Positions 1-64,000 of a stretch of DNA of 64,000 nt are shown in pieces. The translations under genes were made by a program, and so were the position numbers. Each line of letters starts with the position of its first letter. The stretch's first letter is position 1. The DNA is from Halorubrum aethiopicum (GTDB taxonomy: Archaea; Halobacteriota; Halobacteria; Halobacteriales; Haloferacaceae). The notes under the pieces are model-generated. The model searched no databases and was not told the DNA's origin. It worked only from the letters and a program-made list of their open reading frames with translations. The stretch spans positions 124,001 to 188,000 of the forward strand of contig NZ_LOAJ01000001.1 of assembly GCF_001542905.1 (NCBI RefSeq). Reading direction: 5' to 3'.

Positions 1-1107
1 GGGGACCACCGCGCGCTCGCCCGCGTCATCACCCGGATCGAGGAGCGCGATCCGGGGTACCGCGGGCTCGTCTCGGCGCTGTACGGCCACACCGGCGGGG
101 CGGACGTGATCGGCGTGACGGGCGCGCCCGGCGCGGGCAAGTCCACGCTCGTCGACAAGCTCGCGGCGGCCTATCGCGAGCGGGGCGACACCGTCGGGGT
201 CGTCGCCGTCGATCCCTCCTCGCCGTACTCCGGCGGCGCGGTGCTCGGCGACCGGATCCGGATGGCCTCGAACGTCGGCGACATGGACGTGTTCTTCCGG
301 TCGATGAGCGCGCGCGGCCAACTGGGCGGGCTCTCGATGGCGACCGCGGACGCGGTGAAGGCGCTCGACGCCTTCGGGAAGGACGTGATCCTGATAGAGA
401 CCGTGGGAGCCGGACAGAACGAGGTGGACGTGGTCCGCACCGCGGACACCGTCGCGGTGCTGGTCCAGCCCGGCTCCGGCGACGACGTCCAGACGCTGAA
501 GGCGGGAATCTTGGAGATCGGCGACGTCTTCGTCGTCAACAAGGCCGACGTCGACGGCGCGGAACGCGCCCTCGCGGAGTTAGAGGAGATGGTCCACAGA
601 CGGGAGGGGTCGACCGCGACCCCGGAAGCCGGCGCGGGCCATCACGGCCCGCACGGCGGCGGGGTGCCGGACGCCGTCGATGCCGACGACCTCGACGATG
701 CCGACGACCCCGACGACTCCGACGACCCCGACGACTCCGACGACCCCGACGCCACCGACGACCTCGACGCCGCCGACGACGAGTGGACGCCCGAGGTGTT
801 GGGAACCGTCGCGGAGACGGGCGAGGGCGTCGAGGAGCTGATCGCCGCGTTCGACGCGCACGCGGCCCACCTCCGCGAGTCCGGCGAACTGGCTCGGACC
901 CGGCGGCGGCGGTACGCCGAGGAGATCCGGACGCTGGTGCGCGCGGACGTCGGCGCGCTCGCGGCCGAGGCGATCGAGCGCCGCGGAGGGATCGAGACGC
1001 TCGCGGACCGCGTCCGAACGGGGGAGACGGACCCGTACGGCGTCGCGGCCGAGATCGTCGACCCGATCGCGGCGTGTCTCGAGGCCGACGATCCGGACGG
1101 GGAGTAG
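1..1107 (+). CDS. meaB: MeaB/ArgK-family GTPase, 5' end outside window
   Basis: GTPase chaperone that, in the known family, protects and reloads adenosylcobalamin in methylmalonyl-CoA mutase (propionyl-CoA to succinyl-CoA route), in the cytoplasm. The reading frame is open from the first base, so the true start lies upstream; the GTG at 106 is internal. Visible motifs are the P-loop GAPGAGKST (codons 41-49), DPSSPYSGG, ETVGAGQNEVDV (switch II) and NKAD for guanine recognition. After the G domain comes an Asp-rich stretch coded by five 18-bp DNA repeats (685-774), which is not typical of the family. The C-terminal helices look complete. A mutase subunit gene may lie just upstream, by inference. 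Confidence 0.9.
   Translation, partial: GDHRALARVITRIEERDPGYRGLVSALYGHTGGADVIGVTGAPGAGKSTLVDKLAAAYRERGDTVGVVAVDPSSPYSGGAVLGDRIRMASNVGDMDVFFRSMSARGQLGGLSMATADAVKALDAFGKDVILIETVGAGQNEVDVVRTADTVAVLVQPGSGDDVQTLKAGILEIGDVFVVNKADVDGAERALAELEEMVHRREGSTATPEAGAGHHGPHGGGVPDAVDADDLDDADDPDDSDDPDDSDDPDATDDLDAADDEWTPEVLGTVAETGEGVEELIAAFDAHAAHLRESGELARTRRRRYAEEIRTLVRADVGALAAEAIERRGGIETLADRVRTGETDPYGVAAEIVDPIAACLEADDPDGE
685..774 (+). repeat. 18-bp minisatellite inside meaB
   Basis: Five tandem 18-bp units starting at 685, 703, 721, 739 and 757. The units at 703 and 721 are identical and the others differ by a few bases. Each codes for six residues of the type DD(P/L)D(D/A)(S/A/T), forming an acidic linker in the GTPase. 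Confidence 0.9.
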
Positions 1108-1154
1108 CCGACGACTCCCACGACTTTAAGTCGCCCGCGAACCAACAGTTTTCC

Positions 1155-2108
1155 ATGAGACTCAGGAACCTCGCCGGGACGGCCCTCCTCGGCGTCGGCG
1201 CGCTGGCGGCGGCGAACGTCGGGCTCCGCTACGAAGACGAACTGGAATCGCCGCTCGTCGGCGAGGACGGCACCTTCCGCTGGCGCGGCATGGACGTCGC
1301 CTACACCGAGGGCGGCGACCCCGAGGACCCCGACCTCGTGCTCCTCCACGGGATCAACGCCGCCGGCTCCGCCGGGGAGTGGCGCGAGGTCTTCGGCGAC
1401 CTCACCGCCGACCACCACGTCGTCGCGCCCGACCTTCCCGGATACGGGCGGTCGGACCGGCCGCCGCTCCGGTACTCCGCGGCGCTGTACGAGGACTTCG
1501 TCGGCGACTTCCTCGCCGAGTTCGACGAGCCCGCCGTGGTCGCCTCGTCGCTGTCGGCGGCGTACGCGGCCGGGGCGCTCGCGGGCGACTCCGCGAGGGA
1601 GGACCTCGAGGTGAGCGGGTTCGTCGGCGTCTGTCCCACGGCCGTCGCCGGACCGAGCCCGCCGAAGCCCTGGCTCCGGGAGCTGATCCGGTCGCCGCTC
1701 GTCGGCTCGGCGGTCTTCAACCTGATCGCCTCGAAGCCCTCGATCCGGTACTTCAACGCCGACCACGGCTACTACGACCCCGACGCCCCCACCGAGGAGT
1801 GGGTCGACTACGAGTGGCGGACCAGCCACGTCGAGAACGCGCGGTTCGCGCCGGCGTCGTTCGTGTCGGGGTACCTCAACAGCGACGTCGACCTGGCGGC
1901 CGCACTCGCCGATCTCGAGGTACCCCCCACGATCGTGTGGGGCCGCGAGGCCGACGTGAGCCCGCTCTCGGACGGCCGCGAGCTCGCGGACGCGTCGGGC
2001 GCGCGGCTCGTCGTCTTCGATCGCGCCGCGCTGTTGCCCCACGTCGAGCACCCGAACCGCTTCCTCGAGACCGTCCGCGAGAGCCTCGTCGCCGGCGCGA
2101 CGGCCTAG
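1155..2108 (+). CDS. alpha/beta-hydrolase fold protein
   Basis: Predicted serine hydrolase of 317 residues; substrate unknown. The first 20 residues are hydrophobic and could be a membrane anchor or signal. Family features seen are the oxyanion-loop LLHGINAAG, the nucleophile elbow ASSLSA (about residues 130-135, a relaxed form of GxSxG), an Asp in GREADVSPLS and a late His in LPHVEHPNRF. The ATG at 1155 was chosen because an A/T box (TTTAAG near 1124) lies about 30 bp upstream, as in leaderless haloarchaeal genes, and the longer frame upstream overlaps meaB. It could be an esterase, lipase or epoxide hydrolase. Confidence 0.8.
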   Translation: MRLRNLAGTALLGVGALAAANVGLRYEDELESPLVGEDGTFRWRGMDVAYTEGGDPEDPDLVLLHGINAAGSAGEWREVFGDLTADHHVVAPDLPGYGRSDRPPLRYSAALYEDFVGDFLAEFDEPAVVASSLSAAYAAGALAGDSAREDLEVSGFVGVCPTAVAGPSPPKPWLRELIRSPLVGSAVFNLIASKPSIRYFNADHGYYDPDAPTEEWVDYEWRTSHVENARFAPASFVSGYLNSDVDLAAALADLEVPPTIVWGREADVSPLSDGRELADASGARLVVFDRAALLPHVEHPNRFLETVRESLVAGATA

Positions 2109-2204
2109 CCGAGGCCGCCTCTTTCGTCCCGTCGCGACCACGCCGATATCAGAACTGAATAGCGGGAGGGAAACGATTTAGGTCGCCTGGGCGGAGGCGG
2201 GCAC

Positions 2205-2954
2205 ATGACCGACGACCCGCTACGCGTGCTCTGTGTCGACGACGAACCCGGACTCGCGGACCTCGTCGCGGCGTACCTCGAGCGCGACGACGGGTTCGAC
2301 TGCGAGACGACCGTCGAGACCGACCCGAACGCGGCGCTCGAGCGGATCCGTGCGGAGGCGTTCGACTGCGTCGTCACCGACTACGACATGCCCGCCCGAA
2401 CCGGCGTCGAGCTCCTCGCGTCCGCACGGGAGACGCATCCGGAGCTTCCGTTCCTGCTGTTCTCGGCGACGGAGCCCGACGAGATCGCGGCCGAGATGGT
2501 CCGCGTCGGCGTCACCGACTACGTGAGCAAGAACGGCGGTAGCGAGGCGTACACGACGCTCATCCGCCGGGTCGGACACGCGATGGACGGCGACGAGGAG
2601 AGGAGCGACGGGTTCGACGCGGGGGGAGTCTCCCTCGACGGGGTCTGTACGGTCGCGCCCGACGGGACCTTCGAGTACGTCTGCGAGGAGTACGGCGAAC
2701 TGTACGGCTACGACCCCGAGGACCTCGTCGGCGAGCGCTGGCAGCGGCTCCATCCCGACGAGGCGGTCGAACACATCCGGACCGACGTGCTCCCGGCCGT
2801 CATGGAGGGCGACCGGTGGACCGGGCGGAGCACCGGTCTCCGGGCCGACGGGAGCACGTTCCCGGAGTCGAAGATGGTGAGCACGACGAGCGACGGCCGC
2901 CTCCTCATCTCGGTGTCGGAACGCGGCGGGTCGGGCGCTCGCGCCGACGACTGA
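2205..2954 (+). CDS. response regulator: receiver plus PAS domain
   Basis: Cytoplasmic two-component signalling protein, 249 residues. The receiver domain (about 1-125) has the acidic pair in VLCVDDEPG, the predicted phosphoacceptor Asp59 in VVTDYDMP and the conserved Lys109 in YVSKN. Residues about 140-245 form a PAS fold (YGELYGYDPEDLVG, RWQRLHPDE). There is no DNA-binding or kinase domain, so output is probably through protein contact. The start ATG has an A/T box (TTTAGG near 2177) about 28 bp upstream. No partner histidine kinase is adjacent. The sensed signal cannot be told from the sequence. Confidence 0.85.
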   Translation: MTDDPLRVLCVDDEPGLADLVAAYLERDDGFDCETTVETDPNAALERIRAEAFDCVVTDYDMPARTGVELLASARETHPELPFLLFSATEPDEIAAEMVRVGVTDYVSKNGGSEAYTTLIRRVGHAMDGDEERSDGFDAGGVSLDGVCTVAPDGTFEYVCEEYGELYGYDPEDLVGERWQRLHPDEAVEHIRTDVLPAVMEGDRWTGRSTGLRADGSTFPESKMVSTTSDGRLLISVSERGGSGARADD

Positions 2955-2977
2955 GTCGGGATCGGGGGCGTCTCGGC

Positions 2978-3496
2978 TCACTCGTCGCGGCGCACGTACA
3001 GCGTCTTCCGACAGGTCGCGTGGACGGTCCCCGCCTCGTCGACGAGCGAGACCGCGTACTCGCGGTCGGTCGACTCCCCCGGCGCGAGCGTCCCGCGGAG
3101 CGCCTCGGTCTCGTCGACCGCGAGTTCGAACTCCGCGTACAGCGTCCCGCGGCCGGGTTCGATGAACTCGATCGCGGCGGACTTGTCCCAGACCGTGAAC
3201 CCGTCGCCGAGGACGCGCCGGAGCATGGTCATGTACACCGGATCGAGCGCGCCGTAGAGGCTCCCGCCGAAGGTCACGCCGAGCCCGTTCCGCGTCCGCC
3301 AGTTGAACGGGACCCGCACGCGGACGTACCGCCACGCCGCGCCGATGTGGTCGACCCGCGCGCCGGTCCCGCGGTAGGCGGGAAGCAGGTTGAACGCGTG
3401 CCGCCACAGACGGGTGCGGAGGCTCTCGGCCGGCGGGTTCGGATCGATCGGCCGCGGCTCCGGGTCGCGGTCGATCCCGGTCGGGGAGTCAGTCAC
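2978..3496 (-). CDS. hotdog-fold thioesterase-like protein (DUF4442 type)
   Basis: Protein of 172 residues with the central hotdog pattern GVTFGGSLYGALDPVYMTML, the helix that lines the acyl pocket in DUF4442/YiiD-type thioesterases. Activity on acyl-CoA is inferred from the fold only. The start is a GTG (complement of 3494-3496); no ATG fits, and the longer frame further upstream is antisense to the ncsA gene. It is convergent with the response regulator and divergent from ncsA. Confidence 0.72.
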   Translation of the reverse strand: MTDSPTGIDRDPEPRPIDPNPPAESLRTRLWRHAFNLLPAYRGTGARVDHIGAAWRYVRVRVPFNWRTRNGLGVTFGGSLYGALDPVYMTMLRRVLGDGFTVWDKSAAIEFIEPGRGTLYAEFELAVDETEALRGTLAPGESTDREYAVSLVDEAGTVHATCRKTLYVRRDE

Positions 3497-3652
3497 GTCC
3501 ACTCGAGTCGTCTCCGGGGGCAAACGCGTGTCGGAACGCGAGACAACGCGCGGGCGGTTGCCGCGAGGCGTCACGGTCCGCGGGGACGGTTCGAGCGGCG
3601 GAGCCGCCGAGCCCCGAAACCCGTATCCCCGCGCGTCCGCAACCGGACACCG

Positions 3653-4669
3653 ATGGAGTGTGACAAGTGCGGGGCCGACGCGATCCACCACGCCGCCTAC
3701 TCGGGGGCGCACCTCTGTGGCGAGCACCTCTGTCGCTCGGTCGAGAAGCGCGTGAAACGCCGGGTCCGCGAGGACGGGCTGCTCGACCCCGACGCGACCC
3801 CCGACGATCCGGACCGCTGGGTGATCGGGCTCTCGGGCGGGAAGGACAGCGTGGTCCTCACCCACGTCCTCGACGACGTGTTCGGAAGGGATCCCCGCGT
3901 CGAGATGCTCGCGCTCACGATCCACGAGGGGATCGAGGGCTACCGCGACGAGAGCCTCGACGCCTGCGTCGAACTCGCCGAGGACCGCTCGATCCGCCAC
4001 GAGGTCGTCTCCTACGACGACGAGTTCGGCGTCCGCATGGACGACGTGGTCGAGACGGACCCGGAGGACATGGCCCCGTGTGCGTACTGTGGCGTGTTCC
4101 GCCGGGACGTCCTCGAACGATACGCCGAGGAGTTCGACGCCGACAAGCTGCTGACCGGCCACAACCTCGACGACGAGGCCCAGACCGCGCTGATGAACTT
4201 CCTCGAGGGCGACGTCCGGCAGGTCGCGAAACACTTCGACGCCTCGCTCGGCCCCTTCGACGAGCGCGGCGAGACCGACGCGTTCGTCCCCCGCGCCAAG
4301 CCGCTTCGGGACGTGCCGGAAAAGGAGGTCGCGCTCTACTGTCACGTCCGCGACCTCCCGGTCCACATGGCCGAGTGTCCCCACGCCGCCGAGGCGTACC
4401 GCGGCGAGATCCAGTCGCTGATCCACGACCTCGAGGAGAACCACCCCGGCACGCGCCACTCGATCATGGCCGGCTACGAGGAGCTGTCGGCGCTCACCGC
4501 GGAGCGGTATCGGGAGGGCGGCGACGCGACCGATCGCGGAGGCGACGCGACCGACCGCGGCGGCAGCGACGACCGGTCGCTTCGCGAGTGTACCCGCTGC
4601 GGCTCGACGACCAGCCGCGAGGTGTGTCGGAAGTGTCGGCTGCTCGATTCGATCGAGGCGGCGTCGTAG
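3653..4669 (+). CDS. ncsA: tRNA 2-thiolation protein NcsA (TtcA/TtuA family)
   Basis: ATP-pyrophosphatase that activates wobble uridine of tRNA Lys/Glu/Gln for 2-thiolation; in haloarchaea NcsA works with the SAMP2 sulfur carrier (established for Haloferax). The protein has 338 residues. An N-terminal Cys zinc site (CDKCG ... HLCGEHLC) is followed by the PP-loop SGGKDS near residue 62, the PCAYCGVFRR motif, TGHNLDDEAQT and a C-terminal zinc ribbon CTRCG ... CRKC. Just before the ribbon is a duplicated GGDATDRG stretch. A SAMP2 gene lies at 20353 in the same window, which fits the pathway. Confidence 0.9.
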   Translation: MECDKCGADAIHHAAYSGAHLCGEHLCRSVEKRVKRRVREDGLLDPDATPDDPDRWVIGLSGGKDSVVLTHVLDDVFGRDPRVEMLALTIHEGIEGYRDESLDACVELAEDRSIRHEVVSYDDEFGVRMDDVVETDPEDMAPCAYCGVFRRDVLERYAEEFDADKLLTGHNLDDEAQTALMNFLEGDVRQVAKHFDASLGPFDERGETDAFVPRAKPLRDVPEKEVALYCHVRDLPVHMAECPHAAEAYRGEIQSLIHDLEENHPGTRHSIMAGYEELSALTAERYREGGDATDRGGDATDRGGSDDRSLRECTRCGSTTSREVCRKCRLLDSIEAAS

Positions 4670-4726
4670 CTCGCGGGGTCGGGCGAGCGAAAAACGCGGT
4701 GTAAAACGACTCCGGGAGCGCCGCCT

Positions 4727-5935
4727 TCAGCGGATGACGTCGAGCCCGTTGTTCGTCTCGACGGGCTCGGTGCCGCCGTCGGACTCCCAGGCGGCGCGCT
4801 CGGAGCCGCCGGATCCCTGAGCTCCGTTCGTCGCCTCGGTCGCCCGCGAGCGGGAGTCGCCGAGGTCGTCGGCGTCGACCGCGGCGCGGGACTTGTCCGC
4901 CTGCTTCTGGGTCGACGGGCCGAGCACCTGCGCGCTCTGGACGCCCGTCATGATCGCCATGACGCGGACCTTCCCCTTGTACTCGTCCTGGATGCGAGCG
5001 CCCCAGATGACGTTGGCGCTCGCCTCCAGTCGCTCGGTGATGTTGTTCGCGATCCCCTCGGCCTCCTTCAGCGTGAGGTCGGGGCCGCCCGTGATGTGGA
5101 CGAGCCCGCCGGAGGCACCGCGGTAGTCGACGTCGAGGAGGGGGTGGTTCATCGCGTCGTTGACCACCTCCTGGGTCTTGTTCTTGTCCTGGGTCTCGCC
5201 GACGAGCATGACGGCCACGCCGCCCTGGTTCATGATGGTGGACATGTCGGCGTAGTCCAGGTTGATGAGGCTCGGCTGGGTGATCGTCTCGGAGATCCCC
5301 TTCACCGTCTCCGCGATGATCTGGTCCATCACGGAGAACGCCTTCCCGATCGGCAGGTTCGGGACGTAATCGAGCAGGCGGTTGTTGTCGAGGACGATGA
5401 TCGAGTCGGCCTCGTTGCGGAGGCTCTCTAACCCCTCCTCGGCTTTCACCGTGCGGGCGCGCTCGACGTTGAACGGCGTCGAGACCATCCCGACGACGAT
5501 AGCGCCCTGCTCTTTGGCGATCTTCGAGACGACGGGGGCGGCACCGGTTCCGGTGCCGCCGCCCATCCCGGCCGTGACGAAGACGAGGTCGGCGTCACCG
5601 AGCACCTCCTTTATCGTCCCCTGGGCCATCTCCGTCGCGCGCTCGCCCATCTTGGGGTCGCCGCCGGCACCCAGCCCCTGCGTGAGCGACTTGCCCACGA
5701 GGATCTTGGTGTCGGCCTCGATCATCTTGAGGTGCTGTTTGTCCGTGTTGATCGCGACGGTGTCGGCACCGTCGACGCCGATGTTGTACAGGCGGTTGAC
5801 GGTGTTGTTTCCCGCGCCGCCGGCACCGACGATGACGATACGGGGGTCCCCGAACTCGTCGTCGTCCATGCTGGCGTCCATCTCGCGCTTCTCCGCTTCC
5901 GCGTTGTCGAGGGCGTCCTGAACGAGATCCTGCAT
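4727..5935 (-). CDS. ftsZ2: cell division GTPase FtsZ2
   Basis: Tubulin-like GTPase that forms the division ring and, in Haloferax, drives constriction (FtsZ2) as opposed to ring assembly (FtsZ1). It has 402 residues. Visible are the nucleotide loop VGAGGAGNN, the tubulin signature GGGTGTG (125-131) and the catalytic T7 loop NLDYAD (225-230), then a low-complexity tail with a short conserved end. It is assigned as FtsZ2 rather than FtsZ1 because cdrS lies 4 bp upstream on the same strand, which is the known cdrS-ftsZ2 operon. Expression should depend on the cdrS promoter and its GTAAGAC sites. Confidence 0.93.
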
Positions 5936-5939
5936 CGAT

Positions 5940-6119
5940 CTACACCTTGGCCCAGCTGCGGTTGCGGCCGCGCTCCTCGCGCTCGCCGTCCTGTTCGCTC
6001 AACATGTCGCGGACGGCCGACCGGATCGCCTCGCTCCGGTTCGGGAACTCCCCCGTCTCGACCATCTGTTCGACCTCGTCTATCTGCTGTTTCGGGATCC
6101 GTAGTGTCACACGCTCCAT
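5940..6119 (-). CDS. cdrS: ribbon-helix-helix regulator CdrS
   Basis: A 59-residue DNA-binding protein, almost only a ribbon-helix-helix domain ([20 protein letters not shown], then the helix [10 protein letters not shown]). CdrS is known in Halobacterium and Haloferax as a regulator of cell division genes, co-transcribed with ftsZ2. The ATG at 6119 gives exactly the RHH start; an in-frame extension to 6155 is ignored because it runs into the leader. The tail is charged. It lies between ftsZ2 (4-bp gap) and a leader with repeated GTAAGAC sites. Confidence 0.92.
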
Positions 6120-6134
6120 TGTTGTATTCCCCCG

Positions 6135-6290
6135 GTAAGACGACGCCCACGACACACGCCGTGCGTCTTACAGCCACGGATCGCCCGACGGCGGGGACAT
6201 CCCTTCGCCGGACGCCGGCTGTAAGACGGTCGTCTTACGCGATTGTAGTCACCGAGGCTACCCTTATAAAATTAACGACGGTCGTAAGAC
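6135..6290. promoter_or_regulatory. cdrS promoter with five GTAAGAC operator half-sites
   Basis: The heptamer GTAAGAC occurs at 6135, 6221 and 6284, and its complement GTCTTAC at 6165 and 6232. The sites at 6221-6238 form an 18-bp near-perfect palindrome. An A/T box (TTTATAAG on the minus strand, about 6263-6270) lies between the palindrome and the 6284 site, so the palindrome would sit at the transcription start of cdrS. An 11-bp inverted repeat (6165-6175 with 6217-6227) could also fold in the leader. Binding by CdrL, encoded next door, is the likeliest explanation (inference). Confidence 0.8.
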
Positions 6291-6338
6291 ACAGACGAAC
6301 ATCGGCGTATACGGCCTCGAGAGGCGTGTTTTCAGCGT

Positions 6339-6932
6339 TTATCGGTCCTTCAACACGTCCGCGGCTGGGGTTCGCCGGCCGCAGCCGGGACAGAACGCCC
6401 AGTCCGTTCGGACCTCGTCACCGCACTCACAGAAGGCTCGATGCGACTGCTTCTCACCGCAGTTCGGGCAGTATACGTGGTCCTCCGGAACGTTTTCGCC
6501 GCATCCGCCGCAGACGTTTTCGCCCGTTTGCACCCCGCGGTCCGCACGTGTCTTACGCGTTTCCGGCTCTGGCTCGGGCTCCGTCTTCCGTGTCACACGC
6601 GTGTCCCCGTCGTCGGCCCCAGGGGCGTCGAGCGTGACGTTTACGTTGATCTCACCCGGCGTAGACGGCGTATACGCGTTTTCGGGGTCGCGGCGATCCG
6701 GAGCGCCGAGTCGCTCCGTCAACGCCGCGTCGAGCCGGTCGGCGATCAGGTCGTCGATCCGTTCCGTGAGGGCGTCGTCCACGCTTCCCTCGGGGGCGTC
6801 CGCGTCCGTCCCGTCGGCCGCGTCGTCGAGGTGAGCGCGGAGCGCCTCGCGCATCACCTCGCTTTTGGAGGCGTCACACGCTTCCAGCCGCTCGACGAGG
6901 TCGTCGTCGGCTCGGAAGGTGATCTTGCTCAT
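6339..6932 (-). CDS. cdrL: CdrL: RHH domain plus double zinc ribbon
   Basis: Protein of 197 residues. Residues 1-35 are a ribbon-helix-helix domain (MSKITFRADDDLVERLEACD, KSEVMREALRAHL), the middle is acidic and disordered, and residues 140-190 carry two zinc ribbons (CGGCG ... CPNCG and CECGD ... CPGCG). This matches CdrL (cell division regulator long), reported in haloarchaea to act on the cdrS-ftsZ2 promoter. The ATG at 6932 is about 27 bp from an A/T box on the minus strand near 6959. It is transcribed in the same direction as cdrS-ftsZ2 with its own promoter, 219 bp upstream of cdrS. Confidence 0.85.
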   Translation of the reverse strand: MSKITFRADDDLVERLEACDASKSEVMREALRAHLDDAADGTDADAPEGSVDDALTERIDDLIADRLDAALTERLGAPDRRDPENAYTPSTPGEINVNVTLDAPGADDGDTRVTRKTEPEPEPETRKTRADRGVQTGENVCGGCGENVPEDHVYCPNCGEKQSHRAFCECGDEVRTDWAFCPGCGRRTPAADVLKDR

Positions 6933-7128
6933 ACCGGTGCGATGGCAACCCCAGTACAAGTATTTTCCCCCTCGTCCGCTCCGCGGCAGACACGTTTCAG
7001 CGGCTCGAAACGTCCGCTGCGGCCGGATCGGTCTCCGGCGTTCGACGCCGCCGCGGGCGGACCGTGTGGCGTGGTCACACGTGTGTCTGACACAGGTTTA
7101 TACGCCTCGCGCGGGCATACGTGAGCAC

Positions 7129-7569
7129 ATGAGTAACCGCGTCGAGGACCTCGAACGGCAGGTCGCGGAGCTGCAGGCGGCGGTCAACGGGCTCACCGAG
7201 GAGCTCGTGGAGATGAAAGAGCGCGTCCGACAGGTGGAGGACGCCCAGGAGGTGGCGGTCGACGCGGAGGCCGCCGCGGCCGTCCCCGAGGAGCCGCCGT
7301 CGGACGAGTCCGACGCGTCCGACGCGCCGACGGAGAGCGAACGCCGGACGCACTCCGACGACCACGTCGAGGTCGTCGAACGGACCGGCGGCCCCTCGAG
7401 CCCCGGGGAGGCGGCCGGCAGCGATCCCGAGCGCGCGGACGCGGAGTCGCCCGCCGCCGAGGACGGGGAGCCCGCTCCCGAGACGGCGGGAGACGGCGAG
7501 GCCGCCGACGCGGACGGCGGCGACGCCGAGGACGGGGAGTCCGACGACAGCGACATCATCGTCGCGTAA
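7129..7569 (+). CDS. small acidic coiled-coil protein upstream of smc
   Basis: Protein of 146 residues. The first 45 form a coiled coil (VEDLERQVAELQAAVNGLTE, then ELVEMKERVRQVEDAQ), and the rest is Asp/Glu/Ala-rich and probably disordered, ending SDIIVA. It belongs to a haloarchaeal family found just before smc (DUF7518 in my memory). The start has an A/T box (TTTATA, 7098-7103) 26 bp upstream, a leaderless pattern. It ends 20 bp before smc, so co-transcription is likely. A role in chromosome organisation is inferred from position only. Confidence 0.8.
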   Translation: MSNRVEDLERQVAELQAAVNGLTEELVEMKERVRQVEDAQEVAVDAEAAAAVPEEPPSDESDASDAPTESERRTHSDDHVEVVERTGGPSSPGEAAGSDPERADAESPAAEDGEPAPETAGDGEAADADGGDAEDGESDDSDIIVA

Positions 7570-7589
7570 GCCGGCGTCCGTATCCCGCC

Positions 7590-10500
7590 ATGCACATCAC
7601 TGAAGTAGTCCTGGACGGTTTCAAGAGCTTCGGGCGGACCACGAGGATCCCCTTCTACGAGGACTTCACGGTCGTCACGGGGCCGAACGGCTCCGGGAAG
7701 TCGAACATCATCGACGGGATCCTGTTCGCGCTCGGGCTGGCGCGCACCCGCGGGATCCGAGCCAAGAAGCTCACCGACCTCATCTACAACCCCGGCCACG
7801 AGGACGGCGAGGCGGCCGGCGGCCCGAAGGAGGCGTCCGTCACCGTCGTCCTGTCGAACGAGGACGGGACGCTCGACCGCTCCCAGGTCGTCTCGGCGGC
7901 CGGCTCCGAGAACGTCGGCGACGTCTCGGAGATCACGATCAAACGGCGGGTGAAGGAGACCGAGGAGAACTACTACTCGTACTACTACCTCAACGGGCGC
8001 TCCGTGAACCTCTCCGACGTTCGCGACCTGCTCGCGGCCGCCGGCGTCACGCCGGAGGGCTACAACGTCGTCATGCAGGGCGACGTGACCGAGATCATCA
8101 ACATGACCCCCTACCAGCGGCGGGGGATAATCGACGAGATCGCGGGCGTCGCGGAGTTCGACGAGAAGAAGGAGGCCGCCTTCGAGGAGCTCGACACGGT
8201 GAAAGACCGGATCGGAGAGGCCGACCTCCGGATCGACGAGAAACGGGAGCGGCTCGATCAGCTCTCCGAGGAGCGCGAGACCGCCCTCGAGTACCAGTCG
8301 CTCCGCGAGGAGCTCGAGCAGTACCGCGGGTATCGGCAGGCCTCGGAGCTGGAGGACAAACGCGACTCGTTCGCCGACGTCGAAGCGGAGATCGAGGAGG
8401 CGGAGGCGGAACTCGAGGAGCTCCGCGTCGAACTCGACACCAGACAGGGGACGGTCACCCGCCTCGAGGAGGACCTGGCCGACCTCAACCACGAGATCGA
8501 GACCAAAGGCGAGGACGAACAGATCGCCATCCGGTCGGAGATCGAGGAGATCAAAGGCGAGATCTCCCGGCTGGAGGGGAAGATCGAGGCGGCCGAGGAA
8601 CGCGCCGACGACGCCGAGACGGAACGGCGGAACGCGTTCGTCCAGATCGACCGCAAACAGGAGACGATAGACGACCTCGAGTCGGAGATCCGGGAGACGA
8701 AAGTCGAGAAGGCGTCGCTCAAGTCCGAGCTCGCGACGAAGCGGTCGGAGCTGGCGGAGGTGGAAGCCGAGATCGAGGGAGCAGACACCGAGTTCGACGA
8801 GCTGAAGGACGAGCTCGCCGACAAGAAGGAGCGGCTCGAGTCCCTCCGCGAGGAGAAGAACCGCCACCAGCGCGAGAAGGACCGGCTGCTCGACGAGGCC
8901 CGCCGGCGCTCGAACGCGGTCGAGGAGACCCGTGCGGACCTCGATGCGGCCCGCGAGGAGGTCCCCGACCTGAAAGCCCGGATCTCCGAGCTCCGCGGCG
9001 AGCTCGACAAAGCCGAGAAGAACGAGTCGAAGATCGAGGACGTCGTCGCCGACCTCTTCGCCGAGAAGGCCGAACGGAAGGAGGAGTTGGAGGCGGTCGA
9101 GGACGACCTCCGCGAGAAGCAGAACGAGTACGCGAAGCTGGAGGCGGCCGCGAGCGAGCGGGGCGACACCTCCTGGCCGCGGGCGGTCACCGAGGTGAAG
9201 AACGGCGGCATCGACGGCGTCCACGGCGCGGTCGGCGAGCTCGGCTCCGTCGAGGCGGAGTACGCCGAGGCGTGTGAGACCGCCGCCGGCGGGCGGCTCG
9301 CGAACGTCGTCGTCGACGACGACGGCGTCGGATCGACGTGTATCGACTACCTGAAGCAACGGAACGCGGGGCGGGCGACGTTCCTGCCGATCACGAAGAT
9401 GGACGACCGCGGTCTCCCCCGCAAACCCTCGATGCCGGGCGTCGTCGACTTCGCGCGGAACCTCGTCGAGTACGACTCGCGGTACGAGTCGGTCTTCTCG
9501 TACGTGCTCGGCTCGACGCTCGTCGTCGAGGACATGGCGACCGCCCGCGATCTGATGGGCGACTACCGGATGGTCACCCTCGAGGGCGACCTCGTCGAGA
9601 AGTCGGGCGCGATGACCGGCGGCTCCGGCGGCGGCTCCCGGTACGCGTTCACGAAGTCCGGCGGCGGCAAGCTCGAGCGGCTCGCCGAGGAGATCGGCGA
9701 GTTGGAGGACGAGCGGCGCGAACTCGAGGCCGCGATCGACGACCTGGACGCCGACATCGACGACGCCCGCGAGCGGAAGGCGGACGCCGCGGACCGCGTC
9801 CGATCGCTGGAGGGCGACGTCGAACGCGCCGAGGAGGAACTCGCGGAGACCGAGGCCCGGATCGAGGAGCTGGAGGCGGAACTCGAGGAGCTCCGCGCGG
9901 AGCGCGAGTCGGTCGACGAGGAGATGAACGGGATCGACGAGACGATCGACGCGCTCGACGCGGACGTCGACCGGCTGGAGGGCGACGTCGAGGAGATCGA
10001 GGCCGAGCTCGCCGACTCGAAGATTCCGGAGCTCTCCGAGGAGGCAGACGGGATCCGCGAGGAGATCGCCGAGCTGGAAGATCGCATGGACGACCTCGAC
10101 GCCCGGCAGAACGAGCTGGAGCTCGAAAAGGAGTACGCCGAGGAGGCCGTCGACGACCTCCACGACACGGTCGAGGAGGCACAGAACAGAAAGAGCGAGG
10201 CCGAGGAGGCGATCGCCGACCACGAGGAGACCATCGCCGAGAAGGAGGAGACGCTGGAGGCCAAACGCGAGTCGATAGCGGAGCTGGAAGCGGAGATCGC
10301 GGACCTGAAGGAGGACCGCGAGGCGCTCCGCGAGGAGATCCGGGAGGCGACACGGAAGCGCGACGAACAGCGTTCGCTCGTCGCCGACGCGGAGTCCGAG
10401 CTCTCCGATCTCACGGACCGGCGGGACCGCCTGGAGTGGGAGATCGACGAGCTGGAGTCGCAGGTCGGCGAGTACGACCCCGAGGAGGTCCCCGACATCG

Positions 10501-11183
10501 ACGAGGTCGAGTCGCGGATCGAGGAGGTGGAAGCCGAGATGGAGGCGCTGGAGCCGGTCAACATGCTCGCGATAGACGAGTACGACGAGGTCGAGGCCGA
10601 GCTCGAGACGCTCGAGGAGCGCCGCGACGTGCTCGTCGAGGAGCGCGACGCGATCACCGAACGGATCGAGGGGTACGAGGCGGAGAAGAAGGCGACGTTC
10701 ATGGAGACGTTCGAGTCGATAAACGACCACTTCCGCGACATCTTCTCACGGCTGTCGGCCGGCAGCGGCGAGCTCCTCCTGGAGAACCCCGAGGACCCCT
10801 TCGAGGAGGGACTGACGATGAAGGCACAGCCGGCGGACAAGCCGGTCCAGCGGCTCGAGGCGATGAGCGGCGGGGAGAAGTCGCTGACCGCGCTCTCCTT
10901 CATCTTCGCGGTCCAGCGACACAACCCCGCTCCGTTCTACGCGCTCGACGAGATCGACGCCTTCCTCGACGCGGTCAACGCCGAGCGGGTCGGCGAGATG
11001 ATAGAGGAGCTGGCCGCCGACGCCCAGTTCGTCGTGGTCGGGCACCGCTCGGCGCTTTTAGAGCGCTCGGACCGCGCCATCGGCGTCACGATGCAGGGCG
11101 ACAACCTCTCCGCCGTGACCGGGATGCGGTTCGGCGGGGACGGCGACGGCGACGAGGAGGCGGAGGTGAGCGCGGATGACTGA
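7590..11183 (+). CDS. smc: chromosome segregation protein SMC
   Basis: Condensin ATPase of 1197 residues. The N-terminal Walker A is GPNGSGKSN (about 32-40). A long coiled coil runs to about 500, then the hinge (about 515-660, with GAVGELGSV and GGRLANVVV), then a return coiled coil to about 1020. The C-terminal lobe has the ABC signature LEAMSGGEKSLTALS and the Walker B YALDEIDAFLDAVN. Length is usual for archaeal SMC. The stop overlaps the start of scpA by 8 bp, so the two are translated together. The huge reading frame on the opposite strand is an artefact of the coiled-coil codons. Confidence 0.97.
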   Translation: MHITEVVLDGFKSFGRTTRIPFYEDFTVVTGPNGSGKSNIIDGILFALGLARTRGIRAKKLTDLIYNPGHEDGEAAGGPKEASVTVVLSNEDGTLDRSQVVSAAGSENVGDVSEITIKRRVKETEENYYSYYYLNGRSVNLSDVRDLLAAAGVTPEGYNVVMQGDVTEIINMTPYQRRGIIDEIAGVAEFDEKKEAAFEELDTVKDRIGEADLRIDEKRERLDQLSEERETALEYQSLREELEQYRGYRQASELEDKRDSFADVEAEIEEAEAELEELRVELDTRQGTVTRLEEDLADLNHEIETKGEDEQIAIRSEIEEIKGEISRLEGKIEAAEERADDAETERRNAFVQIDRKQETIDDLESEIRETKVEKASLKSELATKRSELAEVEAEIEGADTEFDELKDELADKKERLESLREEKNRHQREKDRLLDEARRRSNAVEETRADLDAAREEVPDLKARISELRGELDKAEKNESKIEDVVADLFAEKAERKEELEAVEDDLREKQNEYAKLEAAASERGDTSWPRAVTEVKNGGIDGVHGAVGELGSVEAEYAEACETAAGGRLANVVVDDDGVGSTCIDYLKQRNAGRATFLPITKMDDRGLPRKPSMPGVVDFARNLVEYDSRYESVFSYVLGSTLVVEDMATARDLMGDYRMVTLEGDLVEKSGAMTGGSGGGSRYAFTKSGGGKLERLAEEIGELEDERRELEAAIDDLDADIDDARERKADAADRVRSLEGDVERAEEELAETEARIEELEAELEELRAERESVDEEMNGIDETIDALDADVDRLEGDVEEIEAELADSKIPELSEEADGIREEIAELEDRMDDLDARQNELELEKEYAEEAVDDLHDTVEEAQNRKSEAEEAIADHEETIAEKEETLEAKRESIAELEAEIADLKEDREALREEIREATRKRDEQRSLVADAESELSDLTDRRDRLEWEIDELESQVGEYDPEEVPDIDEVESRIEEVEAEMEALEPVNMLAIDEYDEVEAELETLEERRDVLVEERDAITERIEGYEAEKKATFMETFESINDHFRDIFSRLSAGSGELLLENPEDPFEEGLTMKAQPADKPVQRLEAMSGGEKSLTALSFIFAVQRHNPAPFYALDEIDAFLDAVNAERVGEMIEELAADAQFVVVGHRSALLERSDRAIGVTMQGDNLSAVTGMRFGGDGDGDEEAEVSADD

Positions 11184-12159
11184 CGACGGCTCGGCAGACG
11201 CCGGAGCGGGCGGCGGCGTGCCCGATCTGGACCTGACGAGCGACCGCGACGGGGCGGGAGATCCCCCACCGTTCGGCGGCGACGCCTCCGACTCCGCCGC
11301 GACCGCGACGGATGATTCCGATCCCGCCGCCGAACCCGATCCGGCGACCGGTCCCGACCCCGACGAGGGCGAGGTCGAGCCCGTCGAGCTGCTCGTCCAG
11401 CTCGCGGAGGAGGGCGAGATCGAGCCGTGGGACATCGACATCGTCCGGGTGACCGACGCCTTCCTCGAGAGGCTCGACGAGACGGACCTCCGGACGACGG
11501 GTCGCGCGCTGTTCTACGCGAGCGTCCTGCTCCGGATGAAAAGCGACGGAATGCTCGCCGAGGACGACGAGGACGACGAGCCCGAGCGGGAGCCGTGGGA
11601 GGCGGCGATGGAGGGCGGTGCCGCCGACCCCGCCGACCCGGAGTTCGACCCGATCGACCGGCTGGAGGCGGAGATGGACCGGCGGCTCGACCGCAAGAAC
11701 ACCCGCGGGTCGCCGGAGACGCTCGACGAGCTGGTCCGCGAGCTTCGCGAGGCGGAACGCGACTCCTGGTGGAAGGAGTCCCGCGAGTACGACACCTCGG
11801 AGTCGCCGACCGGCTACGGCCGGGGGACCCAGACGCTGGATTACCACGCCGGCGACGAGTTCCGCCGCGACGGCGAGCCGACCGCCGGGGAGGCGACCGA
11901 CCGCACCCACGACGAGGACATCGAGGAGGTGATAGGGGAGGTGGAGACCGCCCTCCGTCCGCACTTCGAGGGCGGGCGCGCGGAGGTGCTGTTCGCCGAG
12001 GTGGAGTCGGCGGGCGGCCGCCCGTTCATGACGTTCCTCGCGCTGCTTTTCATGGCCCACCGGGGAAGCGTCCGGCTCCGCCAGGACGACCTGTTCGGCG
12101 ACCTCTGGATCGGCGACCCTGCGGCGGCGACGGGCGAGAGCGAGGCGCTCGCGGACTGA
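11176..12159 (+). CDS. scpA: segregation and condensation protein ScpA
   Basis: Kleisin partner of SMC, 327 residues. The first 65 residues are an acidic, low-complexity extension typical of haloarchaea. The kleisin N-terminal part follows (VELLVQLAEEGEIEPWDIDI, then VTDAFLERLDE and LFYASVLLRMKSDGML). The C-terminal winged helix is near 250-315 (VIGEVETALRPHF, VTF-like FMTFLALLFMAHRGSVRLRQ, DDLFGDLWI). The start ATG lies inside the end of smc, a coupling common for this pair. No scpB is visible nearby. Confidence 0.9.
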   Translation: MTDDGSADAGAGGGVPDLDLTSDRDGAGDPPPFGGDASDSAATATDDSDPAAEPDPATGPDPDEGEVEPVELLVQLAEEGEIEPWDIDIVRVTDAFLERLDETDLRTTGRALFYASVLLRMKSDGMLAEDDEDDEPEREPWEAAMEGGAADPADPEFDPIDRLEAEMDRRLDRKNTRGSPETLDELVRELREAERDSWWKESREYDTSESPTGYGRGTQTLDYHAGDEFRRDGEPTAGEATDRTHDEDIEEVIGEVETALRPHFEGGRAEVLFAEVESAGGRPFMTFLALLFMAHRGSVRLRQDDLFGDLWIGDPAAATGESEALAD

Positions 12160-12246
12160 GGCGGCCCCCGATCGCCCGTCCCGCCCTCCGGATCACCGCG
12201 AGTCCCCGGCGACACGTTCATTGAGCCCCCGGAGACAGTACGTCCC

Positions 12247-13491
12247 GTGAGGGAGTTCGTCGCGACCGACCCCGCGCTCGCGGCCGTGGTCGCCGCGCTG
12301 TGGATCGCCCTGCTGTTGTACGGCCTGTCGGCGGTCTGGTGGGTCTTCGAGTCGGCGGTGCTCGCCCGGGGCGGCCGGGTCGACCCCGAGGACGTGGAGT
12401 GGGGCTACGAGGACGTCCAGGTCCGGATACTCACGATCGACGCGGAGGCGGTGGTCCAGGCGACCGTGAACGCGGTCCCGGACGGGCTCGACGACGTGCG
12501 GGTGATCGCCGAGGCACCGATCGACGTCGACGGCGCGTTGGTCCACGTCGTCCCCGAGGAGTTCGAGTGCGCGGCGACGAACAAGGGGCGGGCGGTCGAG
12601 TGGGCGCGCCGCGAGGTGCCCTGCGACCGCGAGTACGTCCTCTACCTCGACGAGGACACGATCATGGCCGGCTTCGAGGGGCTGCCCGACGCCGACGTGG
12701 TCCAGTTCACGGAGAAGCCGCTGTACACGGGGTCGCGGATCGCGTACCTCAGCGAGGTGTTTCGGGTGGGTTACCAGTACGAGCAGTTCGCGTTCCGTCG
12801 GTTGAACTACCCGCTGTACGCGTGGGGCGGCGGGGTCGCGATCCGGCGCTCGCTGGAGGACGCGATCACGTGGGACGTCGCGACGATCACGGAGGACACG
12901 AACTTCATCTGGCGGGCGGCGGACCGGGAGGGCGTCTCCTTCGCCGTGCTCGACGTGCGGTTCCGCAACCAGGCACCGCCGTCCCTGCGGGCGATGGCGA
13001 AACAGCGCCGCCGATGGATCTCCGGCACCCGCGCGGACGGGCACCTCCTCCCCTCCCTCTACCGGCCGTTGTACTACACGCGCATCGTCGCGTGGGCGTT
13101 CTCGCCGCTGGTCCCGCTCCTCGTGTTCGCCGCCGCCGTCTTCCCCGGCACGGCACCCGGGATGGAGTGGTATCGGACCGCGTCGCTCGCGCTGTTCGGC
13201 GTCCTGTTCGTCTACACGCTCGTCGGCGCGTCGGGGTACGACAAACACCCGCTCACGTGGCCGCTGTACCTCCTCTTGACGCCGATCGCCTTCCTCGCGC
13301 ACTCGGTCGGGGCGCTGTGGGGCGTCGTCAGCCCGGTGACGACCTTCGAGGTGACGGAGAAGGTGACGCCCGAGACGGTCGAGTCCGTCCACGAGACGAT
13401 GGACGAGGGCGCGTTGAGCAGCCACGACGGTTCCGAGCGGCTGACTCGCGAGTCCGACGAGGAGTTCACGTTCGACGTGTTCGACGACTGA
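12247..13491 (+). CDS. membrane glycosyltransferase, family 2
   Basis: Protein of 414 residues with one N-terminal membrane helix (about 15-37), a GT-A catalytic domain and three to four C-terminal membrane helices (about 280-370). Catalytic features are VLYLDEDTIM (metal-binding acidic motif, about 131-140), TEDTNFIWRA and the acceptor motif QRRRWISG near 253. The start is a GTG. It resembles Egghead-like beta-mannosyltransferases in the order of these motifs, but the donor and acceptor are unknown. It could act in cell-envelope glycan or S-layer glycosylation. It is convergent with the MTA phosphorylase gene. Confidence 0.8.
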   Translation: MREFVATDPALAAVVAALWIALLLYGLSAVWWVFESAVLARGGRVDPEDVEWGYEDVQVRILTIDAEAVVQATVNAVPDGLDDVRVIAEAPIDVDGALVHVVPEEFECAATNKGRAVEWARREVPCDREYVLYLDEDTIMAGFEGLPDADVVQFTEKPLYTGSRIAYLSEVFRVGYQYEQFAFRRLNYPLYAWGGGVAIRRSLEDAITWDVATITEDTNFIWRAADREGVSFAVLDVRFRNQAPPSLRAMAKQRRRWISGTRADGHLLPSLYRPLYYTRIVAWAFSPLVPLLVFAAAVFPGTAPGMEWYRTASLALFGVLFVYTLVGASGYDKHPLTWPLYLLLTPIAFLAHSVGALWGVVSPVTTFEVTEKVTPETVESVHETMDEGALSSHDGSERLTRESDEEFTFDVFDD

Positions 13492-13567
13492 GAGGGAAGG
13501 AGTCCGACCCGGCGACGCGCGCTCCGAAGCCCCATCGCCGACCGCAGAACGGAGAGCGTGGGACGGT

Positions 13568-14446
13568 CTACAGGTACTCGCCGAGCAGCGGCTCGACGCG
13601 TTCTTTGGTCTCCTCGGGGATCGCCTCCGTCGGCGTGTTGACCGTGCCCTCGAGCGCGGTGTGCGCCTCGCACGTGTGGTCCTCCGGGAGCGTCCGGACC
13701 GCCTCCTCGACGGCGGCCTTGATCGCCTCTTGGTTCCGCTCGGCGTTCTCTAAGACCTCCTCGAGCGTCACCTCGCTGTCCTCCTTCCACACGTCGTAGT
13801 CGGTGACGCCCGCGATCGTCGCGTACGCGATCTCGGCCTCGCGGGCAAGCTTCGCTTCGGGGATCGCGGTCATGCCGACGAGGTCCCAGCCTTGGCTCTT
13901 GTAGAACTCCGACTCCGCGCGCGTGGAGTACTGCGGCCCCTCGATACAGACGTAGGTGCCGCCCTTCACGACGGGCGTGGGGTCGTCGCCGTCGCCGCCG
14001 ACCGCCGACTCGGCGGCCGCGGTCAGGTGGTCGACGAGTTCCGGGCTGTACGGGTCCGCGAACGGCTGGTGGACGACGACGCCGTCGCCGTAAAAGGAGA
14101 GGTCGCGTCGCTTGGTCCGGTCGTAGATCTGGTCGGGGACGACGAGCGTGCCGGGTTCGAGTTCCTCCTTGAGGCTGCCGACTGCGTTCGATGCGAAGAC
14201 GTGGGTCACGCCCGCCTCCTTCAGGGCGTACATGTTGGCGCGGTACGGGAGGTCCGTGGGCGAGACGCCGTGGTCCGATCCGTGCCGCGGGAGGAACGCG
14301 ACCTCCCGGCCCGTGTCGGCGAACTCGCCGATCGTGACCGCGTCGCTCGGCTCGCCGTACGGCGTGTCGTACTCGACCTCGCGCACGTCGTTCAGGGGGA
14401 GCGCCTCGTAGATCCCGCTGCCGCCGATGAAGCCGATGGTGCTCAT
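13568..14446 (-). CDS. mtnP: S-methyl-5'-thioadenosine phosphorylase
   Basis: Splits methylthioadenosine with phosphate to adenine and methylthioribose-1-phosphate (purine and methionine salvage). The protein has 292 residues. The start MSTIGFIGGSGIYE carries the phosphate-binding GGSGIY; further signatures are FLPRHGSDHGVSPT, ASNAVGSL, GGTYVCIEGPQYSTRAES and the substrate-binding GMTAIPEAKLARE. The ATG at 14446 was preferred over 14470 because it gives the family N-terminus exactly. Some family members also accept inosine or guanosine. Confidence 0.93.
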   Translation of the reverse strand: MSTIGFIGGSGIYEALPLNDVREVEYDTPYGEPSDAVTIGEFADTGREVAFLPRHGSDHGVSPTDLPYRANMYALKEAGVTHVFASNAVGSLKEELEPGTLVVPDQIYDRTKRRDLSFYGDGVVVHQPFADPYSPELVDHLTAAAESAVGGDGDDPTPVVKGGTYVCIEGPQYSTRAESEFYKSQGWDLVGMTAIPEAKLAREAEIAYATIAGVTDYDVWKEDSEVTLEEVLENAERNQEAIKAAVEEAVRTLPEDHTCEAHTALEGTVNTPTEAIPEETKERVEPLLGEYL

Positions 14447-14542
14447 ACCCCGGATCGGCCCGCTCGCCACTTATAGGACCTGAAACGGACCGACGGCGCG
14501 GCTCACGGTCAGGCCTCCATCCGCGGGCGCGACTGCGACCGA

Positions 14543-15538
14543 TCAGAGCAGCGTCCGCACCGCCACGAGCGCCAGCCCGCTCACGACGAGCAGGTGGACG
14601 AGGACGACCCCGACCGGCGCGAGGCCGACCGCCCGAAGGTCACGGGCCCGGATCGACAGCCCGAGGCCGACGAACGCGACGAGAAAGAGGGCGTCGGACA
14701 CCGCGGTGATCGAGTCGATCGCGGCGGGCGAGAGCGCCCCGCTATTGGCGATCGCGGCGACGAGCAGGAAACCGAGCAGGAACTTTGGGAACTCCGCCCA
14801 CAGCTCGCGGGCCTCCGGGTCCGTCGCCGACCGCGCCGCGTACGCGACCGAGTAGGCGACGGCGACGCCGCCCAGAAGCGAGTTGCGCGCGAGCTTCGTC
14901 ACCGTCGCCCACTGGCCCGCCTCGGCGGAGTGCGCGAACCCCGCGGCCGCGACCGGTCCGGTCGAGAACATGCTCACGCCCGCCCACACGCCGAACTGCC
15001 GGGCGGTGAGGCCGAGCCACTCGCCAGCCAGCGGGAACGCCACGAGCGTGACCGCGTCGAAGAGGAGGACCGTCGCGGCCGCGAAGGTGAGCGCCGCCCC
15101 GCGCGCCTCCAGCACCCGGCCGACGGCGACGACGGCGGAGACGCCGCAGACGCTCGCGCCGGCCGCCAGGAGCGACGGCGTCGTTCCCCCGATCCGGAAG
15201 AGGCCGCGCGCCACCGCCTCCGAGAGCAGGAGCCCGCCGGCGACGGCGACGACCACGAGCCCGACGACCGTCGGCCCGGCCGCGGCCAGCTCCTCGATCG
15301 CGATCGCCGCGCCGAGCAGAACGATCCCGGTCTCCAAGGCGAGCTTGTGGAGGGAGACGCCCGGTTCGGCGGCGGCGGGCGTGCCGACGGTGTTCGCGGC
15401 GACGACCCCCGAAGCGACCGCGACGACCAGCGGTTGGAGTCCCGGTACCGCCCCGCCGAGCAGCGTCGCGAACAGCGCGCCGCCGCCGAGCAGGGTCAGT
15501 CCGGGGACGTACGGCCGGAGGTCGTCGAGAAGCGTCAT
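14543..15538 (-). CDS. YeiH/UPF0324-type membrane transporter
   Basis: Integral membrane protein of 331 residues with about 10 hydrophobic segments, matching the YeiH (putative sulfate exporter, UPF0324) family. Typical stretches are LGGGALFATLLGG, ALETGIVLLGAAIAIEEL, GASVCGVSAVVAVGRVL and SMFSTGPVAAAGFAHS. Substrate in archaea is not established. The start ATG overlaps the stop of a small upstream gene by 4 bp, so they are probably translated together. Confidence 0.85.
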   Translation of the reverse strand: MTLLDDLRPYVPGLTLLGGGALFATLLGGAVPGLQPLVVAVASGVVAANTVGTPAAAEPGVSLHKLALETGIVLLGAAIAIEELAAAGPTVVGLVVVAVAGGLLLSEAVARGLFRIGGTTPSLLAAGASVCGVSAVVAVGRVLEARGAALTFAAATVLLFDAVTLVAFPLAGEWLGLTARQFGVWAGVSMFSTGPVAAAGFAHSAEAGQWATVTKLARNSLLGGVAVAYSVAYAARSATDPEARELWAEFPKFLLGFLLVAAIANSGALSPAAIDSITAVSDALFLVAFVGLGLSIRARDLRAVGLAPVGVVLVHLLVVSGLALVAVRTLL

Positions 15539-15717
15539 GGGACGGGGTAGAGCGCGATGTGGGCCGCGACGATCGCGAGCCCCAGACACAGCGCCTGCCA
15601 GCCGCGGTCGAGGGAGCGCCAGCGGCGGGCGAGACGCGTGCCGTCGACGGAGCCCGATCCGTCCCCGTCTCCCGGTCCGTCGAGGTCGCTCGATCCGTCA
15701 CCCTCCTCGCCGGTCAT
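15535..15717 (-). CDS. small membrane protein coupled to the YeiH-type gene
   Basis: A 60-residue protein: an acidic Gly/Ser-rich first half, then one hydrophobic helix (WQALCLGLAIVAAHIALYPV). The 4-bp ATGA overlap with the following transporter supports a real gene. I do not recognise a family. It may be a small subunit or an assembly helper for the transporter. Confidence 0.5.
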   Translation of the reverse strand: MTGEEGDGSSDLDGPGDGDGSGSVDGTRLARRWRSLDRGWQALCLGLAIVAAHIALYPVP

Positions 15718-15811
15718 ACGGAGCCGGATCCGCGCGTCGGCGTCTTACGCGTGTCGCTCGGCGGGAGGATCTCCGGAACCCTCCTCCGAGATCCCGCGTC
15801 GGGCGGGTCGG

Positions 15812-17257
15812 TCAGTCGCCCGCCTCGACGGCGGCCGACGGCTCCTCGGAAGCGGCCGCTTCGCCGTCGTCGGCATCGGCGGCATCGGTAGCGGTGGCGT
15901 CGCCGCTGGCGCCCCCTTCGCCGGTCCGCGGGAAGTTGTCGATCGTCGCCGCGCGGAACGCCGCCTCGTCGAATTCGTACTCCGAATCGAGGAACTCGAG
16001 GACGGTGCGCGTGTCGATCATCGCGTTCTTCAGCGCCGTCGACGCGCCCGGCGAGGGCGTGATGTTGAAGAGGATCCCGTCCCCGCGGATCTTCGCTTCG
16101 CCCATGTCGAGCTCCCTCGACTCCGTGTCGACGATCTGTGGACGGACTCCGCCGTACCCCTTCGCGCGGTCGATGTCCTCGACGTCGACGCTCGGGACGA
16201 CCTTCCGGACGTGCGGGAGGAACTGCCGTTTCCCCACGACCGGCAGGTCGTACACCAGGTTCCGGACCACGTACGGGAACAGGATCCTGTCGGCGAGGAC
16301 GTTCGCGTAACTCAGGAGCGACGACGGCGTGAACCCGAAGACGTCGGCGAAGTCGCCCACCGTCGAGAGCTCGCCGCGCTCGAGCGCCGGAACGAGCTTC
16401 GCGGTCGGCCCGAAGCGCGTGACGCTCCCGTCGTGGACGTCGGCGTCGCCGTGGACCGCCGCGAAGGGCAGCTTCTTCATCTGGAGGGTGTACACCTTCC
16501 CGTTCAACAGGTCGTCGGCGAGGAAGAAGCTCCCCGCGACCGGAAGCAGCGACATGTCCTCGCCGTACCCCATCTCCTGGGCGAACTGGAGGCTGTGTGA
16601 CCCGGCGGCGACGGCGACCGCGTCGGCCGCGAAGTCGCCGTCGTCGGTCTCGACGGTGAAGCCGTCGCCGCCCTCGTCGACGTTCGTCACCGTCGTCCCG
16701 AGGTGGACCGAGACGCCCTCCTCGGCGCGGGCCGCCTCGACGAACGACTCCGCGATCATGCCGTAATCGAGGACGTAGCCGTCGGGGGTCTGGAGCGCCA
16801 TGAGCTCGGTGTCGGGGTCGCGCCCCTCGACGACCTTCGGCTCGATCTCGGCGATCTCCTCGCGGCCGATCGGCTCGAGTTTGGGGAAGAGCTCGCCGAA
16901 CCCCTCGTCGTGGTAGCGGGCCTCCAGCTCCGCGACCTCCTCGCTCCCGACCGCGAGCACCATCTTGCTGCGCTTGCTGTGCATCTCGCGGTCGGGGTCG
17001 ACGTTCTCGAGGTACCCGGCGAGCAGCTCCGCGCCCTCCTTGACCTCCTCGGCCTTCTCGAGCGTGTAGTTCGTCTCGATGTCGCCGAAGTGAAGCGTCT
17101 GGGAGTTGTTCGTGTGGTGGGAGTTCACCGCCGCGATCTCTGGCTCCTTCTCGATGAGCGTGACGTCGTCGACGTCGGTGAACTTCGAGACCGTGTACAG
17201 AAGCGATGCCCCGCTTATTCCCCCGCCGATGACGATGAGGTCTGTGTGGTCCGACAT
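15812..17257 (-). CDS. mqo: malate:quinone oxidoreductase-like flavoprotein
   Basis: FAD enzyme of 481 residues. The N-terminal Rossmann motif is VIGGGISGASLLYTVS, followed by VNSHHTNNSQTLHFGDIETN and later FGPTAKLVPALERG, the pattern of malate:quinone oxidoreductases. Those enzymes oxidise malate to oxaloacetate at the membrane and pass electrons to menaquinone. The last 35 residues are an acidic Ala-rich tail. An alternative is a related 2-hydroxyacid dehydrogenase. The gene stands alone on the minus strand with its own promoter. Confidence 0.85.
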   Translation of the reverse strand: MSDHTDLIVIGGGISGASLLYTVSKFTDVDDVTLIEKEPEIAAVNSHHTNNSQTLHFGDIETNYTLEKAEEVKEGAELLAGYLENVDPDREMHSKRSKMVLAVGSEEVAELEARYHDEGFGELFPKLEPIGREEIAEIEPKVVEGRDPDTELMALQTPDGYVLDYGMIAESFVEAARAEEGVSVHLGTTVTNVDEGGDGFTVETDDGDFAADAVAVAAGSHSLQFAQEMGYGEDMSLLPVAGSFFLADDLLNGKVYTLQMKKLPFAAVHGDADVHDGSVTRFGPTAKLVPALERGELSTVGDFADVFGFTPSSLLSYANVLADRILFPYVVRNLVYDLPVVGKRQFLPHVRKVVPSVDVEDIDRAKGYGGVRPQIVDTESRELDMGEAKIRGDGILFNITPSPGASTALKNAMIDTRTVLEFLDSEYEFDEAAFRAATIDNFPRTGEGGASGDATATDAADADDGEAAASEEPSAAVEAGD

Positions 17258-17375
17258 GCGTGAGGCTCCGTCTCGCGGAGCGTACCGTCTTGGGAGTTAA
17301 TTGACTTCCTATTCCGCGCCGTCGGGCTCGCTCCTCCGGGCGTCGACCCGAAGTCGTCCCCTCCGACCCGCGGAG

Positions 17376-17990
17376 TCAGGCCCGGACCGTCCGATATCGC
17401 TCCCGGAATTGATCGAAGAGCACACGTCCAGCGTCGGTGCGGAGCCGCGACTCCGTCGTCGCGAAGAACTCCTCGAGCGCGTCGTACTCCGCGAACGCCT
17501 CCGGCTCCCCGTCGGCGGGGTCGTAGCGGTCGTCCCGCTCGTAGACGACCGCCTGGAGGCAGGTGTCGAGGAGGTCACACTCCTTGACGAGGACCGCCTC
17601 CGGCGTCTCGCGGGCCTCGTACGCCTCCCACGCGTCGCGGACGCGGTCGGGGAGCGGACCGGCGAGGTCGGCCATCGCGGCGCGCTCGGCCGCCTCCTTC
17701 TCGTCGCGGTCGACCGGTTCCGCCGTCGAGTCCGCCCGCGTCGCCACGTCGCCCGTCTCCGCCTCGGCGACGTCGTGGACGACCGCGAGCCGGAGCGCGC
17801 GGTCGAGATCGACGCCGGGCAGGTCGTCGCGAAAGCGGTCGCCGAGCGCCAAGACGAGGTACGCGACCCCCCAGGAGTGTGCGGCGACCGACTCGGGGTC
17901 GTCGACGCCGCGGAGCTGCCAGCCGGTCCGCCCCTCGTCTTTGAGCGCGTACGCGTCGAGGAGAGCGTCGACGACGTGGCCCGCGTCCAT
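17376..17990 (-). CDS. HD-domain hydrolase (YfbR/HDDC2-like)
   Basis: Predicted metal-dependent phosphohydrolase, 204 residues. Metal ligands of an HD domain are seen at His38 (SVAAHSWG), His72-Asp73 (AVVHDVAEAETGD) and a later Asp in CDLLDTCLQ. The family includes 5'-deoxynucleotidases. It follows a phosphoribosyltransferase gene with a 3-bp gap, so a shared nucleotide salvage role is likely by inference. Confidence 0.82.
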   Translation of the reverse strand: MDAGHVVDALLDAYALKDEGRTGWQLRGVDDPESVAAHSWGVAYLVLALGDRFRDDLPGVDLDRALRLAVVHDVAEAETGDVATRADSTAEPVDRDEKEAAERAAMADLAGPLPDRVRDAWEAYEARETPEAVLVKECDLLDTCLQAVVYERDDRYDPADGEPEAFAEYDALEEFFATTESRLRTDAGRVLFDQFRERYRTVRA

Positions 17991-17993
17991 CGC

Positions 17994-18689
17994 TCACTCC
18001 GCGAGCGCCCAGGTCCCCTCGCCGACCGCCTCGACCACGCCGCGGCGCTCCATCTCCGCGAGCACCTCGTCGAGCCGGCCGGGCTGGGCGACCTCCATCT
18101 CGATGCGGCCGACCCCGTGGTCGGCCTCGAGGTGGTGACGGACCGCCTCGCGGTCGAACGTCGTCGCGTCGGCGCGCGCCATCGCGCCCGCGATGATGTC
18201 GATCATGTCCTCGATGAAGTTCCACGGGTAGACGACCCAGGTCCACGTCTCGAGGCGCTCGCCGACGAAGTCGGGCTCGAACTCGGAGGTGGAGAGGAGC
18301 TGGAGCGTCGCGGTGCGGACGGTGGCGGCGTCGCGCTCCTCGACGTACTCCTCGGCGCGGCGGATCGACCCGCCGGTGTCGGCGATGTCGTCGATGATCA
18401 ACACGTCCTTGTCCTCGACGCTGCCCTCCGGCATCGGGTAGCGGATCTGCGGCTCGTCCGACTTGTCGGCCGCGCCGACGTAGTGTTCCATCTTGAGGCT
18501 CGTGAGGTCGTCGAGCCCGAGGAAGTCGCAGGTACAGCGGCCGGCGAACCAGCCCCCTCGGGCGAGCGCGACGACGACGTCCGGCTCGAAGTCGGCGCGT
18601 TTCACCGCGTTCGAGACGTTCCGACAGAGCCCGTAGATGTACTCCCAGTTGGTCACGGTACAGTCGAAGTCGTCCGGGAGCTCGCTCAT
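17994..18689 (-). CDS. purine-type phosphoribosyltransferase with C-terminal helical domain
   Basis: Protein of 231 residues. The PRPP-binding signature is VLIIDDIADTGGS (96-108), with VVALARGGWFAGR as the upstream PRPP loop. Residues about 170-231 form a winged-helix-like tail (VGRIEMEVAQPGRLDEVLAE, RRGVVEAVGEG). It resembles xanthine/hypoxanthine phosphoribosyltransferases of the gpt type in the archaeal form; the base used cannot be fixed from sequence. It is the first gene of a pair with the HD hydrolase and is divergent from gatB. Confidence 0.82.
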   Translation of the reverse strand: MSELPDDFDCTVTNWEYIYGLCRNVSNAVKRADFEPDVVVALARGGWFAGRCTCDFLGLDDLTSLKMEHYVGAADKSDEPQIRYPMPEGSVEDKDVLIIDDIADTGGSIRRAEEYVEERDAATVRTATLQLLSTSEFEPDFVGERLETWTWVVYPWNFIEDMIDIIAGAMARADATTFDREAVRHHLEADHGVGRIEMEVAQPGRLDEVLAEMERRGVVEAVGEGTWALAE

Positions 18690-18836
18690 ACCTCGGGAGT
18701 CGCCCGCGCCAGCATAAGGGTTTGCGGAACGGTCGCCGGGATCGTCCGGGGCCGACCCCGGCGTCTCGCTCCCGCCGAACCCTCGCGTCCGCCCGTGCCG
18801 ACACGATTTAGGTGGCCCGCCCGCAACGACCCGCTA

Positions 18837-20324
18837 ATGAGCACACGGACCGCGAGCGAGGAGCGGGCGGTCGTGATCGGGCTGGAGGTCCACGTCCAGC
18901 TCGAGACCGACACCAAGGTCTTCTGTGGCTGTTCGACGGAGCCGGCCGACGACGAGGAGCCGAACACGCGCACCTGCCCGACCTGTCTCGGGCTGCCGGG
19001 CGCGCTGCCGGTCCTCAACGAGGCCGCCGTCGAGAGCGCGGTGAAGATCGGGAAGGCGCTCGACGCCGACATCCCCGAGACGACCACGTTCCACCGGAAG
19101 AACTACTACTACCCCGACCTGCCGAAGAACTTCCAGCTCACCCAGTACGACGCGCCGATCTGCGCCGACGGCGAACTGGAGGTCTCCGTCGACGGCGAGC
19201 GCCGTACCATCGGGATCACCCGCGCGCACCTCGAGGAGGACCCGGGCAGCATCCAGCACGCGGGCGGCTCGATCGAGTCGGCGACCCACACCCTCGTGAA
19301 CTACAACCGCGCGGGCACGCCGCTGATGGAGGTCGTCACCGAGCCCGACTTCCGGTCGCCGGCGGAGACGCGCGCGTTCCTCGCGAAGCTCGAGGAGGTG
19401 CTCGAGTACCTCGGCGTCTTCGACGCGACGCGGGACGGGAGCCTCCGCGTCGACGCCAACGTCTCGCTCGTCGACGCGGACGAACTGGGGGAGGACGGCT
19501 CCGTCCCCGAGGAGGTCCTCGCCGACGCCAACCGCGCCGAGGTGAAGAACATCTCGAGTCACAAGGGCGCGGAGAAGGCGCTCGCCTACGAGATCACCCG
19601 CCAGCGAAACGTGCTCCGGCGCGGCCGCGAGATCGAACAGGAGACCCGCCACTGGGACGAGGCGCGCGGCGTCACCGTCTCGATGCGCTCGAAGGAGGCG
19701 GAGAAGGACTACCGCTACTTCCGGGAGGCGGACCTCCCCGCCCTGGAGGTGGCCGACTGGAAGGAGTCGATTCCGATCCCCGAGCTCCCCGACGCCCGCC
19801 GCGAGCGCTTCCGCGACGAGTACGGGCTCGACGCCGAGGCCGCCTCGAAGCTCACCTCGACGAAGGAGGTCGCGGACTTCTTCGAGGACGTCGCCGGCGA
19901 GTACGACCCCGAGCTCGCGGCGACGTGGGTCGCCGACAACCTGCTCGGCGAGCTCAACTACCGCGAGCTCGAGATCACCGACGTGACCGACCGGCTCGAC
20001 GAGTTCAAGCGCCTGATCGAGTTGGTCGCCGCCGAGGAGCTGACGGTGAAGAACGCCGAGGAGGTCGTCCTCCGCGAGATGCTCGACGAGGGCGACGACC
20101 CCGACGCGATCGTCGACCGCGAGGGGCTCGGCAAGGCCGAGTCCGGCGAGGTCGAGACCGCGGTCGAGGCCGCGATCGACGACAACCCCGACGCCGTGGC
20201 CGACTACCACGACGGCGACGACGGGGCGATCAACTTCCTCGTCGGCCAGGTGATGCAGGCGACCGGCGGGAGCGCCGACCCCGGCCAGGTGAACGGGCTG
20301 CTGCGCGAGCGGCTGGACGGGTGA
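18837..20324 (+). CDS. gatB: Asp/Glu-tRNA amidotransferase subunit B
   Basis: Subunit B of the GatCAB transamidase, which converts Asp-tRNA(Asn) and, where present, Glu-tRNA(Gln). The protein has 495 residues. Signatures are VIGLEVHVQLET, FCGCSTEPADDEEPNT, CLGLPGALPVLNEAAV, FHRKNYYYPDLPKNFQ and LEEDPGSIQHAGGS, with the YqeY-like tail domain to the end. The ATG at 18837 has an A/T box (TTTAGG near 18807) about 30 bp upstream; the longer frame to 17301 is antisense to the phosphoribosyltransferase. GatA and GatC are not in the window. Confidence 0.95.
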   Translation: MSTRTASEERAVVIGLEVHVQLETDTKVFCGCSTEPADDEEPNTRTCPTCLGLPGALPVLNEAAVESAVKIGKALDADIPETTTFHRKNYYYPDLPKNFQLTQYDAPICADGELEVSVDGERRTIGITRAHLEEDPGSIQHAGGSIESATHTLVNYNRAGTPLMEVVTEPDFRSPAETRAFLAKLEEVLEYLGVFDATRDGSLRVDANVSLVDADELGEDGSVPEEVLADANRAEVKNISSHKGAEKALAYEITRQRNVLRRGREIEQETRHWDEARGVTVSMRSKEAEKDYRYFREADLPALEVADWKESIPIPELPDARRERFRDEYGLDAEAASKLTSTKEVADFFEDVAGEYDPELAATWVADNLLGELNYRELEITDVTDRLDEFKRLIELVAAEELTVKNAEEVVLREMLDEGDDPDAIVDREGLGKAESGEVETAVEAAIDDNPDAVADYHDGDDGAINFLVGQVMQATGGSADPGQVNGLLRERLDG

Positions 20325-20352
20325 CGGGGACACAGGACGCGAGGATCGACGC

Positions 20353-20580
20353 ATGGAGGTGACCGTCGACGTCGTCGGCGGCGACACGGAGACGTACGCC
20401 GTCGACGACGACGCGACCTACGCCGACCTGATCCGTGCCGCGGGCTTTCACCCCCAGGAGGCGTCCGTCCTCGTCGAGGGCTCGCCCGTCCCCGGCGACC
20501 GCCCCGTCGACGCCGACCGGGTGCGGCTGCTTCGGCTGATCCGAGGCGGGACGACCGGACTCGCCGCCGCGGGCGAGTGA
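20353..20580 (+). CDS. samp2: ubiquitin-like small archaeal modifier protein (SAMP2 type) with C-terminal extension
   Basis: A 75-residue beta-grasp protein. SAMP2 of Haloferax is a 66-residue sulfur carrier for tRNA thiolation and a protein modifier attached through its C-terminal Gly-Gly. Here VEVVG-like MEVTVDVVGG, DDDATYADLIRAAGF and VDADRVRLLRLIRGG match that family, and the Gly-Gly sits at 65-66, where the family ends. Nine more residues follow (TTGLAAAGE). Family members must expose Gly-Gly to be adenylated, so this protein would need trimming first or would be inactive as a carrier. It follows gatB by 28 bp. Confidence 0.85.
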   Translation: MEVTVDVVGGDTETYAVDDDATYADLIRAAGFHPQEASVLVEGSPVPGDRPVDADRVRLLRLIRGGTTGLAAAGE

Positions 20581-20584
20581 GAGC

Positions 20585-21052
20585 GTGACGGACGTCGACG
20601 ATCCCGGTCCGCTCCCCGCGGGGGTCGCGATCGAGTCGGCGACGCCCGACGACCGGCTCGACGTCCTCCGCGTGCTCGACGCCGCGATGCTCGAGACCGA
20701 CGCCGCCGCCCTCCACGCCCGGATCGACGCCGGCGACGCCCTCGTCGCGCGCTTCGAGCGGACCGGCTCCGTCGTCGGGGCGCTGGTGTTGACGCGGCCG
20801 GAGCCGGAACGACGCCACGTCGACGCGGTCGCGGTGCGCCGCCAGCGCCGCGGCCGGGGGATCGGGTCCGCGCTCGTCGCGCGCGCGGTGCGGGACGCGC
20901 GGGCCGAGTCCGGCGTCGACGCCGTCACCGCGACGTTCGACGCGGATCTGACGGAGTTCTACGCGGACCTCGGGTTCTCGATCGAACCGACGGGGGACGG
21001 CCGCGCCAGGGGCCGGCTGACGGTGGGATCGGCGACCCCGGACGACGCGTGA
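20585..21052 (+). CDS. GNAT-family N-acetyltransferase
   Basis: Predicted acetyltransferase, 155 residues, GTG start 4 bp after the samp2 stop, so probably one transcript. The acetyl-CoA binding motif A is VDAVAVRRQRRGRGIGSALV (about 80-99), followed by the motif B region DADLTEFYADLGF. The substrate is unknown; the samp2 neighbour may hint at protein modification but that is speculative. Confidence 0.8.
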   Translation: MTDVDDPGPLPAGVAIESATPDDRLDVLRVLDAAMLETDAAALHARIDAGDALVARFERTGSVVGALVLTRPEPERRHVDAVAVRRQRRGRGIGSALVARAVRDARAESGVDAVTATFDADLTEFYADLGFSIEPTGDGRARGRLTVGSATPDDA

Positions 21053-21101
21053 CGGGGGCGTTCCCGAGGCGTTTTATCCCCCAACCGAGTGGACGGTCCA
21101 C

Positions 21102-21527
21102 ATGGAACGCCCCCGGTTCGGTCCGGACGCGGACGCGGGACTGCTCCTCCGTCGCGGGGGCGCGCTGGTCGCCGACGCGCTGCTCGTCGCGACGCTTTTC
21201 GGCCTCGCTTCGGTCGCGTTTCGCCTCCTCGCCGGATCCCCTCTCCCCGCGGGAGGGTGGCTCCTCCCGGCCGCGTACCTCGGCCACTACGTCGCCTTCG
21301 AGGGCGCGTTCGGCCGAACCCCCGGGAAGCGTCTCCTCGGGCTCGTCGTCCGCGAACGCGACGGGTCGCCGTGCGGGCTCCGGGCCGCGCTCGTCCGGAA
21401 CCTGCTTCGAGTCGTGGACGGCGCGGTCTTCTACCTCGTCGGGCTCGCCGTGGTCGTCCTCACGGACGGCGACCGGCGGATCGGCGACCACGTCGCGGGG
21501 ACGCGGGTCGTTCGCGACGGAGAGTGA
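21102..21527 (+). CDS. RDD-family membrane protein
   Basis: A 141-residue membrane protein with the RDD pattern: LLLRRGGALVADALLV (Arg and Asp of the name), a second helix LLPAAYLGHYVAFEGAF, then GRTPGKRLLGLVVRERDG and the final GDHVAGTRVV. The RDD family is of uncertain function, sometimes linked with ion transport. An A/T box (TTTTATC near 21071) lies about 30 bp upstream of the start. Confidence 0.85.
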   Translation: MERPRFGPDADAGLLLRRGGALVADALLVATLFGLASVAFRLLAGSPLPAGGWLLPAAYLGHYVAFEGAFGRTPGKRLLGLVVRERDGSPCGLRAALVRNLLRVVDGAVFYLVGLAVVVLTDGDRRIGDHVAGTRVVRDGE

Positions 21528-21612
21528 CCGGGCGGGACGAAGGGGAAGCGTCGACCGCGACTACCGCGGACGTCACGGCGGGTCGTGTCGCTCGCCCGCG
21601 ACGCGGTAGGAG

Positions 21613-22320
21613 TTAGTAGATCAGCTCGTCGTCGTTCTCGATCATGTACAGCGCGCGGGCGGCGATGTTGACCGCGTGATCGCCCACGCGCTCGAGGTCG
21701 CGGACCGCGAGCAGCGCGCGCGAGACCTCGTCGAGCGCGGCGGCCAGCTCGTCGGCGTCCGCCTCGACATCCCGGTCTCCGCCGGCCGCCTCGACCCGCG
21801 CGCGGTCCGCCTCCAGCAGGTCGCGGACGACCGCCTCGCTGGCGCGACGACACCGCTCGTCGAGGTCGTCGTCGCGGGCCGCGACCGCCCGGCAGGCGTC
21901 GGGGTCGCCGGCCTCGTACGCGGCCACCGCGTCGGCGACCATCCCGCCCGCCTCCTCGCCGATCTCCCGGAAGTCGACGGCGGGGTGGAGCCCGCCGTCG
22001 TCGCCGCCGTAGCCCGCGAGGTTGGTCGCGAGGTCGGCGACGCGCTCGAGGTCGGTGATGACCTTGAACGAGGCCGTCACCAGCCGGAGGTCGCCGGCGA
22101 CGGGCTGCTGGAGCGCGAGCAGCTCCGTACACTCCTCTTCGAGCCCCAGGTAGCGCTCGTTGACCTCGTAGTCGCCCTCGATGACCTCCCGAGCGAGGTC
22201 GTCGTCGCCGGTCTCGGCCGCCTCGAGCGCGGCGTCGTACCGCTCGAGGACCAGATCGCCCATGCCGACGACCTCGGTTCGGAGGTCCTCGAGCCGCCTC
22301 TGGTAGCTCTCTCGGGGCAT
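21613..22320 (-). CDS. phoU: phosphate uptake regulator PhoU
   Basis: Cytoplasmic protein of 235 residues built of two PhoU three-helix repeats. Typical stretches are LRTEVVGMGDLVLERYDAAL, LVTASFKVITDLERVADLAT and LLAVRDLERVGDHAVNIAA. PhoU restrains the Pst transporter when phosphate is ample. It is the last gene of pstS-pstC-pstA-pstB-phoU and starts directly at the pstB stop. Confidence 0.92.
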   Translation of the reverse strand: MPRESYQRRLEDLRTEVVGMGDLVLERYDAALEAAETGDDDLAREVIEGDYEVNERYLGLEEECTELLALQQPVAGDLRLVTASFKVITDLERVADLATNLAGYGGDDGGLHPAVDFREIGEEAGGMVADAVAAYEAGDPDACRAVAARDDDLDERCRRASEAVVRDLLEADRARVEAAGGDRDVEADADELAAALDEVSRALLAVRDLERVGDHAVNIAARALYMIENDDELIY

Positions 22321-23157
22321 CTAGCCGAACTTCCCCGTGATGTAGTCCTCGACGCGCTGCTCTTCGGGGTCCTCGAAGATCTTCGCCGTGTCGTCGTACT
22401 CGACGAGCCGGCCGCCGGTGAGGAACACGGCGGTCCGGTCGGAGATGCGGGCCGCCTGCTGCATGTTGTGCGTGACGATGATGACGGTGTACTCCTCGGC
22501 GAGCCCGTCGATCAGGTCCTCGATCTTCGAGGCCGCGACCGGGTCGAGCGCCGAGGTGGGCTCGTCCATCAGGATGACCTCGGGGTCGGGCGCGATGGCG
22601 CGGGCGATACAGAGCCGCTGTTGTTGCCCGCCCGACAGATCGAGCCCGGAGGAGTCGAGCTGGTCTTTCACCTCGTCGTACAGCGCCGCGGCCTTCAGCG
22701 ACTCCTCGACGCGCTCGTCGACGTCGCCCTCGTACCCCTGGATCTTCAGGCCGTACGCGACGTTGTCGCGGATCGACTTGGGGAAGGGGTTCGGCTTCTG
22801 GAACACCATCCCGATCTTGCGGCGCAGCGCGACCGGGTCGACGTCGTCGTCGTAGACGTTCTTGCCGCCGAACTCCACGTCGCCCTCGACGCGGCAGACG
22901 TCGATCATGTCGTTCATCCGATTGATACACCGGAGGAACGTCGACTTGCCGCAGCCGGAGGGCCCGATGAGCGCGGTCACCCGCTTTTCGGGGATCTCGA
23001 TCGACACGTCGTCGATCGCCTGTTCGTCGCCGTAGTAGACGTTCAGGTCACGCGCCGCGACCGCGGTTCGCGCCGCCCTCGATCGTGCCGAGCCGGTCTC
23101 GACCTCCGTGGTGATGAGCGATTCGTCTCCCGTCGTGTCGGATGATGTGTTACTCAT
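22321..23157 (-). CDS. pstB: phosphate ABC transporter ATPase PstB
   Basis: ATPase of the high-affinity phosphate transporter, 278 residues. Walker [14 protein letters not shown]-loop region [11 protein letters not shown], signature [17 protein letters not shown] and Walker [15 protein letters not shown] are all intact. The ATG at 23157 was chosen because it lies 2 bp before the pstA stop; an in-frame start at 23178 would overlap pstA. It works with PstC and PstA in the membrane. Confidence 0.96.
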
Positions 23158-23158
23158 G

Positions 23159-24943
23159 TTAGTTCCCCCGTTCCGCACGGTTCCGCAACAGGATCGCCGT
23201 CCCGTTCATGCCGACGAGGATGATGAGAAGCGTGATAACGCCGGCGGCGACGACGCCGTACCGGAAGTCGGCCTGCGGGAAGTTCGCCCACGCGTAGATC
23301 TGCATCGGCATGGCGCTGAAGCGACTGAAGAGGCTGCTCGGCGCGCTGAACACGGTCGTCGCCGCGCCGACCATGATGAGCGGCGCGGTCTCGCCGATCG
23401 CGCGGCCGAGCGCGAGGATCGTCCCGGTGAAGATCCCCGGCAGCGCCTCCGGGAGGACCACGTTCTTCGTCGTCTGCCAGCGCGTCGCGCCCATGGCGTC
23501 GGACCCCCGTCGGAGGTCGTCCGGAACCGACCGGATCGCCTCCTGGGCGGAGATGATCGTGATCGGCAAGATGAGAAGCGACAGCGTCAACGCGACGGTC
23601 ACCGCCGTGCCGAAGCCGAACCCGAGGAGGTTCGCGAACAGTCCCAGCCCGAGGAGGCCGTAGACGACCGACGGGATGGCGGCCAGGTTCGCGATGTTGA
23701 TCTGTAACAGCCGCGTCAGCGAGCCGAGAACCCCGGTCTCCGGCATGTACTCCTCCAGGAAGACGGAGGTGCCGACGCCGAGGACGAACGACAGCACCGC
23801 GACGAGCGCGATGATGATGACGGAGCCGACGATGGCCGGGTAGAGCCCGGCCTCCGCCGGCGTCCGGGAGGGGGCCTCCGTGACGTAGTTCGGATCGAGC
23901 CACGGGTCCGGCGCCGGGACCCCCCACGCCTCGACGATCAGCGCCCCGGCGACCACGCCGGCGGCGAGGAGAAGCGGGAGGCCGAGCCCGACGACCCCGT
24001 CGCCGCCCTCGACGACGCGGGAGACGTACACCGCCGTCGGCACGCCGGTCAGCGCGAGCACGAGGAGGACGGTGGGGGCCGGCAGCCCGGCACCGGCGGC
24101 CAGGAACCCCCCGGCGGCGGCGACGGCGAGCGGGAAGCCGGCGACGAGGATCGCGACGGTTCGACCGCTTCGGTCGGCGACGAGGACCGCCCCGGCGGCC
24201 GCGACCGGGATCGCGATCGTCCAGAGGTAGATGACGAGGTCCGACGGGTACACCGTGACCACGCGGCGGAGGAACGTCGCGGCGACGACTCCGACGAGCC
24301 CGACCGGGATCGCGGCCGTCGCCGCCCGGTCGTCGGAGCGCCATCGGCCGTAGGCGTACAGCGCGAGGCCCGGCAGGACGCCGAGGGTGTACGCGAGGAA
24401 CCACACCAGCGCGTCGAACACCAGGAAGAGGGTGCCGACCGCGAGGCCGATCGCGGCCCCGCCGACGAGCCGGCCGAGCAGCCCGAACCCGACCGCCGCG
24501 ACGCGCCCGCGGCTGCCGACGTACGCGAGGTACGCGGTCACGGGGGCGGCGACGACGAAGAGGTACGCGAGCTGCCAGTTGAGTCGCGGGATCGGCGCGA
24601 CGACCGCCTCTATCGCGGTGAAGAGCACGGCGACGGCGACGAGCCCGCCGCCGAGCGCGCCGAGCGCGCGACGCGTGACCGCGGGGTCGTTCGCGCTGTA
24701 CAGACAGAACGCGAGGAAGGGAACGACGAGCGTGAGGGAGTAGGTCAACAGCCACTCGGGGCTGGCGTTCGCTAGGTCGAAGGCGTCGACCGAGACGTAC
24801 ACGAGCAGGACGCCGAGCGCGACGAGTCCGAACACGCTCGCGCCGAAAGAGAGGTACTCGAAGAGGAACCCGCGCGTCCGGCTGACCCGGTCGAACTCGG
24901 TCGCGTTCGCGTTCTCGGTGGGGTTCGGGGTGTCCGTCGCCAT
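23159..24943 (-). CDS. pstA: phosphate ABC transporter permease PstA, long form
   Basis: Membrane subunit of 594 residues. The C-terminal 300 residues carry the permease core ([29 protein letters not shown] and the ATPase-coupling motif [20 protein letters not shown]). The first 280 residues add about eight more hydrophobic helices, twice the size of bacterial PstA. The start overlaps the pstC stop by one base. The long N-terminal half may be common in haloarchaea, but its role is unclear. Confidence 0.92.
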
Positions 24944-25917
24944 CAGTACTCCTCCCGGTAGCGTTCCGCGATGATGTCACTAATCACGTTCATTACGAGC
25001 GTCACGGCGAACAGCGCGAGGCCGAGCGCGAACATCGAGTCGTACGGTATCGTTCCCCCCGTGAGGTCGCCGCCGGCGATCTGGACCATCGCGACGGTGA
25101 TCGTCATCCCGGAGTCCAGGAGGACGTCGGCGGGATTGATGAACGGGATCCCGAACGCCGCCTCCCGAATCGCCGGCATCCGCGCCTGCGCGCCCATCGC
25201 GACGACGACGATCATCGTCTCGCCGATGGCGCGGGAGACGGCGAGGATGTACGAGGAGGCGATCCCGGAGATCGACGCGGGGACGACGATCCCGGTCGAG
25301 ACCTCGAACTTCGTCGCGCCGAGGCCGTACCCGGCCTGCCGGAGGTCGTCGGGCACGGCGCTCATCGCGTCCTCGGAGATCGACGACACCATCGGGATCG
25401 TCATGATGCCGACCATGATCGACGCCGACAGCGCGTTGAAGGTGCTCATCTCCGGGAACAGCGTCGCCTTCAGCGCCGGAGTGACGTACACTAACGCGAA
25501 GTAGCCGTACACGACCGTCGGGATCCCGGCGAGGATCTCCAAGAGCGGTTTCAGGATCGAGCGCGCGTTCGGGGTCGCGTACTCGCTGAGGTAGATCGCC
25601 GTCAGCGTTCCGGTCGGGAGCGCGATGAACGCCGCCGTGACCGTCACGACGAGCGTCCCGATCAGGAGCGGGACGATGCCGAACGACTGCCCGCCGCCGG
25701 CCGGGTTCGGGCTCCAGTTGGTGCCGGTCAGGAACTCGGCGATCGGGACCTCCGAGAAGAACACCACTGCGTCCGACAGCAGGGTCGCGAAGATCGCGAC
25801 CGTCGTGAGCAGGGTGATCACCGCGCACGCGGCGAAGAGCCCGCCGTAGGTTCCCTCCTTCAGTCGTCTGAGCCCGCTCCGACGCTGGAGATCGGGGCTA
25901 TCGGTACTGTCTGTCAC
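24943..25917 (-). CDS. pstC: phosphate ABC transporter permease PstC
   Basis: Membrane subunit of 324 residues with six predicted helices. Seen are TNWSPNPAGGGQSFGIVPLL, IYLSEYATPNARSILKPLLE, AGIPTVVYGYFALVYVTP and the coupling loop AMSAVPDDLRQAGYGLGAT. It pairs with PstA to form the phosphate channel. It follows pstS by 57 bp. Confidence 0.94.
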   Translation of the reverse strand: MTDSTDSPDLQRRSGLRRLKEGTYGGLFAACAVITLLTTVAIFATLLSDAVVFFSEVPIAEFLTGTNWSPNPAGGGQSFGIVPLLIGTLVVTVTAAFIALPTGTLTAIYLSEYATPNARSILKPLLEILAGIPTVVYGYFALVYVTPALKATLFPEMSTFNALSASIMVGIMTIPMVSSISEDAMSAVPDDLRQAGYGLGATKFEVSTGIVVPASISGIASSYILAVSRAIGETMIVVVAMGAQARMPAIREAAFGIPFINPADVLLDSGMTITVAMVQIAGGDLTGGTIPYDSMFALGLALFAVTLVMNVISDIIAERYREEY

Positions 25918-25973
25918 AACCGGTCGGGTATCGCACGCTGTCGTAAATCAATACACCGGTTCATCGCGGGGAG

Positions 25974-26993
25974 TTACTCCTGTGCCTGCTCGATGGCGTC
26001 CTCGAGCTTCTGCATCTGCTCCTCCTGGGTCTCCTCGGTCGCGGGGACGTACCCCACGTCGCCGGCGACGAGGTCCTCGTTCGTCGTCTGGCTCACGAAG
26101 TAGCGGGCGAACTCCGCGACGTGTTCGTTGCCGAGCGACTCGATCGAGGGGTAGGTGAAGAGCGGCCGGGAGAGCGGGGTGTATTCGCCGCTGGCGGCCG
26201 TCTCGAGGCTCGGCTCGACGGGGCCGTCGCCGGAGTCGATGCCGAGCGCCTTGAGCTGGTCGGGGTTCTGGAAGTAGTACGCGAAGCCGAAGTAGCCGAT
26301 CGCGTACTCGCTGCCCGAGACCCCCTGTGCGATCGTGTTGTCCTGCTCGGTGGCCTGATAGTCGCTGGTGTGGCCGCGTTCCTCGAGGACGGCCTCGATG
26401 AAGTAGTCGTAGGTGCCGGAGGTGTCGGCCGCGCCGTACCGCTCTATCTCCTCGTTGGGGAACTCGTCGCGGACCTCGTCCCAGGTCTCGACCGCGTCCG
26501 ACTCCCAGATCGTCGCGAGCTCCTCGACGGTGAGCGAGTCGATCCAGTCGGCCTCGGGGTTGACGACGACCGTGAGCGCGTCCGTCGCCGCGATCAGCTC
26601 GACGTACTCGACGCCGTTGTCCGCACACAGTTCCTCCTCCGCCGGCTGGATCGGCCGGCTCGCGTTGTTGAAGTCGGTCTCGCCGACACAGAAGAAGTTC
26701 GAGAACCCGCCGCCCGACCCGGTGGAACTGATGTCGATGGAGACGTCCGGGTAGTCCTCCGCGAAGTCCTCCGCGATCGCGCTCATCAGCGGGAACACGG
26801 TGCTCGAGCCGGCGATGTTGATCGAACCGGAAAGCGAGTCGTCGCCGGAGCCGTCGCCTGAATCGTCGTCGCCGGAGCCGCCGCCCGTGCTCTGCGTACA
26901 GCCCGCGAGACCGAGCGCGCCGGCGCCGGCGAGCGCCGCGAGCGATTGCCGCCGCGTGATTCCCTCCGCGTCCAGGTTCTGGCTGGGTGCCAT
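25974..26993 (-). CDS. pstS: phosphate-binding lipoprotein PstS
   Basis: Extracellular phosphate receptor of 339 residues. The N-terminus has a twin-arginine signal (ITRRQSLAALAGAGALGLAGC) ending in a lipobox cysteine, then an acidic Gly/Ser linker. The mature part has SINIAGSSTVFPLMSAIAED, STGSGGGFSNFF and the Tat-exported PstS fold with IDSLTVEELATIW. The ATG at 26993 was used; MVFVHDP in the frame upstream is an alternative. A TATTTAC box on the minus strand near 27018 fits the chosen start. It is the first gene of the operon and should be induced when phosphate is low. Confidence 0.93.
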   Translation of the reverse strand: MAPSQNLDAEGITRRQSLAALAGAGALGLAGCTQSTGGGSGDDDSGDGSGDDSLSGSINIAGSSTVFPLMSAIAEDFAEDYPDVSIDISSTGSGGGFSNFFCVGETDFNNASRPIQPAEEELCADNGVEYVELIAATDALTVVVNPEADWIDSLTVEELATIWESDAVETWDEVRDEFPNEEIERYGAADTSGTYDYFIEAVLEERGHTSDYQATEQDNTIAQGVSGSEYAIGYFGFAYYFQNPDQLKALGIDSGDGPVEPSLETAASGEYTPLSRPLFTYPSIESLGNEHVAEFARYFVSQTTNEDLVAGDVGYVPATEETQEEQMQKLEDAIEQAQE

Positions 26994-27009
26994 CACCGGA
27001 TCGTGGACG

Positions 27010-27212
27010 AAGACCACGTAAATACCATGCTATGAGGAATATACGACGGGGTGTAGTGGACGATAGTGCTATATATCGATAGTAGTGCTATATAGATTCG
27101 TTCGCCGAACCCACGAGGATCGGCGTATGGCTTCTCAGCAGCCGACGACGAGAGCCGATATATAGTCATATGAGCCCCTCTACCGGACGACGTACGGCAC
27201 ATATAATCGGTT
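27010..27212. promoter_or_regulatory. pstS promoter region with 12-bp direct repeats
   Basis: An A/T-rich stretch between pstS and the divergent gene at 27240. TAGTGCTATATA occurs twice, at 27064-27075 and 27083-27094 (19 bp start to start), upstream of the pstS box. Two further A/T boxes (27156-27163 and 27200-27207) point to the right. The repeats are a candidate site for the phosphate regulator of the pst operon; no known box was recognised with certainty. Confidence 0.6.
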
Positions 27213-27239
27213 ATGTCGGATCAACGTATTCCGAGAGAC

Positions 27240-28136
27240 ATGGCGACGACCGACCCCGCGAACGGATCCGACCCCGGCGTCGAGGAGGGACTACGTAGCG
27301 TCGACTCGGCCCCGCGGCGCGCCCTCGACGCCCTCCGCGTCGAGCGTCGACGAACCGCCGACGAACGGGAGGCCTTCGAGGTGTTCCGGTCGCGCGTCCG
27401 GCGGATCCCCGCGGAGGCGACGCCGAGGACGGGAACGGGGCCCGCCGCGGGAGCGGGGACGGCGTCGACCGCGGTCTCGGCTCCGTCGCGGATCCGGGGC
27501 GCGACGGGGAGCACCGGTCCCGGGCTCGTCGCAGTCCGGAACGCCTACGCGGAGACGGTGATGTCGGTCCCGCACTACGAGGAGGAGTACAACGACACCT
27601 ACGAGCGCAGCCTCGCGGAGGAGTTCGGCCCGGAGCTCGCGGTCGCGCTCACCCGCGAGCCGACGCTCCGCGAGCGGTCCCGGTCGTCGCTGCTGGCGGG
27701 GACGACGGAGGCGATAGACCGGCGGGAGGAGCTCGTCGAGATCGTCGAATCCGAGTCGTCGTCGGTCTCTCGCGCGCTCGAGGACCTCTCGCCGATCGCG
27801 GAGGAGGTCGGGCGGTTCTCGCGGCGGGAGTTCGACGCCGAGCGGTTCGGCGCGCTCGACGCGTACCGCGCGCGGCTGAACGTCCTCGCAGAGAAGTGCG
27901 ACGAGGTGGCGGCGCGCCGACAGGGAGAGCCCCTCGGTGGGGAGCGACGGTTCAACGTCGGCGATGCGGGCACGGACGTACGGACGTACCTCTATCGGGA
28001 CCTCCCGGTCACGTATCCGGTCCTCGCCGCCGTCGCGGAGGTGGGCGAACGGATCGAGTCGGTCCGGACGGACGTGGAGCGGGCGATGATCTACGCCGGC
28101 TCGCCGAGCGGGAACGACTCGGTTGGGGGCGACTGA
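27240..28136 (+). CDS. haloarchaeal protein of unknown function (DUF7260 type)
   Basis: A 298-residue soluble, helical protein. Seen are VRNAYAETVMSVPHYEEEYN, LVEIVESESSSVSRALEDL and FSRREFDAERFGALDAYRAR, a pattern I associate with a haloarchaeal family (DUF7260 in memory). I chose the ATG at 27240 over that at 27213 because the nine codons between them lack the usual G/C third bases, and an A/T box at 27200-27207 fits a start near 27230-27240. Function is not known. It is divergent from pstS. Confidence 0.7.
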   Translation: MATTDPANGSDPGVEEGLRSVDSAPRRALDALRVERRRTADEREAFEVFRSRVRRIPAEATPRTGTGPAAGAGTASTAVSAPSRIRGATGSTGPGLVAVRNAYAETVMSVPHYEEEYNDTYERSLAEEFGPELAVALTREPTLRERSRSSLLAGTTEAIDRREELVEIVESESSSVSRALEDLSPIAEEVGRFSRREFDAERFGALDAYRARLNVLAEKCDEVAARRQGEPLGGERRFNVGDAGTDVRTYLYRDLPVTYPVLAAVAEVGERIESVRTDVERAMIYAGSPSGNDSVGGD

Positions 28137-28166
28137 CCCGGCGGCGGACCGCCCTCGCCGCTCGCT

Positions 28167-28406
28167 TCACTCCTCGACGTGCTCGGCGAGGAGCCGCTCG
28201 GCGTGCGCCTCCGAGTCGGCGACCACCCACCGGACGCGGGTCGCGTCGCCGTAGGCGAGCGCCTCCTTCAGCTCGTCGCGGAGGACGCCCGTTCCGAACC
28301 CCACCGTCTCCTTTCCGTCGTCGCCGAGCTCGTAGAGCCCGTACCGGTTCGGGGCGCTCCCGACGGTCGACCGGTCGAGGTCGCGCCAAGGTTTCGCGAG
28401 GCTCAT
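28167..28406 (-). CDS. small haloarchaeal protein (DUF7508 type)
   Basis: A 79-residue protein: MSLAKPWRDLDRSTVGSAPN, then RYGLYELGDDGKETVGFGTG and a helix DELKEALAYGDATRVRWVVA. The pattern resembles a small GIY-YIG-like fold with the opening RYGLYELGD, but catalytic residues are not clear. The name is from memory. It starts 2 bp after the stop of the upstream gene, so the two are probably one transcript. Confidence 0.75.
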   Translation of the reverse strand: MSLAKPWRDLDRSTVGSAPNRYGLYELGDDGKETVGFGTGVLRDELKEALAYGDATRVRWVVADSEAHAERLLAEHVEE

Positions 28407-28408
28407 CG

Positions 28409-28867
28409 TCAGCGGTGGGCGTCGAGCCCCTCCTCGGGGCCGGAAACGATCTCGTAGCTCTCCTCGGTCCAGCCGTCCTCGACGAAGACGAACACGCGGC
28501 CGCCCGCGACCTCGGGGTCGGCCGTCACCCGGTTGCGCTGCCCGTCGCGGCCGACGATCACGCCGGGGAACACCTCGTCGGTCTCGCCGGACTCGACCAC
28601 GACGCGGCCGACGCCCGAGTCGCGAAGGATCTCCTCGCCGGTGTTGTAGTCGTTCACATACGTCATCACCCCCTCCGTCTCGGTCGGGTCGGTGACGAGC
28701 ACGTGCGTCTCCTTGCCCGGTCCCGCGGTGACCGTCCCCTCCACGGAGTCGGGAACGCCGCGGTACAGCGTGGTTCGGCCGTCGAGGTACTCGACGACGA
28801 CGCCCTCCTCGCGGAGGTCGACGCCGATCGAGGTCGGCGGGACGTCGCCGGGTGCGGATGCGGACAT
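28409..28867 (-). CDS. haloarchaeal beta-rich protein (DUF5796 type)
   Basis: A 152-residue protein with many beta-strands: GVDLREEGVVVEYLDGRTTL, YRGVPDSVEGTVTAGPGKET, VLVTDPTETEGVMTYVNDYN. It matches a conserved haloarchaeal family (DUF5796 by memory) of unknown function. The ATG at 28867 gives the family N-terminus; a longer frame runs antisense to the shikimate kinase gene. It is divergent from that gene, 139 bp apart. Confidence 0.78.
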   Translation of the reverse strand: MSASAPGDVPPTSIGVDLREEGVVVEYLDGRTTLYRGVPDSVEGTVTAGPGKETHVLVTDPTETEGVMTYVNDYNTGEEILRDSGVGRVVVESGETDEVFPGVIVGRDGQRNRVTADPEVAGGRVFVFVEDGWTEESYEIVSGPEEGLDAHR

Positions 28868-29006
28868 GTCGGTCGCTCCGGCCGCCGAGGTGAAAAGGAC
28901 CGCGCTCGCGGGGGCCGGGGAGGAGTCGCCGCGGCGCCGTGTCGACGCCCTCGACAGCCTCGCCGCGACCGCTAACCCTTTGGGGACCCTCGTCGCGAGT
29001 GCGTGT

Positions 29007-29903
29007 ATGGAGGGACGGGCGGCCGCGCTCGGCGCGGGGACCGTGTTGAACGCCCTGGCGACGGGGACGGGTGCGGCCTTCGGGCTCGACGTCGAGACGC
29101 GCGCGACGGTCGAACTCGAGCCCGAATCCGACGCCGTCGAGGGGACCATCGCGGAGGACCCCGACGGCGACACGGCGCTCATCGAGCACTGCGTCGCGCT
29201 CGCGACGGAGCGGTGGGGCGACGGCGAGGGCGGCGTCGTCCGGACCGACAGCGACGTGCCGCTGGCGGCGGGGCTCAAGAGCTCCAGCGCGGCCGCCAAC
29301 GCGGCCGTTCTCGCGACCTGCGACGCGCTCGGGCTGGCCGTGGGCGACGCCGACGACGCGGTCGAGGTCACCCGACTCGAGGCGTGTCGGCTGGGCGTCC
29401 GCGCGGCCCGCGAGGCCGGCGTCACCGTCACCGGCGCGTTCGACGACGCGACCGCCTCGATGCTGGGCGGCGTCTGTCTCACCGACAACGGCGAGGACCG
29501 CCTCCGCGCCCGCGACCCGGTCGACTGGGACGCCCTCGTCTGGTCGCCCCCCGAGCGGGCCTACAGCGCCGACGCCGACGTCGAGCGCTGCGGAGCCGTC
29601 GCGCCGATGGCCGACCTCGTCGCCGACCTCGCCGAGGAGGGGCGCTACGCGGAGGCGATGACCGTCAACGGGCTCGCCTTCTCGGCCGCGCTCGGCTTCG
29701 ACACGGACCCCGCCGTCGAGGCGATGCCCCGCGCGTCGGGGGTGTCGCTCTCGGGAACCGGGCCGAGCGTCGTCGCCGTCGCGGACGCGGCCGACCCCGA
29801 CGCCGACCTCGCTTCCCTCGCGGACCTGTGGGCCGATCGCCCAGGTACGCTGCGGCGGACGACGACGCGAAACGACGGCGCGTACACCGGTGATTCACCA
29901 TGA
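29007..29903 (+). CDS. aroK: archaeal shikimate kinase (GHMP family)
   Basis: Phosphorylates shikimate in aromatic amino acid synthesis; archaea use a GHMP kinase instead of the bacterial AroK fold. The protein has 298 residues. The ATP loop is VPLAAGLKSSSAAANA (84-99), GAFDDATASMLGGVCLTDN is the second motif and SGVSLSGTGPSVVAV the third. The ATG at 29007 gives the family start MEGRAAALGAGTVLNA. The stop overlaps the chorismate mutase start by 4 bp. Confidence 0.94.
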   Translation: MEGRAAALGAGTVLNALATGTGAAFGLDVETRATVELEPESDAVEGTIAEDPDGDTALIEHCVALATERWGDGEGGVVRTDSDVPLAAGLKSSSAAANAAVLATCDALGLAVGDADDAVEVTRLEACRLGVRAAREAGVTVTGAFDDATASMLGGVCLTDNGEDRLRARDPVDWDALVWSPPERAYSADADVERCGAVAPMADLVADLAEEGRYAEAMTVNGLAFSAALGFDTDPAVEAMPRASGVSLSGTGPSVVAVADAADPDADLASLADLWADRPGTLRRTTTRNDGAYTGDSP

Positions 29904-30196
29904 GCACTGACACATCCGACCCCGAAGAGATGAGCCTCGACGAACTCCGCCGGGAGATCGAGGACATCGACCACGAGATCGTCGAACTGATCGCCCGCCG
30001 GACGTACGTCGCCGACACGGTCGCGCAGGTGAAAGAGAAGCGGGACCTCCCGACGACGGACGAGTCACAGGAGGCCCGCGTGATGGAGCGGGCCGGGGAG
30101 AACGCCGAGCAGTTCGACGTCGACGTGAACCTCGTGAAGGCGATCTTCCGGCTCCTGATCGAGTTGAACAAGGCCGAGCAGAGAGAAAGCCGCTGA
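29900..30196 (+). CDS. aroQ: chorismate mutase, AroQ type
   Basis: Converts chorismate to prephenate on the way to Phe and Tyr. A 98-residue all-helical domain: LDELRREIEDIDHEIVELIA, RRTYVADTVAQVKEKRDLPT, and EARVMERAGE with the conserved active-site Arg and Lys residues. The start lies in the end of the shikimate kinase gene (ATGA overlap), so the two steps of the pathway are co-translated. Confidence 0.93.
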   Translation: MSTDTSDPEEMSLDELRREIEDIDHEIVELIARRTYVADTVAQVKEKRDLPTTDESQEARVMERAGENAEQFDVDVNLVKAIFRLLIELNKAEQRESR

Positions 30197-30368
30197 GCGG
30201 AGGCGACTCCTGTAGCCGATCAGTTCCCTCGCGAGTGCGAGAAGAGAGGTTCAGATAGAGATACGACGGATGTTATCTACCAGAACGGAGCAACGTGACA
30301 GTGTGTAGCGTATGACACGCTCCCGGAACGTATTTACACGAGAACGACCTCCGAGCATCTGCGAGGTG

Positions 30369-30997
30369 ATGCGTATTAACGACAGCGACAATCGGCATCC
30401 TGATTCGGGGCATCGTTCTGGGATTCTCGATCGCGGCCCCCGTCGGCCCGATCGGAGTCCTGTGCATCCAGCGAACGCTTTCTAAGGGCCGACTCTCGGG
30501 CTTCGCCAGTGGACTCGGAGCCGCGTCTGCGGACGCCGTGTACGGATCGATGGCAGGGTTCGGAATCACGGCGCTGTCGTCGCTCCTGCTCGACTACCGA
30601 ACAGGTATTCGGATCGGAGGCGGGCTCCTTCTGTTGTATCTCGGTATACGATCGTTCCGTGCCGAGCCGGCGGAGACGGCAGTGTCCACCTCGGACGTAC
30701 GGGGACTCGGCAGGGACTACGGTTCGACGTTCCTGCTGACGATAACTAACCCGGTGACCATCATCGCCTTCGTCGGCATCTTCACGGGACTGGAAGTCGG
30801 CGTGTCAGGGGACTACTCCGACGCCGCCGTGTTGGTCGGCGGTGTCTTCCTCGGTTCGGTGCTCTGGTGGCTCGCCCTGAGTGCCGGTGTGAGCCTGTTC
30901 CGTTCACGGTTCACGCGCTCGATCATGCGTCGAGTGAACCAACTGGCGGGGGCAGTCATCGTCGGGTTCGGGTTACTCGCTATCCGGGGCTCTCTAA
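30369..30997 (+). pseudogene. LysE/RhtB-family exporter, probably decayed
   Basis: The body is a clear LysE-type amino acid exporter: GIVLGFSIAAPVGPIGVLCI, GRLSGFASGLGAASADAVYG, LLLLYLGIRSF, FLLTITNPVTIIAFVGIFTG and NQLAGAVIVGFGLLAIRGSL. That frame has no usable start: it opens at 30370 after a stop, and the only ATG in place (30369, about 32 bp after a TATTTAC box) is one base out of frame. At the 3' end the frame runs past the expected stop for about 365 bp, opposite the next gene, while a stop at 30995-30997 lies one base off. Base and codon use are less G/C-rich than the neighbours, which suggests transfer. A sequencing error cannot be excluded. Confidence 0.65.
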
Positions 30998-31133
30998 CAC
31001 CACTCGCGCTCCGGATACCGTTCGCACGCGGGGCGGCGTCGGCGTTCCGACGGCCGGACGCTCGAACCGCTACAGTCGTCCTTGTTTTGCCCATTGAGGG
31101 CGTCCGGGCGGTCGCTTCGCGATCACTTCGCGA

Positions 31134-31511
31134 TCACTTCGCGGTCGGCGTCACGTCGCCGACGGCGTCCATGACCTGGATCGCGGCGCTGGCGGCCAGC
31201 CCGCGGGCGACCTCGTCGGCGTCGGAGTCGGCGATGCCGGCCTCGAGCTCGTCGAGGTCCGGCGTGAACCCGGCGGTGACGGGGTGGCCGGCCGGGGGAT
31301 TGACGGCGACGGTCGCCTGGGGGCCGTCGCTTCCGACGGAGAGCTCCGACCCGACCGCGTAGCCGTCCGGGAGATACGATTCGGTGCGGGAGACGATCCC
31401 GGCCACCGTCCGCCTGAGTCGCCGTTCCTGTTCCGGGGAGAGGTCGACCGGCGCGGGCTCGCCCGCGTCGGTGACGCCCGGCGGTCCGGCGTACGGGTTG
31501 TTGCCGTTCAT
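31134..31511 (-). CDS. haloarchaeal conserved protein (DUF5811 type)
   Basis: A 125-residue soluble protein: MNGNNPYAGPPGVTDAGEPA, EQERRLRRTVAGIVSRTESY, VAVNPPAGHPVTAGFTPDLD. It is a conserved haloarchaeal family (DUF5811 by memory) without known function. The ATG at 31511 starts the family motif MNGNNPYAG; longer starts upstream are not supported. The stop is preceded by a short repeated GATCACTTCGC in the DNA. Confidence 0.8.
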   Translation of the reverse strand: MNGNNPYAGPPGVTDAGEPAPVDLSPEQERRLRRTVAGIVSRTESYLPDGYAVGSELSVGSDGPQATVAVNPPAGHPVTAGFTPDLDELEAGIADSDADEVARGLAASAAIQVMDAVGDVTPTAK

Positions 31512-31688
31512 CGAAGACACCCGGTGTACGCGGACCCGACTCAAAAAGGCGTCGGCAGCGGCGCTCGCCGAGCCGATCCCCGTCACGGCACGCTCGGATC
31601 ACGGAGAGCGCGTCGGCGTCGACGACGTCGTCCCCGGCCGGGGAGGGGACGGGGACGGGGACGGCCGCCGACCGGGCCTCGTGGCCGC

Positions 31689-32234
31689 TCAGAGGATCGG
31701 CTCCGACTCGCCGTACGCCGCGACGGCGACCGCGGTGGTGTATCGGTCGGGCTCGGCCGGCGCGGTCTCGACGTGGGTCTCCCGGTCGGTGAACGTCCAG
31801 TCGCGGAGCGCGATGCCGTCGTCCAGGCCGGCGTGGATCCGGTCGCGAACCGCCTCGGGGTCCTCGCCGGTCACCTCGTAGAAGATCCCCGGTCCCGGAC
31901 CGGTCGCCCAGCCGAGGCCGGCGGCGACGTCCGGCCGTCGTCGGGGGGCGCGCTTGTCGGCCGCGTCCTCCGCGCCGGCGCGTCCGCCCTCGCGGAAGTC
32001 CACCTCGTCGCCCGGCCCGACCGTCCGGCGCGCCTCCACGACGGTGAGGGCGTTCCCCGGGGGGCCCAGATCCGGAGCCGCCGCCACCCGTTTCACGGTC
32101 GCCTCGGCGGGGATCACGGAGGAGACGGCGACGAGGTTGTAGTTGTGGAGGTTCGCGTCCGCGAGCGCGGCGTCATAGGAGGCCATCGCCGTGTCGGCGA
32201 CGCCGACGCCGCCGGCGACGTGGATGGTGTTCAT
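31689..32234 (-). CDS. pdaD: pyruvoyl-dependent arginine decarboxylase
   Basis: Converts arginine to agmatine, the first step to polyamines and to agmatidine in tRNA-Ile. The proenzyme has 181 residues and cleaves itself at Ser38-Ser39 in NLHNYNLVAVSSVIP to form the pyruvoyl group. Later signatures are EARRTVGPGDEVDF and AAGLGWATGPGPGIFYEVTG. An extra stretch of about 25 charged residues (around 85-108) is inserted compared with the family. It stands alone between DUF5811 and a repeat element. Confidence 0.88.
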   Translation of the reverse strand: MNTIHVAGGVGVADTAMASYDAALADANLHNYNLVAVSSVIPAEATVKRVAAAPDLGPPGNALTVVEARRTVGPGDEVDFREGGRAGAEDAADKRAPRRRPDVAAGLGWATGPGPGIFYEVTGEDPEAVRDRIHAGLDDGIALRDWTFTDRETHVETAPAEPDRYTTAVAVAAYGESEPIL

Positions 32235-32280
32235 CGGACCGAAATCGACGACGCGGGCGCTAAGGGGTTACGAACCGTGT

Positions 32281-32602
32281 GCGGTGGCGCGCCTGCGAGC
32301 GCCCGAGAGGGCGCGAGCAGAACGCGAGGGACGCGGTGAGCGCTCGGAGAGCGCGAACCGCGAGGCTGGGGAGGCGTGAGGTGCGGGGCTGTGCGGGGCG
32401 GGTGGGACTCAAAGGGGCAGTCGCGAGGGCGAAGCACGGCGACGTAAGCACCGGAGCGAGTGAGCGAAGCGAACGAGCGAGGAGCGCAGCGAGCCGCGCG
32501 AGTCCCGCGAGCGTGAGCGAGCGGGACCACGAAAGTCGCAGCCCGCGCAGCGAAGCGAGCAGGAACGTCTTTCGGAGGCCCTCGCGACTGGGGCTTTGGA
32601 GA
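32281..32602 (+). repeat. structured repeat, copy A
   Basis: One of five related intergenic elements. Conserved boxes: GAGGCTGGGGAGGCGTGAGG (about 32362-32381), GGTGGGACTCAAAGGGGCAG (32401-32420) and CTGGGGCTTTGG (about 32589-32600). Hairpins: GCGCCC with GGGCGC (32299-32314), GCGGT with ACCGC (32333-32361), and a perfect 13-bp stem 32418-32430 with 32578-32590. It fills the gap between pdaD and pan. Further bases to 32741 hold only a degenerate second 3' box near 32636. Reading frames inside are not genes. Confidence 0.8.
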
Positions 32603-32741
32603 TGTCCTCTCCGATCGTGTTTTCAGCAACGTACAGCCGAGCGACTGGGCTTTAGAGGTGCTTCCCGCGCTGACGACAGCGACTACACACGAACGAACGG
32701 CTGGTGCCTCGAAAACGGCCCACCCGGAGATCGCTCGACGC

Positions 32742-33965
32742 TCAGTACTGGTAGTGGATGACCTGCTCGTCGGTTCCCTCGACGTCCTGGAGCTTCTCCC
32801 GGGCCCGCTCGAAGTCCTCCTGGAGCACCTCGGTGCGGTCGTCGCGGATCGCGAACATCCCCGCCTCGGTCGCGAGCGAGGCGATGTCCGCGCCGCTGTA
32901 CCCCTCCAGGTCCGCCGCGACCGCGCTCACGTCGACGTCGTCGGCGACGTTCATCTCCTCGGAGTGGATCTCGAGGATGCGCTCGCGACCCTCGGCGTCG
33001 GGCTCCGGCACCTCGATGAGGCGGTCGAAGCGGCCGGGACGCAGGATCGCCTCGTCGAGCATGTCGAAGCGGTTGGTGGCGGCGATGATGCGGATCTCCC
33101 CGCGCTCGTCGAAGCCGTCCATCTCCGAGAGCAACTGCATCATCGTGCGCTGGACCTCGGCGTCGCCGGAGGTCTTCGAGTCCGTCCGCTTCGAGGCGAC
33201 CGCGTCGATCTCGTCGATGAAGATCACCGCGGGCTCGCGCTCGGCGGCCAGCTCGAAGAGGTCGCGGACGAGCCGGGAGCCCTCGCCGATGAACTTACGG
33301 ACCAGTTCCGAGCCGGCCATCTTGATGAACGTCGCGTCCGATTCGTTGGCGACCGCCTTCGCCAGCATCGTCTTGCCGGTCCCCGGCGGGCCGTGAAGCA
33401 GCACGCCGCTCGGCGGCTCGACGCCGACCGTCTCGAACTGCTCGGGGTTCTCGAGGGGGTCCTCGACGGCCTCGCGCACCTCACGGATCTGCTCGTCGAT
33501 CCCGCCGATGTCGGCGTACTCGACGTCGGGCGACGCCGTGACCTCCATCGCCTGCGCGCGGGAGTCGGTCTCGTCGTCGAGGGTCTGCTGGATCGCAAAG
33601 GAGTCGTTGATCGCGACGCGGTCGCCGGGACGGAGGTCGGCGTCCAGCCGGGTCGCCGCCTGCGTCAGCACCTCCTGGTTGTTGCCGTGCTGTTTGATGA
33701 CGACGCCGTCCTCCGTGATCTCCTCGACGGAGGCGATGTACAGGGAGGACGTCTTCAACACCTCGTTCTCGCGTTTCAGCTCGTCGACGTCGGCCTTGAG
33801 GTCGCCCCGGCGTCCCTGTGCGTCCTCGAGGCGGTCCTCGAGTTCGTCGTTCACGTTGACGATCCGCCGGTAGTGTTGCCGGATCGCCTCGAGCCGTTCC
33901 GCCTCGCTCATCTCCGGATCGAGTTCGAGACGGGGGCGGTCCGGCAGTGAGGGGCTATGGGACAT
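32742..33965 (-). CDS. pan: proteasome-activating nucleotidase PAN
   Basis: Hexameric AAA+ ATPase that unfolds substrates for the 20S proteasome, 407 residues. Residues 20-72 form the N-terminal coiled coil, 75-140 the OB domain, and the AAA module has Walker A GPPGTGKT (192-199), Walker B FIDEID (about 249-254) and the arginine finger region [15 protein letters not shown]. The tail ends HYQY, not an obvious HbYX motif as in Methanocaldococcus PAN. The ATG at 33965 is used; seven more in-frame codons upstream are possible. Confidence 0.95.
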
Positions 33966-34116
33966 TCGTTGGCCTCGGTACGGCACGCGCGTAAATGTGC
34001 CTTTGGGTCACGGCGGACCGACGGCGGCGTCGGGAGGGTTTTCCGCGCGCACTCCGATTATCCGTGTTGAGACCCGGCCGCCGAGTTTTATACCGCTCCC
34101 GCCCGTACCGTCGGTC

Positions 34117-34197
34117 ATGAGTGGACGAACCGTTCCCCAGCGCGCCGCGTCGACGGACACGGAGCCGGAGCGCCTCGACGCGCCCGTTCGACCATGA
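34117..34197 (+). CDS. 26-codon leader ORF of the HalX regulator
   Basis: Starts with ATG exactly 26-30 bp after a TTTTATA box (34087-34093), so it would be the first codon of a leaderless transcript. It codes MSGRTVPQRAASTDTEPERL plus six residues, and its TGA overlaps the ATG of the response regulator (34194). This arrangement favours translation coupling. No family recognised; it may matter only as a leader. Confidence 0.45.
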   Translation: MSGRTVPQRAASTDTEPERLDAPVRP

Positions 34198-34796
34198 CCG
34201 ACGGATCGTCCCCTGACGGATCGTCCCCGAGCGGATCGCCTCCCGACGGAGCGACGCCGACGGTCCTCGCCGTCGACGACGAGCCCGACCTGGCCGAACT
34301 GTACCGCGTCTACCTCGACGGCCGCTACGACGTTCGGATCGCCACGAGCGGCGAGCAGGCGCTCGAGGAGATGGACGACGAGGTCGACGTGGTGCTCCTC
34401 GACCGGCGGATGCCGGACCTGTCCGGCCACGAGGTGCTCTCCGAGATCCGGGGGGCGGGGTACGACGCCCGGGTGGCGATGTTGACCGCGGTCGAGCCCG
34501 ACGTCGACATCGTCGACATGCCGTTCGACGACTACAAGACCAAGCCCGTCACCCGCGAGGACCTCCTCGCGCTCGTCGAGGTGCTCTTGGAGCGCGCCGC
34601 CTTCGACGAGCGGAGCCAGCGCTTCTTCGCGCTCGCCTCGAAGAAGGCGGCGCTCGAGGCCTCCGGAGCGACGAACACCGAGGAGTACGACGAACTCGTC
34701 GAGCGGATGGAGGCGGTCCGCGCGGAGGTCGACGAGACGCTCGACCGGCTCTCGGCGGAGGACGCGTTCGCCGAGATATCGACGAACGTCCCCTGA
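34194..34796 (+). CDS. HalX-domain response regulator
   Basis: Protein of 200 residues. After a Ser/Pro-rich start comes a receiver domain with AVDDEPDLAELYRVYLDG, the phosphoacceptor Asp70 in VVLLDRRMPDLSG and Lys in DYKTKPVT (about 117). Residues about 122-190 are the HalX helical domain (LLERAAFDERSQRFFALASK, EYDELVERMEAVRAEVDETL), found only in haloarchaeal regulators. Output mechanism is unknown. Translation may be coupled to the short ORF before it. Confidence 0.88.
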   Translation: MTDGSSPDGSSPSGSPPDGATPTVLAVDDEPDLAELYRVYLDGRYDVRIATSGEQALEEMDDEVDVVLLDRRMPDLSGHEVLSEIRGAGYDARVAMLTAVEPDVDIVDMPFDDYKTKPVTREDLLALVEVLLERAAFDERSQRFFALASKKAALEASGATNTEEYDELVERMEAVRAEVDETLDRLSAEDAFAEISTNVP

Positions 34797-34801
34797 GGGA
34801 G

Positions 34802-35068
34802 CTACTCGATCTCGAGGTCGCCGCCGTCCTCGTCCCACTCGAGTTCGAACTCCACGCTCAACTCGCCGGGGCCGTCGACCGGTCCCTCCCGCTCGGCTTT
34901 CACCTCGAAAGTGGGGCGTGCCGGCGGCTCCATCGTCACCGACTGCTCGCCGTGCGTCAGCGTGATCGCGTTGCCGGACTCGAGCGAGTCGGCGACGGTC
35001 CGAAGGTACGAGGCGATCTCCTCGCGGCTTCGACGGCTCTCCGACTCGAAGAGGACTTCCTCGGGCAT
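34802..35068 (-). CDS. amphi-Trp domain protein
   Basis: An 88-residue protein starting MPEEVLFESESRRSREEIAS, then YLRTVADSLESGNAITLTHG, then several beta-strands and an acidic end. This matches the small amphi-Trp domain family of archaea and bacteria, of unknown function. It is convergent with the HalX regulator (5 bp apart). Confidence 0.8.
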   Translation of the reverse strand: MPEEVLFESESRRSREEIASYLRTVADSLESGNAITLTHGEQSVTMEPPARPTFEVKAEREGPVDGPGELSVEFELEWDEDGGDLEIE

Positions 35069-35179
35069 GTGCGGCCGTACGCGACCGCCGGGGATAACGT
35101 CACCGACGGAAACGCAGAGAAACCACCGGCAGAAACGCAGAGAAACGCCGTCGACGGGAACGCGAGGGCTCGACCGGGG

Positions 35180-36259
35180 TTAGAAGTCGTCCTCGAAGGC
35201 GAACGTGCCGTCGCGCTGGACGACCTCGCCGTCGACCTCGATGACGGAGTCCTCGCTCATGTCGACGATCATGTCGACGTGTTCGGCCGACTCGTTTACC
35301 TCGTTCCCCTCACCGACGGTCTCCGGGTACGCCGAGCCGACCGCCATGTGGACGGTGTCGCCCATCTTCTCGTCGAACAGCATGTTGTAGGTGAACCGGT
35401 CGATCTGGCGGTTCATCCCGATCCCCAGCTCGCCGAGGTGCCGTGATCCCTCGTCGGTGTCGAGGATCCCGGCGAGTAGGTCCTCGTTGCGCTCGGCGGC
35501 GTGCGAGACGACTTCGCCGTCCTCGAAGCGCAGCCGGACCCCCTCGATCTCGCGGCCGTACCGGTACAGCGGGAGGTCGAAGTACACCTCGCCGTCGACG
35601 CCGTCGCGGACGGGAGCCGTGAACACCTCGCCGCCGGGGAGGTTCTTCTCGCCGTGGTCGTTGAGCGCGGAGTTCCCGGAGACGTCGAGCGTCAGGTCGG
35701 TCTCCTCGCCGGAGCGGATCCGGACCTCGTCGGCGTCGGTCAGGATCGCCGCCATCTCCGCCTGGAACTCGCGTTGGGCCTCCCAGTCGAGCGAGACCGC
35801 GTCCCACACGAAGTCCTCGTACGCCTCGGTGCTCATCCCCGCGAGCTGGGCGTGTCCGGCCGTCGGGTACTGCGTGAGACACCACGTCTTCGAGAGGCGA
35901 GTCCGCTTGACCTCCTCCAGCGCGCGGTTGTACGCGGCGTTCGTCTCGGGGTCCACGTCGGCGTCCTCCGTGACGTTCGCCCCGCCGCGGGCGATCACGA
36001 ACACGTCGGTCTCCTCGTAGAGCGCGCGCCGGTGATCGGGCTCCTCGAAGCCGTCGGCGGCGCGTTTGAACGCGCGGTCCGCCCGCTTCGAGTAGTTGAG
36101 GTACACCGGATTCGCCCCGCGGTCCCCGCAGACCTCGTGGAGCGCGACCGCGAGGTCCTCCGCCTCGGCCGGCAGCTGGATGACGACGTCGTCGCCGGCC
36201 TCGATGCCGGTCGAGTGGTTCGCGATCGTCTCCGCGTGTTCGCGTACGCGTGGGTCCAT
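35180..36259 (-). CDS. M29-family aminopeptidase (AmpS/PepT type)
   Basis: Metallopeptidase of 359 residues that removes N-terminal residues in the cytoplasm. Typical stretches are DPRVREHAETIANHSTGIEA, VIARGGANVTEDADVDPETN, the metal-ligand Glu in NLPGGEVFTAPVRDGVDGEV, HLGELGIGMNR and a late H in MVAVGSAYPET-like TVHMAVGSAYPETVGEG. The family uses two Co, Zn or Mg ions. It is divergent from the M48 protease gene. Confidence 0.88.
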   Translation of the reverse strand: MDPRVREHAETIANHSTGIEAGDDVVIQLPAEAEDLAVALHEVCGDRGANPVYLNYSKRADRAFKRAADGFEEPDHRRALYEETDVFVIARGGANVTEDADVDPETNAAYNRALEEVKRTRLSKTWCLTQYPTAGHAQLAGMSTEAYEDFVWDAVSLDWEAQREFQAEMAAILTDADEVRIRSGEETDLTLDVSGNSALNDHGEKNLPGGEVFTAPVRDGVDGEVYFDLPLYRYGREIEGVRLRFEDGEVVSHAAERNEDLLAGILDTDEGSRHLGELGIGMNRQIDRFTYNMLFDEKMGDTVHMAVGSAYPETVGEGNEVNESAEHVDMIVDMSEDSVIEVDGEVVQRDGTFAFEDDF

Positions 36260-36369
36260 GACGATCCGCTTGTCACCCGAGGGGATTAAACCCGCTTTCT
36301 CTCTCGGGGGACCGCGTCCTCTCCCGTCGGGACGCGACGGGTTTTGACCCTGCGGCCCGTAGCGAGCGC

Positions 36370-37332
36370 ATGGTCCGGCTCGCCTTCCGGTTCGCGACGG
36401 CGACGGTCGGCGTCCTCCTCCTCGCGGGGTACCTCGCGGCGGCGCTCGTCGTCTTCCGAACGCTCCGCGCGCTCTGGGCGCTCCGGCCGGGGACCGTCGA
36501 ACTGGTCGTCCTGCTCGCCGCCGCCGCGCTCGGCTCCGCGTACCTGAGCTACCGGTTCGGGACGGCGCGGCTGCTCGACGCCGTCGACGCCGACCCGATC
36601 CCCCGGGCGCGCGCCCCGGAGCTCCACCGCCGGCTCGACGCGCTCGTCTCCCGGATGGACGTCGACCGGCCGACGCTGTACGTCGCGGACGCCCGCGCCC
36701 CGAACGCGTTCGCGGTCAGCGGGGCCGGCGGCGGCGCGCTCGTGATCGACCGCTCGCTCTTCCGGCTGTTGTCGCCGCCCGAGCTCGAGGGGATCCTCGC
36801 CCACGAGCTCGCGCACCTCGAGACGCGGGACGGGCTCGCGGCCGCGATGATCGACGGCCTCGCGCGGACCGCCGTCGGCCTCGTCACGCTCGCGTCGCTC
36901 CCCGCCCTGCTGGCGCTGTCGGGGCTCGCGGGCGGGTCGGCGTGGATCCGCGGGCGACCCGGCGACCGCTCGGGGGTCTTCGCGCGGCTCCATCGGCTCC
37001 TCGCCGGGGGACTCGTCGCCGGGTTCGTCCTCGCGACGCTGCTCGCGCGCACCCGCTCCCGAAGGCGGGAGTTCGCGGCCGACGACCGGGCGGCGGCGGT
37101 GACCGGCGACCCGCTCGCGCTCGCTCGCGCGCTCCGCCGGATCGAGCGCGCGACGGAGCCCGCCTGGCCGTTCGCGCCGCTGTCGACCCACCGCGACACC
37201 GACGACCCGATCGAGCGCTGGCTCTCGACGCACCCGCCGACCGCCGACCGGATCCGGCGACTTCGGGAACGCGCCGAGGCGGAGTCGGACCGGCGGGGTC
37301 GCGAGGGGTGGACCGGCGTTCCGGTTCGATGA
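36370..37332 (+). CDS. M48-family membrane metalloprotease (HtpX-like)
   Basis: Protein of 320 residues with two N-terminal membrane helices, the zinc motif HELAHLE in LEGILAHELAHLETRDG (about residues 141-157), two more helices, and the third ligand Glu in RREFAADDRAAAVTGDP. The C-terminal HPPTADRI is typical. The active site should face the cytoplasm, acting in membrane protein quality control. Confidence 0.88.
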   Translation: MVRLAFRFATATVGVLLLAGYLAAALVVFRTLRALWALRPGTVELVVLLAAAALGSAYLSYRFGTARLLDAVDADPIPRARAPELHRRLDALVSRMDVDRPTLYVADARAPNAFAVSGAGGGALVIDRSLFRLLSPPELEGILAHELAHLETRDGLAAAMIDGLARTAVGLVTLASLPALLALSGLAGGSAWIRGRPGDRSGVFARLHRLLAGGLVAGFVLATLLARTRSRRREFAADDRAAAVTGDPLALARALRRIERATEPAWPFAPLSTHRDTDDPIERWLSTHPPTADRIRRLRERAEAESDRRGREGWTGVPVR

Positions 37333-37434
37333 GCGGGCTGCGGCGGTCGAGAGCGTGACTGGCGGCGACCGCTCCGCCGACCCCTGGTGCCGTGACCGTC
37401 CCGTTTTTATCCGTGGGGCCGGGACGGTAGGGGG

Positions 37435-38823
37435 ATGACGACGGAGCCCGACCTGGACCCGAACGACTTCGGCTTCGCCGATCCGGCGACCGACCAGTCG
37501 TTCGAGAACGCCCTCGCGAAGGCCCGCGACGGGATCCGGCTCTCCGTCGACGACGCGACGGAACTGCTCGCGACCGGCACGGACCGAGACGGGATCGACC
37601 CGGTCCGCAAGGAGGCCGTCCTGGAGGCGGCCGACCGCCGCCGCGCCGAGGAGGTCGGCGACGAGGTCACCTTCGTCGCCAACCTCAACAACAACGTCAC
37701 CACCGCCTGTAACACGGGCTGTCTGTTCTGTAACTTCAAGGACTCCGCACACGCCTTCGAGGCCGGGAGCGACGTCGAGCACGCGGGGTTCACGAAGACC
37801 CCGGCGGAGTCGCGGGCGGTCGTCGAGGACGCGCTCTCGATGGGGATCTACGAGGTGTGTTCCGTCTCCGGGCTCCACCCGGCGTTCGCGCTGAACGACG
37901 AACACCACGAGATCCTCGCCGCCCGCGACGACCCCGCGAGCGAGGTGAACTACAGGCCGCCCAAGGCGTACGCGACCGACCCGGGAACCTACCTCGAGCA
38001 GATGGCCGCGATGTCGGTCGGCGGCGTCCACCTCCACTCGATGACCCCGGAGGAGGCGTACCACGCGAGACGCGGCACCGACTGGAGCTACGAGTCCGTC
38101 TACCGCGAGCTGGCCGCATCCGGGCTCGACTCCGCGCCCGGCACGGCCGCCGAGATACTCGTCGACGAGGTGCGCGACGTGATCTGTCCGGGGAAGATCC
38201 GCACCGACGGCTGGGTGGCCGCGATGGAGGGGGCGACCGCGGCCGGCCTCGACGTCACCTCGACGATGATGTACGGCCACGTCGAGACGGTCGAACACCG
38301 CGCGGAACACCTGAAGGTGATCCGCGACCTCCAGGACCGGACCGGGGGGATCACGGAGTTCGTGCCCCTCTCGTTCATTCATCAGAACACCCCGCTGTAC
38401 CGGCAGGGCGTCGTCGACTCCGGCCCCTCCCGCGACGAGGACGAACTGGTCGTCGCGGTCGCCCGGCTCTTCTTAGACAACGTCGACCACGTCCAGGCGT
38501 CGTGGGTAAAATCCGGCGACGCCCACGGGCTCAAACTGCTCAACTGCGGCGCGGACGACTTCATGGGGACGATCCTCTCGGAGGAGATCACGAAGCGCGC
38601 GGGCGGCGAGTACGGCGAGTACCGCTCGTTCGACGACTACGTCGAGATGATCACGGCGATCGGTCGCACCCCCGTCGAGCGGTCGACGGACTACCGGACG
38701 CGCCGGCGGATCGACCCCGACGACGGCCCGCACGGCCCGCGGCTCGGCCCCCGCGCCGACGGGACGCCGATGCTCCCGAACGGGACGGGAGGCGGCGGGG
38801 ACCCCGCGAGCGCGGACGACTGA
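37435..38823 (+). CDS. cofH: FO synthase subunit CofH (radical SAM)
   Basis: Joins tyrosine-derived 4-hydroxybenzyl to 5-amino-6-ribitylaminouracil in coenzyme F420 synthesis. The protein has 462 residues. The radical SAM cluster is CNTGCLFC (Cys92, 96 and 99), followed by VCSVSGLHPAF, GTAAEILVDEVRDVICPGKI and FVPLSFIHQNTPLY. The last 40 residues are a Gly/Pro-rich haloarchaeal tail. A TTTTTAT box near 37402 lies about 30 bp upstream. CofG is not in the window. Confidence 0.92.
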   Translation: MTTEPDLDPNDFGFADPATDQSFENALAKARDGIRLSVDDATELLATGTDRDGIDPVRKEAVLEAADRRRAEEVGDEVTFVANLNNNVTTACNTGCLFCNFKDSAHAFEAGSDVEHAGFTKTPAESRAVVEDALSMGIYEVCSVSGLHPAFALNDEHHEILAARDDPASEVNYRPPKAYATDPGTYLEQMAAMSVGGVHLHSMTPEEAYHARRGTDWSYESVYRELAASGLDSAPGTAAEILVDEVRDVICPGKIRTDGWVAAMEGATAAGLDVTSTMMYGHVETVEHRAEHLKVIRDLQDRTGGITEFVPLSFIHQNTPLYRQGVVDSGPSRDEDELVVAVARLFLDNVDHVQASWVKSGDAHGLKLLNCGADDFMGTILSEEITKRAGGEYGEYRSFDDYVEMITAIGRTPVERSTDYRTRRRIDPDDGPHGPRLGPRADGTPMLPNGTGGGGDPASADD

Positions 38824-38951
38824 TCGGCTCACGGACCCCCGCCGGTCTCCGTCCGCTTCCCGAACCACCGCCGACCTCCGCCGACGAGCGTCGGCGTCGC
38901 GGCGGGACGCGTTCCGAAAACCATTACACCACGACCGCCGGAGGAACGTTC

Positions 38952-39740
38952 ATGAAAGTCCTCGTGACCGTGAAGGAGGTCGGGGAGGCCGACGACGACT
39001 TCGAGATCGAGGGGACCGACATCGCGGCGTCGGACCTCGAGTACGACCTCAACGAGTGGGACGACTACGCCGTCGAGGCGGCCGTCCAGCTCGCCGAGGC
39101 CGGGATCGCCGACGAGGTCGTCGCCGTCACGATCGGCCCCGAGCGCGCCGAGGAGACGATCCGGATGGCCCTCGCGAAGGGTGCCGACCGCGCCGTCCGG
39201 GTGTGGGACGACGCCTTCGAGGGGAGCTTCGCCGACGTCTCCTCGAAGGTCGACGTGTTCGAGGCGGTCGTCGACGACGAGGAGCCGGATCTCGTGTTGA
39301 GCGGCGTCCAGGCGGCCGACACCGCATTCGGCGCGACCGGCGTCGCGCTCGCGGAGCGCATCGGCTTCGACCACGCCGCGGTCGTCAACGACCTCGAACT
39401 CGACGCCGACGCGGGCGTCGCGAACGTCCACCGGGAGCTGGAGGGCGGGATCGAGGAGCTGACCGAGGTCGACCTCCCCGCCGTGTTGACCGTCCAGACC
39501 GGGCTCAACGAGCCGCGGTACGCCAGCCTCCGCGGGATCCGGCAGGCCCAGCGCAAGGAGATCGCCGCGACGGATCTGGCCGACCTCGGGCTCTCCCCCG
39601 CCGACGTCGAGAGCGCCCTGACGCTGACGGAGATGTACGAACCCGAGAGCGACTCGGACGCGGAGCTCATCGAGGGCGACGCCGGCGAGGCCGCGGGTCG
39701 CCTTGCCGAGGTCCTGCGGGAGAAGGGGGTGGACGCGTAA
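38952..39740 (+). CDS. etfB: electron transfer flavoprotein subunit beta
   Basis: Subunit of the electron transfer flavoprotein that takes electrons from acyl-CoA dehydrogenases, 262 residues. It starts [20 protein letters not shown] and has [39 protein letters not shown] and the ETF-beta signature region [21 protein letters not shown] purine-rich ribosome site GGAGG lies just before the ATG. The stop TAA overlaps the etfA start by one base. Confidence 0.93.
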
Positions 39741-40692
39741 TGAGCGACGTGCTCGTCGTCTCCGAACACCGCCGCGGGGAGCTTCGCGACGTCTCGCTCG
39801 AACTGCTCACCGCCGGCCGGGAGCTCGCCGACGCGCTCGGCGGCGACCTCCACGTCGCGGTCGTCGCCGGCGACGTCGATCGGTTCGCCGACGACCTGAA
39901 CCGGCCGGGCGTCGACCGGATCCACGCCGTCGAGAACGGCGAGGAGTTCGACCACACCGTCTACGCGGCCGCCGTCGAGACGCTCGTCGGGGAGATCGAC
40001 CCGACCGCGGTGCTCACGCCCAACTCCGTCAACGGCCTCGACTACGCGCCCGCGGTCGCGGAGCGACTGGACCTCCCGCTCGTCACCGACGTGCTCGGCT
40101 TCGAATACGGCGGCGACGACGGCCTGACGGTCACCCGCGAGATGTACGGCTCGAAGGTCGAGACGACCGTCGCCGTCGAGGGCGACCGCTTCTGTCTCAC
40201 GGTCCGGGGCGGCGAGTTCGTCCCCCCGAGGGGGTCGGCGACGCCGAGGTCGAATCGGTCGACGTCGAGGCTCCCGAGTCGGGCGCGCGCGTCAAGGGCT
40301 TCGAGGAGGTCGGCGGCGGGGACGTCGACATCGCGGACGCGGACGTGCTCGTCTCCGTCGGCCGCGGGATCGGCGAGGAGGAGAACCTCGAGCTCGTCGA
40401 GGAGCTCGCCGATGCGCTCGGCGCGACCCTCTCCTCCTCGCGACCGATCGTCGACAACGGGTGGCTCCCGAAGAACCGGCAGGTCGGCCAGAGCGGGAAG
40501 GTCGTCACCCCCGACGTGTACATCGCGGTCGGCATCTCCGGGGCCGTCCAACACGTCGCCGGCATGAAGGGCTCGGACACGATCGTCGCGATCAACACCG
40601 ACCCGAACGCGCCGATCTTCGACATCGCCGACTACGGGATCGTCGGCGACCTCTTCGACGTCGTCCCCGAACTCATCGCCGAGTTCGAGTAG
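39740..40692 (+). pseudogene. etfA: electron transfer flavoprotein subunit alpha, frameshifted
   Basis: The N-terminal part ([20 protein letters not shown] ... [27 protein letters not shown]) reads in one frame, and the C-terminal FAD-binding part ([60 protein letters not shown]) in another. The switch lies at the run of six C at 40222-40227. One extra C would restore [13 protein letters not shown] and an unbroken protein of 317 residues. Either the gene is mutated, or the base was lost in sequencing; etfB looks intact, so an error is quite possible. Confidence 0.88.
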
Positions 40693-40801
40693 AGGTCGGC
40701 GCGGGCGGATCCGACGGCTCGTATCGACGGTCCGCGGCGAACCGCGTCCGGTCACCGATCCCGACGAAACGCCTATACTTCCCGTCGGTGATACCTCGGA
40801 C

Positions 40802-41044
40802 ATGCCACACGTTCGGGGGACGATCCACGGGGTCGCGGCGATGGTGACGCTCGTCGTCGGGTCGGTGCTGACGAACACGATCCAAGAGGAGATCGAGCTG
40901 TTCGCGCGGCTCGCCGCGACGACGACGCGGCTCCTCGTCGACGTCGCCGAACTGCCGGTCTCCGAGGAGGTCGCCGAGGTCGTCGTCCCGGTCGGCGCGT
41001 TGATGGGGATCTGGGTGTTCGCCTACGAGCTCCAGCGGCTCTGA
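40802..41044 (+). CDS. small protein with two hydrophobic segments
   Basis: An 80-residue protein: MPHVRGTIHGVAAMVTLVVG, then NTIQEEIELFARLAATTTRL and a hydrophobic end VVPVGALMGIWVFAYELQRL. Two membrane helices are likely. An A/T box CTATACTT (about 40772) lies near -28. I do not recognise the family. Confidence 0.6.
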   Translation: MPHVRGTIHGVAAMVTLVVGSVLTNTIQEEIELFARLAATTTRLLVDVAELPVSEEVAEVVVPVGALMGIWVFAYELQRL

Positions 41045-41179
41045 CGGGATACCGGCGGCCGGAGCCGTGACCGCCACGACCGCCGCGACCACCGCCACCG
41101 CCGCCAGCGTTTTCGCGTCCGGCCGTGTATCCGGAGCGGAAGACGATCCCCGCTATCACGTCACAACCTCTCACACCAC

Positions 41180-42121
41180 ATGCTTCCCATCCGCGCCACG
41201 ATTCCGACGACCGACGAGTTCAGGGCCCTGTTCGCCGCCTACCGACGGGGAACCGACGTGGACGTCGCGGCGGTCGACGTGGCGCTCGGAGAGGAGCCGG
41301 ATCCGACGCTGCTCGATCTGCTCGCCGAACCGTTCGCCTCCGTGGAGGACGTGGCGGACCGGCTGCGCCGAGCGGAGGCGTACCTCCGCGAGCGCGACGA
41401 CCGACGCGCGGTGTTTCTCACGGTGTACGCCCGGATGACGGGGGCGGTCGGGGACGCGATCGAGGCCAACTTCTTCGCCGACGACGAGTGGGTCAAGGCG
41501 TACCTCGTCGCGTTCGCGGAGCGGTATCGGCGGGCGCTCGTCGCCTTCGAGCGCCGCGAGTTCGACGCGCTTCCGCGCGCGTGGCTGTTGGGGTTCGCGG
41601 CCGCGGTCCGCGGCGAGGGGCTCGTCCTCCAAGACGCCCTCTCGGGGATCAACGCCCACATCACCTACGACCTCACGTACACGCTTCGAGACGTGGGGAT
41701 CGACCCGAACCGCGGCCGAAAGCGGGCGGACCACGACCGGATCAACGCGGTCCTCGCCCGCCTCGTCGCGGCGGTCCAGGAGGCGCTCGTCGCGGTGTAC
41801 GACGCCGCGGGCGTCGCCGCTGCGGAGGCGCTTTTCGACCCGCTCGACGACCGACTGATGCTCCTCGGGCTGGAGGGCAGCCGGGAGTTCGCGTGGCGCA
41901 ACGCCGTGCTGCTCGCCGACCTGCCGGCGTGGCTCGGCGAGCGGTACGTCGGCTGGCGGACGCACACCGCATCGACCGGAGCCGCCGCGCTCGTGCTCGC
42001 GCCGCGGATCGACGCGGAGACGCGCAGCGCGCTGAAGGAGGCCGAAGACGACGTGTTGACGCTGACCGCGTTCCACGACGAACTCGAGCGACGGCTGCCC
42101 CCGCCGGTGCCGGACGAGTGA
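41180..42121 (+). CDS. DUF5995-type protein
   Basis: A 313-residue helical protein. Typical for DUF5995 are [40 protein letters not shown] and [20 protein letters not shown]. The invariant-looking His and Asp in INAHITYDL suggest a metal or catalytic site, but the function is unknown. It precedes rfcS by 65 bp. Confidence 0.78.
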
Positions 42122-42186
42122 GCGAGGGGTCCCCCGCCGCCGGGTTCTCGGTTCGTTTATCACCCCGCCGACCCCTCGATCCGTGT

Positions 42187-43170
42187 ATGAGCGAGGGGTC
42201 TTCGCCGGCGGCGACCGCGACGGGACGCGAGATCTGGATCGAGAAGTACCGCCCGCAGTCGCTATCGGACGTCCACGGCCAGGAGGAGATCGTCGAACGG
42301 CTCCAGAGCTACATCGACCAGGACGACGTGCCGCACCTCCTTTTCAGCGGTCCTGCCGGCGTAGGGAAGACCACCGCCGCCACCGCCATCGCCCGCGAGA
42401 TCTACAGCGAGGACAACTGGCGCGGGAACTTCCTCGAGCTCAACGCCTCCGACCAGCGCGGCATCGACGTGGTCCGCGACCGGATCAAGGGGTTCGCGCG
42501 GTCGTCGTTCGGGGGCGACTTCCGGATCGTGTTCCTCGACGAGGCCGACAGCCTCACGGATGACGCACAATCGGCGCTCCGGCGGACGATGGAGCAGTTC
42601 TCCGACAACACCCGCTTCATTCTCTCGTGTAACTACTCCTCGAAGATCATCGACCCGATCCAGTCGCGGTGTGCCGTGTTCCGCTTTTCGCCCCTGTCCG
42701 ACGAGGCGGTCGCCGCCCAGACCCGCGAGATCGCCGCCGCCGAGGGGATCGAGGTGACCGACGCCGGCGTCGAGGCGCTCGTCTACGCCGCCGACGGGGA
42801 CATGCGCCGGGCGATCAACTCGCTTCAGGCCGCGGCGACGACCGGCGAGGTGGTCGACGAGGAGGCGGTGTACGCGATCACGGCGACCGCCCGCCCCGAG
42901 GAGATCGAGTCGATGGTGACGGACGCGCTGGCGGGCGATTTCACCAAGGCGCGCGCGACGCTCGACACCCTGCTCACCGACACCGGGATGGCCGGCGGCG
43001 ACGTGATAGACCAGCTCCACCGCTCGGTGTGGGAGTTCGACCTCCACGAGCGCGAGGCCGTCCGGCTGATGGAGCGGATCGGCGAGGCCGACTACCGGAT
43101 CGCCGAGGGCGCGAACGAGCAGGTCCAACTCGAGGCGCTGCTGGCGGCGCTGGCGCTGCGCGAGGAGTAG
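42187..43170 (+). CDS. rfcS: replication factor C small subunit
   Basis: Clamp-loader ATPase that places PCNA on primed DNA, 327 residues. Walker A GPAGVGKT (55-62), DEAD box VFLDEADS (about 115-122) and sensor-1/arginine finger [16 protein letters not shown] are intact. The ATG at 42187 lies at the family start (MSEG ... [17 protein letters not shown]); the longer frame overlaps the gene before. No intein is present, although archaeal rfcS often carries one. Confidence 0.96.
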
Positions 43171-43196
43171 GCGTGAATCGGAGGAGCGACCCGATT

Positions 43197-43859
43197 TCAG
43201 AACTCGTCGAGGCCGGACTGTTCCGCGGCCGCGAGCGCGTCCGCGCACGTCGACCACGAGCGGCGGGCGTGCGGCGGGACGTCCCCGTGGTCGGCGACGT
43301 ACGCGCGGAGGAACGCCCGCGTCGTCGGGTCGCTCGGGTAGCCGCTGCCGACGCCGTCGTAGTCGGGGTACGCCGCGTCGATGGCGGCCATTCGGGCGTC
43401 GCGGGCCACCTTCGCGACGACGCTCGCCGCGCCGACGACGGGGTCGGACTCGTCCGCGCCGTGGGCAGCGTCGACGGTGACGGATTCGGCGGTACCGGTG
43501 TCGGTGGCGAACTCCCGCAGCCGCCGCGCGAACCGGTCCTCGGAGGTGTCGCCCGCGTCGGCGACGACGCGGTCGCCGGCCCGCGCCGCGCCACGCACCG
43601 CCCGCGCCTGTCCCCGGACGGTGAGCGTGTTCATGTCCGTGTCGGGCGCGTCGATCTCCGCGGTCTCGACGGTCGCGACCGCGACATCGACCGCGTCGCT
43701 CGCCCGCAGTTCCGCCGCGATCTCCCGCCGGCGATCGGGGGCGACGCGCTTCGAGTCGTCGACGTCGGCCGGCAGGCTCTCCGGGTCCGCGCGCACCGCC
43801 GCGGCGATCATCGGCCCGAGCACGGGCCCCTTTCCGGCCTCGTCGACGCCGACGTACAC
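43197..43859 (-). CDS. rnhB: ribonuclease HII
   Basis: Cuts RNA in RNA-DNA hybrids, 220 residues from the GTG at 43859. Active-site acids: Asp and Glu in MYVGVDEAGKGPVLGPM, Asp in DRVVADAGD and the later VVGAASVVAKVARDARM. I chose this GTG over a TTG at 43886 because the family begins here and an A/T box (CTATTTG on the minus strand) overlaps the TTG. It is convergent with rfcS. Confidence 0.9.
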   Translation of the reverse strand: MYVGVDEAGKGPVLGPMIAAAVRADPESLPADVDDSKRVAPDRRREIAAELRASDAVDVAVATVETAEIDAPDTDMNTLTVRGQARAVRGAARAGDRVVADAGDTSEDRFARRLREFATDTGTAESVTVDAAHGADESDPVVGAASVVAKVARDARMAAIDAAYPDYDGVGSGYPSDPTTRAFLRAYVADHGDVPPHARRSWSTCADALAAAEQSGLDEF

Positions 43860-43925
43860 GTCTCGACCCGGGGCGGGAACGGACAAATAGCTTGAGATCG
43901 GGCGGCCGGATGGTCGTCGGAGCAG

Positions 43926-44082
43926 TCGGCGCGCCGGTGAGCGCCCCGCGGGCGCGAACCGCCCGCGAGGGACGCGGCGACTGAAAGGAGCCGCGAGGCT
44001 GGGGAGGCGTGAGGTGCGGTTGCGGTGTTGTGCGGGGCGGTCGGCTGGGGCTTTGGTGGTGACCGCGCCAACAGCTCGCCAC
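43926..44082 (+). repeat. structured repeat, copy B (short)
   Basis: Shortened member of the five-copy family. Hairpins GCGCCC/GGGCGC (43941-43955) and GCGGC/GCCGC (43974-43994) precede the box GAGGCTGGGGAGGCGTGAGG (about 43995-44014). The second box and the long stem are missing, and the 3' box CTGGGGCTTTGG (about 44045-44056) follows directly. It lies between rnhB and the eS8 gene. Nothing else was seen in 43887-44159. Confidence 0.75.
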
Positions 44083-44159
44083 GCTTGGAGCCCGGATCGG
44101 TGGCGACGGTCGATGCTACGGACTCACGATGGCGGAAAACGAAACCGAGGAAGCCGACT

Positions 44160-44531
44160 CTACTCGATCAGGACGGCGTTGACCTGGCCGGTCTGGCCGG
44201 GTCGGGAGGTGACGCGGGCGCGGCCCTCCGAGGTCTCGATGACGGCACCCTTGGTGACGATGTTCCGGCGGACGTAGTTGACGTTCGAGGGGTTCTCGAC
44301 GACGTCCTCGATGTCGGCCTCGACGACCTCGTCGCCGTCGGCGACCTGCGCGACGTTCGTCGCGAGCGCGCGGACCTTCCGCTCGTTGCCGCGGGAGTCG
44401 ATGTACTGAACGCGGGTCTCGCCGACCGTCGTCTCGGCGGGCTCGCGGCCGAGCTGGTGGCGCTTCTTGTTCGAGGCGTGTTTCAGTCGGCCGCCGGTTC
44501 GCTTGCGCGTGGAGCGTCCCTGGTCTTTCAT
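44160..44531 (-). CDS. rps8e: ribosomal protein eS8
   Basis: Small-subunit protein of 123 residues. Family features are MKDQGRSTRKRTGGRLKHAS, NKKRHQLGREPAETTVGETR and KVRALATNVAQVADG, with the end GAVIETSEGRARVTSRPGQT. The ATG at 44531 is clear. It is divergent from the ferredoxin-like gene. Confidence 0.95.
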   Translation of the reverse strand: MKDQGRSTRKRTGGRLKHASNKKRHQLGREPAETTVGETRVQYIDSRGNERKVRALATNVAQVADGDEVVEADIEDVVENPSNVNYVRRNIVTKGAVIETSEGRARVTSRPGQTGQVNAVLIE

Positions 44532-44693
44532 GTCCCTACGAACAGCCAGCGAATACTTGAACCGTTCGACTCCGGACGGGGCGGCGTCTCGCGGCCGATC
44601 CCGACCGATCCGGACCGTTCCGGGGTAGAGATCTGGGACCGACGAGTCGACGCGACCGACAGACGAAAGTCCCGCCGTCACCGATCGACCGGT

Positions 44694-45077
44694 ATGAGCG
44701 ACGCGCGCGGGACGGAACCCGACGACGCCGACGGGGAGGACGGGAGCGACGACGGCGTCCTCGCCGCGAGCGACCTCGGCGGCGAGGGGCCGCCGATCGA
44801 GGAGAAGCCGTACAAGATCGTCTTCGAGGCGAACAAGTGCTTCGGCGCGGGCAAGTGCGCGGAGGTCGCCGACAACTGGGAGATGGACGTGGTGAGCGGG
44901 ATGGCGAAGCCGCGGACCTACTACATCGGCGAGGACGACCTGGCCGAGAACGTCCGGGCCGCCGAGGTGTGTCCGGCGAAGAAGGAGCGCGGCGTCATCC
45001 ACGTCGTCGACCGGCGGACCGACGAGGAGATCGCGCCGGACCCGCACGGCGACGGGACGCTGTCGGTCGATTGGTGA
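44694..45077 (+). CDS. ferredoxin-like Fe-S protein
   Basis: A 127-residue electron carrier. The first 38 residues are acidic and disordered. Only three cluster cysteines are seen (Cys49 and Cys55 in NKCFGAGKCAEV and Cys93 in AAEVCPAKK); the usual second Cys of a 4Fe-4S motif is Ala. That is the pattern of a 3Fe-4S or of a cluster with an odd fourth ligand. Such ferredoxins often serve P450s or oxidoreductases, none of which is adjacent. Confidence 0.85.
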   Translation: MSDARGTEPDDADGEDGSDDGVLAASDLGGEGPPIEEKPYKIVFEANKCFGAGKCAEVADNWEMDVVSGMAKPRTYYIGEDDLAENVRAAEVCPAKKERGVIHVVDRRTDEEIAPDPHGDGTLSVDW

Positions 45078-45137
45078 ATCGGGGTCCGGACCGGCTTCCG
45101 AAAGGGGTTTGACCCCGCCGGCGGTACCCGGATCCGC

Positions 45138-45222
45138 GCGGGGGTGGCTGAGCCTGGCCAAAAGCGGCGGACTTAAGATCCGCTCCTGTAGAGGTTCGAG
45201 GGTTCGAATCCCTTCCCCCGCA
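45138..45222 (+). tRNA. trnL-UAA: tRNA-Leu(UAA)
   Basis: An 85-nt class II tRNA. Acceptor stem GCGGGGG (45138-45144) pairs with CCCCCGC (45215-45221), A73 follows. The anticodon arm GCGGA-CTTAAGA-TCCGC gives anticodon UAA, the variable arm is long as in tRNA-Leu, and the T arm is GAGGGTTCGAATCCCTT. CCA is not encoded. No intron is seen. The last 22 bases are repeated downstream (45326-45347). Confidence 0.95.
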
Positions 45223-45347
45223 CGTCGCGGCGCTCACACATCGTGAGCGCCGCGGCTCGGCCGGAAGGGATTCGAAGCAGGGAGCGGGAGGTGAGCGAGC
45301 ATCGCGAGCGAACGGGAGCGACCGTGGTTCGAATCCCTTCCCCCGCA
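45201..45347. repeat. 22-bp direct repeat of the tRNA-Leu 3' end (att-like)
   Basis: The 22 bases 45201-45222 (T loop to A73) recur without change at 45326-45347. In between, at 45263-45276, a 14-bp inverted copy (GGAAGGGATTCGAA) is found. This is the pattern left by elements that integrate at tRNA 3' ends. Only 103 bp separate the direct copies, so any element has been lost. Confidence 0.8.
45227..45253 (+). terminator. hairpin after tRNA-Leu
   Basis: Perfect 11-bp inverted repeat GCGGCGCTCAC / GTGAGCGCCGC with a five-base loop, starting 5 bp after the tRNA. No T-run follows, so it could be a terminator, a processing element or part of the inserted sequence. Confidence 0.5.
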
Positions 45348-45395
45348 TCCCTGCGGCGAGAGGTGAGCGAGGCGTGAGTGAAGCGAGACGGATGG

Positions 45396-45662
45396 CTGCG
45401 GTCAACACCGCCAAAGCCCCAGCCGCGAGGACTCGATGCGCTCGTTGAGGTCCTCGCTCAGTCGCTTTGCTCCTTCGCTGCGGTCCTTACGTCGCGCGTC
45501 TTCGTCCTCGCGACTGCCCCTTTGAGTCCCACCCCGCCCGCGACCGCACCTCACGCCTCCCCAGCCTCGTCGGCCGGCCTCCGCGTCGCTCCGGCCGCCC
45601 GACTCCCTCGCGCGGGCTCCTCGCGGCCCGCCGGGCCGCTCGGAGGCGCACGCCACCGCGAC
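45396..45662 (-). repeat. structured repeat, copy C (inverted)
   Basis: Member of the five-copy family on the minus strand. Complement of the 3' box at about 45410-45421, the 13-bp stem 45420-45432 with 45504-45516, the box CTGCCCCTTTGAGTCCCACC at 45513-45532, and CTCACGCCTCCCCAGCCTC near 45552-45570. At its 5' side GCGGCCC pairs with GGGCCGC. It lies between tRNA-Leu and menB. Confidence 0.78.
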
Positions 45663-45686
45663 GGAGCTCGTGCGAGGGATGCTTGA

Positions 45687-46598
45687 TCAGTAGTGCCAGG
45701 GATACTCGTCGAACTCGGGGTCGCGCTTCTCTAAGAAGGCGTCGCGGCCCTCCTGGGCCTCCTCGGTCATGTACGCGAGCCGGGTCGCCTCGCCCGCGAA
45801 CACCTGCTGGCCGACCATGCCGTCGTCGGTCATGTTGAACGCGTACTTCAGCATGCGCATCGCGGTCGGCGACTTGCTCGTCATCTCCTCGGCCCACTCC
45901 AGGGCGACGCTCTCGAGGTCCTCGTGGGGGACCGCCTCGTTGGCCATTCCCATGTCGACGGCCTCCGCGGCGGAGTAAGTCTTCCCGCGGAAGAACACCT
46001 CGCGGGCCTTCTTCTGGCCGACCTGCTTGGCGAGGTAGGCGGAGCCGAACCCGCCGTCGAAGGAGGCCACGTCGGGGTCGGTCTGGAGGAACTTCGCGTG
46101 CTCGTCGCTCGCGAGCGTCAGGTCACAGACGACGTGGAGCGAGTGGCCGCCGCCGACCGCCCAGCCGGGGACGACCGCGACGACGGGTTTGGGCATGAAC
46201 CGGATCAGCCGCTGGACCTCGAGGACGTGGAGCCGGCCGGCCTTCGCCTCGCGCACGAGGGGGTCGTCCGCCTCGTCGGCCTCGTCGTCGTCGCGGTACT
46301 CGTAGCCGGAGCCGCCGCGCACGGACTGGTCGCCGCCGGCGCAGAACGCCCAGCCGCCGTCCTTCTCGGAGGGGCCGTTCCCCGTCAGGAGGACACAGCC
46401 CACGTCGGCCTGCTTGCGGGCGTGATCGAGCGCGGCGTACAGCTCGTCGACGGTTCCGGGACGAAAGGCGTTCCGGACCTCGGGGCGGTCGAACGCGATC
46501 CGGACGACCGGCGCGTCGCGGGCGCGATGGTACGTCACGTCCTCGAACTCGTCCGTGACCGGCTCCCACGCGTCGGGGTCGAAGATCTCCGAGACCAT
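45687..46598 (-). CDS. menB: 1,4-dihydroxy-2-naphthoyl-CoA synthase
   Basis: Crotonase-fold enzyme that closes the naphthoquinone ring in menaquinone synthesis, 303 residues. Signatures: VRIAFDRPEVRNAFRPGTVD, WAFCAGGDQSVRG, VVAVVPGWAVGGGHSLHVVC, DVASFDGGFGSAYLAKQVGQ and KKAREVFFRGKTYSA; the end DEYPWHY is typical of MenB. No other men gene is next to it. Confidence 0.94.
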   Translation of the reverse strand: MVSEIFDPDAWEPVTDEFEDVTYHRARDAPVVRIAFDRPEVRNAFRPGTVDELYAALDHARKQADVGCVLLTGNGPSEKDGGWAFCAGGDQSVRGGSGYEYRDDDEADEADDPLVREAKAGRLHVLEVQRLIRFMPKPVVAVVPGWAVGGGHSLHVVCDLTLASDEHAKFLQTDPDVASFDGGFGSAYLAKQVGQKKAREVFFRGKTYSAAEAVDMGMANEAVPHEDLESVALEWAEEMTSKSPTAMRMLKYAFNMTDDGMVGQQVFAGEATRLAYMTEEAQEGRDAFLEKRDPEFDEYPWHY

Positions 46599-46684
46599 GC
46601 CGGAGAGTCGGACGGCGGCGACATAAACGGCGGCGAGTCGGGACGCCCGGCGATCGACGATGCGACACGCGGACGACCCGCCCC

Positions 46685-46846
46685 TCAGTCCTCGAGGGCG
46701 TCCCGCAGGTCGTCGGCGTGGCGCCGAAGCACCGAGACGGTCGCGTCGGCGTCGGCGTACCCCTGGTCGTACTGGTCGAACGCCGCGTCCGCCCCCTCGA
46801 GGAAGCGGTCGACCGCCTCCGCGAGGTCGGCCTCGTCGTCGGTCAT
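46685..46846 (-). CDS. 53-residue acidic helical protein
   Basis: Sequence starts MTDDEADLAEAVDRFLEGAD and ends RHADDLRDALED. It is too short for usual gene finders but has full haloarchaeal codon use and a clean start and stop. It resembles the small DUF7553-like haloarchaeal family (from memory). Function unknown. Confidence 0.55.
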   Translation of the reverse strand: MTDDEADLAEAVDRFLEGADAAFDQYDQGYADADATVSVLRRHADDLRDALED

Positions 46847-46918
46847 GCCCGAGGACACGCTCGCCGGCGGGGTATATCTCCCGGTGCCGCCCGACCGCGG
46901 GGTTTATCTCCGATAAAT

Positions 46919-46934
46919 AGTATTGTACAATATG
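46919..46934. promoter_or_regulatory. TATTGT palindrome before universal stress protein gene
   Basis: TATTGTACAATA (46921-46932) is a perfect 12-bp palindrome inside AGTATTGTACAATATG, in an otherwise G/C-rich gap, 56 bp before the gene start. The 5' half AGTATTGT is the same as in the sulfur gene promoters further on. Confidence 0.65.
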
Positions 46935-46987
46935 AAGAATACTGTTCGAGAGGCCTGGGTAGAGGGGCGGGATCGGAGGGAGCGCCG

Positions 46988-47839
46988 ATGAGCGGGAAGT
47001 CCGCCGTGCTCGCGACCGACCTCTCGACCGCGAGCGAGACGATGGTCGAGTCGGAGGCGGGGCTGAACTGCCTCTCGCGGATCGGCGTCGACCGGATCCA
47101 CCTCGTGACCGTGGTTCCCTCGAACGTCCACTCCGGGATGCCGGGGATCGACTTCGAGAAGCGGCGCAAGCGCGGGCTTCGCCGCTACCGGGAGGCGATC
47201 GAGGCCGCCGGCTTCGACGTCGAGACGCACGTCGTCCGGGGGACGCCTCACCGCCGGATCAACGGGATCGCGGGCGCGGTCGGCGCGGACCTGATACTCG
47301 TCGGCTCCCGCGGGAAGAGCCCGCTCGAGAACCGCGTCATCGGGTCGACGGCGCGGAACCTGGCCCGGACCACGGTGGTGCCGCTGCTCGTCGACCGGAT
47401 CGAACGCGGCGTCGACGACCCCGAGACGGTGCGACGGCACCTGTTCAGGCGGACGCTGTTCGCGACCGACTTCTCCGAGAACGCCGAGCGCGCCTTCGAG
47501 ACGTTCGCGTACCTCAGACACGCGACCGAGGAGGTCACGCTGGTCCACGTTCGCTCGCCGAAGGACGACACCGGAGACGAGGGCGACGTGGAGGCGCGGC
47601 TCGGCGAGCTCACCGACCGCCTCGACGAGTGGGGACTCGACTCCCGGATCGATGTCAGGCGCGGCGACCCCGCGACGGAGATCCTCGCCGCGGAGCGCGA
47701 CCACGAGCCGAGCACGCTGCTCCTCGGCTCGCGCGGCCGGAGCCGGCTGCGGCGGCTGCTCCTGGGCAGCGTGAGCGAGGAGGTCGTCGTGAACGCGACC
47801 GGCAACGTCCTCCTGGTGCCGCCGCCGCGGTCGGCCTGA
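46988..47839 (+). CDS. tandem universal stress protein
   Basis: Protein of 283 residues with two UspA domains (about 1-138 and 150-280). The first has AVLATDLSTASETMVESEAG and LILVGSRGKSPLENRVIGST; the second has TLFATDFSENAERAFETFAY and TLLLGSRGRSRLRRLLLGSV. Both keep the ATP-type G-x2-G-x9-GS pattern in relaxed form. Role in stress tolerance is inferred. It opens the sulfur/redox region and has the TATTGT palindrome upstream. Confidence 0.86.
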   Translation: MSGKSAVLATDLSTASETMVESEAGLNCLSRIGVDRIHLVTVVPSNVHSGMPGIDFEKRRKRGLRRYREAIEAAGFDVETHVVRGTPHRRINGIAGAVGADLILVGSRGKSPLENRVIGSTARNLARTTVVPLLVDRIERGVDDPETVRRHLFRRTLFATDFSENAERAFETFAYLRHATEEVTLVHVRSPKDDTGDEGDVEARLGELTDRLDEWGLDSRIDVRRGDPATEILAAERDHEPSTLLLGSRGRSRLRRLLLGSVSEEVVVNATGNVLLVPPPRSA

Positions 47840-47968
47840 TAGCGTTTATCGTAACTGTTTACCGGTGCGTCGCCGGGACGGGCCGGGGGAGCGCCGGAAA
47901 CGACTTGCAATAAACGCCATGAACGCACCGCGCCGAACATCGGCGGATTCGAGGGCTCTCGCACGGAA

Positions 47969-47987
47969 TTGTGTGTTCCATACACAA
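47969..47987. promoter_or_regulatory. 19-bp palindrome at the HTH regulator promoter
   Basis: TTGTGTGTTCCATACACAA has perfect 6-bp arms (TTGTGT and ACACAA) around seven bases. It ends next to an A/T box (CTTTTAGG near 47990), with the gene start 34 bp further. This is the position of an autoregulatory operator. Confidence 0.65.
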
Positions 47988-48025
47988 GCCTTTTAGGCAC
48001 ACGGGGCGTACTCGCGGGCAATATC

Positions 48026-48424
48026 ATGCCAGACTCGTTGGCCGAACAGCTCCGGAGCGACATGGAGTGTGAGGGGTTACTGGAGTGTTTCCACGGGCTC
48101 AAACCGCTCGACCGGGAGTGTTTCCAGGTGCTCGTCGAGAGCGAGGAGCCGCTGACGATAGACGAGATCGGCGAGGCCGTCGACCGGGAGCGCTCGACCG
48201 CCTACCGGGCGGTCCAGCGGCTCCTCCAGACCGGGTTCATCAGCAAAGAGCAGATCAACTACGACCAGGGCGGCTACTACCACGTCTACCAGCCGACCGA
48301 CCCCGAGAAGATCTCGGGGGAGATGCAGCGGATGCTGAACGACTGGTACGCGAAGATGGGCCAGCTCATCCAGGAGTTCGAGGACAAGTACGAGGGTGCC
48401 GAGTCGGCGACCGCCTCGAGCTGA
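48026..48424 (+). CDS. winged-helix transcription regulator with N-terminal cysteines (OxsR/TrmB-like)
   Basis: A 132-residue regulator. The first part has Cys15, Cys21 and Cys32 (DMECEGLLECFHGL, DRECFQVL). The winged helix follows (EPLTIDEIGEAVDRERSTAY, RAVQRLLQTGFISKEQ), then a helical dimerisation tail MLNDWYAKMGQLIQEFEDKY. It resembles haloarchaeal TrmB-type thiol regulators such as OxsR; this link is from memory. The ATG at 48026 was preferred to 47969 because the palindrome and A/T box lie between. A redox or persulfide signal is plausible given its neighbours. Confidence 0.8.
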   Translation: MPDSLAEQLRSDMECEGLLECFHGLKPLDRECFQVLVESEEPLTIDEIGEAVDRERSTAYRAVQRLLQTGFISKEQINYDQGGYYHVYQPTDPEKISGEMQRMLNDWYAKMGQLIQEFEDKYEGAESATASS

Positions 48425-48540
48425 TCGGTCCGCACCGGATCGAAACGCGCAACCCGGAACCGCTTTTTTCGGCCGACTTCGTCGAGTTCTACAGCAGGAC
48501 CCGGTTTGATTCGGGGTGGTCAGTACGGGTGAGGGAGTGG

Positions 48541-48897
48541 GCGATCGCCGGGGCGGTGGCGCGCCGGTGAGCGGGCCGAAGGCCCGCGAACCGCCCGCGA
48601 GGGACGCGACGACCGAAGGGAGTCGCGAGGCTGGGGAGGTGTGAGGTGCGGGGCGGTTGCGTTCCCGCGAGCGAAGCGAGCGGGAGCATGGAAGTCGCAG
48701 CCCGCGCAGCGAACGGAGTGAGCGAGCAGGACCGTCTTCCAGTGGTCGGGTGGGACTCAAAGGGGCAGCCGGCTCCGGGAAGACGGCCGACGCAAGGACC
48801 GCAGGAGCGAACGGAGTGAGCGACGAGGACCACAGCGAGGCCCTCGACCGGAGCCAGCTGGGGCTTTGGTGGTGGTCACCGCGCCAGCAACGATCCC
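48541..48897 (+). repeat. structured repeat, copy D
   Basis: The longest copy. The ends pair: GATCG (48543-48547) with CGATC (48891-48895) and GCGGTG (48553-48558) with CACCGC (48877-48882). Hairpins are GCGGGCC/GGCCCGC (48571-48587) and GCGAC/GTCGC (48606-48626). The long stem is 48766-48778 with 48848-48860, with a sequence unlike copies A, C and E but still paired except one position. Boxes at about 48627-48646, 48749-48768 and 48859-48870. The rest of 48425-49051 shows no gene. Confidence 0.8.
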
Positions 48898-49051
48898 GTT
48901 CTCATCACCCCGATCACTCACGAAACCCCCGTACAACAAGCAACTTTCAGCGATCGAGAGCCTCGGACGACGTATCCGCACGCGGACTGGAATACCGACG
49001 ACCCCCTACGGTCGGGGACAGGGTTATACGCGACGTACCGGGACCTGAACC

Positions 49052-49735
49052 ATGACGCTGTACGACTGTACACACCGGGTCGAGACGGGAATGCCGACGT
49101 ATCCCGGCGACCCCGACGTGTCGTGTTCCCCCCACGCGACCCACGAGGCGGACGGCTACGAGGTGACCGCCCTCGAACTGGGGAGCCACGCCGGGACGCA
49201 CATCGACGCGCCGCGCCACACCGAACCCGACGGGCGGACGCTCGGGGCGTACGACGTCGAGAGGTTCCGGTTCGACGCGCGCCTCGTCGACTGTGGCGGC
49301 CTCGGCGCACGCGAGGCGATCCCGCCGGACGCGGTTCCCGAGACCGAGGCGGAGCTGCTGGCGTTTCGGACCGGCTGGGACGACCGCTGGGGGACCGAGC
49401 GGTACCTCGACCATCCCTACCTGGCTCCCGCGACGGCCCGGCGCTGCGCCGAGGCCGGCCACCACGTGGCCACCGACACGCTCAATCCCGACCCGACGCC
49501 GACCGAGCGCGCGAGTCCGGACGAGCCCTCGGGCGTGCCGGCCCACCGCGCGCTGCTCGGTGCGGGGCGGTTCGTCGTCGAGAACCTGACCGGGCTCGAG
49601 CGGCTGCCCGAGCGAGTCACCCTCCACGCCTACCCGTTGGCCGTCGACGCCGACGGCGCGCCGATCCGGGCGGTCGCGGAAACCGACGCGGACCGGGAGT
49701 TCGGCCGAGAGCGAGACGAGACCGCCGGGAAGTGA
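49052..49735 (+). CDS. cyclase-family metal hydrolase (kynurenine formamidase-like)
   Basis: Protein of 227 residues. The metal-binding signature SHAGTHIDAPRH (45-56) and the later VATDTLNPDPTP and ERVTLHAYPL belong to the cyclase/arylformamidase family. These enzymes hydrolyse amides or cyclic esters; the substrate here is not known. An A/T box TTATACG (about 49023) lies near -28. Confidence 0.85.
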   Translation: MTLYDCTHRVETGMPTYPGDPDVSCSPHATHEADGYEVTALELGSHAGTHIDAPRHTEPDGRTLGAYDVERFRFDARLVDCGGLGAREAIPPDAVPETEAELLAFRTGWDDRWGTERYLDHPYLAPATARRCAEAGHHVATDTLNPDPTPTERASPDEPSGVPAHRALLGAGRFVVENLTGLERLPERVTLHAYPLAVDADGAPIRAVAETDADREFGRERDETAGK

Positions 49736-49824
49736 GCGGACGAGGATCGATGCGTAGTGAGAACCGGCCGTCGTGTCGCCGAACGGTCGCCGGACCGATC
49801 CCGGTGGATCGGTTCGTCCGTTCG

Positions 49825-49863
49825 ACTCGTCGGATCGATTCGTCGGATCGATTCGTCGGATCG
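49825..49863. repeat. 13-bp tandem repeat
   Basis: ATTCGTCGGATCG repeated three times (49825-49837 with one change, 49838-49850, 49851-49863), just after the stop of the minus-strand gene at 49868. No spacer is present, so it is not a CRISPR. Confidence 0.75.
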
Positions 49864-49867
49864 CGAC

Positions 49868-50092
49868 TCAGCGACGGCGGAGCGCGTAGGCCGCGTAGCC
49901 GACCGCGGCGAGCAGCCCGGTGAAGAGCAGGCTCCCGGTCGCGGCGGGCGTGGTCGTGACGTACTGGCCGAACGGGTCGGTAAGCGCGATCACGCCCACG
50001 GTGAGGACGACGCCGATCAGGATCGTCACCGCGCCGAACGCCTTGAACGCCGCGTCGAGGTCGATACGCGAGGAACGCGATGAGTGACTCAT
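49868..50092 (-). CDS. small membrane protein with two helices
   Basis: A 74-residue protein: SHSSRSSRIDLDAAFKAFGA, then helix VTILIGVVLTVGVIALT, a loop, and helix GSLLFTGLLAAVGYAAYAL ending in RRR. It resembles small haloarchaeal membrane families near transport genes, but I cannot name it surely. The ATG at 50092 is chosen since no G/C-rich coding precedes it. Confidence 0.6.
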   Translation of the reverse strand: MSHSSRSSRIDLDAAFKAFGAVTILIGVVLTVGVIALTDPFGQYVTTTPAATGSLLFTGLLAAVGYAAYALRRR

Positions 50093-50332
50093 ACCTCCGG
50101 GTACGCGTTCCACACATAAATGGACGGATGCGGATTCTCACGCGCGGAGAACACGTCGGCTCGGAGTCACGACAGATCGTGTAGAGAGATCCCACGGAAG
50201 CGGGCATACGTGACTGGCCACTGGAACGCCCCGATCGACGATCGGACCCTGCCGCGACGCGGAGGCCGACTCGCCGAAGCGGATCGGCTCCCAGTCCGTG
50301 GATCGTCGTCTCTGGTTCGAGTATCCGTAAAT

Positions 50333-50407
50333 AGTATTCGTACGTTATCCATCGTTTCCCGTCTCTCACGCGAATATAGTATTGTGCTAAGAACCCAAAA
50401 CCGTTAT
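50333..50407 (+). promoter_or_regulatory. promoter of the TauE operon with AGTATTGT-N9-CCAAAA
   Basis: AGTATTGT at 50378-50385, nine bases, then CCAAAACCGTTAT at 50395-50407; TTATATC is the A/T box about 28 bp before the ATG at 50435. A partial copy AGTATTCGTA lies at 50333-50342. The rest of 50093-50332 has no gene and no other signal that I can see. Confidence 0.75.
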
Positions 50408-50434
50408 ATCTCCCTGTCGGCTACCGTCGGGTAC

Positions 50435-50500
50435 ATGACCGACATCGATCGACCGACTCGACGCGGAACGCGGGCGGCGAGAGGCGGAGGGAGCCGATGA
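50435..50500 (+). CDS. 21-residue leader ORF before the TauE operon
   Basis: Begins at the expected leaderless start (about 28 bp after TTATATC) and codes MTDIDRPTRRGTRAARGGGS plus Arg. Its TGA overlaps the next ATG by 4 bp. It is Arg-rich. It may only serve to bring ribosomes to the next ORF. Confidence 0.45.
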   Translation: MTDIDRPTRRGTRAARGGGSR

Positions 50501-50658
50501 CCGGGACGGGACTCCTCGCGGGCGCGTCGCCGTCGGTACGGGCGCTCGCGGTGATCGGCGTCGTCCTCCTCGAGGCGATCGCCCTCTACGCCGGGTACGG
50601 GGCCGTCGAGGAGGCGGTCGGGTCGGCCGTCTTGGACCGGCTCGCGAACGGGAGATGA
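50497..50658 (+). CDS. small membrane protein coupled to TauE/SafE (DUF7512-like)
   Basis: A 53-residue protein with one hydrophobic helix (ALAVIGVVLLEAIALYAGYG) and the end VEEAVGSAVLDRLANGR. A similar small protein precedes TauE/SafE genes in other haloarchaea (DUF7512 in memory). Both its ends overlap neighbours by ATGA. It may be a subunit of the exporter. Confidence 0.65.
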   Translation: MTGTGLLAGASPSVRALAVIGVVLLEAIALYAGYGAVEEAVGSAVLDRLANGR

Positions 50659-51755
50659 TCGGCCCGTTCGGGACGGTCGAACCCCTCGGACTCGGCCCGG
50701 AGATCTTCGGCCTGTTCGTCGCCTTCGGCTTCATGGTCGGCGTGTTCTTCGGGTTCTTCGGGATGGGCGGGTCGTTCCTCGTCACGCCCGCGCTCCTGAT
50801 CCTGGGGTACCCGGCCCCGGTCGCCATCGGCAGCTCGATGGCGTTCGTGTTCGGGACCGCCGCGATCGCGACGATGAAACACCACGACGCCGGGCAGGTC
50901 GACTACAAGCTCGGCGCGCTGATGTTCGTCGGACTCACCGTCGGCATCCAGATCGGGAGCCGACTCGTCTTCGGGCTCGAGGTGTTGGGGATCGCGAACG
51001 TCGTGGTCGGCGTCGCGTACGTGATACTGCTCGCGGCGATAGGCGTGTTGTTCACGCGGAGCGCGCTCGACGCCGAGGACGACGGCGGTGACACGGGCGA
51101 GGGAGACGACGAGAACGGCGGAAGCGACGAGAACGGCCGAAGTGACGGCGACGGTGAAGACGACGCCGACGAGGTCCCCGCGCTAGCCCGGCGGATCCAG
51201 TCGTACGAGGTCCCGCCGATGACGACGCTCGCGGACGGGAGTCGGGCGTCGCTGTGGACGATCTCCGGCGTCGGCGGCGTGGTGGGACTCGTCTCCGGCT
51301 TCCTCGGCGTCGGCGGCGGATTCGTCCGCATGCCCGCGATCTACTACGCCATCGGCACCTCGCTCGCGGCCGCCGTCGGGACGAGCCTCTTCGGGGGGCT
51401 CATGTCCGGGGCGGTGGGGGCGTTCACCTACGGACGCGCGGGCGTGATCGACCTCGGGATCGTCACGGCGCTGCTCGTCGGCAGCGCGCTCGGCGCGCGG
51501 ATCGGCTCGAGCGCGACCGCCTACGTCGACGAGGAGGACGTGACGGTCTACTTCGGGCTCATGCTGCTCGTCGCCAGCGCCGCCGTCGGGATCGGCGAGC
51601 TCTCCGTGTGGCTCGCGATGCCCGTCCTCGACCGGCTCAGCTTCGTCCTGTTGATCGGATCCGCGCTGCTCGTCTGTGCGACCATCCTCTATCACGGGGC
51701 GCTCGCGGTGCGGCGGACCCGCGGCGTCCCCGGTTCTCCCCGGCGCGGCGAGTGA
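50655..51755 (+). CDS. TauE/SafE-family sulfite/sulfonate exporter
   Basis: Membrane permease of 366 residues with about eight helices. The two TauE halves begin GFMVGVFFGFFGMGGSFLVT and GLVSGFLGVGGGFVRMPAIY. Between them is an acidic loop of about 40 residues (about 136-175, Asp/Gly/Glu-rich). The family moves sulfite, sulfonates or sulfoacetate outward; direction and substrate are inferred. It shares its promoter motif with the thioredoxin gene that follows. Confidence 0.88.
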   Translation: MIGPFGTVEPLGLGPEIFGLFVAFGFMVGVFFGFFGMGGSFLVTPALLILGYPAPVAIGSSMAFVFGTAAIATMKHHDAGQVDYKLGALMFVGLTVGIQIGSRLVFGLEVLGIANVVVGVAYVILLAAIGVLFTRSALDAEDDGGDTGEGDDENGGSDENGRSDGDGEDDADEVPALARRIQSYEVPPMTTLADGSRASLWTISGVGGVVGLVSGFLGVGGGFVRMPAIYYAIGTSLAAAVGTSLFGGLMSGAVGAFTYGRAGVIDLGIVTALLVGSALGARIGSSATAYVDEEDVTVYFGLMLLVASAAVGIGELSVWLAMPVLDRLSFVLLIGSALLVCATILYHGALAVRRTRGVPGSPRRGE

Positions 51756-51802
51756 GCGGCCCGTTCGGCGGTGGATTCCCCCTCGTTTTTCCCCCGGATG
51801 AG

Positions 51803-51832
51803 AGTATTGTATCGAATATCCAAAACCGTTAT
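51803..51832 (+). promoter_or_regulatory. thioredoxin promoter with AGTATTGT-N9-CCAAAA
   Basis: AGTATTGT at 51803-51810, nine bases, CCAAAACCGTTAT at 51820-51832: the second part is identical over 13 bases to the one at 50395-50407 and the spacing is the same. The ATG of the thioredoxin gene is 27 bp further. Confidence 0.78.
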
Positions 51833-51858
51833 GAGCGTGGGGCGTGTACCTATCGGTG

Positions 51859-52206
51859 ATGACGCAAACCAGCGAATCCGTGCCGACCGAACCCGTGGCG
51901 CTCGAGAGCGCCGACGACTTCGACGACTTCGTCGCCGACCACGACGTCGTGCTCGTGGACTTCCACGCCGACTGGTGCGGGCCCTGTCAGATGATGGAGC
52001 CGGCGGTCGAGGCGGTGGCGGCCGAGACGGACGCGGCGGTCCTCAAGGTCGACGTGGACCGGCATCAGGGGCTCGCCGGCGAGTACGGGGTCCAGGGGAT
52101 CCCGACGCTTCTGGTGTTCGTCGACGGCGAGATCGCCGACCGGATGGTCGGCGCGCAGACCGAGGACGCCCTCCGGGAGGCCGTCGCCGGGCGATCGAGC
52201 GCATGA
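51859..52206 (+). CDS. trxA: thioredoxin
   Basis: Disulfide reductase of 115 residues with the active site WCGPC (Cys40 and Cys43) in LVDFHADWCGPCQMM, the cis-Pro region VQGIPTLLVFVDGE, and a normal length after a 15-residue extension. The ATG at 51859 fits the A/T box; a start at 51844 is less likely. It heads a group with a mini-ORF and a class V aminotransferase. Confidence 0.93.
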   Translation: MTQTSESVPTEPVALESADDFDDFVADHDVVLVDFHADWCGPCQMMEPAVEAVAAETDAAVLKVDVDRHQGLAGEYGVQGIPTLLVFVDGEIADRMVGAQTEDALREAVAGRSSA

Positions 52207-52271
52207 TCGCCGCGAGCGCGACGAACCCGACGAGCCCGACGAGCCCGACGACGCGGGAGGGGCCCGCATGA
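52203..52271 (+). CDS. 22-residue bridging ORF
   Basis: Codes MIAASATNPTSPTSPTTREG plus two residues. Its ATG overlaps the thioredoxin stop, and its TGA overlaps the ATG of the aminotransferase, both by 4 bp. The middle is a repeat of ACGAGCCCG. Without it there would be a 61-bp gap between genes. It probably serves translation coupling. Confidence 0.45.
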   Translation: MIAASATNPTSPTSPTTREGPA

Positions 52272-53386
52272 CGCCGCGCGAGATCCGGGCGGACGTTCCC
52301 GCGCTGGACGAGGAGACGGCGTACCTCAACTACGGCGCGCACGGGCCGAGCCCGGAGTACGTCGTCGACGCCGCCGCCGACTTCCTCGCCGACCACGAGT
52401 ACGACCCGATCGGGACCGACCCCTACGAGCGCGCGTTCGGCACCTACGAGACGGTCCGCGAGCGGATCGCCGACTTCCTCGGAGCCGACGCCGAGGAGAT
52501 CGCCCTGACGGAGAGCACGACCGACGGGATCGCGCGGATCGCCGCCGCGATCGACTGGGAACCCGGCGACGTCGTCGTCCGGACCGACCTCGAACACCCG
52601 GCCGGCGTGCTGCCCTGGCGGCAGCTCGAGGAGGAGGCCGGGATCGAGGTCCGCGTCGTCGAGACCGAGAACGGTCGGATCGACCGCGACGCCTACGCCG
52701 ACGCGGTCGCGGACGCGCGGCTCGTCTGTTTCAGCGCGATCACCTGGACGCACGGCACCCGACTTCCCGTCCGGGACCTCGTGGAGATCGCGAACGACGC
52801 GGGCGCGTTCACCCTCGTCGACGCGGTCCAGTCACCGGGGCAGGTCCCCGTCGACCTCCACGAGTGGGGCGCGGACGCGGTCGCGGGTGCCGGCCACAAG
52901 TGGCTGCTCGGGCCGTGGGGAGCGGGCTTCCTCTACGTCGACCGCGCGGTCGCCGAGGGGATGACGCCGAGTTCCGTCGGCTACCGCGGGGTCGAGACGC
53001 CGACCGCCCACGACATCGAGTACGCGCCCGGCGCGAAGCGCTTCGAGGTCGGCACCACGACGCCGGCGGCGCACGTCGGGCTGCTCGAGGGGATCGACGC
53101 GATCGAGTCGGTCGGCCTCGACGCGATCACGAGCCGGATCGAGGACCTCACCGACCGCCTGAAGGCGGGCCTCGACGGGGAGCGGCTCCTGAGCCCGACC
53201 GAGTACGAGACCGGGCTCGTCACCGTCGACGTCGCGGAGCCCGAGGCGACCGTCGAGCGACTCCTCGAGCGGGGGATCGTCATCCGGGACCTTCCGCACC
53301 CGGACGCGGTCCGCGTGTCGGTCCACGCGGTCTCGACGGAGCGGGAGATCGATGACGTCGTCGCGGCGCTTTCCGAGGAGCCGTAG
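52268..53386 (+). CDS. class V aminotransferase (cysteine desulfurase-like)
   Basis: PLP enzyme of 372 residues. Seen are YLNYGAHGPSPEYVVDAAAD, LTESTTDGIARIAAAIDWEP, the Asp in TLVDAVQSPGQVPVD and the Schiff-base Lys in GAGHKWLLGPWGAGFLYVDR (about 211). The usual sulfur-accepting Cys of desulfurases, near the C-terminal RxGxHC motif, is absent: RVSVHAVSTER is there instead. It may be an isopenicillin epimerase-like lyase rather than a desulfurase. Confidence 0.82.
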   Translation: MTPREIRADVPALDEETAYLNYGAHGPSPEYVVDAAADFLADHEYDPIGTDPYERAFGTYETVRERIADFLGADAEEIALTESTTDGIARIAAAIDWEPGDVVVRTDLEHPAGVLPWRQLEEEAGIEVRVVETENGRIDRDAYADAVADARLVCFSAITWTHGTRLPVRDLVEIANDAGAFTLVDAVQSPGQVPVDLHEWGADAVAGAGHKWLLGPWGAGFLYVDRAVAEGMTPSSVGYRGVETPTAHDIEYAPGAKRFEVGTTTPAAHVGLLEGIDAIESVGLDAITSRIEDLTDRLKAGLDGERLLSPTEYETGLVTVDVAEPEATVERLLERGIVIRDLPHPDAVRVSVHAVSTEREIDDVVAALSEEP

Positions 53387-53459
53387 ACGGCGACGAGACG
53401 CCCGCCGTTCCGTCGACGGCACGACCGCCGTTCCGCCGTCGACGACGGGACCGACCGAT

Positions 53460-53482
53460 TTTTGCGCGGTCGGCACAATACA
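53460..53482 (-). promoter_or_regulatory. inverted AGTATTGT-N9-CCAAAA-like motif
   Basis: On the minus strand TGTATTGT (53482-53475), nine bases, then GCAAAA (53465-53460). Relative to the methyltransferase gene the motif is inverted, and its TTTTTG end is at the position of the A/T box (about 28 bp before the ATG). Six of eight bases or more agree with the strong copies. Confidence 0.5.
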
Positions 53483-53487
53483 GTCGT

Positions 53488-54045
53488 ATGGGATTTCACA
53501 CGTTCGACGCCGACCGGGCGGCGAAGCTCGAGGACCCCGAGCGCTACGCCTGGGTCTCCCGCGAGGAGCTGATCGACGCGGTCGACCCCGCCCCCGACGG
53601 GACGGTCGCCGACCTCGGCAGCGGCACGGGCTTTTACACCGACGACGTCGCGCCCCACGCCGGGACGGTGTACGGCGTCGACGTCCAGGCGGCGATGCAC
53701 GACCGCTACCGCGAGAAGGGGCTCCCCGAGAACGTCGAGCTTGTCGAGAGCGACGTGGCCGACCTGCCGTTCGACGCGGGCGCGCTCGACGCCGCCTTCT
53801 CGACGATGACGTTCCACGAGTTCGCCGACGACGACGCGGTCGCCGAACTCGCCAGGGTGTTGCGGACCGGCGGTCGCCTCGCGACCTTCGACTGGACCGC
53901 CGACGGCGACGGGGTCGCCGGACCGCCGCTCGACGAGCGGTACGACCTCACGGACGCGACCGAGATGCTCGAAGACGCCGGCTTCGAGGTCGTCCACGGA
54001 ACGACCCGCACGGAGACGTTCGCGGTCGTCGCGCTGGCACCGTGA
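53488..54045 (+). CDS. class I SAM methyltransferase
   Basis: Protein of 185 residues starting MGFHTFDADRAAKLEDPERY. The SAM site is VADLGSGTGFYTDDVAP (40-56), then VYGVDVQAAMHDRYREKGLP and the acidic motif LDAAFSTMTFHEFADDDA. It is UbiE-like. The substrate is unknown; thiols or selenium/arsenic compounds are possible in this context, but that is a guess. Confidence 0.8.
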   Translation: MGFHTFDADRAAKLEDPERYAWVSREELIDAVDPAPDGTVADLGSGTGFYTDDVAPHAGTVYGVDVQAAMHDRYREKGLPENVELVESDVADLPFDAGALDAAFSTMTFHEFADDDAVAELARVLRTGGRLATFDWTADGDGVAGPPLDERYDLTDATEMLEDAGFEVVHGTTRTETFAVVALAP

Positions 54046-54129
54046 GAGCGAGGATCTGAATATCCTTTGTGAGTTCTCGACGGGCGGTACGTTCCGGCCC
54101 GATTTCTATCAGTACAGTCAAAATAACGA

Positions 54130-54413
54130 GCGATCGCCGGAGCGGTGGCGCGCCGGTGAGTGCCGCGGAGCGGCACGAACCGCCCGCGAGGGACGCCACG
54201 AGCGCTTGAAAAGCGCGAGTGGCGAGGCTGGGGAGGCGTGAGGTGCGGGGCGGTACGGTTGGGTGGGACTCAAAGGGGCAGTCGCGAGGACGACGCCCGG
54301 CGACGGAAGCACCACAGCGAAGGAGCGGGAGCGACTGAGCGAGGAGCGCACCGAGCCGCGCGAGTCCTCGCGGCTGGGGCTTTGGAGACGTTCACCGCGC
54401 CAGCAACGATCCC
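54130..54413 (+). repeat. structured repeat, copy E
   Basis: Cleanest copy. Ends pair: GATCG (54132-54136) with CGATC (54407-54411), GCGGTG (54142-54147) with CACCGC (54393-54398). Hairpins: TGCCGC/GCGGCA (54161-54175), GCCAC/GTGGC (54195-54223) with an inner GCGC pair. Long stem 54279-54291 with 54364-54376. Boxes at about 54223-54243, 54262-54281 and 54374-54385. The rest of 54046-54536 holds no gene. Confidence 0.82.
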
Positions 54414-54536
54414 GAACCGATCGACCCGATATCTCTCAAAACAACCGTTCTATAAGCACGCTCCAACGAGCGGGCGTTTCAAACGAATCCTGTCGAAAAA
54501 CGTATTCAAACGGATCAGAATCCGGATCTCGACCCG

Positions 54537-54914
54537 TCACTCTACGTGCTCGTCCACCCACGCGGCAAGGTCGTCGCCGGGGATGAACCCCTCCGCACGC
54601 CGGGCGACCGGCTCGCCGTCGACGAAGAGGACGAACAGCGGGACGCTTCGCACGTCGAAGCGCTCGACGAGCGGCGGGTCGTCGCGGGGGTTGAGAAGCG
54701 CCACGTCGACGTCGACCGTGCGCGCGACGTTCCCGAGGACGGGCTCCATGCTCGCGCAGATCCCGCAGCCCTCGGTGTAGAACTCGACGAGCGCGGCGTC
54801 GGTGCCGGCGAGGAACTCGTCGAGAGCGACCTCGTCGGCCAGCGCGGTCGGCCGATCGCGGGAGCCGTTCCCGACGCGATCGTCGCCGCCGGACGACACA
54901 GTATTGGAGTTCAT
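54537..54914 (-). CDS. thioredoxin-like protein with CGIC site
   Basis: A 125-residue protein. After 25 disordered residues comes a thioredoxin fold with ALVEFYTEGCGICASMEPVL (Cys50, Cys53) and cis-Pro in VRSVPLFVLFVDGE. The ATG at 54914 is about 26 bp after a CTTTATG box on the minus strand; a GTG at 54920 is possible. The site sequence differs from the usual CGPC, which should change its redox potential. Confidence 0.86.
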   Translation of the reverse strand: MNSNTVSSGGDDRVGNGSRDRPTALADEVALDEFLAGTDAALVEFYTEGCGICASMEPVLGNVARTVDVDVALLNPRDDPPLVERFDVRSVPLFVLFVDGEPVARRAEGFIPGDDLAAWVDEHVE

Positions 54915-54964
54915 ACACACTATTGATGTCGAGACGGCATAAAGGCTCGCTTCCGAAGGACCCG

Positions 54965-55423
54965 TCAGTCGTCGCTCGGCGCGGCGGCGGGCGCGCCCTC
55001 GGCGTTCCGGCTGCGCCAGAGCCCTTGAGCGTACGCGCCGACGAACATGCCGCCGATCGCGTAGAGGATCGGCCAGTTGCCGACGCCGAGGCTGGCGTAG
55101 GCCGCGCCGGGACAGATCCCGGAGAGCCCCCAGCCGACGCCGAAGACCGAGCCGCCGACGAGGACGTTCCGGTCGAACGACTTCAGTCGCCGGCGGTACG
55201 GTCGACCCGTCAAGGGGGCCGACTCGCGCAGCCTCGGCAGCGTCCAGAACGCGATCCCCGCGACGATCGAGCCGCCGAACATCACGAACAGGAGGCCGAG
55301 GTCGTCGAACGTCAGGAAGGCCAGGACGACCTCCGGCCGGGCCATGTGGCTGAACCCGAGCCCGAAGCCGAACACGAGCCCGCCGAGGAGGACGAGCGGC
55401 ATGAAGAGCGGGTGTCGGCTCAC
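54965..55423 (-). CDS. YeeE/YedE-type sulfur permease, second half (DUF6691)
   Basis: Membrane protein of 152 residues with four helices: LVLLGGLVFGFGLGFSHMAR, FVMFGGSIVAGIAFWTLPRL, NVLVGGSVFGVGWGLSGICP and AIGGMFVGAYAQGL. The motif GLSGICPGAA has the Cys typical of thiosulfate-type transporters. The start is GTG, overlapping the stop of the next gene upstream by GTGA. The two together equal one full YeeE/YedE permease. Confidence 0.85.
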   Translation of the reverse strand: MSRHPLFMPLVLLGGLVFGFGLGFSHMARPEVVLAFLTFDDLGLLFVMFGGSIVAGIAFWTLPRLRESAPLTGRPYRRRLKSFDRNVLVGGSVFGVGWGLSGICPGAAYASLGVGNWPILYAIGGMFVGAYAQGLWRSRNAEGAPAAAPSDD

Positions 55424-55944
55424 GGGGCCACCCCCAGCGCCGCGACGGCGTTCGCGGTCAAAATCGCGACGAGGAGGAACGTCGCCACGCCGACGAGCGA
55501 GGTGCGCGAGACCGACCCGACGCCGCAGATGCCGTGGCCCGAGGTACACCCCTTCCCGACGCGGGTGCCGATCCCGACGAGGACCCCGCCGACGAACAGT
55601 CGCCACGGCGAGACCCCGGTGGTCCAGGCGCTGCCCGCGACCGACCAGGGGTCGCCCTGGTAGATCAGCGCGTAGACGGCCGCGCCGCCGATTATCCCCA
55701 GGGTGAAGACGACGCGCCAGTCGCGCGAGGAACGGTACTGCGCGAACCGCGAGCGCCCCGAGACGTACGAGAGCGTCGACTCGAGGAACGTGCTCGCGCC
55801 CGCCGCGATCCCCGTTCCGAGGTAGATCAGGACGGTGCCGAGCCCGACGAGCAGCCCGCCGATCGCGTACCGCGAGACCCCGTTGGGAAACAGCGCGTCG
55901 ACGGTGCCGGCCCCGAGCAGGTCTGCGAGAGCGGAGGCGATCAT
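55420..55944 (-). CDS. YeeE/YedE-type sulfur permease, first half
   Basis: Membrane protein of 174 residues with about five helices. The signature GTRVGKGCTSGHGICGVGS contains the two cysteines that in the family handle thiosulfate or persulfide sulfur. It is coupled to the DUF6691 half. It is downstream of the rhodanese/beta-lactamase gene, so imported sulfur may meet that enzyme. Confidence 0.86.
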   Translation of the reverse strand: MIASALADLLGAGTVDALFPNGVSRYAIGGLLVGLGTVLIYLGTGIAAGASTFLESTLSYVSGRSRFAQYRSSRDWRVVFTLGIIGGAAVYALIYQGDPWSVAGSAWTTGVSPWRLFVGGVLVGIGTRVGKGCTSGHGICGVGSVSRTSLVGVATFLLVAILTANAVAALGVAP

Positions 55945-56052
55945 CGGCGATCACCGCCGGTCGTGGTCGGGCCCGTCGCGTGCCGGGTCACGGTCGGGTC
56001 GCGGACCGCGATCGGTTCGGGGATCGCGATCTGATCGGGAGTCACGGTCGGG

Positions 56053-57254
56053 TCAGTCGTCGCTCGTGAGCGCATCCTGGCTCGCGGCGCAGTTGTTCGG
56101 GCCGAGCTCGAGCGCGAACGCCTCGTCGTCGTCGACGGGGTTCCGCCCGAGGTTGGTTGCGATGACCTCCTCGTAATTGGCCGGTCGGGGGGCATGTCCG
56201 CGAGGACGGTCTCGACGAAGGTAGCCTCGTCGGCCGAGAGCGCGTCCATGCGCTCGCGGAGGTCGCCGATCGACGCGGTGTAGGTGCCGTCGGCGGCCGG
56301 CTCGGCCGCGTCGCTGAAGTGCGCGCCGCCGACGAGGACGTCGTCGCCGACCGTCAACACGCGGTTCCGAAGCGAGTCGTACAGGGTCCGGGCGGCCGCG
56401 GGAGCGCCCTCGTCGCCCTCCTCGAGGTCGGGGCGGGCGACGCTCTCGACGAAGAGCCCGTCGCCGGTCGCGAGCAGGCTCCCGCCGAGCAGATAGGAGG
56501 TCATCCCGGTGGTGTGGCCGGGCGTGAACACGGTCTCGATCGTCGCCTCGCCGACCGCGAACTCGTCGCCGTCGGTCGTCAGCGTGACCTCGTCCGCGTA
56601 GGTGACGCCGCGGTCGGCGGCGGCGGACGGCAGGACCGCCTCGACGCCCTCGGCGGCCAGCTCGCGGAGCCCGGAGACGTGGTCCGCGTGGACGTGCGTG
56701 TCGAACGCGTACGTCAGCTCGACGCCGAGTTCCGCGGCGTCGGCGAGGTAGCGGTCGGTGAACGCGCGGAGCGGGTCGATCACGGCGGCCTCGCCGTCGT
56801 CGTACAGCAGGTAGGCGAGACAGCCGCTCGAGGGACGCTGGTACTGGAGGAGCGTTCCCGGCCCGTCGTAGCCGGTCACCTCGTGGGCCTCGTAGATCGA
56901 CGCCCAGCCGTTCATGCCGTCCTCGAGGTGGTCGACGTCGTAGCCGCGGTCGGCGAGCGCGCCGGCGACGTACTCGCTCGCGCCGCCCTTCGCACACAGC
57001 ACGGTGACGTGCTCGTCGTCGGGGATCGGCCCGAGGACGGCGTCGTCGATCTCCTCGTCGAGGAAGTGGAAGTAGGGCGCGTTGATCGAGTCGACGCTCT
57101 CGCCGTCGATACGCCACTCCTCGTAGTCGCTCGACGTCCGCGCGTCGAGCAGCATCACCGACTCTCCGGCGTCGATGCGGTCTTTGAGCGTTTCGGGTGC
57201 GATCGAGTCGACGTCCGAGTCCGGCGTCGGAAAGTCCATCTCGTCTGCGTCCAT
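56053..57254 (-). pseudogene. rhodanese plus metallo-beta-lactamase protein (persulfide dioxygenase-like), frameshifted
   Basis: Residues 20-125 form a rhodanese domain with the active Cys87 (TVLCAKGGAS). Residues 135-340 form a beta-lactamase fold with the metal motif THVHADH (186-192), then FTPGHTTGMTSYLL and LATGDGLFVESVARPD. Such fusions act on glutathione-like persulfides (ETHE1 type). After VETVLADMPP the frame changes at a run of six G (56187-56192, C on the coding strand). One more base would give PRPANYEEVIATNLGRNPVD and a normal end at 56053. As written, the frame reads on to 55941 with a nonsense tail. The 55945-56052 gap holds nothing else. Confidence 0.85.
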
Positions 57255-57303
57255 GTACGCCCTCCACTATCGGACGTATCGGCTTAAGCTTTCTCATGAT
57301 AAT

Positions 57304-57322
57304 GTACAATATATACAATATT
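57304..57322 (-). promoter_or_regulatory. double TATTGT site upstream of the rhodanese/beta-lactamase gene
   Basis: TATTGT is found twice on the minus strand (57320-57315 and 57311-57306), 9 bp start to start, in an A/T-rich patch about 20 bp upstream of the likely A/T box (CTTAAG near 57283-57288). Confidence 0.55.
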
Positions 57323-57484
57323 TAGATGTTGGACGAGGAACCGATACTCGAACCTAAACGAGTTGAAACAGCAGTTTAGTCGGGATTCACGCGAAGTACT
57401 CCGAGATACGGCCGAATCGAAACGTGGTGTCGTTCAGTAGTTCAGGTCAATCACAAGAATCGACACACTTATCTCCGAACATTC

Positions 57485-57507
57485 AATATTGTGCTACATC
57501 CCCAACA
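57485..57507 (+). promoter_or_regulatory. AATATTGT-N9-CCAACA motif before tusA
   Basis: AATATTGT at 57485-57492, nine bases, then CCAACA at 57502-57507. It is a weak form of the shared motif with the same spacing, located between the A/T box (ACTTATC, about 57466) and the ATG at 57522. Confidence 0.55.
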
Positions 57508-57521
57508 CGGGGACCGCAACC

Positions 57522-57776
57522 ATGAGCACGGAAACCGCGACCGAGACGCTCGACGTGAAGGGAAAGAACTGCCCGATGCCGGTCATCGAGACCAAGGGGG
57601 CGTTCGACGGCCTCGAGGTCGGCGACGTCCTCGAGGTCGTCTCGACCGACTCGGGGAGCATGAGCGACATCGAGGGGTGGGCGGAATCGACCGCGGGTGC
57701 CGAGCTGGTCGACCAGGAGGAGGCCACCGAGGACGGGACGGCGGTGTACAAACACTACGTCCGGAAGGCGGAGTGA
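57522..57776 (+). CDS. TusA-family sulfur carrier
   Basis: An 84-residue protein. The sulfur-binding Cys17 is in GKNCPMPVIETKGAFDG, and the C-terminal half has the usual VVSTDSGSMSDIEGWAESTA. TusA proteins hold persulfide sulfur for transfer. It is co-transcribed with the DsrE-like gene that starts one base after its stop. Confidence 0.9.
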   Translation: MSTETATETLDVKGKNCPMPVIETKGAFDGLEVGDVLEVVSTDSGSMSDIEGWAESTAGAELVDQEEATEDGTAVYKHYVRKAE

Positions 57777-57777
57777 G

Positions 57778-58365
57778 ATGAGCGCGGACACACAGTCGTC
57801 CGAGGACGGCGAGTTCTCGCCCGACGACGTCGCCGACCTGCGCGCGCAGGTCGAGGCGCTGGAGACCGAGGTCGACGACCTCCGGAGCGAGGTCGACGAC
57901 GGAGGCCCCGGAAGGATGGTGATCATCGCGACAAAGGGGACGCTCGACATGGCGTACCCGCCGCTGATCCTCGCGAGCACGGCCGCCGCGTTCGGCTACG
58001 ACGTCACCGTCTTCCACACCTTCTGGGGCCTCGAGATCCTCCACGAGGAGAACTCGAAGGACCTCGGGTTGAGTTCCGTCGGCAACCCCAACATGCCCGT
58101 TCCGAACGCCATCGCCGCGCTCCCGGGGATGGACCGGATGACGGCGCGGATGATGCGAAACCGGATCGAGGACAACGACGTGGCCTCGGTCGAGGAGCTG
58201 ATCGAGACCTCCCTCGCGAGCGGCGTCGACCTCCAGGCGTGTCAGATGACGATCGATCTCCTCGGCTACGACGAGGACGACTTCTACGACGGCGTGACGA
58301 CCGGCGTGGGCGCGGCCTCCGCCTTCCGGGACATGGCCGAGGCCGACGTCCAACTCCTCGTTTGA
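57778..58365 (+). CDS. DsrE/DsrF-like sulfur-relay protein (DsrE2 type)
   Basis: Protein of 195 residues. A short coiled coil (VADLRAQVEALETEVDDLRS, residues about 18-37) is followed by the DsrE fold: MVIIATKGTLDMAYPPLILA, VTVFHTFWGLEIL and SGVDLQACQMTIDLLGY with the candidate sulfur Cys. In the family, DsrE2 proteins work with TusA and rhodanese in persulfide transfer. One base separates it from tusA. Confidence 0.87.
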   Translation: MSADTQSSEDGEFSPDDVADLRAQVEALETEVDDLRSEVDDGGPGRMVIIATKGTLDMAYPPLILASTAAAFGYDVTVFHTFWGLEILHEENSKDLGLSSVGNPNMPVPNAIAALPGMDRMTARMMRNRIEDNDVASVEELIETSLASGVDLQACQMTIDLLGYDEDDFYDGVTTGVGAASAFRDMAEADVQLLV

Positions 58366-58465
58366 ACCGCCCAGGCGGCACGCGACCGGCCCGCTTCGAC
58401 TGAGCCGTTTCGGCCCGACTCGCTTCGACCCGACTCGCTTCGCCAGAGCGAAGCGAACGGATCCG

Positions 58466-59176
58466 TCAGGACTCGTTTTCCGGCGACCGCGACCGCCCGA
58501 TCGCCTTCGAGAGCGCGAGCACGTAGCCAAGCCCGTACTGTATCTCGGGGTCGCGGAGCCCGCGTGCGAGCCCCACGGCACCCACCTTCGACGGCTCGCT
58601 CCGCTGGGCCGCGCCGAGCCCCGCCAGGAGCGTCTTCGTTCCCTCGCGGACCTCCTCGTCGGCCGCGGCGTCCGCGACCTCGCCGAGGGCGGCCCCGGTG
58701 CCCGCGAGCGACCGAACCATCCCGTCGTCGAGCGCCGCGGTCGCGAGCGAGCCGACCTGCCCCAGCTCCGCGAGCTCGTCGAGGGTGCCGCTCCGCTGGA
58801 GTTCGATCAGCGTCTCCATCGCCTCCCGGAGCTCGTCGCCGTTGTCGCCGACGGTCGCCGCGAGTTCGACGGTCTCCGCCGTCGCCAGCCCGTCGGCCGA
58901 CTCCGCGAGCGTCGACGCCGTGCCCGCGAGCTCGACGACCATCTCGTCCGTGAGCGCGGCCTCGCCGAGCGCGAGCACGTCGAGCAGGTCGTTGACCGCG
59001 TCGAGCCGGTCGAGGAACGTCGCGACGGCCTCGGGGTTCTCGGCGACGAGCGCCTCGAGCTCGTCGCGGTCGAGGTCCTCCCGACCGACGTCGTCCGCCC
59101 TCCCGGCGTCGTCCGCCCTCCCGGCGTCGTTCGCCTCCGCGACGTCGTCCGCCTCCTCGGCGTCTTCCCCCGACAT
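58466..59176 (-). CDS. DUF1641 protein
   Basis: A 236-residue mostly helical protein with the repeated pattern LLDVLALGEAALTDEMVVEL, ELREAMETLIELQRSGTLDE and LARGLRDPEIQYGLGYVLAL. DUF1641 genes are often next to SQR-like flavoproteins and are thought to help them; that is known by association only. The first 40 residues have a repeated ADDAGR segment. The start lies one base from the SQR gene's stop. Confidence 0.84.
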   Translation of the reverse strand: MSGEDAEEADDVAEANDAGRADDAGRADDVGREDLDRDELEALVAENPEAVATFLDRLDAVNDLLDVLALGEAALTDEMVVELAGTASTLAESADGLATAETVELAATVGDNGDELREAMETLIELQRSGTLDELAELGQVGSLATAALDDGMVRSLAGTGAALGEVADAAADEEVREGTKTLLAGLGAAQRSEPSKVGAVGLARGLRDPEIQYGLGYVLALSKAIGRSRSPENES

Positions 59177-59177
59177 C

Positions 59178-60323
59178 TCAGAGCAACCCCCGGGCGGTGA
59201 GCCAGTAGGCCTCGTTGTACGCCAGCTTCGACCAGTGGAGCTTCTCCGAGGGCGGCGCGGGCGACGGCGGGTTCTCGTAGTCGAACTCGACGAACGACGC
59301 CGCGTCCATCCCCGTCTCGACGAAACAGAGCGTCTTGCCGTCGTACGTCGCCGTCGCGGGGCGGCCGCGGACCTCGCTCGCGATCCGCCGGGCCACGACG
59401 CCCGCCTGGTAGTGGGCGACGCTGCCCGCGTTGGGGACGCCCGTCGTCGCGGCGTCGCCGATCGCGTAGACGCCCTCGGCGCGCTCGGCCTCGAGCGTGT
59501 GCTTGTCGACGTCGACCCACCCGCGGTCGCCGAGGTCGGCCTCCGCGACGACGTCGACGCCGCGGTGCGGCGGGACGCCGACGAGGAGGTCGTAGTCGAG
59601 TTCGGTCCCCTCCATGGAGGCGATCGTCCCCGCGTCGGGATCGACCGCCTCGACGTTGAAGAACGTCTCCACGCCGATGTCGCGCTCGTCCATGAGCGGT
59701 CGCGCCCACTCCGCGATGTTCGCGTTCCCGTGGACGCGGCCGATCGGGTAGGTGTAGGTGATGTCGACGTCCTCGCGCAGCCCGCGCTCGCGGAACCAGT
59801 CGTCCGCCATGAAGACGAACTCGAGGGGCGCCGCGGGACACATGTGCGGCGTGCCGACGACGCTCAAGACGAGGTGGCCCGCCGTCATCGAGAGCAGCTC
59901 CTCGCGGAGCGCGACCGCGCCGGACTCGGAGTAGTAGTCGTGACCGCCCTCGGCGAGTCCGGGGACCTCGGCCGGCGCGAGCGTCGACCCCGTCGCGACG
60001 ACGAGGTGGTCGTACGCGAGCGGACCGGGACCGTCGCGGAGCGCGAGCTCCCTCGCGTCCGTGTCGATCCCGGTCACCCGGTCGACGACCACATCGACCC
60101 GGGAGTCGACGAGCTCCCGGAGCGGCCGCCGGCCGTCCGCGGGCTCGCGCTGCCCGAACGGGACGTACAGCCACACCGGCTTGTACACGTGGTCCGGGCC
60201 GTCGTTGATCAGCGTCACCTCGACGTCGCCGGCGTCGATCTCCGCGGCGAGCCGGTCGGCGAGGTCGTTCGCGAGCACCGTCCCGCCGGTGCCGCCGCCG
60301 AGGATCGCGATCCGGTCGACCAT
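59178..60323 (-). CDS. sulfide:quinone oxidoreductase-like flavoprotein
   Basis: FAD enzyme of 381 residues. The FAD site is IAILGGGTGGTVLANDLADR; the central Cys is in GTPHMCPAAPLEFVFMADDW, the family's CxGAPxE spot; a second Cys is in KTLCFVETG. The third Cys of classical SQR is not seen, so it may be a type that makes short polysulfides or uses another acceptor. Electrons should go to menaquinone at the membrane. It is between a TusA gene and DUF1641 in one transcript. Confidence 0.87.
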   Translation of the reverse strand: MVDRIAILGGGTGGTVLANDLADRLAAEIDAGDVEVTLINDGPDHVYKPVWLYVPFGQREPADGRRPLRELVDSRVDVVVDRVTGIDTDARELALRDGPGPLAYDHLVVATGSTLAPAEVPGLAEGGHDYYSESGAVALREELLSMTAGHLVLSVVGTPHMCPAAPLEFVFMADDWFRERGLREDVDITYTYPIGRVHGNANIAEWARPLMDERDIGVETFFNVEAVDPDAGTIASMEGTELDYDLLVGVPPHRGVDVVAEADLGDRGWVDVDKHTLEAERAEGVYAIGDAATTGVPNAGSVAHYQAGVVARRIASEVRGRPATATYDGKTLCFVETGMDAASFVEFDYENPPSPAPPSEKLHWSKLAYNEAYWLTARGLL

Positions 60324-60324
60324 C

Positions 60325-60567
60325 CTACGCGACCTCCACGTAGAAGCCGTAGTCGTCGCCCGACTCGTCGAGGGCGAGCAGCTCGTTGTCGGTCTCGTCG
60401 ACCCACTCGGAGACGTCCGTGAGCGACTCGTCGTTGTCGCTCAAGAGCAGGATCACGTCGCCGGGGGCCGCCGAGCGGACCCGGCCGATGAGATCCATCA
60501 GCGGACCGGGGCAGGCGGCCGCGCGCGCGTCGACCGTGTCCGTGGGCTCGATGTCGATGTCGGTCAT
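60325..60567 (-). CDS. TusA-family sulfur carrier, second copy
   Basis: An 80-residue protein with the sulfur Cys19 in RAAACPGPLMDLIGR. The later part (DVILLLSDNDESLTDVSEWV, DETDNELL) is the TusA fold. It is first in the tusA-SQR-DUF1641 operon, ending one base before the SQR gene. A composite AGTATTGT motif lies upstream. Confidence 0.88.
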   Translation of the reverse strand: MTDIDIEPTDTVDARAAACPGPLMDLIGRVRSAAPGDVILLLSDNDESLTDVSEWVDETDNELLALDESGDDYGFYVEVA

Positions 60568-60599
60568 GGTACGCGCGGAGGTTCGACCGCCGCGGAGAT

Positions 60600-60626
60600 A
60601 GTATTGTATAGAAGTTCCAAAATTAT
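60600..60626 (+). promoter_or_regulatory. AGTATTGT-N9-CCAAAA motif upstream of tusA-SQR
   Basis: AGTATTGT at 60600-60607, nine bases, CCAAAATTAT at 60617-60626. It has the same spacing as at 50378 and 51803 but points away from the gene, so it is inverted relative to it. On the minus strand CTATAC (60611-60606) could serve as A/T box. Confidence 0.68.
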
Positions 60627-60713
60627 GGAATCGTGCTGGAACTTATATACCCCGCCGACGCGGCGGACGCGAGCGTCCGGAGAACTCGGAACGACTCCGG
60701 GGGAGAACGACGG

Positions 60714-61640
60714 CTACTCGCCGAGTTCGTCGCGGAGGTCGCCCATCGTGACCTCGCGTTCGGCGTGGGCGTTGTGCTGGTGGATCGACTCGTCGTTCGA
60801 CTGTTTCATGCGGATCACGGCGTCGTCGGCGAGGTGCCCGAACTCCGCGAGCGTCCCCTCGGCGAGCGCGCGGACGCAGTCCTCGACGAACTTCGCGTTC
60901 GCGTGTGCGTGGTAGGTCATGTGGTCCTCGTCGGGGCGTTTGGCCATGTTGTAGATCCGCGCGCTCATCGAGTCGCGGGCGACGTCGATCACGTCGCGGA
61001 GGTCGACCTCGGGGCTGCCGTCCGTGGTGATCGTCAGGGTGGCGTGGCCGCGCTGGGAGTGGCCCGGCTGCGGGACCGCCTCGAGGAAGGCGTCGGTCGT
61101 CTCCTCGTCGACGCCGAGCTCGGCGAGCTTCTCGCGGGCACGAGACTCGCTCATCCCCTGCGAACAGGGACACACCGTCATCCCCGTGACCTCCGCACCG
61201 ATCTCGGCGCGGGTTCCCTCCTCCGTCGCGGTCGCGCTGGCGACGATGGTCGCCGTGCTCTGGGTCTCGAGCCCGGAGGCCGGGGTCTCCTCGCGGGTGA
61301 CGAGCTCCGCCGACATCGACACCTCGGCGGTGGTGGTGTAGTCGTGTTTCTCCAGGAGCCGCTCGGCGGCGTCGCCACAGACGTCCTCGACGCGGTAGGC
61401 CTCCTCGCGGGTGATGTCCTCCAAGATCTCGTCTATCGTCGCGAGGTTCCGTGACATGTCGATCCCCTTGCGGCCGCTCGGGAGGTCGACGAACACCTCG
61501 AACTCGGCCATGAGAACGATCGGTCGGTCGTCGCCGCGGGCGATCTTGACGAGTTTCTCCACGCCGGTGACGCCGACCTGCGAGAGCCCGACGGTGACGT
61601 CCGGGGCCGACGCCTGTACGTCCGGCAGCTGATGACTCAT
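60714..61640 (-). CDS. mptA: GTP cyclohydrolase MptA (FolE2 type)
   Basis: First enzyme of archaeal pterin (methanopterin/folate-like) synthesis, 308 residues. Signatures: [35 protein letters not shown], the metal ligand Cys in [14 protein letters not shown] and [15 protein letters not shown]. The start ATG at 61640 is clean. Upstream is a divergent gap of 115 bp with the gene at 61756, which is on the same strand. Confidence 0.93.
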
Positions 61641-61755
61641 TACGAACGTACCAGGGGAGACGCGTGATTATGGCTTTCGATGAAGGGTCTCGCGTCGGGT
61701 TCTCCTGGAGAGCGAAGCGTCGCTTCGTCCGCCGTCGAAGGTCATCCGGTCGTGT

Positions 61756-62232
61756 TCACTCCCGCTCGTCGCGGCTCGACTCCCGTTCGGCGTCCAGCCG
61801 TTCGGCTTTGAGCTCGCGAACCTCCCGCTCCACGTCGAGGGCGTCCAGCTCGTCGAGGCTCGCACTCACCGCGTCGCCGGCGCGGTCGGTGCCGTGGGCG
61901 TCGCCGCTTCCGGCCGCGCGACCCGCGCGATCGTCGCCTCCGGCGTCGCGATCGGCGCTGCTTCCCCCGTCGCCGTCGGCGGGCTCGCCGTCGTCGCCGC
62001 CGACGTTCGCGTCGCTCTCGTTCCGGGTCGCGGCCGCGCCGCCGCCGCCGAGACGGGCGTCGAGCCGCCGGACGAGCACGTAGACGGTTCCCGCGGCACC
62101 GACGGCGACGCCGCCGTAGGCGACGAGCAGCGCCTCCGCGCCGAACCGGGCCTCGAGTATCGGCCCCGCCAGCCACGCGAACACGCAGACGCCGACGAGA
62201 AACGCGGTGGCGAACGGAACGGCTCTGTCCAT
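61756..62232 (-). CDS. membrane protein with acidic cytoplasmic tail
   Basis: A 158-residue protein with two membrane helices (VPFATAFLVGVCVFAWLAGP and VAYGGVAVGAAGTVYVLVRR), a Gly/Asp-rich linker and a helical end DALDVEREVRELKAERLDAE. No family recognised. The ATG at 62232 is chosen because the longer frame crosses the eL21 promoter. Confidence 0.65.
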   Translation of the reverse strand: MDRAVPFATAFLVGVCVFAWLAGPILEARFGAEALLVAYGGVAVGAAGTVYVLVRRLDARLGGGGAAATRNESDANVGGDDGEPADGDGGSSADRDAGGDDRAGRAAGSGDAHGTDRAGDAVSASLDELDALDVEREVRELKAERLDAERESSRDERE

Positions 62233-62332
62233 GGCTCGGATTCGGTCCGAGCGCTCAAAGCCGCGTCGCTCGCCGCTCGGGCGCGTAACGCACCATTTAT
62301 AACTGCGGCAGCGGAACCGTACCCCAACGACC

Positions 62333-62623
62333 ATGCCGAGTTCCAATGGACCCCAGAAGGCCACTCGAGACAAGCTGTCGAACAAGCCGAGAGACCGCGG
62401 AACCTCGCCGCCCCAGCGCGCGATCCAGGAGTTCGAGGAGGGCAGCCGAGTCCACCTCAAGATCGACCCGAGCGTCCAGGAGGGTCGCTTTCACCCCCGC
62501 TTCGACGGCCGAACCGGCACCGTGATCGGCAAGCAGGGCGCGGCGTTCAAAGTCGAGATCACGGACGGCGGCAAGACCAAGACGCTCATCGTCCGCGCCG
62601 CCCACATGAGCCGCCAGCAGTAA
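62333..62623 (+). CDS. rpl21e: ribosomal protein eL21
   Basis: Large-subunit protein of 96 residues: [20 protein letters not shown], then [20 protein letters not shown] and [13 protein letters not shown]. It starts the conserved haloarchaeal group rpl21e-rpoF-DUF655-ksgA. TTTATAA near 62293-62299 lies about 35 bp upstream. Confidence 0.95.
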
Positions 62624-62624
62624 G

Positions 62625-62981
62625 ATGACGATCTTCAAGGAGAAGCTCGACGAGGAGTACCTCACCACCGCGGAGGCGAAGGACATCCTCGGCGAGATCG
62701 AGGCCGACCGCGCCGCCGACGAGGACCGCGAGCTCCGGTACGAGCTGGCCCGCGCGATCGAACACGTGAACCGGTTCGGCCACCTCGACGCCGAGGAGTC
62801 CCGCGAACTCGTCGAGGAGCTTGCCGACCTCGAGCGGATCGACGTCCCGACCGCGGTCAAGATCGCCGACCTCCTTCCCGAGGACCGCACGGAGCTCCGC
62901 TCCGTCTTCGCACAGGAGCGGTACTCGCTCGACGGCGAGGAGCTCGACGAGGTCCTCGACGTCGTCGCGAAGTACGCCTGA
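62625..62981 (+). CDS. rpoF: RNA polymerase subunit Rpo4 (RpoF/Rpb4)
   Basis: A 118-residue helical protein starting MTIFKEKLDEEYLTTAEAKD; it has the HRDC-like helices LARAIEHVNRFGHLDAEES and DLLPEDRTELRSVFAQERYS. It forms the stalk of RNA polymerase with Rpo7. One base lies between eL21 and this start, so the two are in one operon. Confidence 0.93.
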   Translation: MTIFKEKLDEEYLTTAEAKDILGEIEADRAADEDRELRYELARAIEHVNRFGHLDAEESRELVEELADLERIDVPTAVKIADLLPEDRTELRSVFAQERYSLDGEELDEVLDVVAKYA

Positions 62982-63071
62982 GACGACGGATCGGCTGCGT
63001 CGCCCCGGTCGGTACCCGGCGTTTCCCCGACGGCAGCGGTTTTTTACCCCTCGGACGCGCACCCTGTTGGC

Positions 63072-63677
63072 ATGAGCGACCACTCGACGGACGCCGCCGA
63101 CGAGCGCGACTCGGCCCCCGAGGGCGGGACGGAGGAGCGCTCCGTCGCCGTCCTCCTCGACGTTCTCCCGAACGGCCGGCCCGACGACGGCCGACCGGGC
63201 TACCAGAAGTCCCCGGTCGCGTACGCGCTCGGCGAGCCGTCGTTCGGGCTGTACGAGCTGTCCCTCGAGGAGGACGCGGACGTCTCCGTGAGCGACCGGA
63301 TCGACCTCGACGGGCCGGCCGTCTCGCGGTACCGCAGGGTCGAGTTCGAGGACCTCACCCGGAACGCGGCCGCCGAGATCGAGTACGCCGTCGAGGCGAT
63401 CGTCGACGCGGACGAGCGCCGGTTCGTCGACTTCTACAACGAGGCGGAGCCGATCACGCTCCGGCTCCACCAGCTCAACCTCCTCCCCGGGATCGGCAAG
63501 AAGCTCCGGAACAGGGTCCTCGACGAGCGGAAGCGCGGCCCCTTCGAGAGCTTCGAGGAGGTGGAAGACCGGATCTCGGGGCTCCACAGCCCCCGCGAGG
63601 TGATCCTCGAACGGATCGTCGAGGAGATCCGCGAGGACGACCTGAAGTACCGGACGTTCGTCGACCGCGGGGAGTGA
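63072..63677 (+). CDS. DUF655 nucleic-acid-binding protein
   Basis: A 201-residue protein. After 25 acidic residues, an OB-like part (VAVLLDVLPNGRPDDGRPGY, QKSPVAYALGEPSFGLYELS) is followed by a helix-hairpin-helix region NLLPGIGKKLRNRVLDERKR with GPFESFEEVEDRISGLHSPR. The gene is always between rpoF and ksgA in archaea, and a role in RNA metabolism is suggested by context only. A TTTTTTAC box (63039-63046) lies about 28 bp upstream. Confidence 0.9.
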   Translation: MSDHSTDAADERDSAPEGGTEERSVAVLLDVLPNGRPDDGRPGYQKSPVAYALGEPSFGLYELSLEEDADVSVSDRIDLDGPAVSRYRRVEFEDLTRNAAAEIEYAVEAIVDADERRFVDFYNEAEPITLRLHQLNLLPGIGKKLRNRVLDERKRGPFESFEEVEDRISGLHSPREVILERIVEEIREDDLKYRTFVDRGE

Positions 63678-63761
63678 GGCGGGCTCCGGGGGCGGCACGG
63701 CGGCCCGCGCCCGACCGCGCCGAAACGGGACTTTTACCCCGAACCGACGTGTAGCGCGGCC

Positions 63762-64000
63762 ATGACCGATCGATCGGCGGGGGCCGCGGACGCGTACGGA
63801 ACCCGTGACCCCGACGCGCTCGCGCGGCGGGCGGGCACCCGCGCGGACCCCGACAACGATCAACACTTCCTCGTCGACGACCGGGTCCTCGACCGACTGC
63901 CGACGTATCTCCCGGAGGACGCGGACGCGAGCCACCTCCTCGAGGTCGGCGGCGGCGCTGGCGCGCTCACGGACCGGCTGCTCGCGGCGGCGGGCGCGAA
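63762..64000 (+). CDS. ksgA: 16S rRNA dimethyladenosine transferase KsgA, 3' end outside window
   Basis: The first 79 residues of the enzyme that dimethylates two adenines in the 16S rRNA 3' hairpin. DNDQHFLVDDRVLDRLPTYL is the family N-terminus and LLEVGGGAGALTDRLLAAAG the SAM loop. The window ends in the reading frame. Confidence 0.93.
   Translation, partial: MTDRSAGAADAYGTRDPDALARRAGTRADPDNDQHFLVDDRVLDRLPTYLPEDADASHLLEVGGGAGALTDRLLAAAGA

Follow-up and report, generated by a model that had tools for sequence, protein, structure and literature searches.

The samp2 gene of Halorubrum aethiopicum encodes a ubiquitin-like protein (Ubl), SAMP2, with nine residues beyond its Gly-Gly pair. Comparison of haloarchaeal sequences suggests that this product is most probably a precursor trimmed by the desampylase JAMM1, and that the extra residues are a tolerated by-product of a stop codon located at the start of a translationally coupled GNAT acetyltransferase gene. 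The gene was studied within a 64,000-nucleotide stretch of the genome (the window), whose numbering is used below.

The samp2 open reading frame extends from an ATG at position 20353 to 20580 on the forward strand and encodes a precursor of 75 amino acids. Its product matches the PF21965 profile (E = 3.5e-28; 98.2 bits against a cut-off of 27) and the NCBIfam equivalog model NF041919 (101.6 bits; cut-off, 70), as well as the PDB chains of Haloferax volcanii SAMP2 (HVO_0202; 2l32 and 4hrs, at 3e-21 and 2e-20). The mature domain would comprise residues 1 to 66 (20353 to 20550), with the profiles covering residues 1 to 63 or 1 to 66, and it ends in RLIRGG. Gly65-Gly66 (GGC GGG, 20545 to 20550) is followed by the tail TTGLAAAGE (ACG ACC GGA CTC GCC GCC GCG GGC GAG, 20551 to 20577), which is the proposed propeptide, and by a TGA stop (20578 to 20580). 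The Haloferax protein is alike in family, core, RLI-x-GG end and the E1 family that serves it (UbaA), but it stops at Gly-Gly, whereas the H. aethiopicum protein runs nine residues further. The 4hrs chain terminates at a Gly-Gly that aligns with Gly65-Gly66, and the tail lies outside the PF21965, NF041919 and PDB matches. The encoded protein thus does not end in Gly-Gly. A terminal Gly-Gly is better regarded as a property of the mature form than as a definition of the family, because it is no requirement of the curated models and is missing from nearly half of the haloarchaeal SAMP2s that were read (counted below). A genome-wide search at E<=10 found no second SAMP2 in H. aethiopicum, so the earlier note's suggestion that a canonical copy elsewhere might do the work finds no support.

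An AlphaFold2 model of SAMP2 has pLDDT values of about 84 to 89 over residues 1 to 60, with secondary structure elements in the order b-b-a-b-b-b that is expected of a beta-grasp fold; the predicted fold agrees with the sequence match to 2l32 and 4hrs. In the model, the Gly-Gly is within a flexible stretch beyond the folded core, and the tail is disordered (pLDDT below 50 at residues 72 to 75).

Tails of this kind are also found in other species. The nearest relative (G116), whose SAMP2 is 95% identical, carries the tail TTGLVAAGE in the same frame and before the same TGA. All 49 SAMP2s read in the Halorubrum group have residues past Gly-Gly; in 47, there are 2 to 25 of them, and the other two (L010 in G133, and L008 in G137, Halorubrum sp. 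48-1-W) continue in an uninterrupted frame into the GNAT gene that follows. SAMP2 was detected in 157 of 170 genomes of the family, and its 3' end was read in 150; with further genomes from the order, the ends read total 230. Beyond Halorubrum, some lineages stop exactly at Gly-Gly, others have tails of 2 to 12 residues, and others have fusions. Altogether, 105 of the 230 haloarchaeal SAMP2s are tailed. The post-GG tail is therefore genus-wide in Halorubrum and recurrent in haloarchaea. A stop codon can be gained or lost through a change of one base, so a sequencing or frameshift artefact that masks a true stop right after Gly-Gly was considered. The shared frame, tail and TGA of the nearest relative and the tails of all 49 genus members rule this out for practical purposes. 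The earlier note's description of a clean-frame TTGLAAAGE extension was accurate, and the stop directly after Gly-Gly that it named as grounds for rejection occurs in none of the genus relatives whose 3' ends it proposed to compare.

Conservation differs sharply on the two sides of the Gly-Gly. The pair is retained at the domain end of all 105 tailed SAMP2s, and codon 66 in these genes uses all four glycine codons (GGC 40, GGG 36, GGA 18 and GGT 11). Between genus members of the same length, mean amino acid identity is 0.48 in the tail and 0.85 in the core, and identity at the first and second codon positions of the tail (0.65) is lower than that at third positions of the core (0.77). These comparisons indicate that the tail is unconstrained and that the Gly-Gly is under selection. 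An internal Gly-Gly that is never exposed would have no reason to persist, so the pair is probably exposed at some stage.

The same data bear on two other views of the tail. It might never be removed, and Halorubrum SAMP2 might be a protein that cannot be activated and has another role; the earlier note had likewise raised a carrier unable to be activated, and a search of the literature found no experiment on any Halorubrum SAMP2. This is very improbable, because the Gly-Gly, the RLI and the whole core are conserved while the tail drifts. In addition, the invariant pair lies beyond the folded core, where the chain is flexible, the protein is the sole SAMP2 of its genome, and UbaA is kept. Alternatively, the tail could be functional and selected in itself, as a localisation or degradation signal or as a gate for regulated activation. 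The first two tail residues are indeed more restricted than later ones: the first is A, S or T in 46 of 49 Halorubrum proteins, and the second is T in 33 of 49. However, lengths range from 2 to 25 amino acids with little conservation, and shared ancestry or a P1' preference of the protease may account for the restricted first positions, so a function of this kind appears improbable, if a little less so than a tail that is never removed. Because the sequences are related and other genera begin their tails with R, G, V, N, E or D, the A/S/T bias is not counted in favor of any particular protease.

The enzymes that trimming by JAMM1 and activation by UbaA would require are encoded in the H. aethiopicum genome. 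The JAMM metalloprotease that the earlier note proposed to look for is present as JAMM1 (L162:1471-1950), which scores above the cut-off of the NF041370 'desampylase' equivalog model (141 bits; cut-off, 130), matches PDB entries 5ld9 and 5lda of PfJAMM1, and has an intact motif, HSHPAGPARPSGMD (HSHP...S..D). The E1 enzyme UbaA (L164:1429-2241) matches the NF047750 equivalog (528 against a cut-off of 450). A second JAMM protein (L163) is of the JAMM2 type. As judged from sequence, H. aethiopicum thus combines an extension past a conserved Gly-Gly with a cognate JAMM protease in the same genome, as is expected of a JAMM-processed Ubl precursor.

The distribution of tails points to JAMM1 more specifically. 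A JAMM1 query run against 391 near-complete haloarchaeal genomes found the gene to be absent from 102. In addition to the family set, in which JAMM1 status was assigned by genus, SAMP2 was examined at the order level in 30 genomes lacking JAMM1 (1 to 3 per genus, picked before tails were seen) and in 50 with JAMM1. Tailed SAMP2s occur in 0 of 42 genomes without JAMM1 and in 105 of 188 with it. The association has an exact P of 0.0024 in a genus-level test stratified by family, which corrects for kinship at the family level only, and a Fisher P of 9e-5 when genera are pooled; the genome-level value of 2e-13 ignores relatedness and should not stand alone. A tree-based test of independent pairs on SAMP2 cores yielded one supported pair and was not significant, and the tree of this 66-residue protein is poorly resolved. 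In a PF14464 search, the 30 order-level genomes lacking JAMM1 gave only JAMM2-like or other weak matches (best per genome 4e-8 to 3e-12), whereas ten JAMM1 genomes gave matches at 2e-20 or better. By these sequence searches, tails are found only where the protease occurs, with one exception, a 79% complete genome (G078) that has a SAMP2-GNAT fusion and no JAMM1-type match. Many genomes have JAMM1 and no tails, which implies that JAMM1 is not kept solely for tail removal. Many haloarchaeal lineages that retain SAMP2 and a JAMM2-like protein have lost JAMM1 or never gained it.

Perhaps another enzyme, such as JAMM2, a carboxypeptidase or a housekeeping protease, removes the tail, and the link to JAMM1 is indirect. 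JAMM2-type proteins are present in practically all haloarchaeal genomes, including this one, and short unstructured tails should be easy substrates. However, a universal protease would permit tails everywhere, yet none of the 42 genomes lacking JAMM1 has one. Moreover, the fusions of 125 to 219 residues described below would need an endoprotease that cuts after Gly-Gly, which is an activity shown for HvJAMM1 (PMC4443979). Removal by another enzyme is accordingly unlikely, but it is the least unlikely of the alternatives.

A candidate origin of the tail is apparent in the neighboring gene. A GNAT acetyltransferase gene (20585 to 21052, forward strand; PF00583, 5.1e-12) begins with a GTG that is 4 nt past the samp2 stop, and across the genus, samp2 is either followed by a GNAT gene or fused with one. 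The base directly before the TGA is G in 46 of 47 unfused Halorubrum samp2 genes. In 42 of 46 relatives, the GTG that overlaps the samp2 stop is the first codon of a frame longer than 100 codons, which is read as the GNAT gene. In H. aethiopicum and its nearest relative, the GNAT start is four bases further on, and the G-TGA context is kept. Such a GTGA overlap of stop and start is typical of translational coupling, so the GNAT gene is likely coupled to samp2; the position of the samp2 stop seems to be set by the start of the next gene, and the codons in between would be a by-product. The gatB gene (18837 to 20324, identified from its translation) is upstream in the same direction and provides operon context outside the proposed mechanism. 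Genes for PhoU-like and PstB-like proteins, recognized from translations only, are on the strand opposite to the samp2 operon (21613 to 23178 of the window, reverse strand).

Moving the stop one step further would result in in-frame fusions, and these exist. SAMP2-GNAT fusions comprise the two Halorubrum cases (L008 and L010) and all nine genomes read in genus g18, and all 11 GNAT fusions match both the PF21965 and the GNAT profiles. In lineages g15, g17 and g28 and, in another family, g37, SAMP2 is instead fused to a peroxiredoxin-like domain; both fusions scanned (L058 and L090, from g15 and g28) match the AhpC/TSA peroxiredoxin profile. Gly-Gly is retained at the junction of both kinds of natural fusion. 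An AlphaFold2 model of a SAMP2-GNAT fusion has two ordered domains connected by a disordered joint (residues 65 to 83) that includes the Gly-Gly. The predicted disorder of the tail and of this joint is compatible with access by a protease and is weak evidence for it. Most of the SAMP2-GG-peroxiredoxin-like fusions (L058, L079, L083, L085, L090, L253 and L286) have a C-x-x-C motif, for example, FLCGNC or YCTNC. The peroxiredoxin fusions may connect SAMP2 with redox or sulfur chemistry.

According to the proposed mechanism, UbaA could not act on pro-SAMP2 as long as the C-terminal Gly66 is locked in a peptide bond. JAMM1, a JAMM/MPN+ desampylase, would hydrolyze the Gly66-Thr67 bond (the invariance of Gly-Gly in tailed proteins favors this site) and free TTGLAAAGE. 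The exposed Gly-Gly could then be adenylated by UbaA for use in conjugation and tRNA thiolation. The tail would have no sequence-specific job; it would have arisen when the samp2 stop codon shifted to where the coupled GNAT gene begins, and only lineages that retain JAMM1 would tolerate it. The same drift of the stop, taken further, may have produced the SAMP2-GNAT and SAMP2-peroxiredoxin fusions, which JAMM1 would split likewise.

Other ubiquitin-like proteins of the genome agree, at the sequence level, with this picture of post-GG extensions. Paralogous proteins of the MoaD/SAMP1-3 type in the genus have extensions of 1 to 4 residues past Gly-Gly (for example, T, A, S, CET, GEP and GGT), and L216 of H. 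aethiopicum ends bare in VSGG. Another of its proteins (L215, C1:2898925-2899185 and downstream) is a MoaD-type Ubl (FPPVAGG) that continues in frame into 136 further residues ending in KAMRAGG. L215 seems to resemble the halobacterial GG-ending protein of the arCOG06308 type described by Makarova and Koonin, and similarly long extensions occur in several relatives. A ThiS-like beta-grasp protein (L217, C1:1654780-1655049) ends in MFCC and not in Gly-Gly, as the literature notes for arCOG00539.

The proposed precursor has counterparts in other systems. In eukaryotic ubiquitin-ribosomal protein fusions, a Ubl is also joined through Gly-Gly to a downstream protein and split from it by a protease, but other deubiquitinase families are used, and the partners here are GNAT or peroxiredoxin domains. 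In thioquinolobactin synthesis in Pseudomonas, the residues past Gly-Gly of the sulfur-carrier Ubl QbsE are removed by the JAMM protease QbsD; there, the pathway makes a bacterial siderophore, and the two genes share an operon. The pro-ubiquitin of Caldiarchaeum subterraneum has a 9-residue propeptide that is removed by Rpn11/JAMM before use (PMC5654768), and CsSAMP precursors are cleaved by CsJAMM (PMC6043591). These proteins also have a tail past Gly-Gly that a JAMM protease cuts off ahead of activation by E1 (PMC5654768, PMC6043591), but they belong to a distant lineage in which ubiquitin is located in an E1/E2/E3 operon, and their tail sequences are unrelated. HvJAMM1, a haloarchaeal JAMM1, cuts a linear SAMP1-MoaE fusion precisely after Gly-Gly in vitro and also cleaves it in vivo, yielding an active product (PMC4443979). 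That substrate was engineered and carries SAMP1, whereas here the tail of SAMP2 and its fusions to GNAT and peroxiredoxin domains are natural. HvJAMM1 is known as a desampylase, an enzyme that undoes conjugation. Release of fused ThiS/MoaD by JAB proteins was predicted by Iyer et al. in 2006 (PMC1779556), and Makarova and Koonin in 2010 noted two Ubl associations, that of arCOG00535 with a GNAT gene in Halobacteria and one with peroxiredoxin in Thermococcales (PMC2948915).

It is thus already established that JAMM proteases cleave tailed or linear archaeal Ubls. A search of open-licence papers found no description of haloarchaeal SAMP2s with tails, none of SAMP2 fused to GNAT or peroxiredoxin domains and none of the co-distribution of tails with JAMM1; it found Halorubrum and SAMP2 paired in a species list only. 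The earlier note's remark that processing is not known for archaeal SAMP2 therefore stands for naturally tailed haloarchaeal SAMP2, but not for tailed archaeal Ubls in general, which include the CsSAMP precursors. Its suggestion of a precursor that needs a protease, as with eukaryotic ubiquitin precursors, gains support from the comparative data presented above.

Haloferax SAMP2 already ends in Gly-Gly, so no role of HvJAMM1 in SAMP2 maturation would be visible in that organism. If the proposal is correct, the modifier SAMP2 itself would depend on JAMM1 in Halorubrum and many of its relatives, which would give this protease an essential-maturation role. A stronger version is more tentative and falls somewhat short of an even chance: maturation of tailed and fused Ubl precursors might be the selected reason that haloarchaea with tails cannot lose JAMM1, the fusions might be true archaeal counterparts of ubiquitin fusions that are split into equimolar modifier and partner enzyme, and JAMM1 might thereby gate the entry of SAMP2 into conjugation. 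For experimental work, the full annotated open reading frame of a tailed species would be an inactive form in assays, if the proposal holds. Tails of 1 to 25 residues and whole-domain fusions provide a natural series of candidate JAMM1 substrates for mapping specificity, and the fusions would represent ubiquitin-fusion-like precursors in archaea that lack E2 and E3 enzymes.
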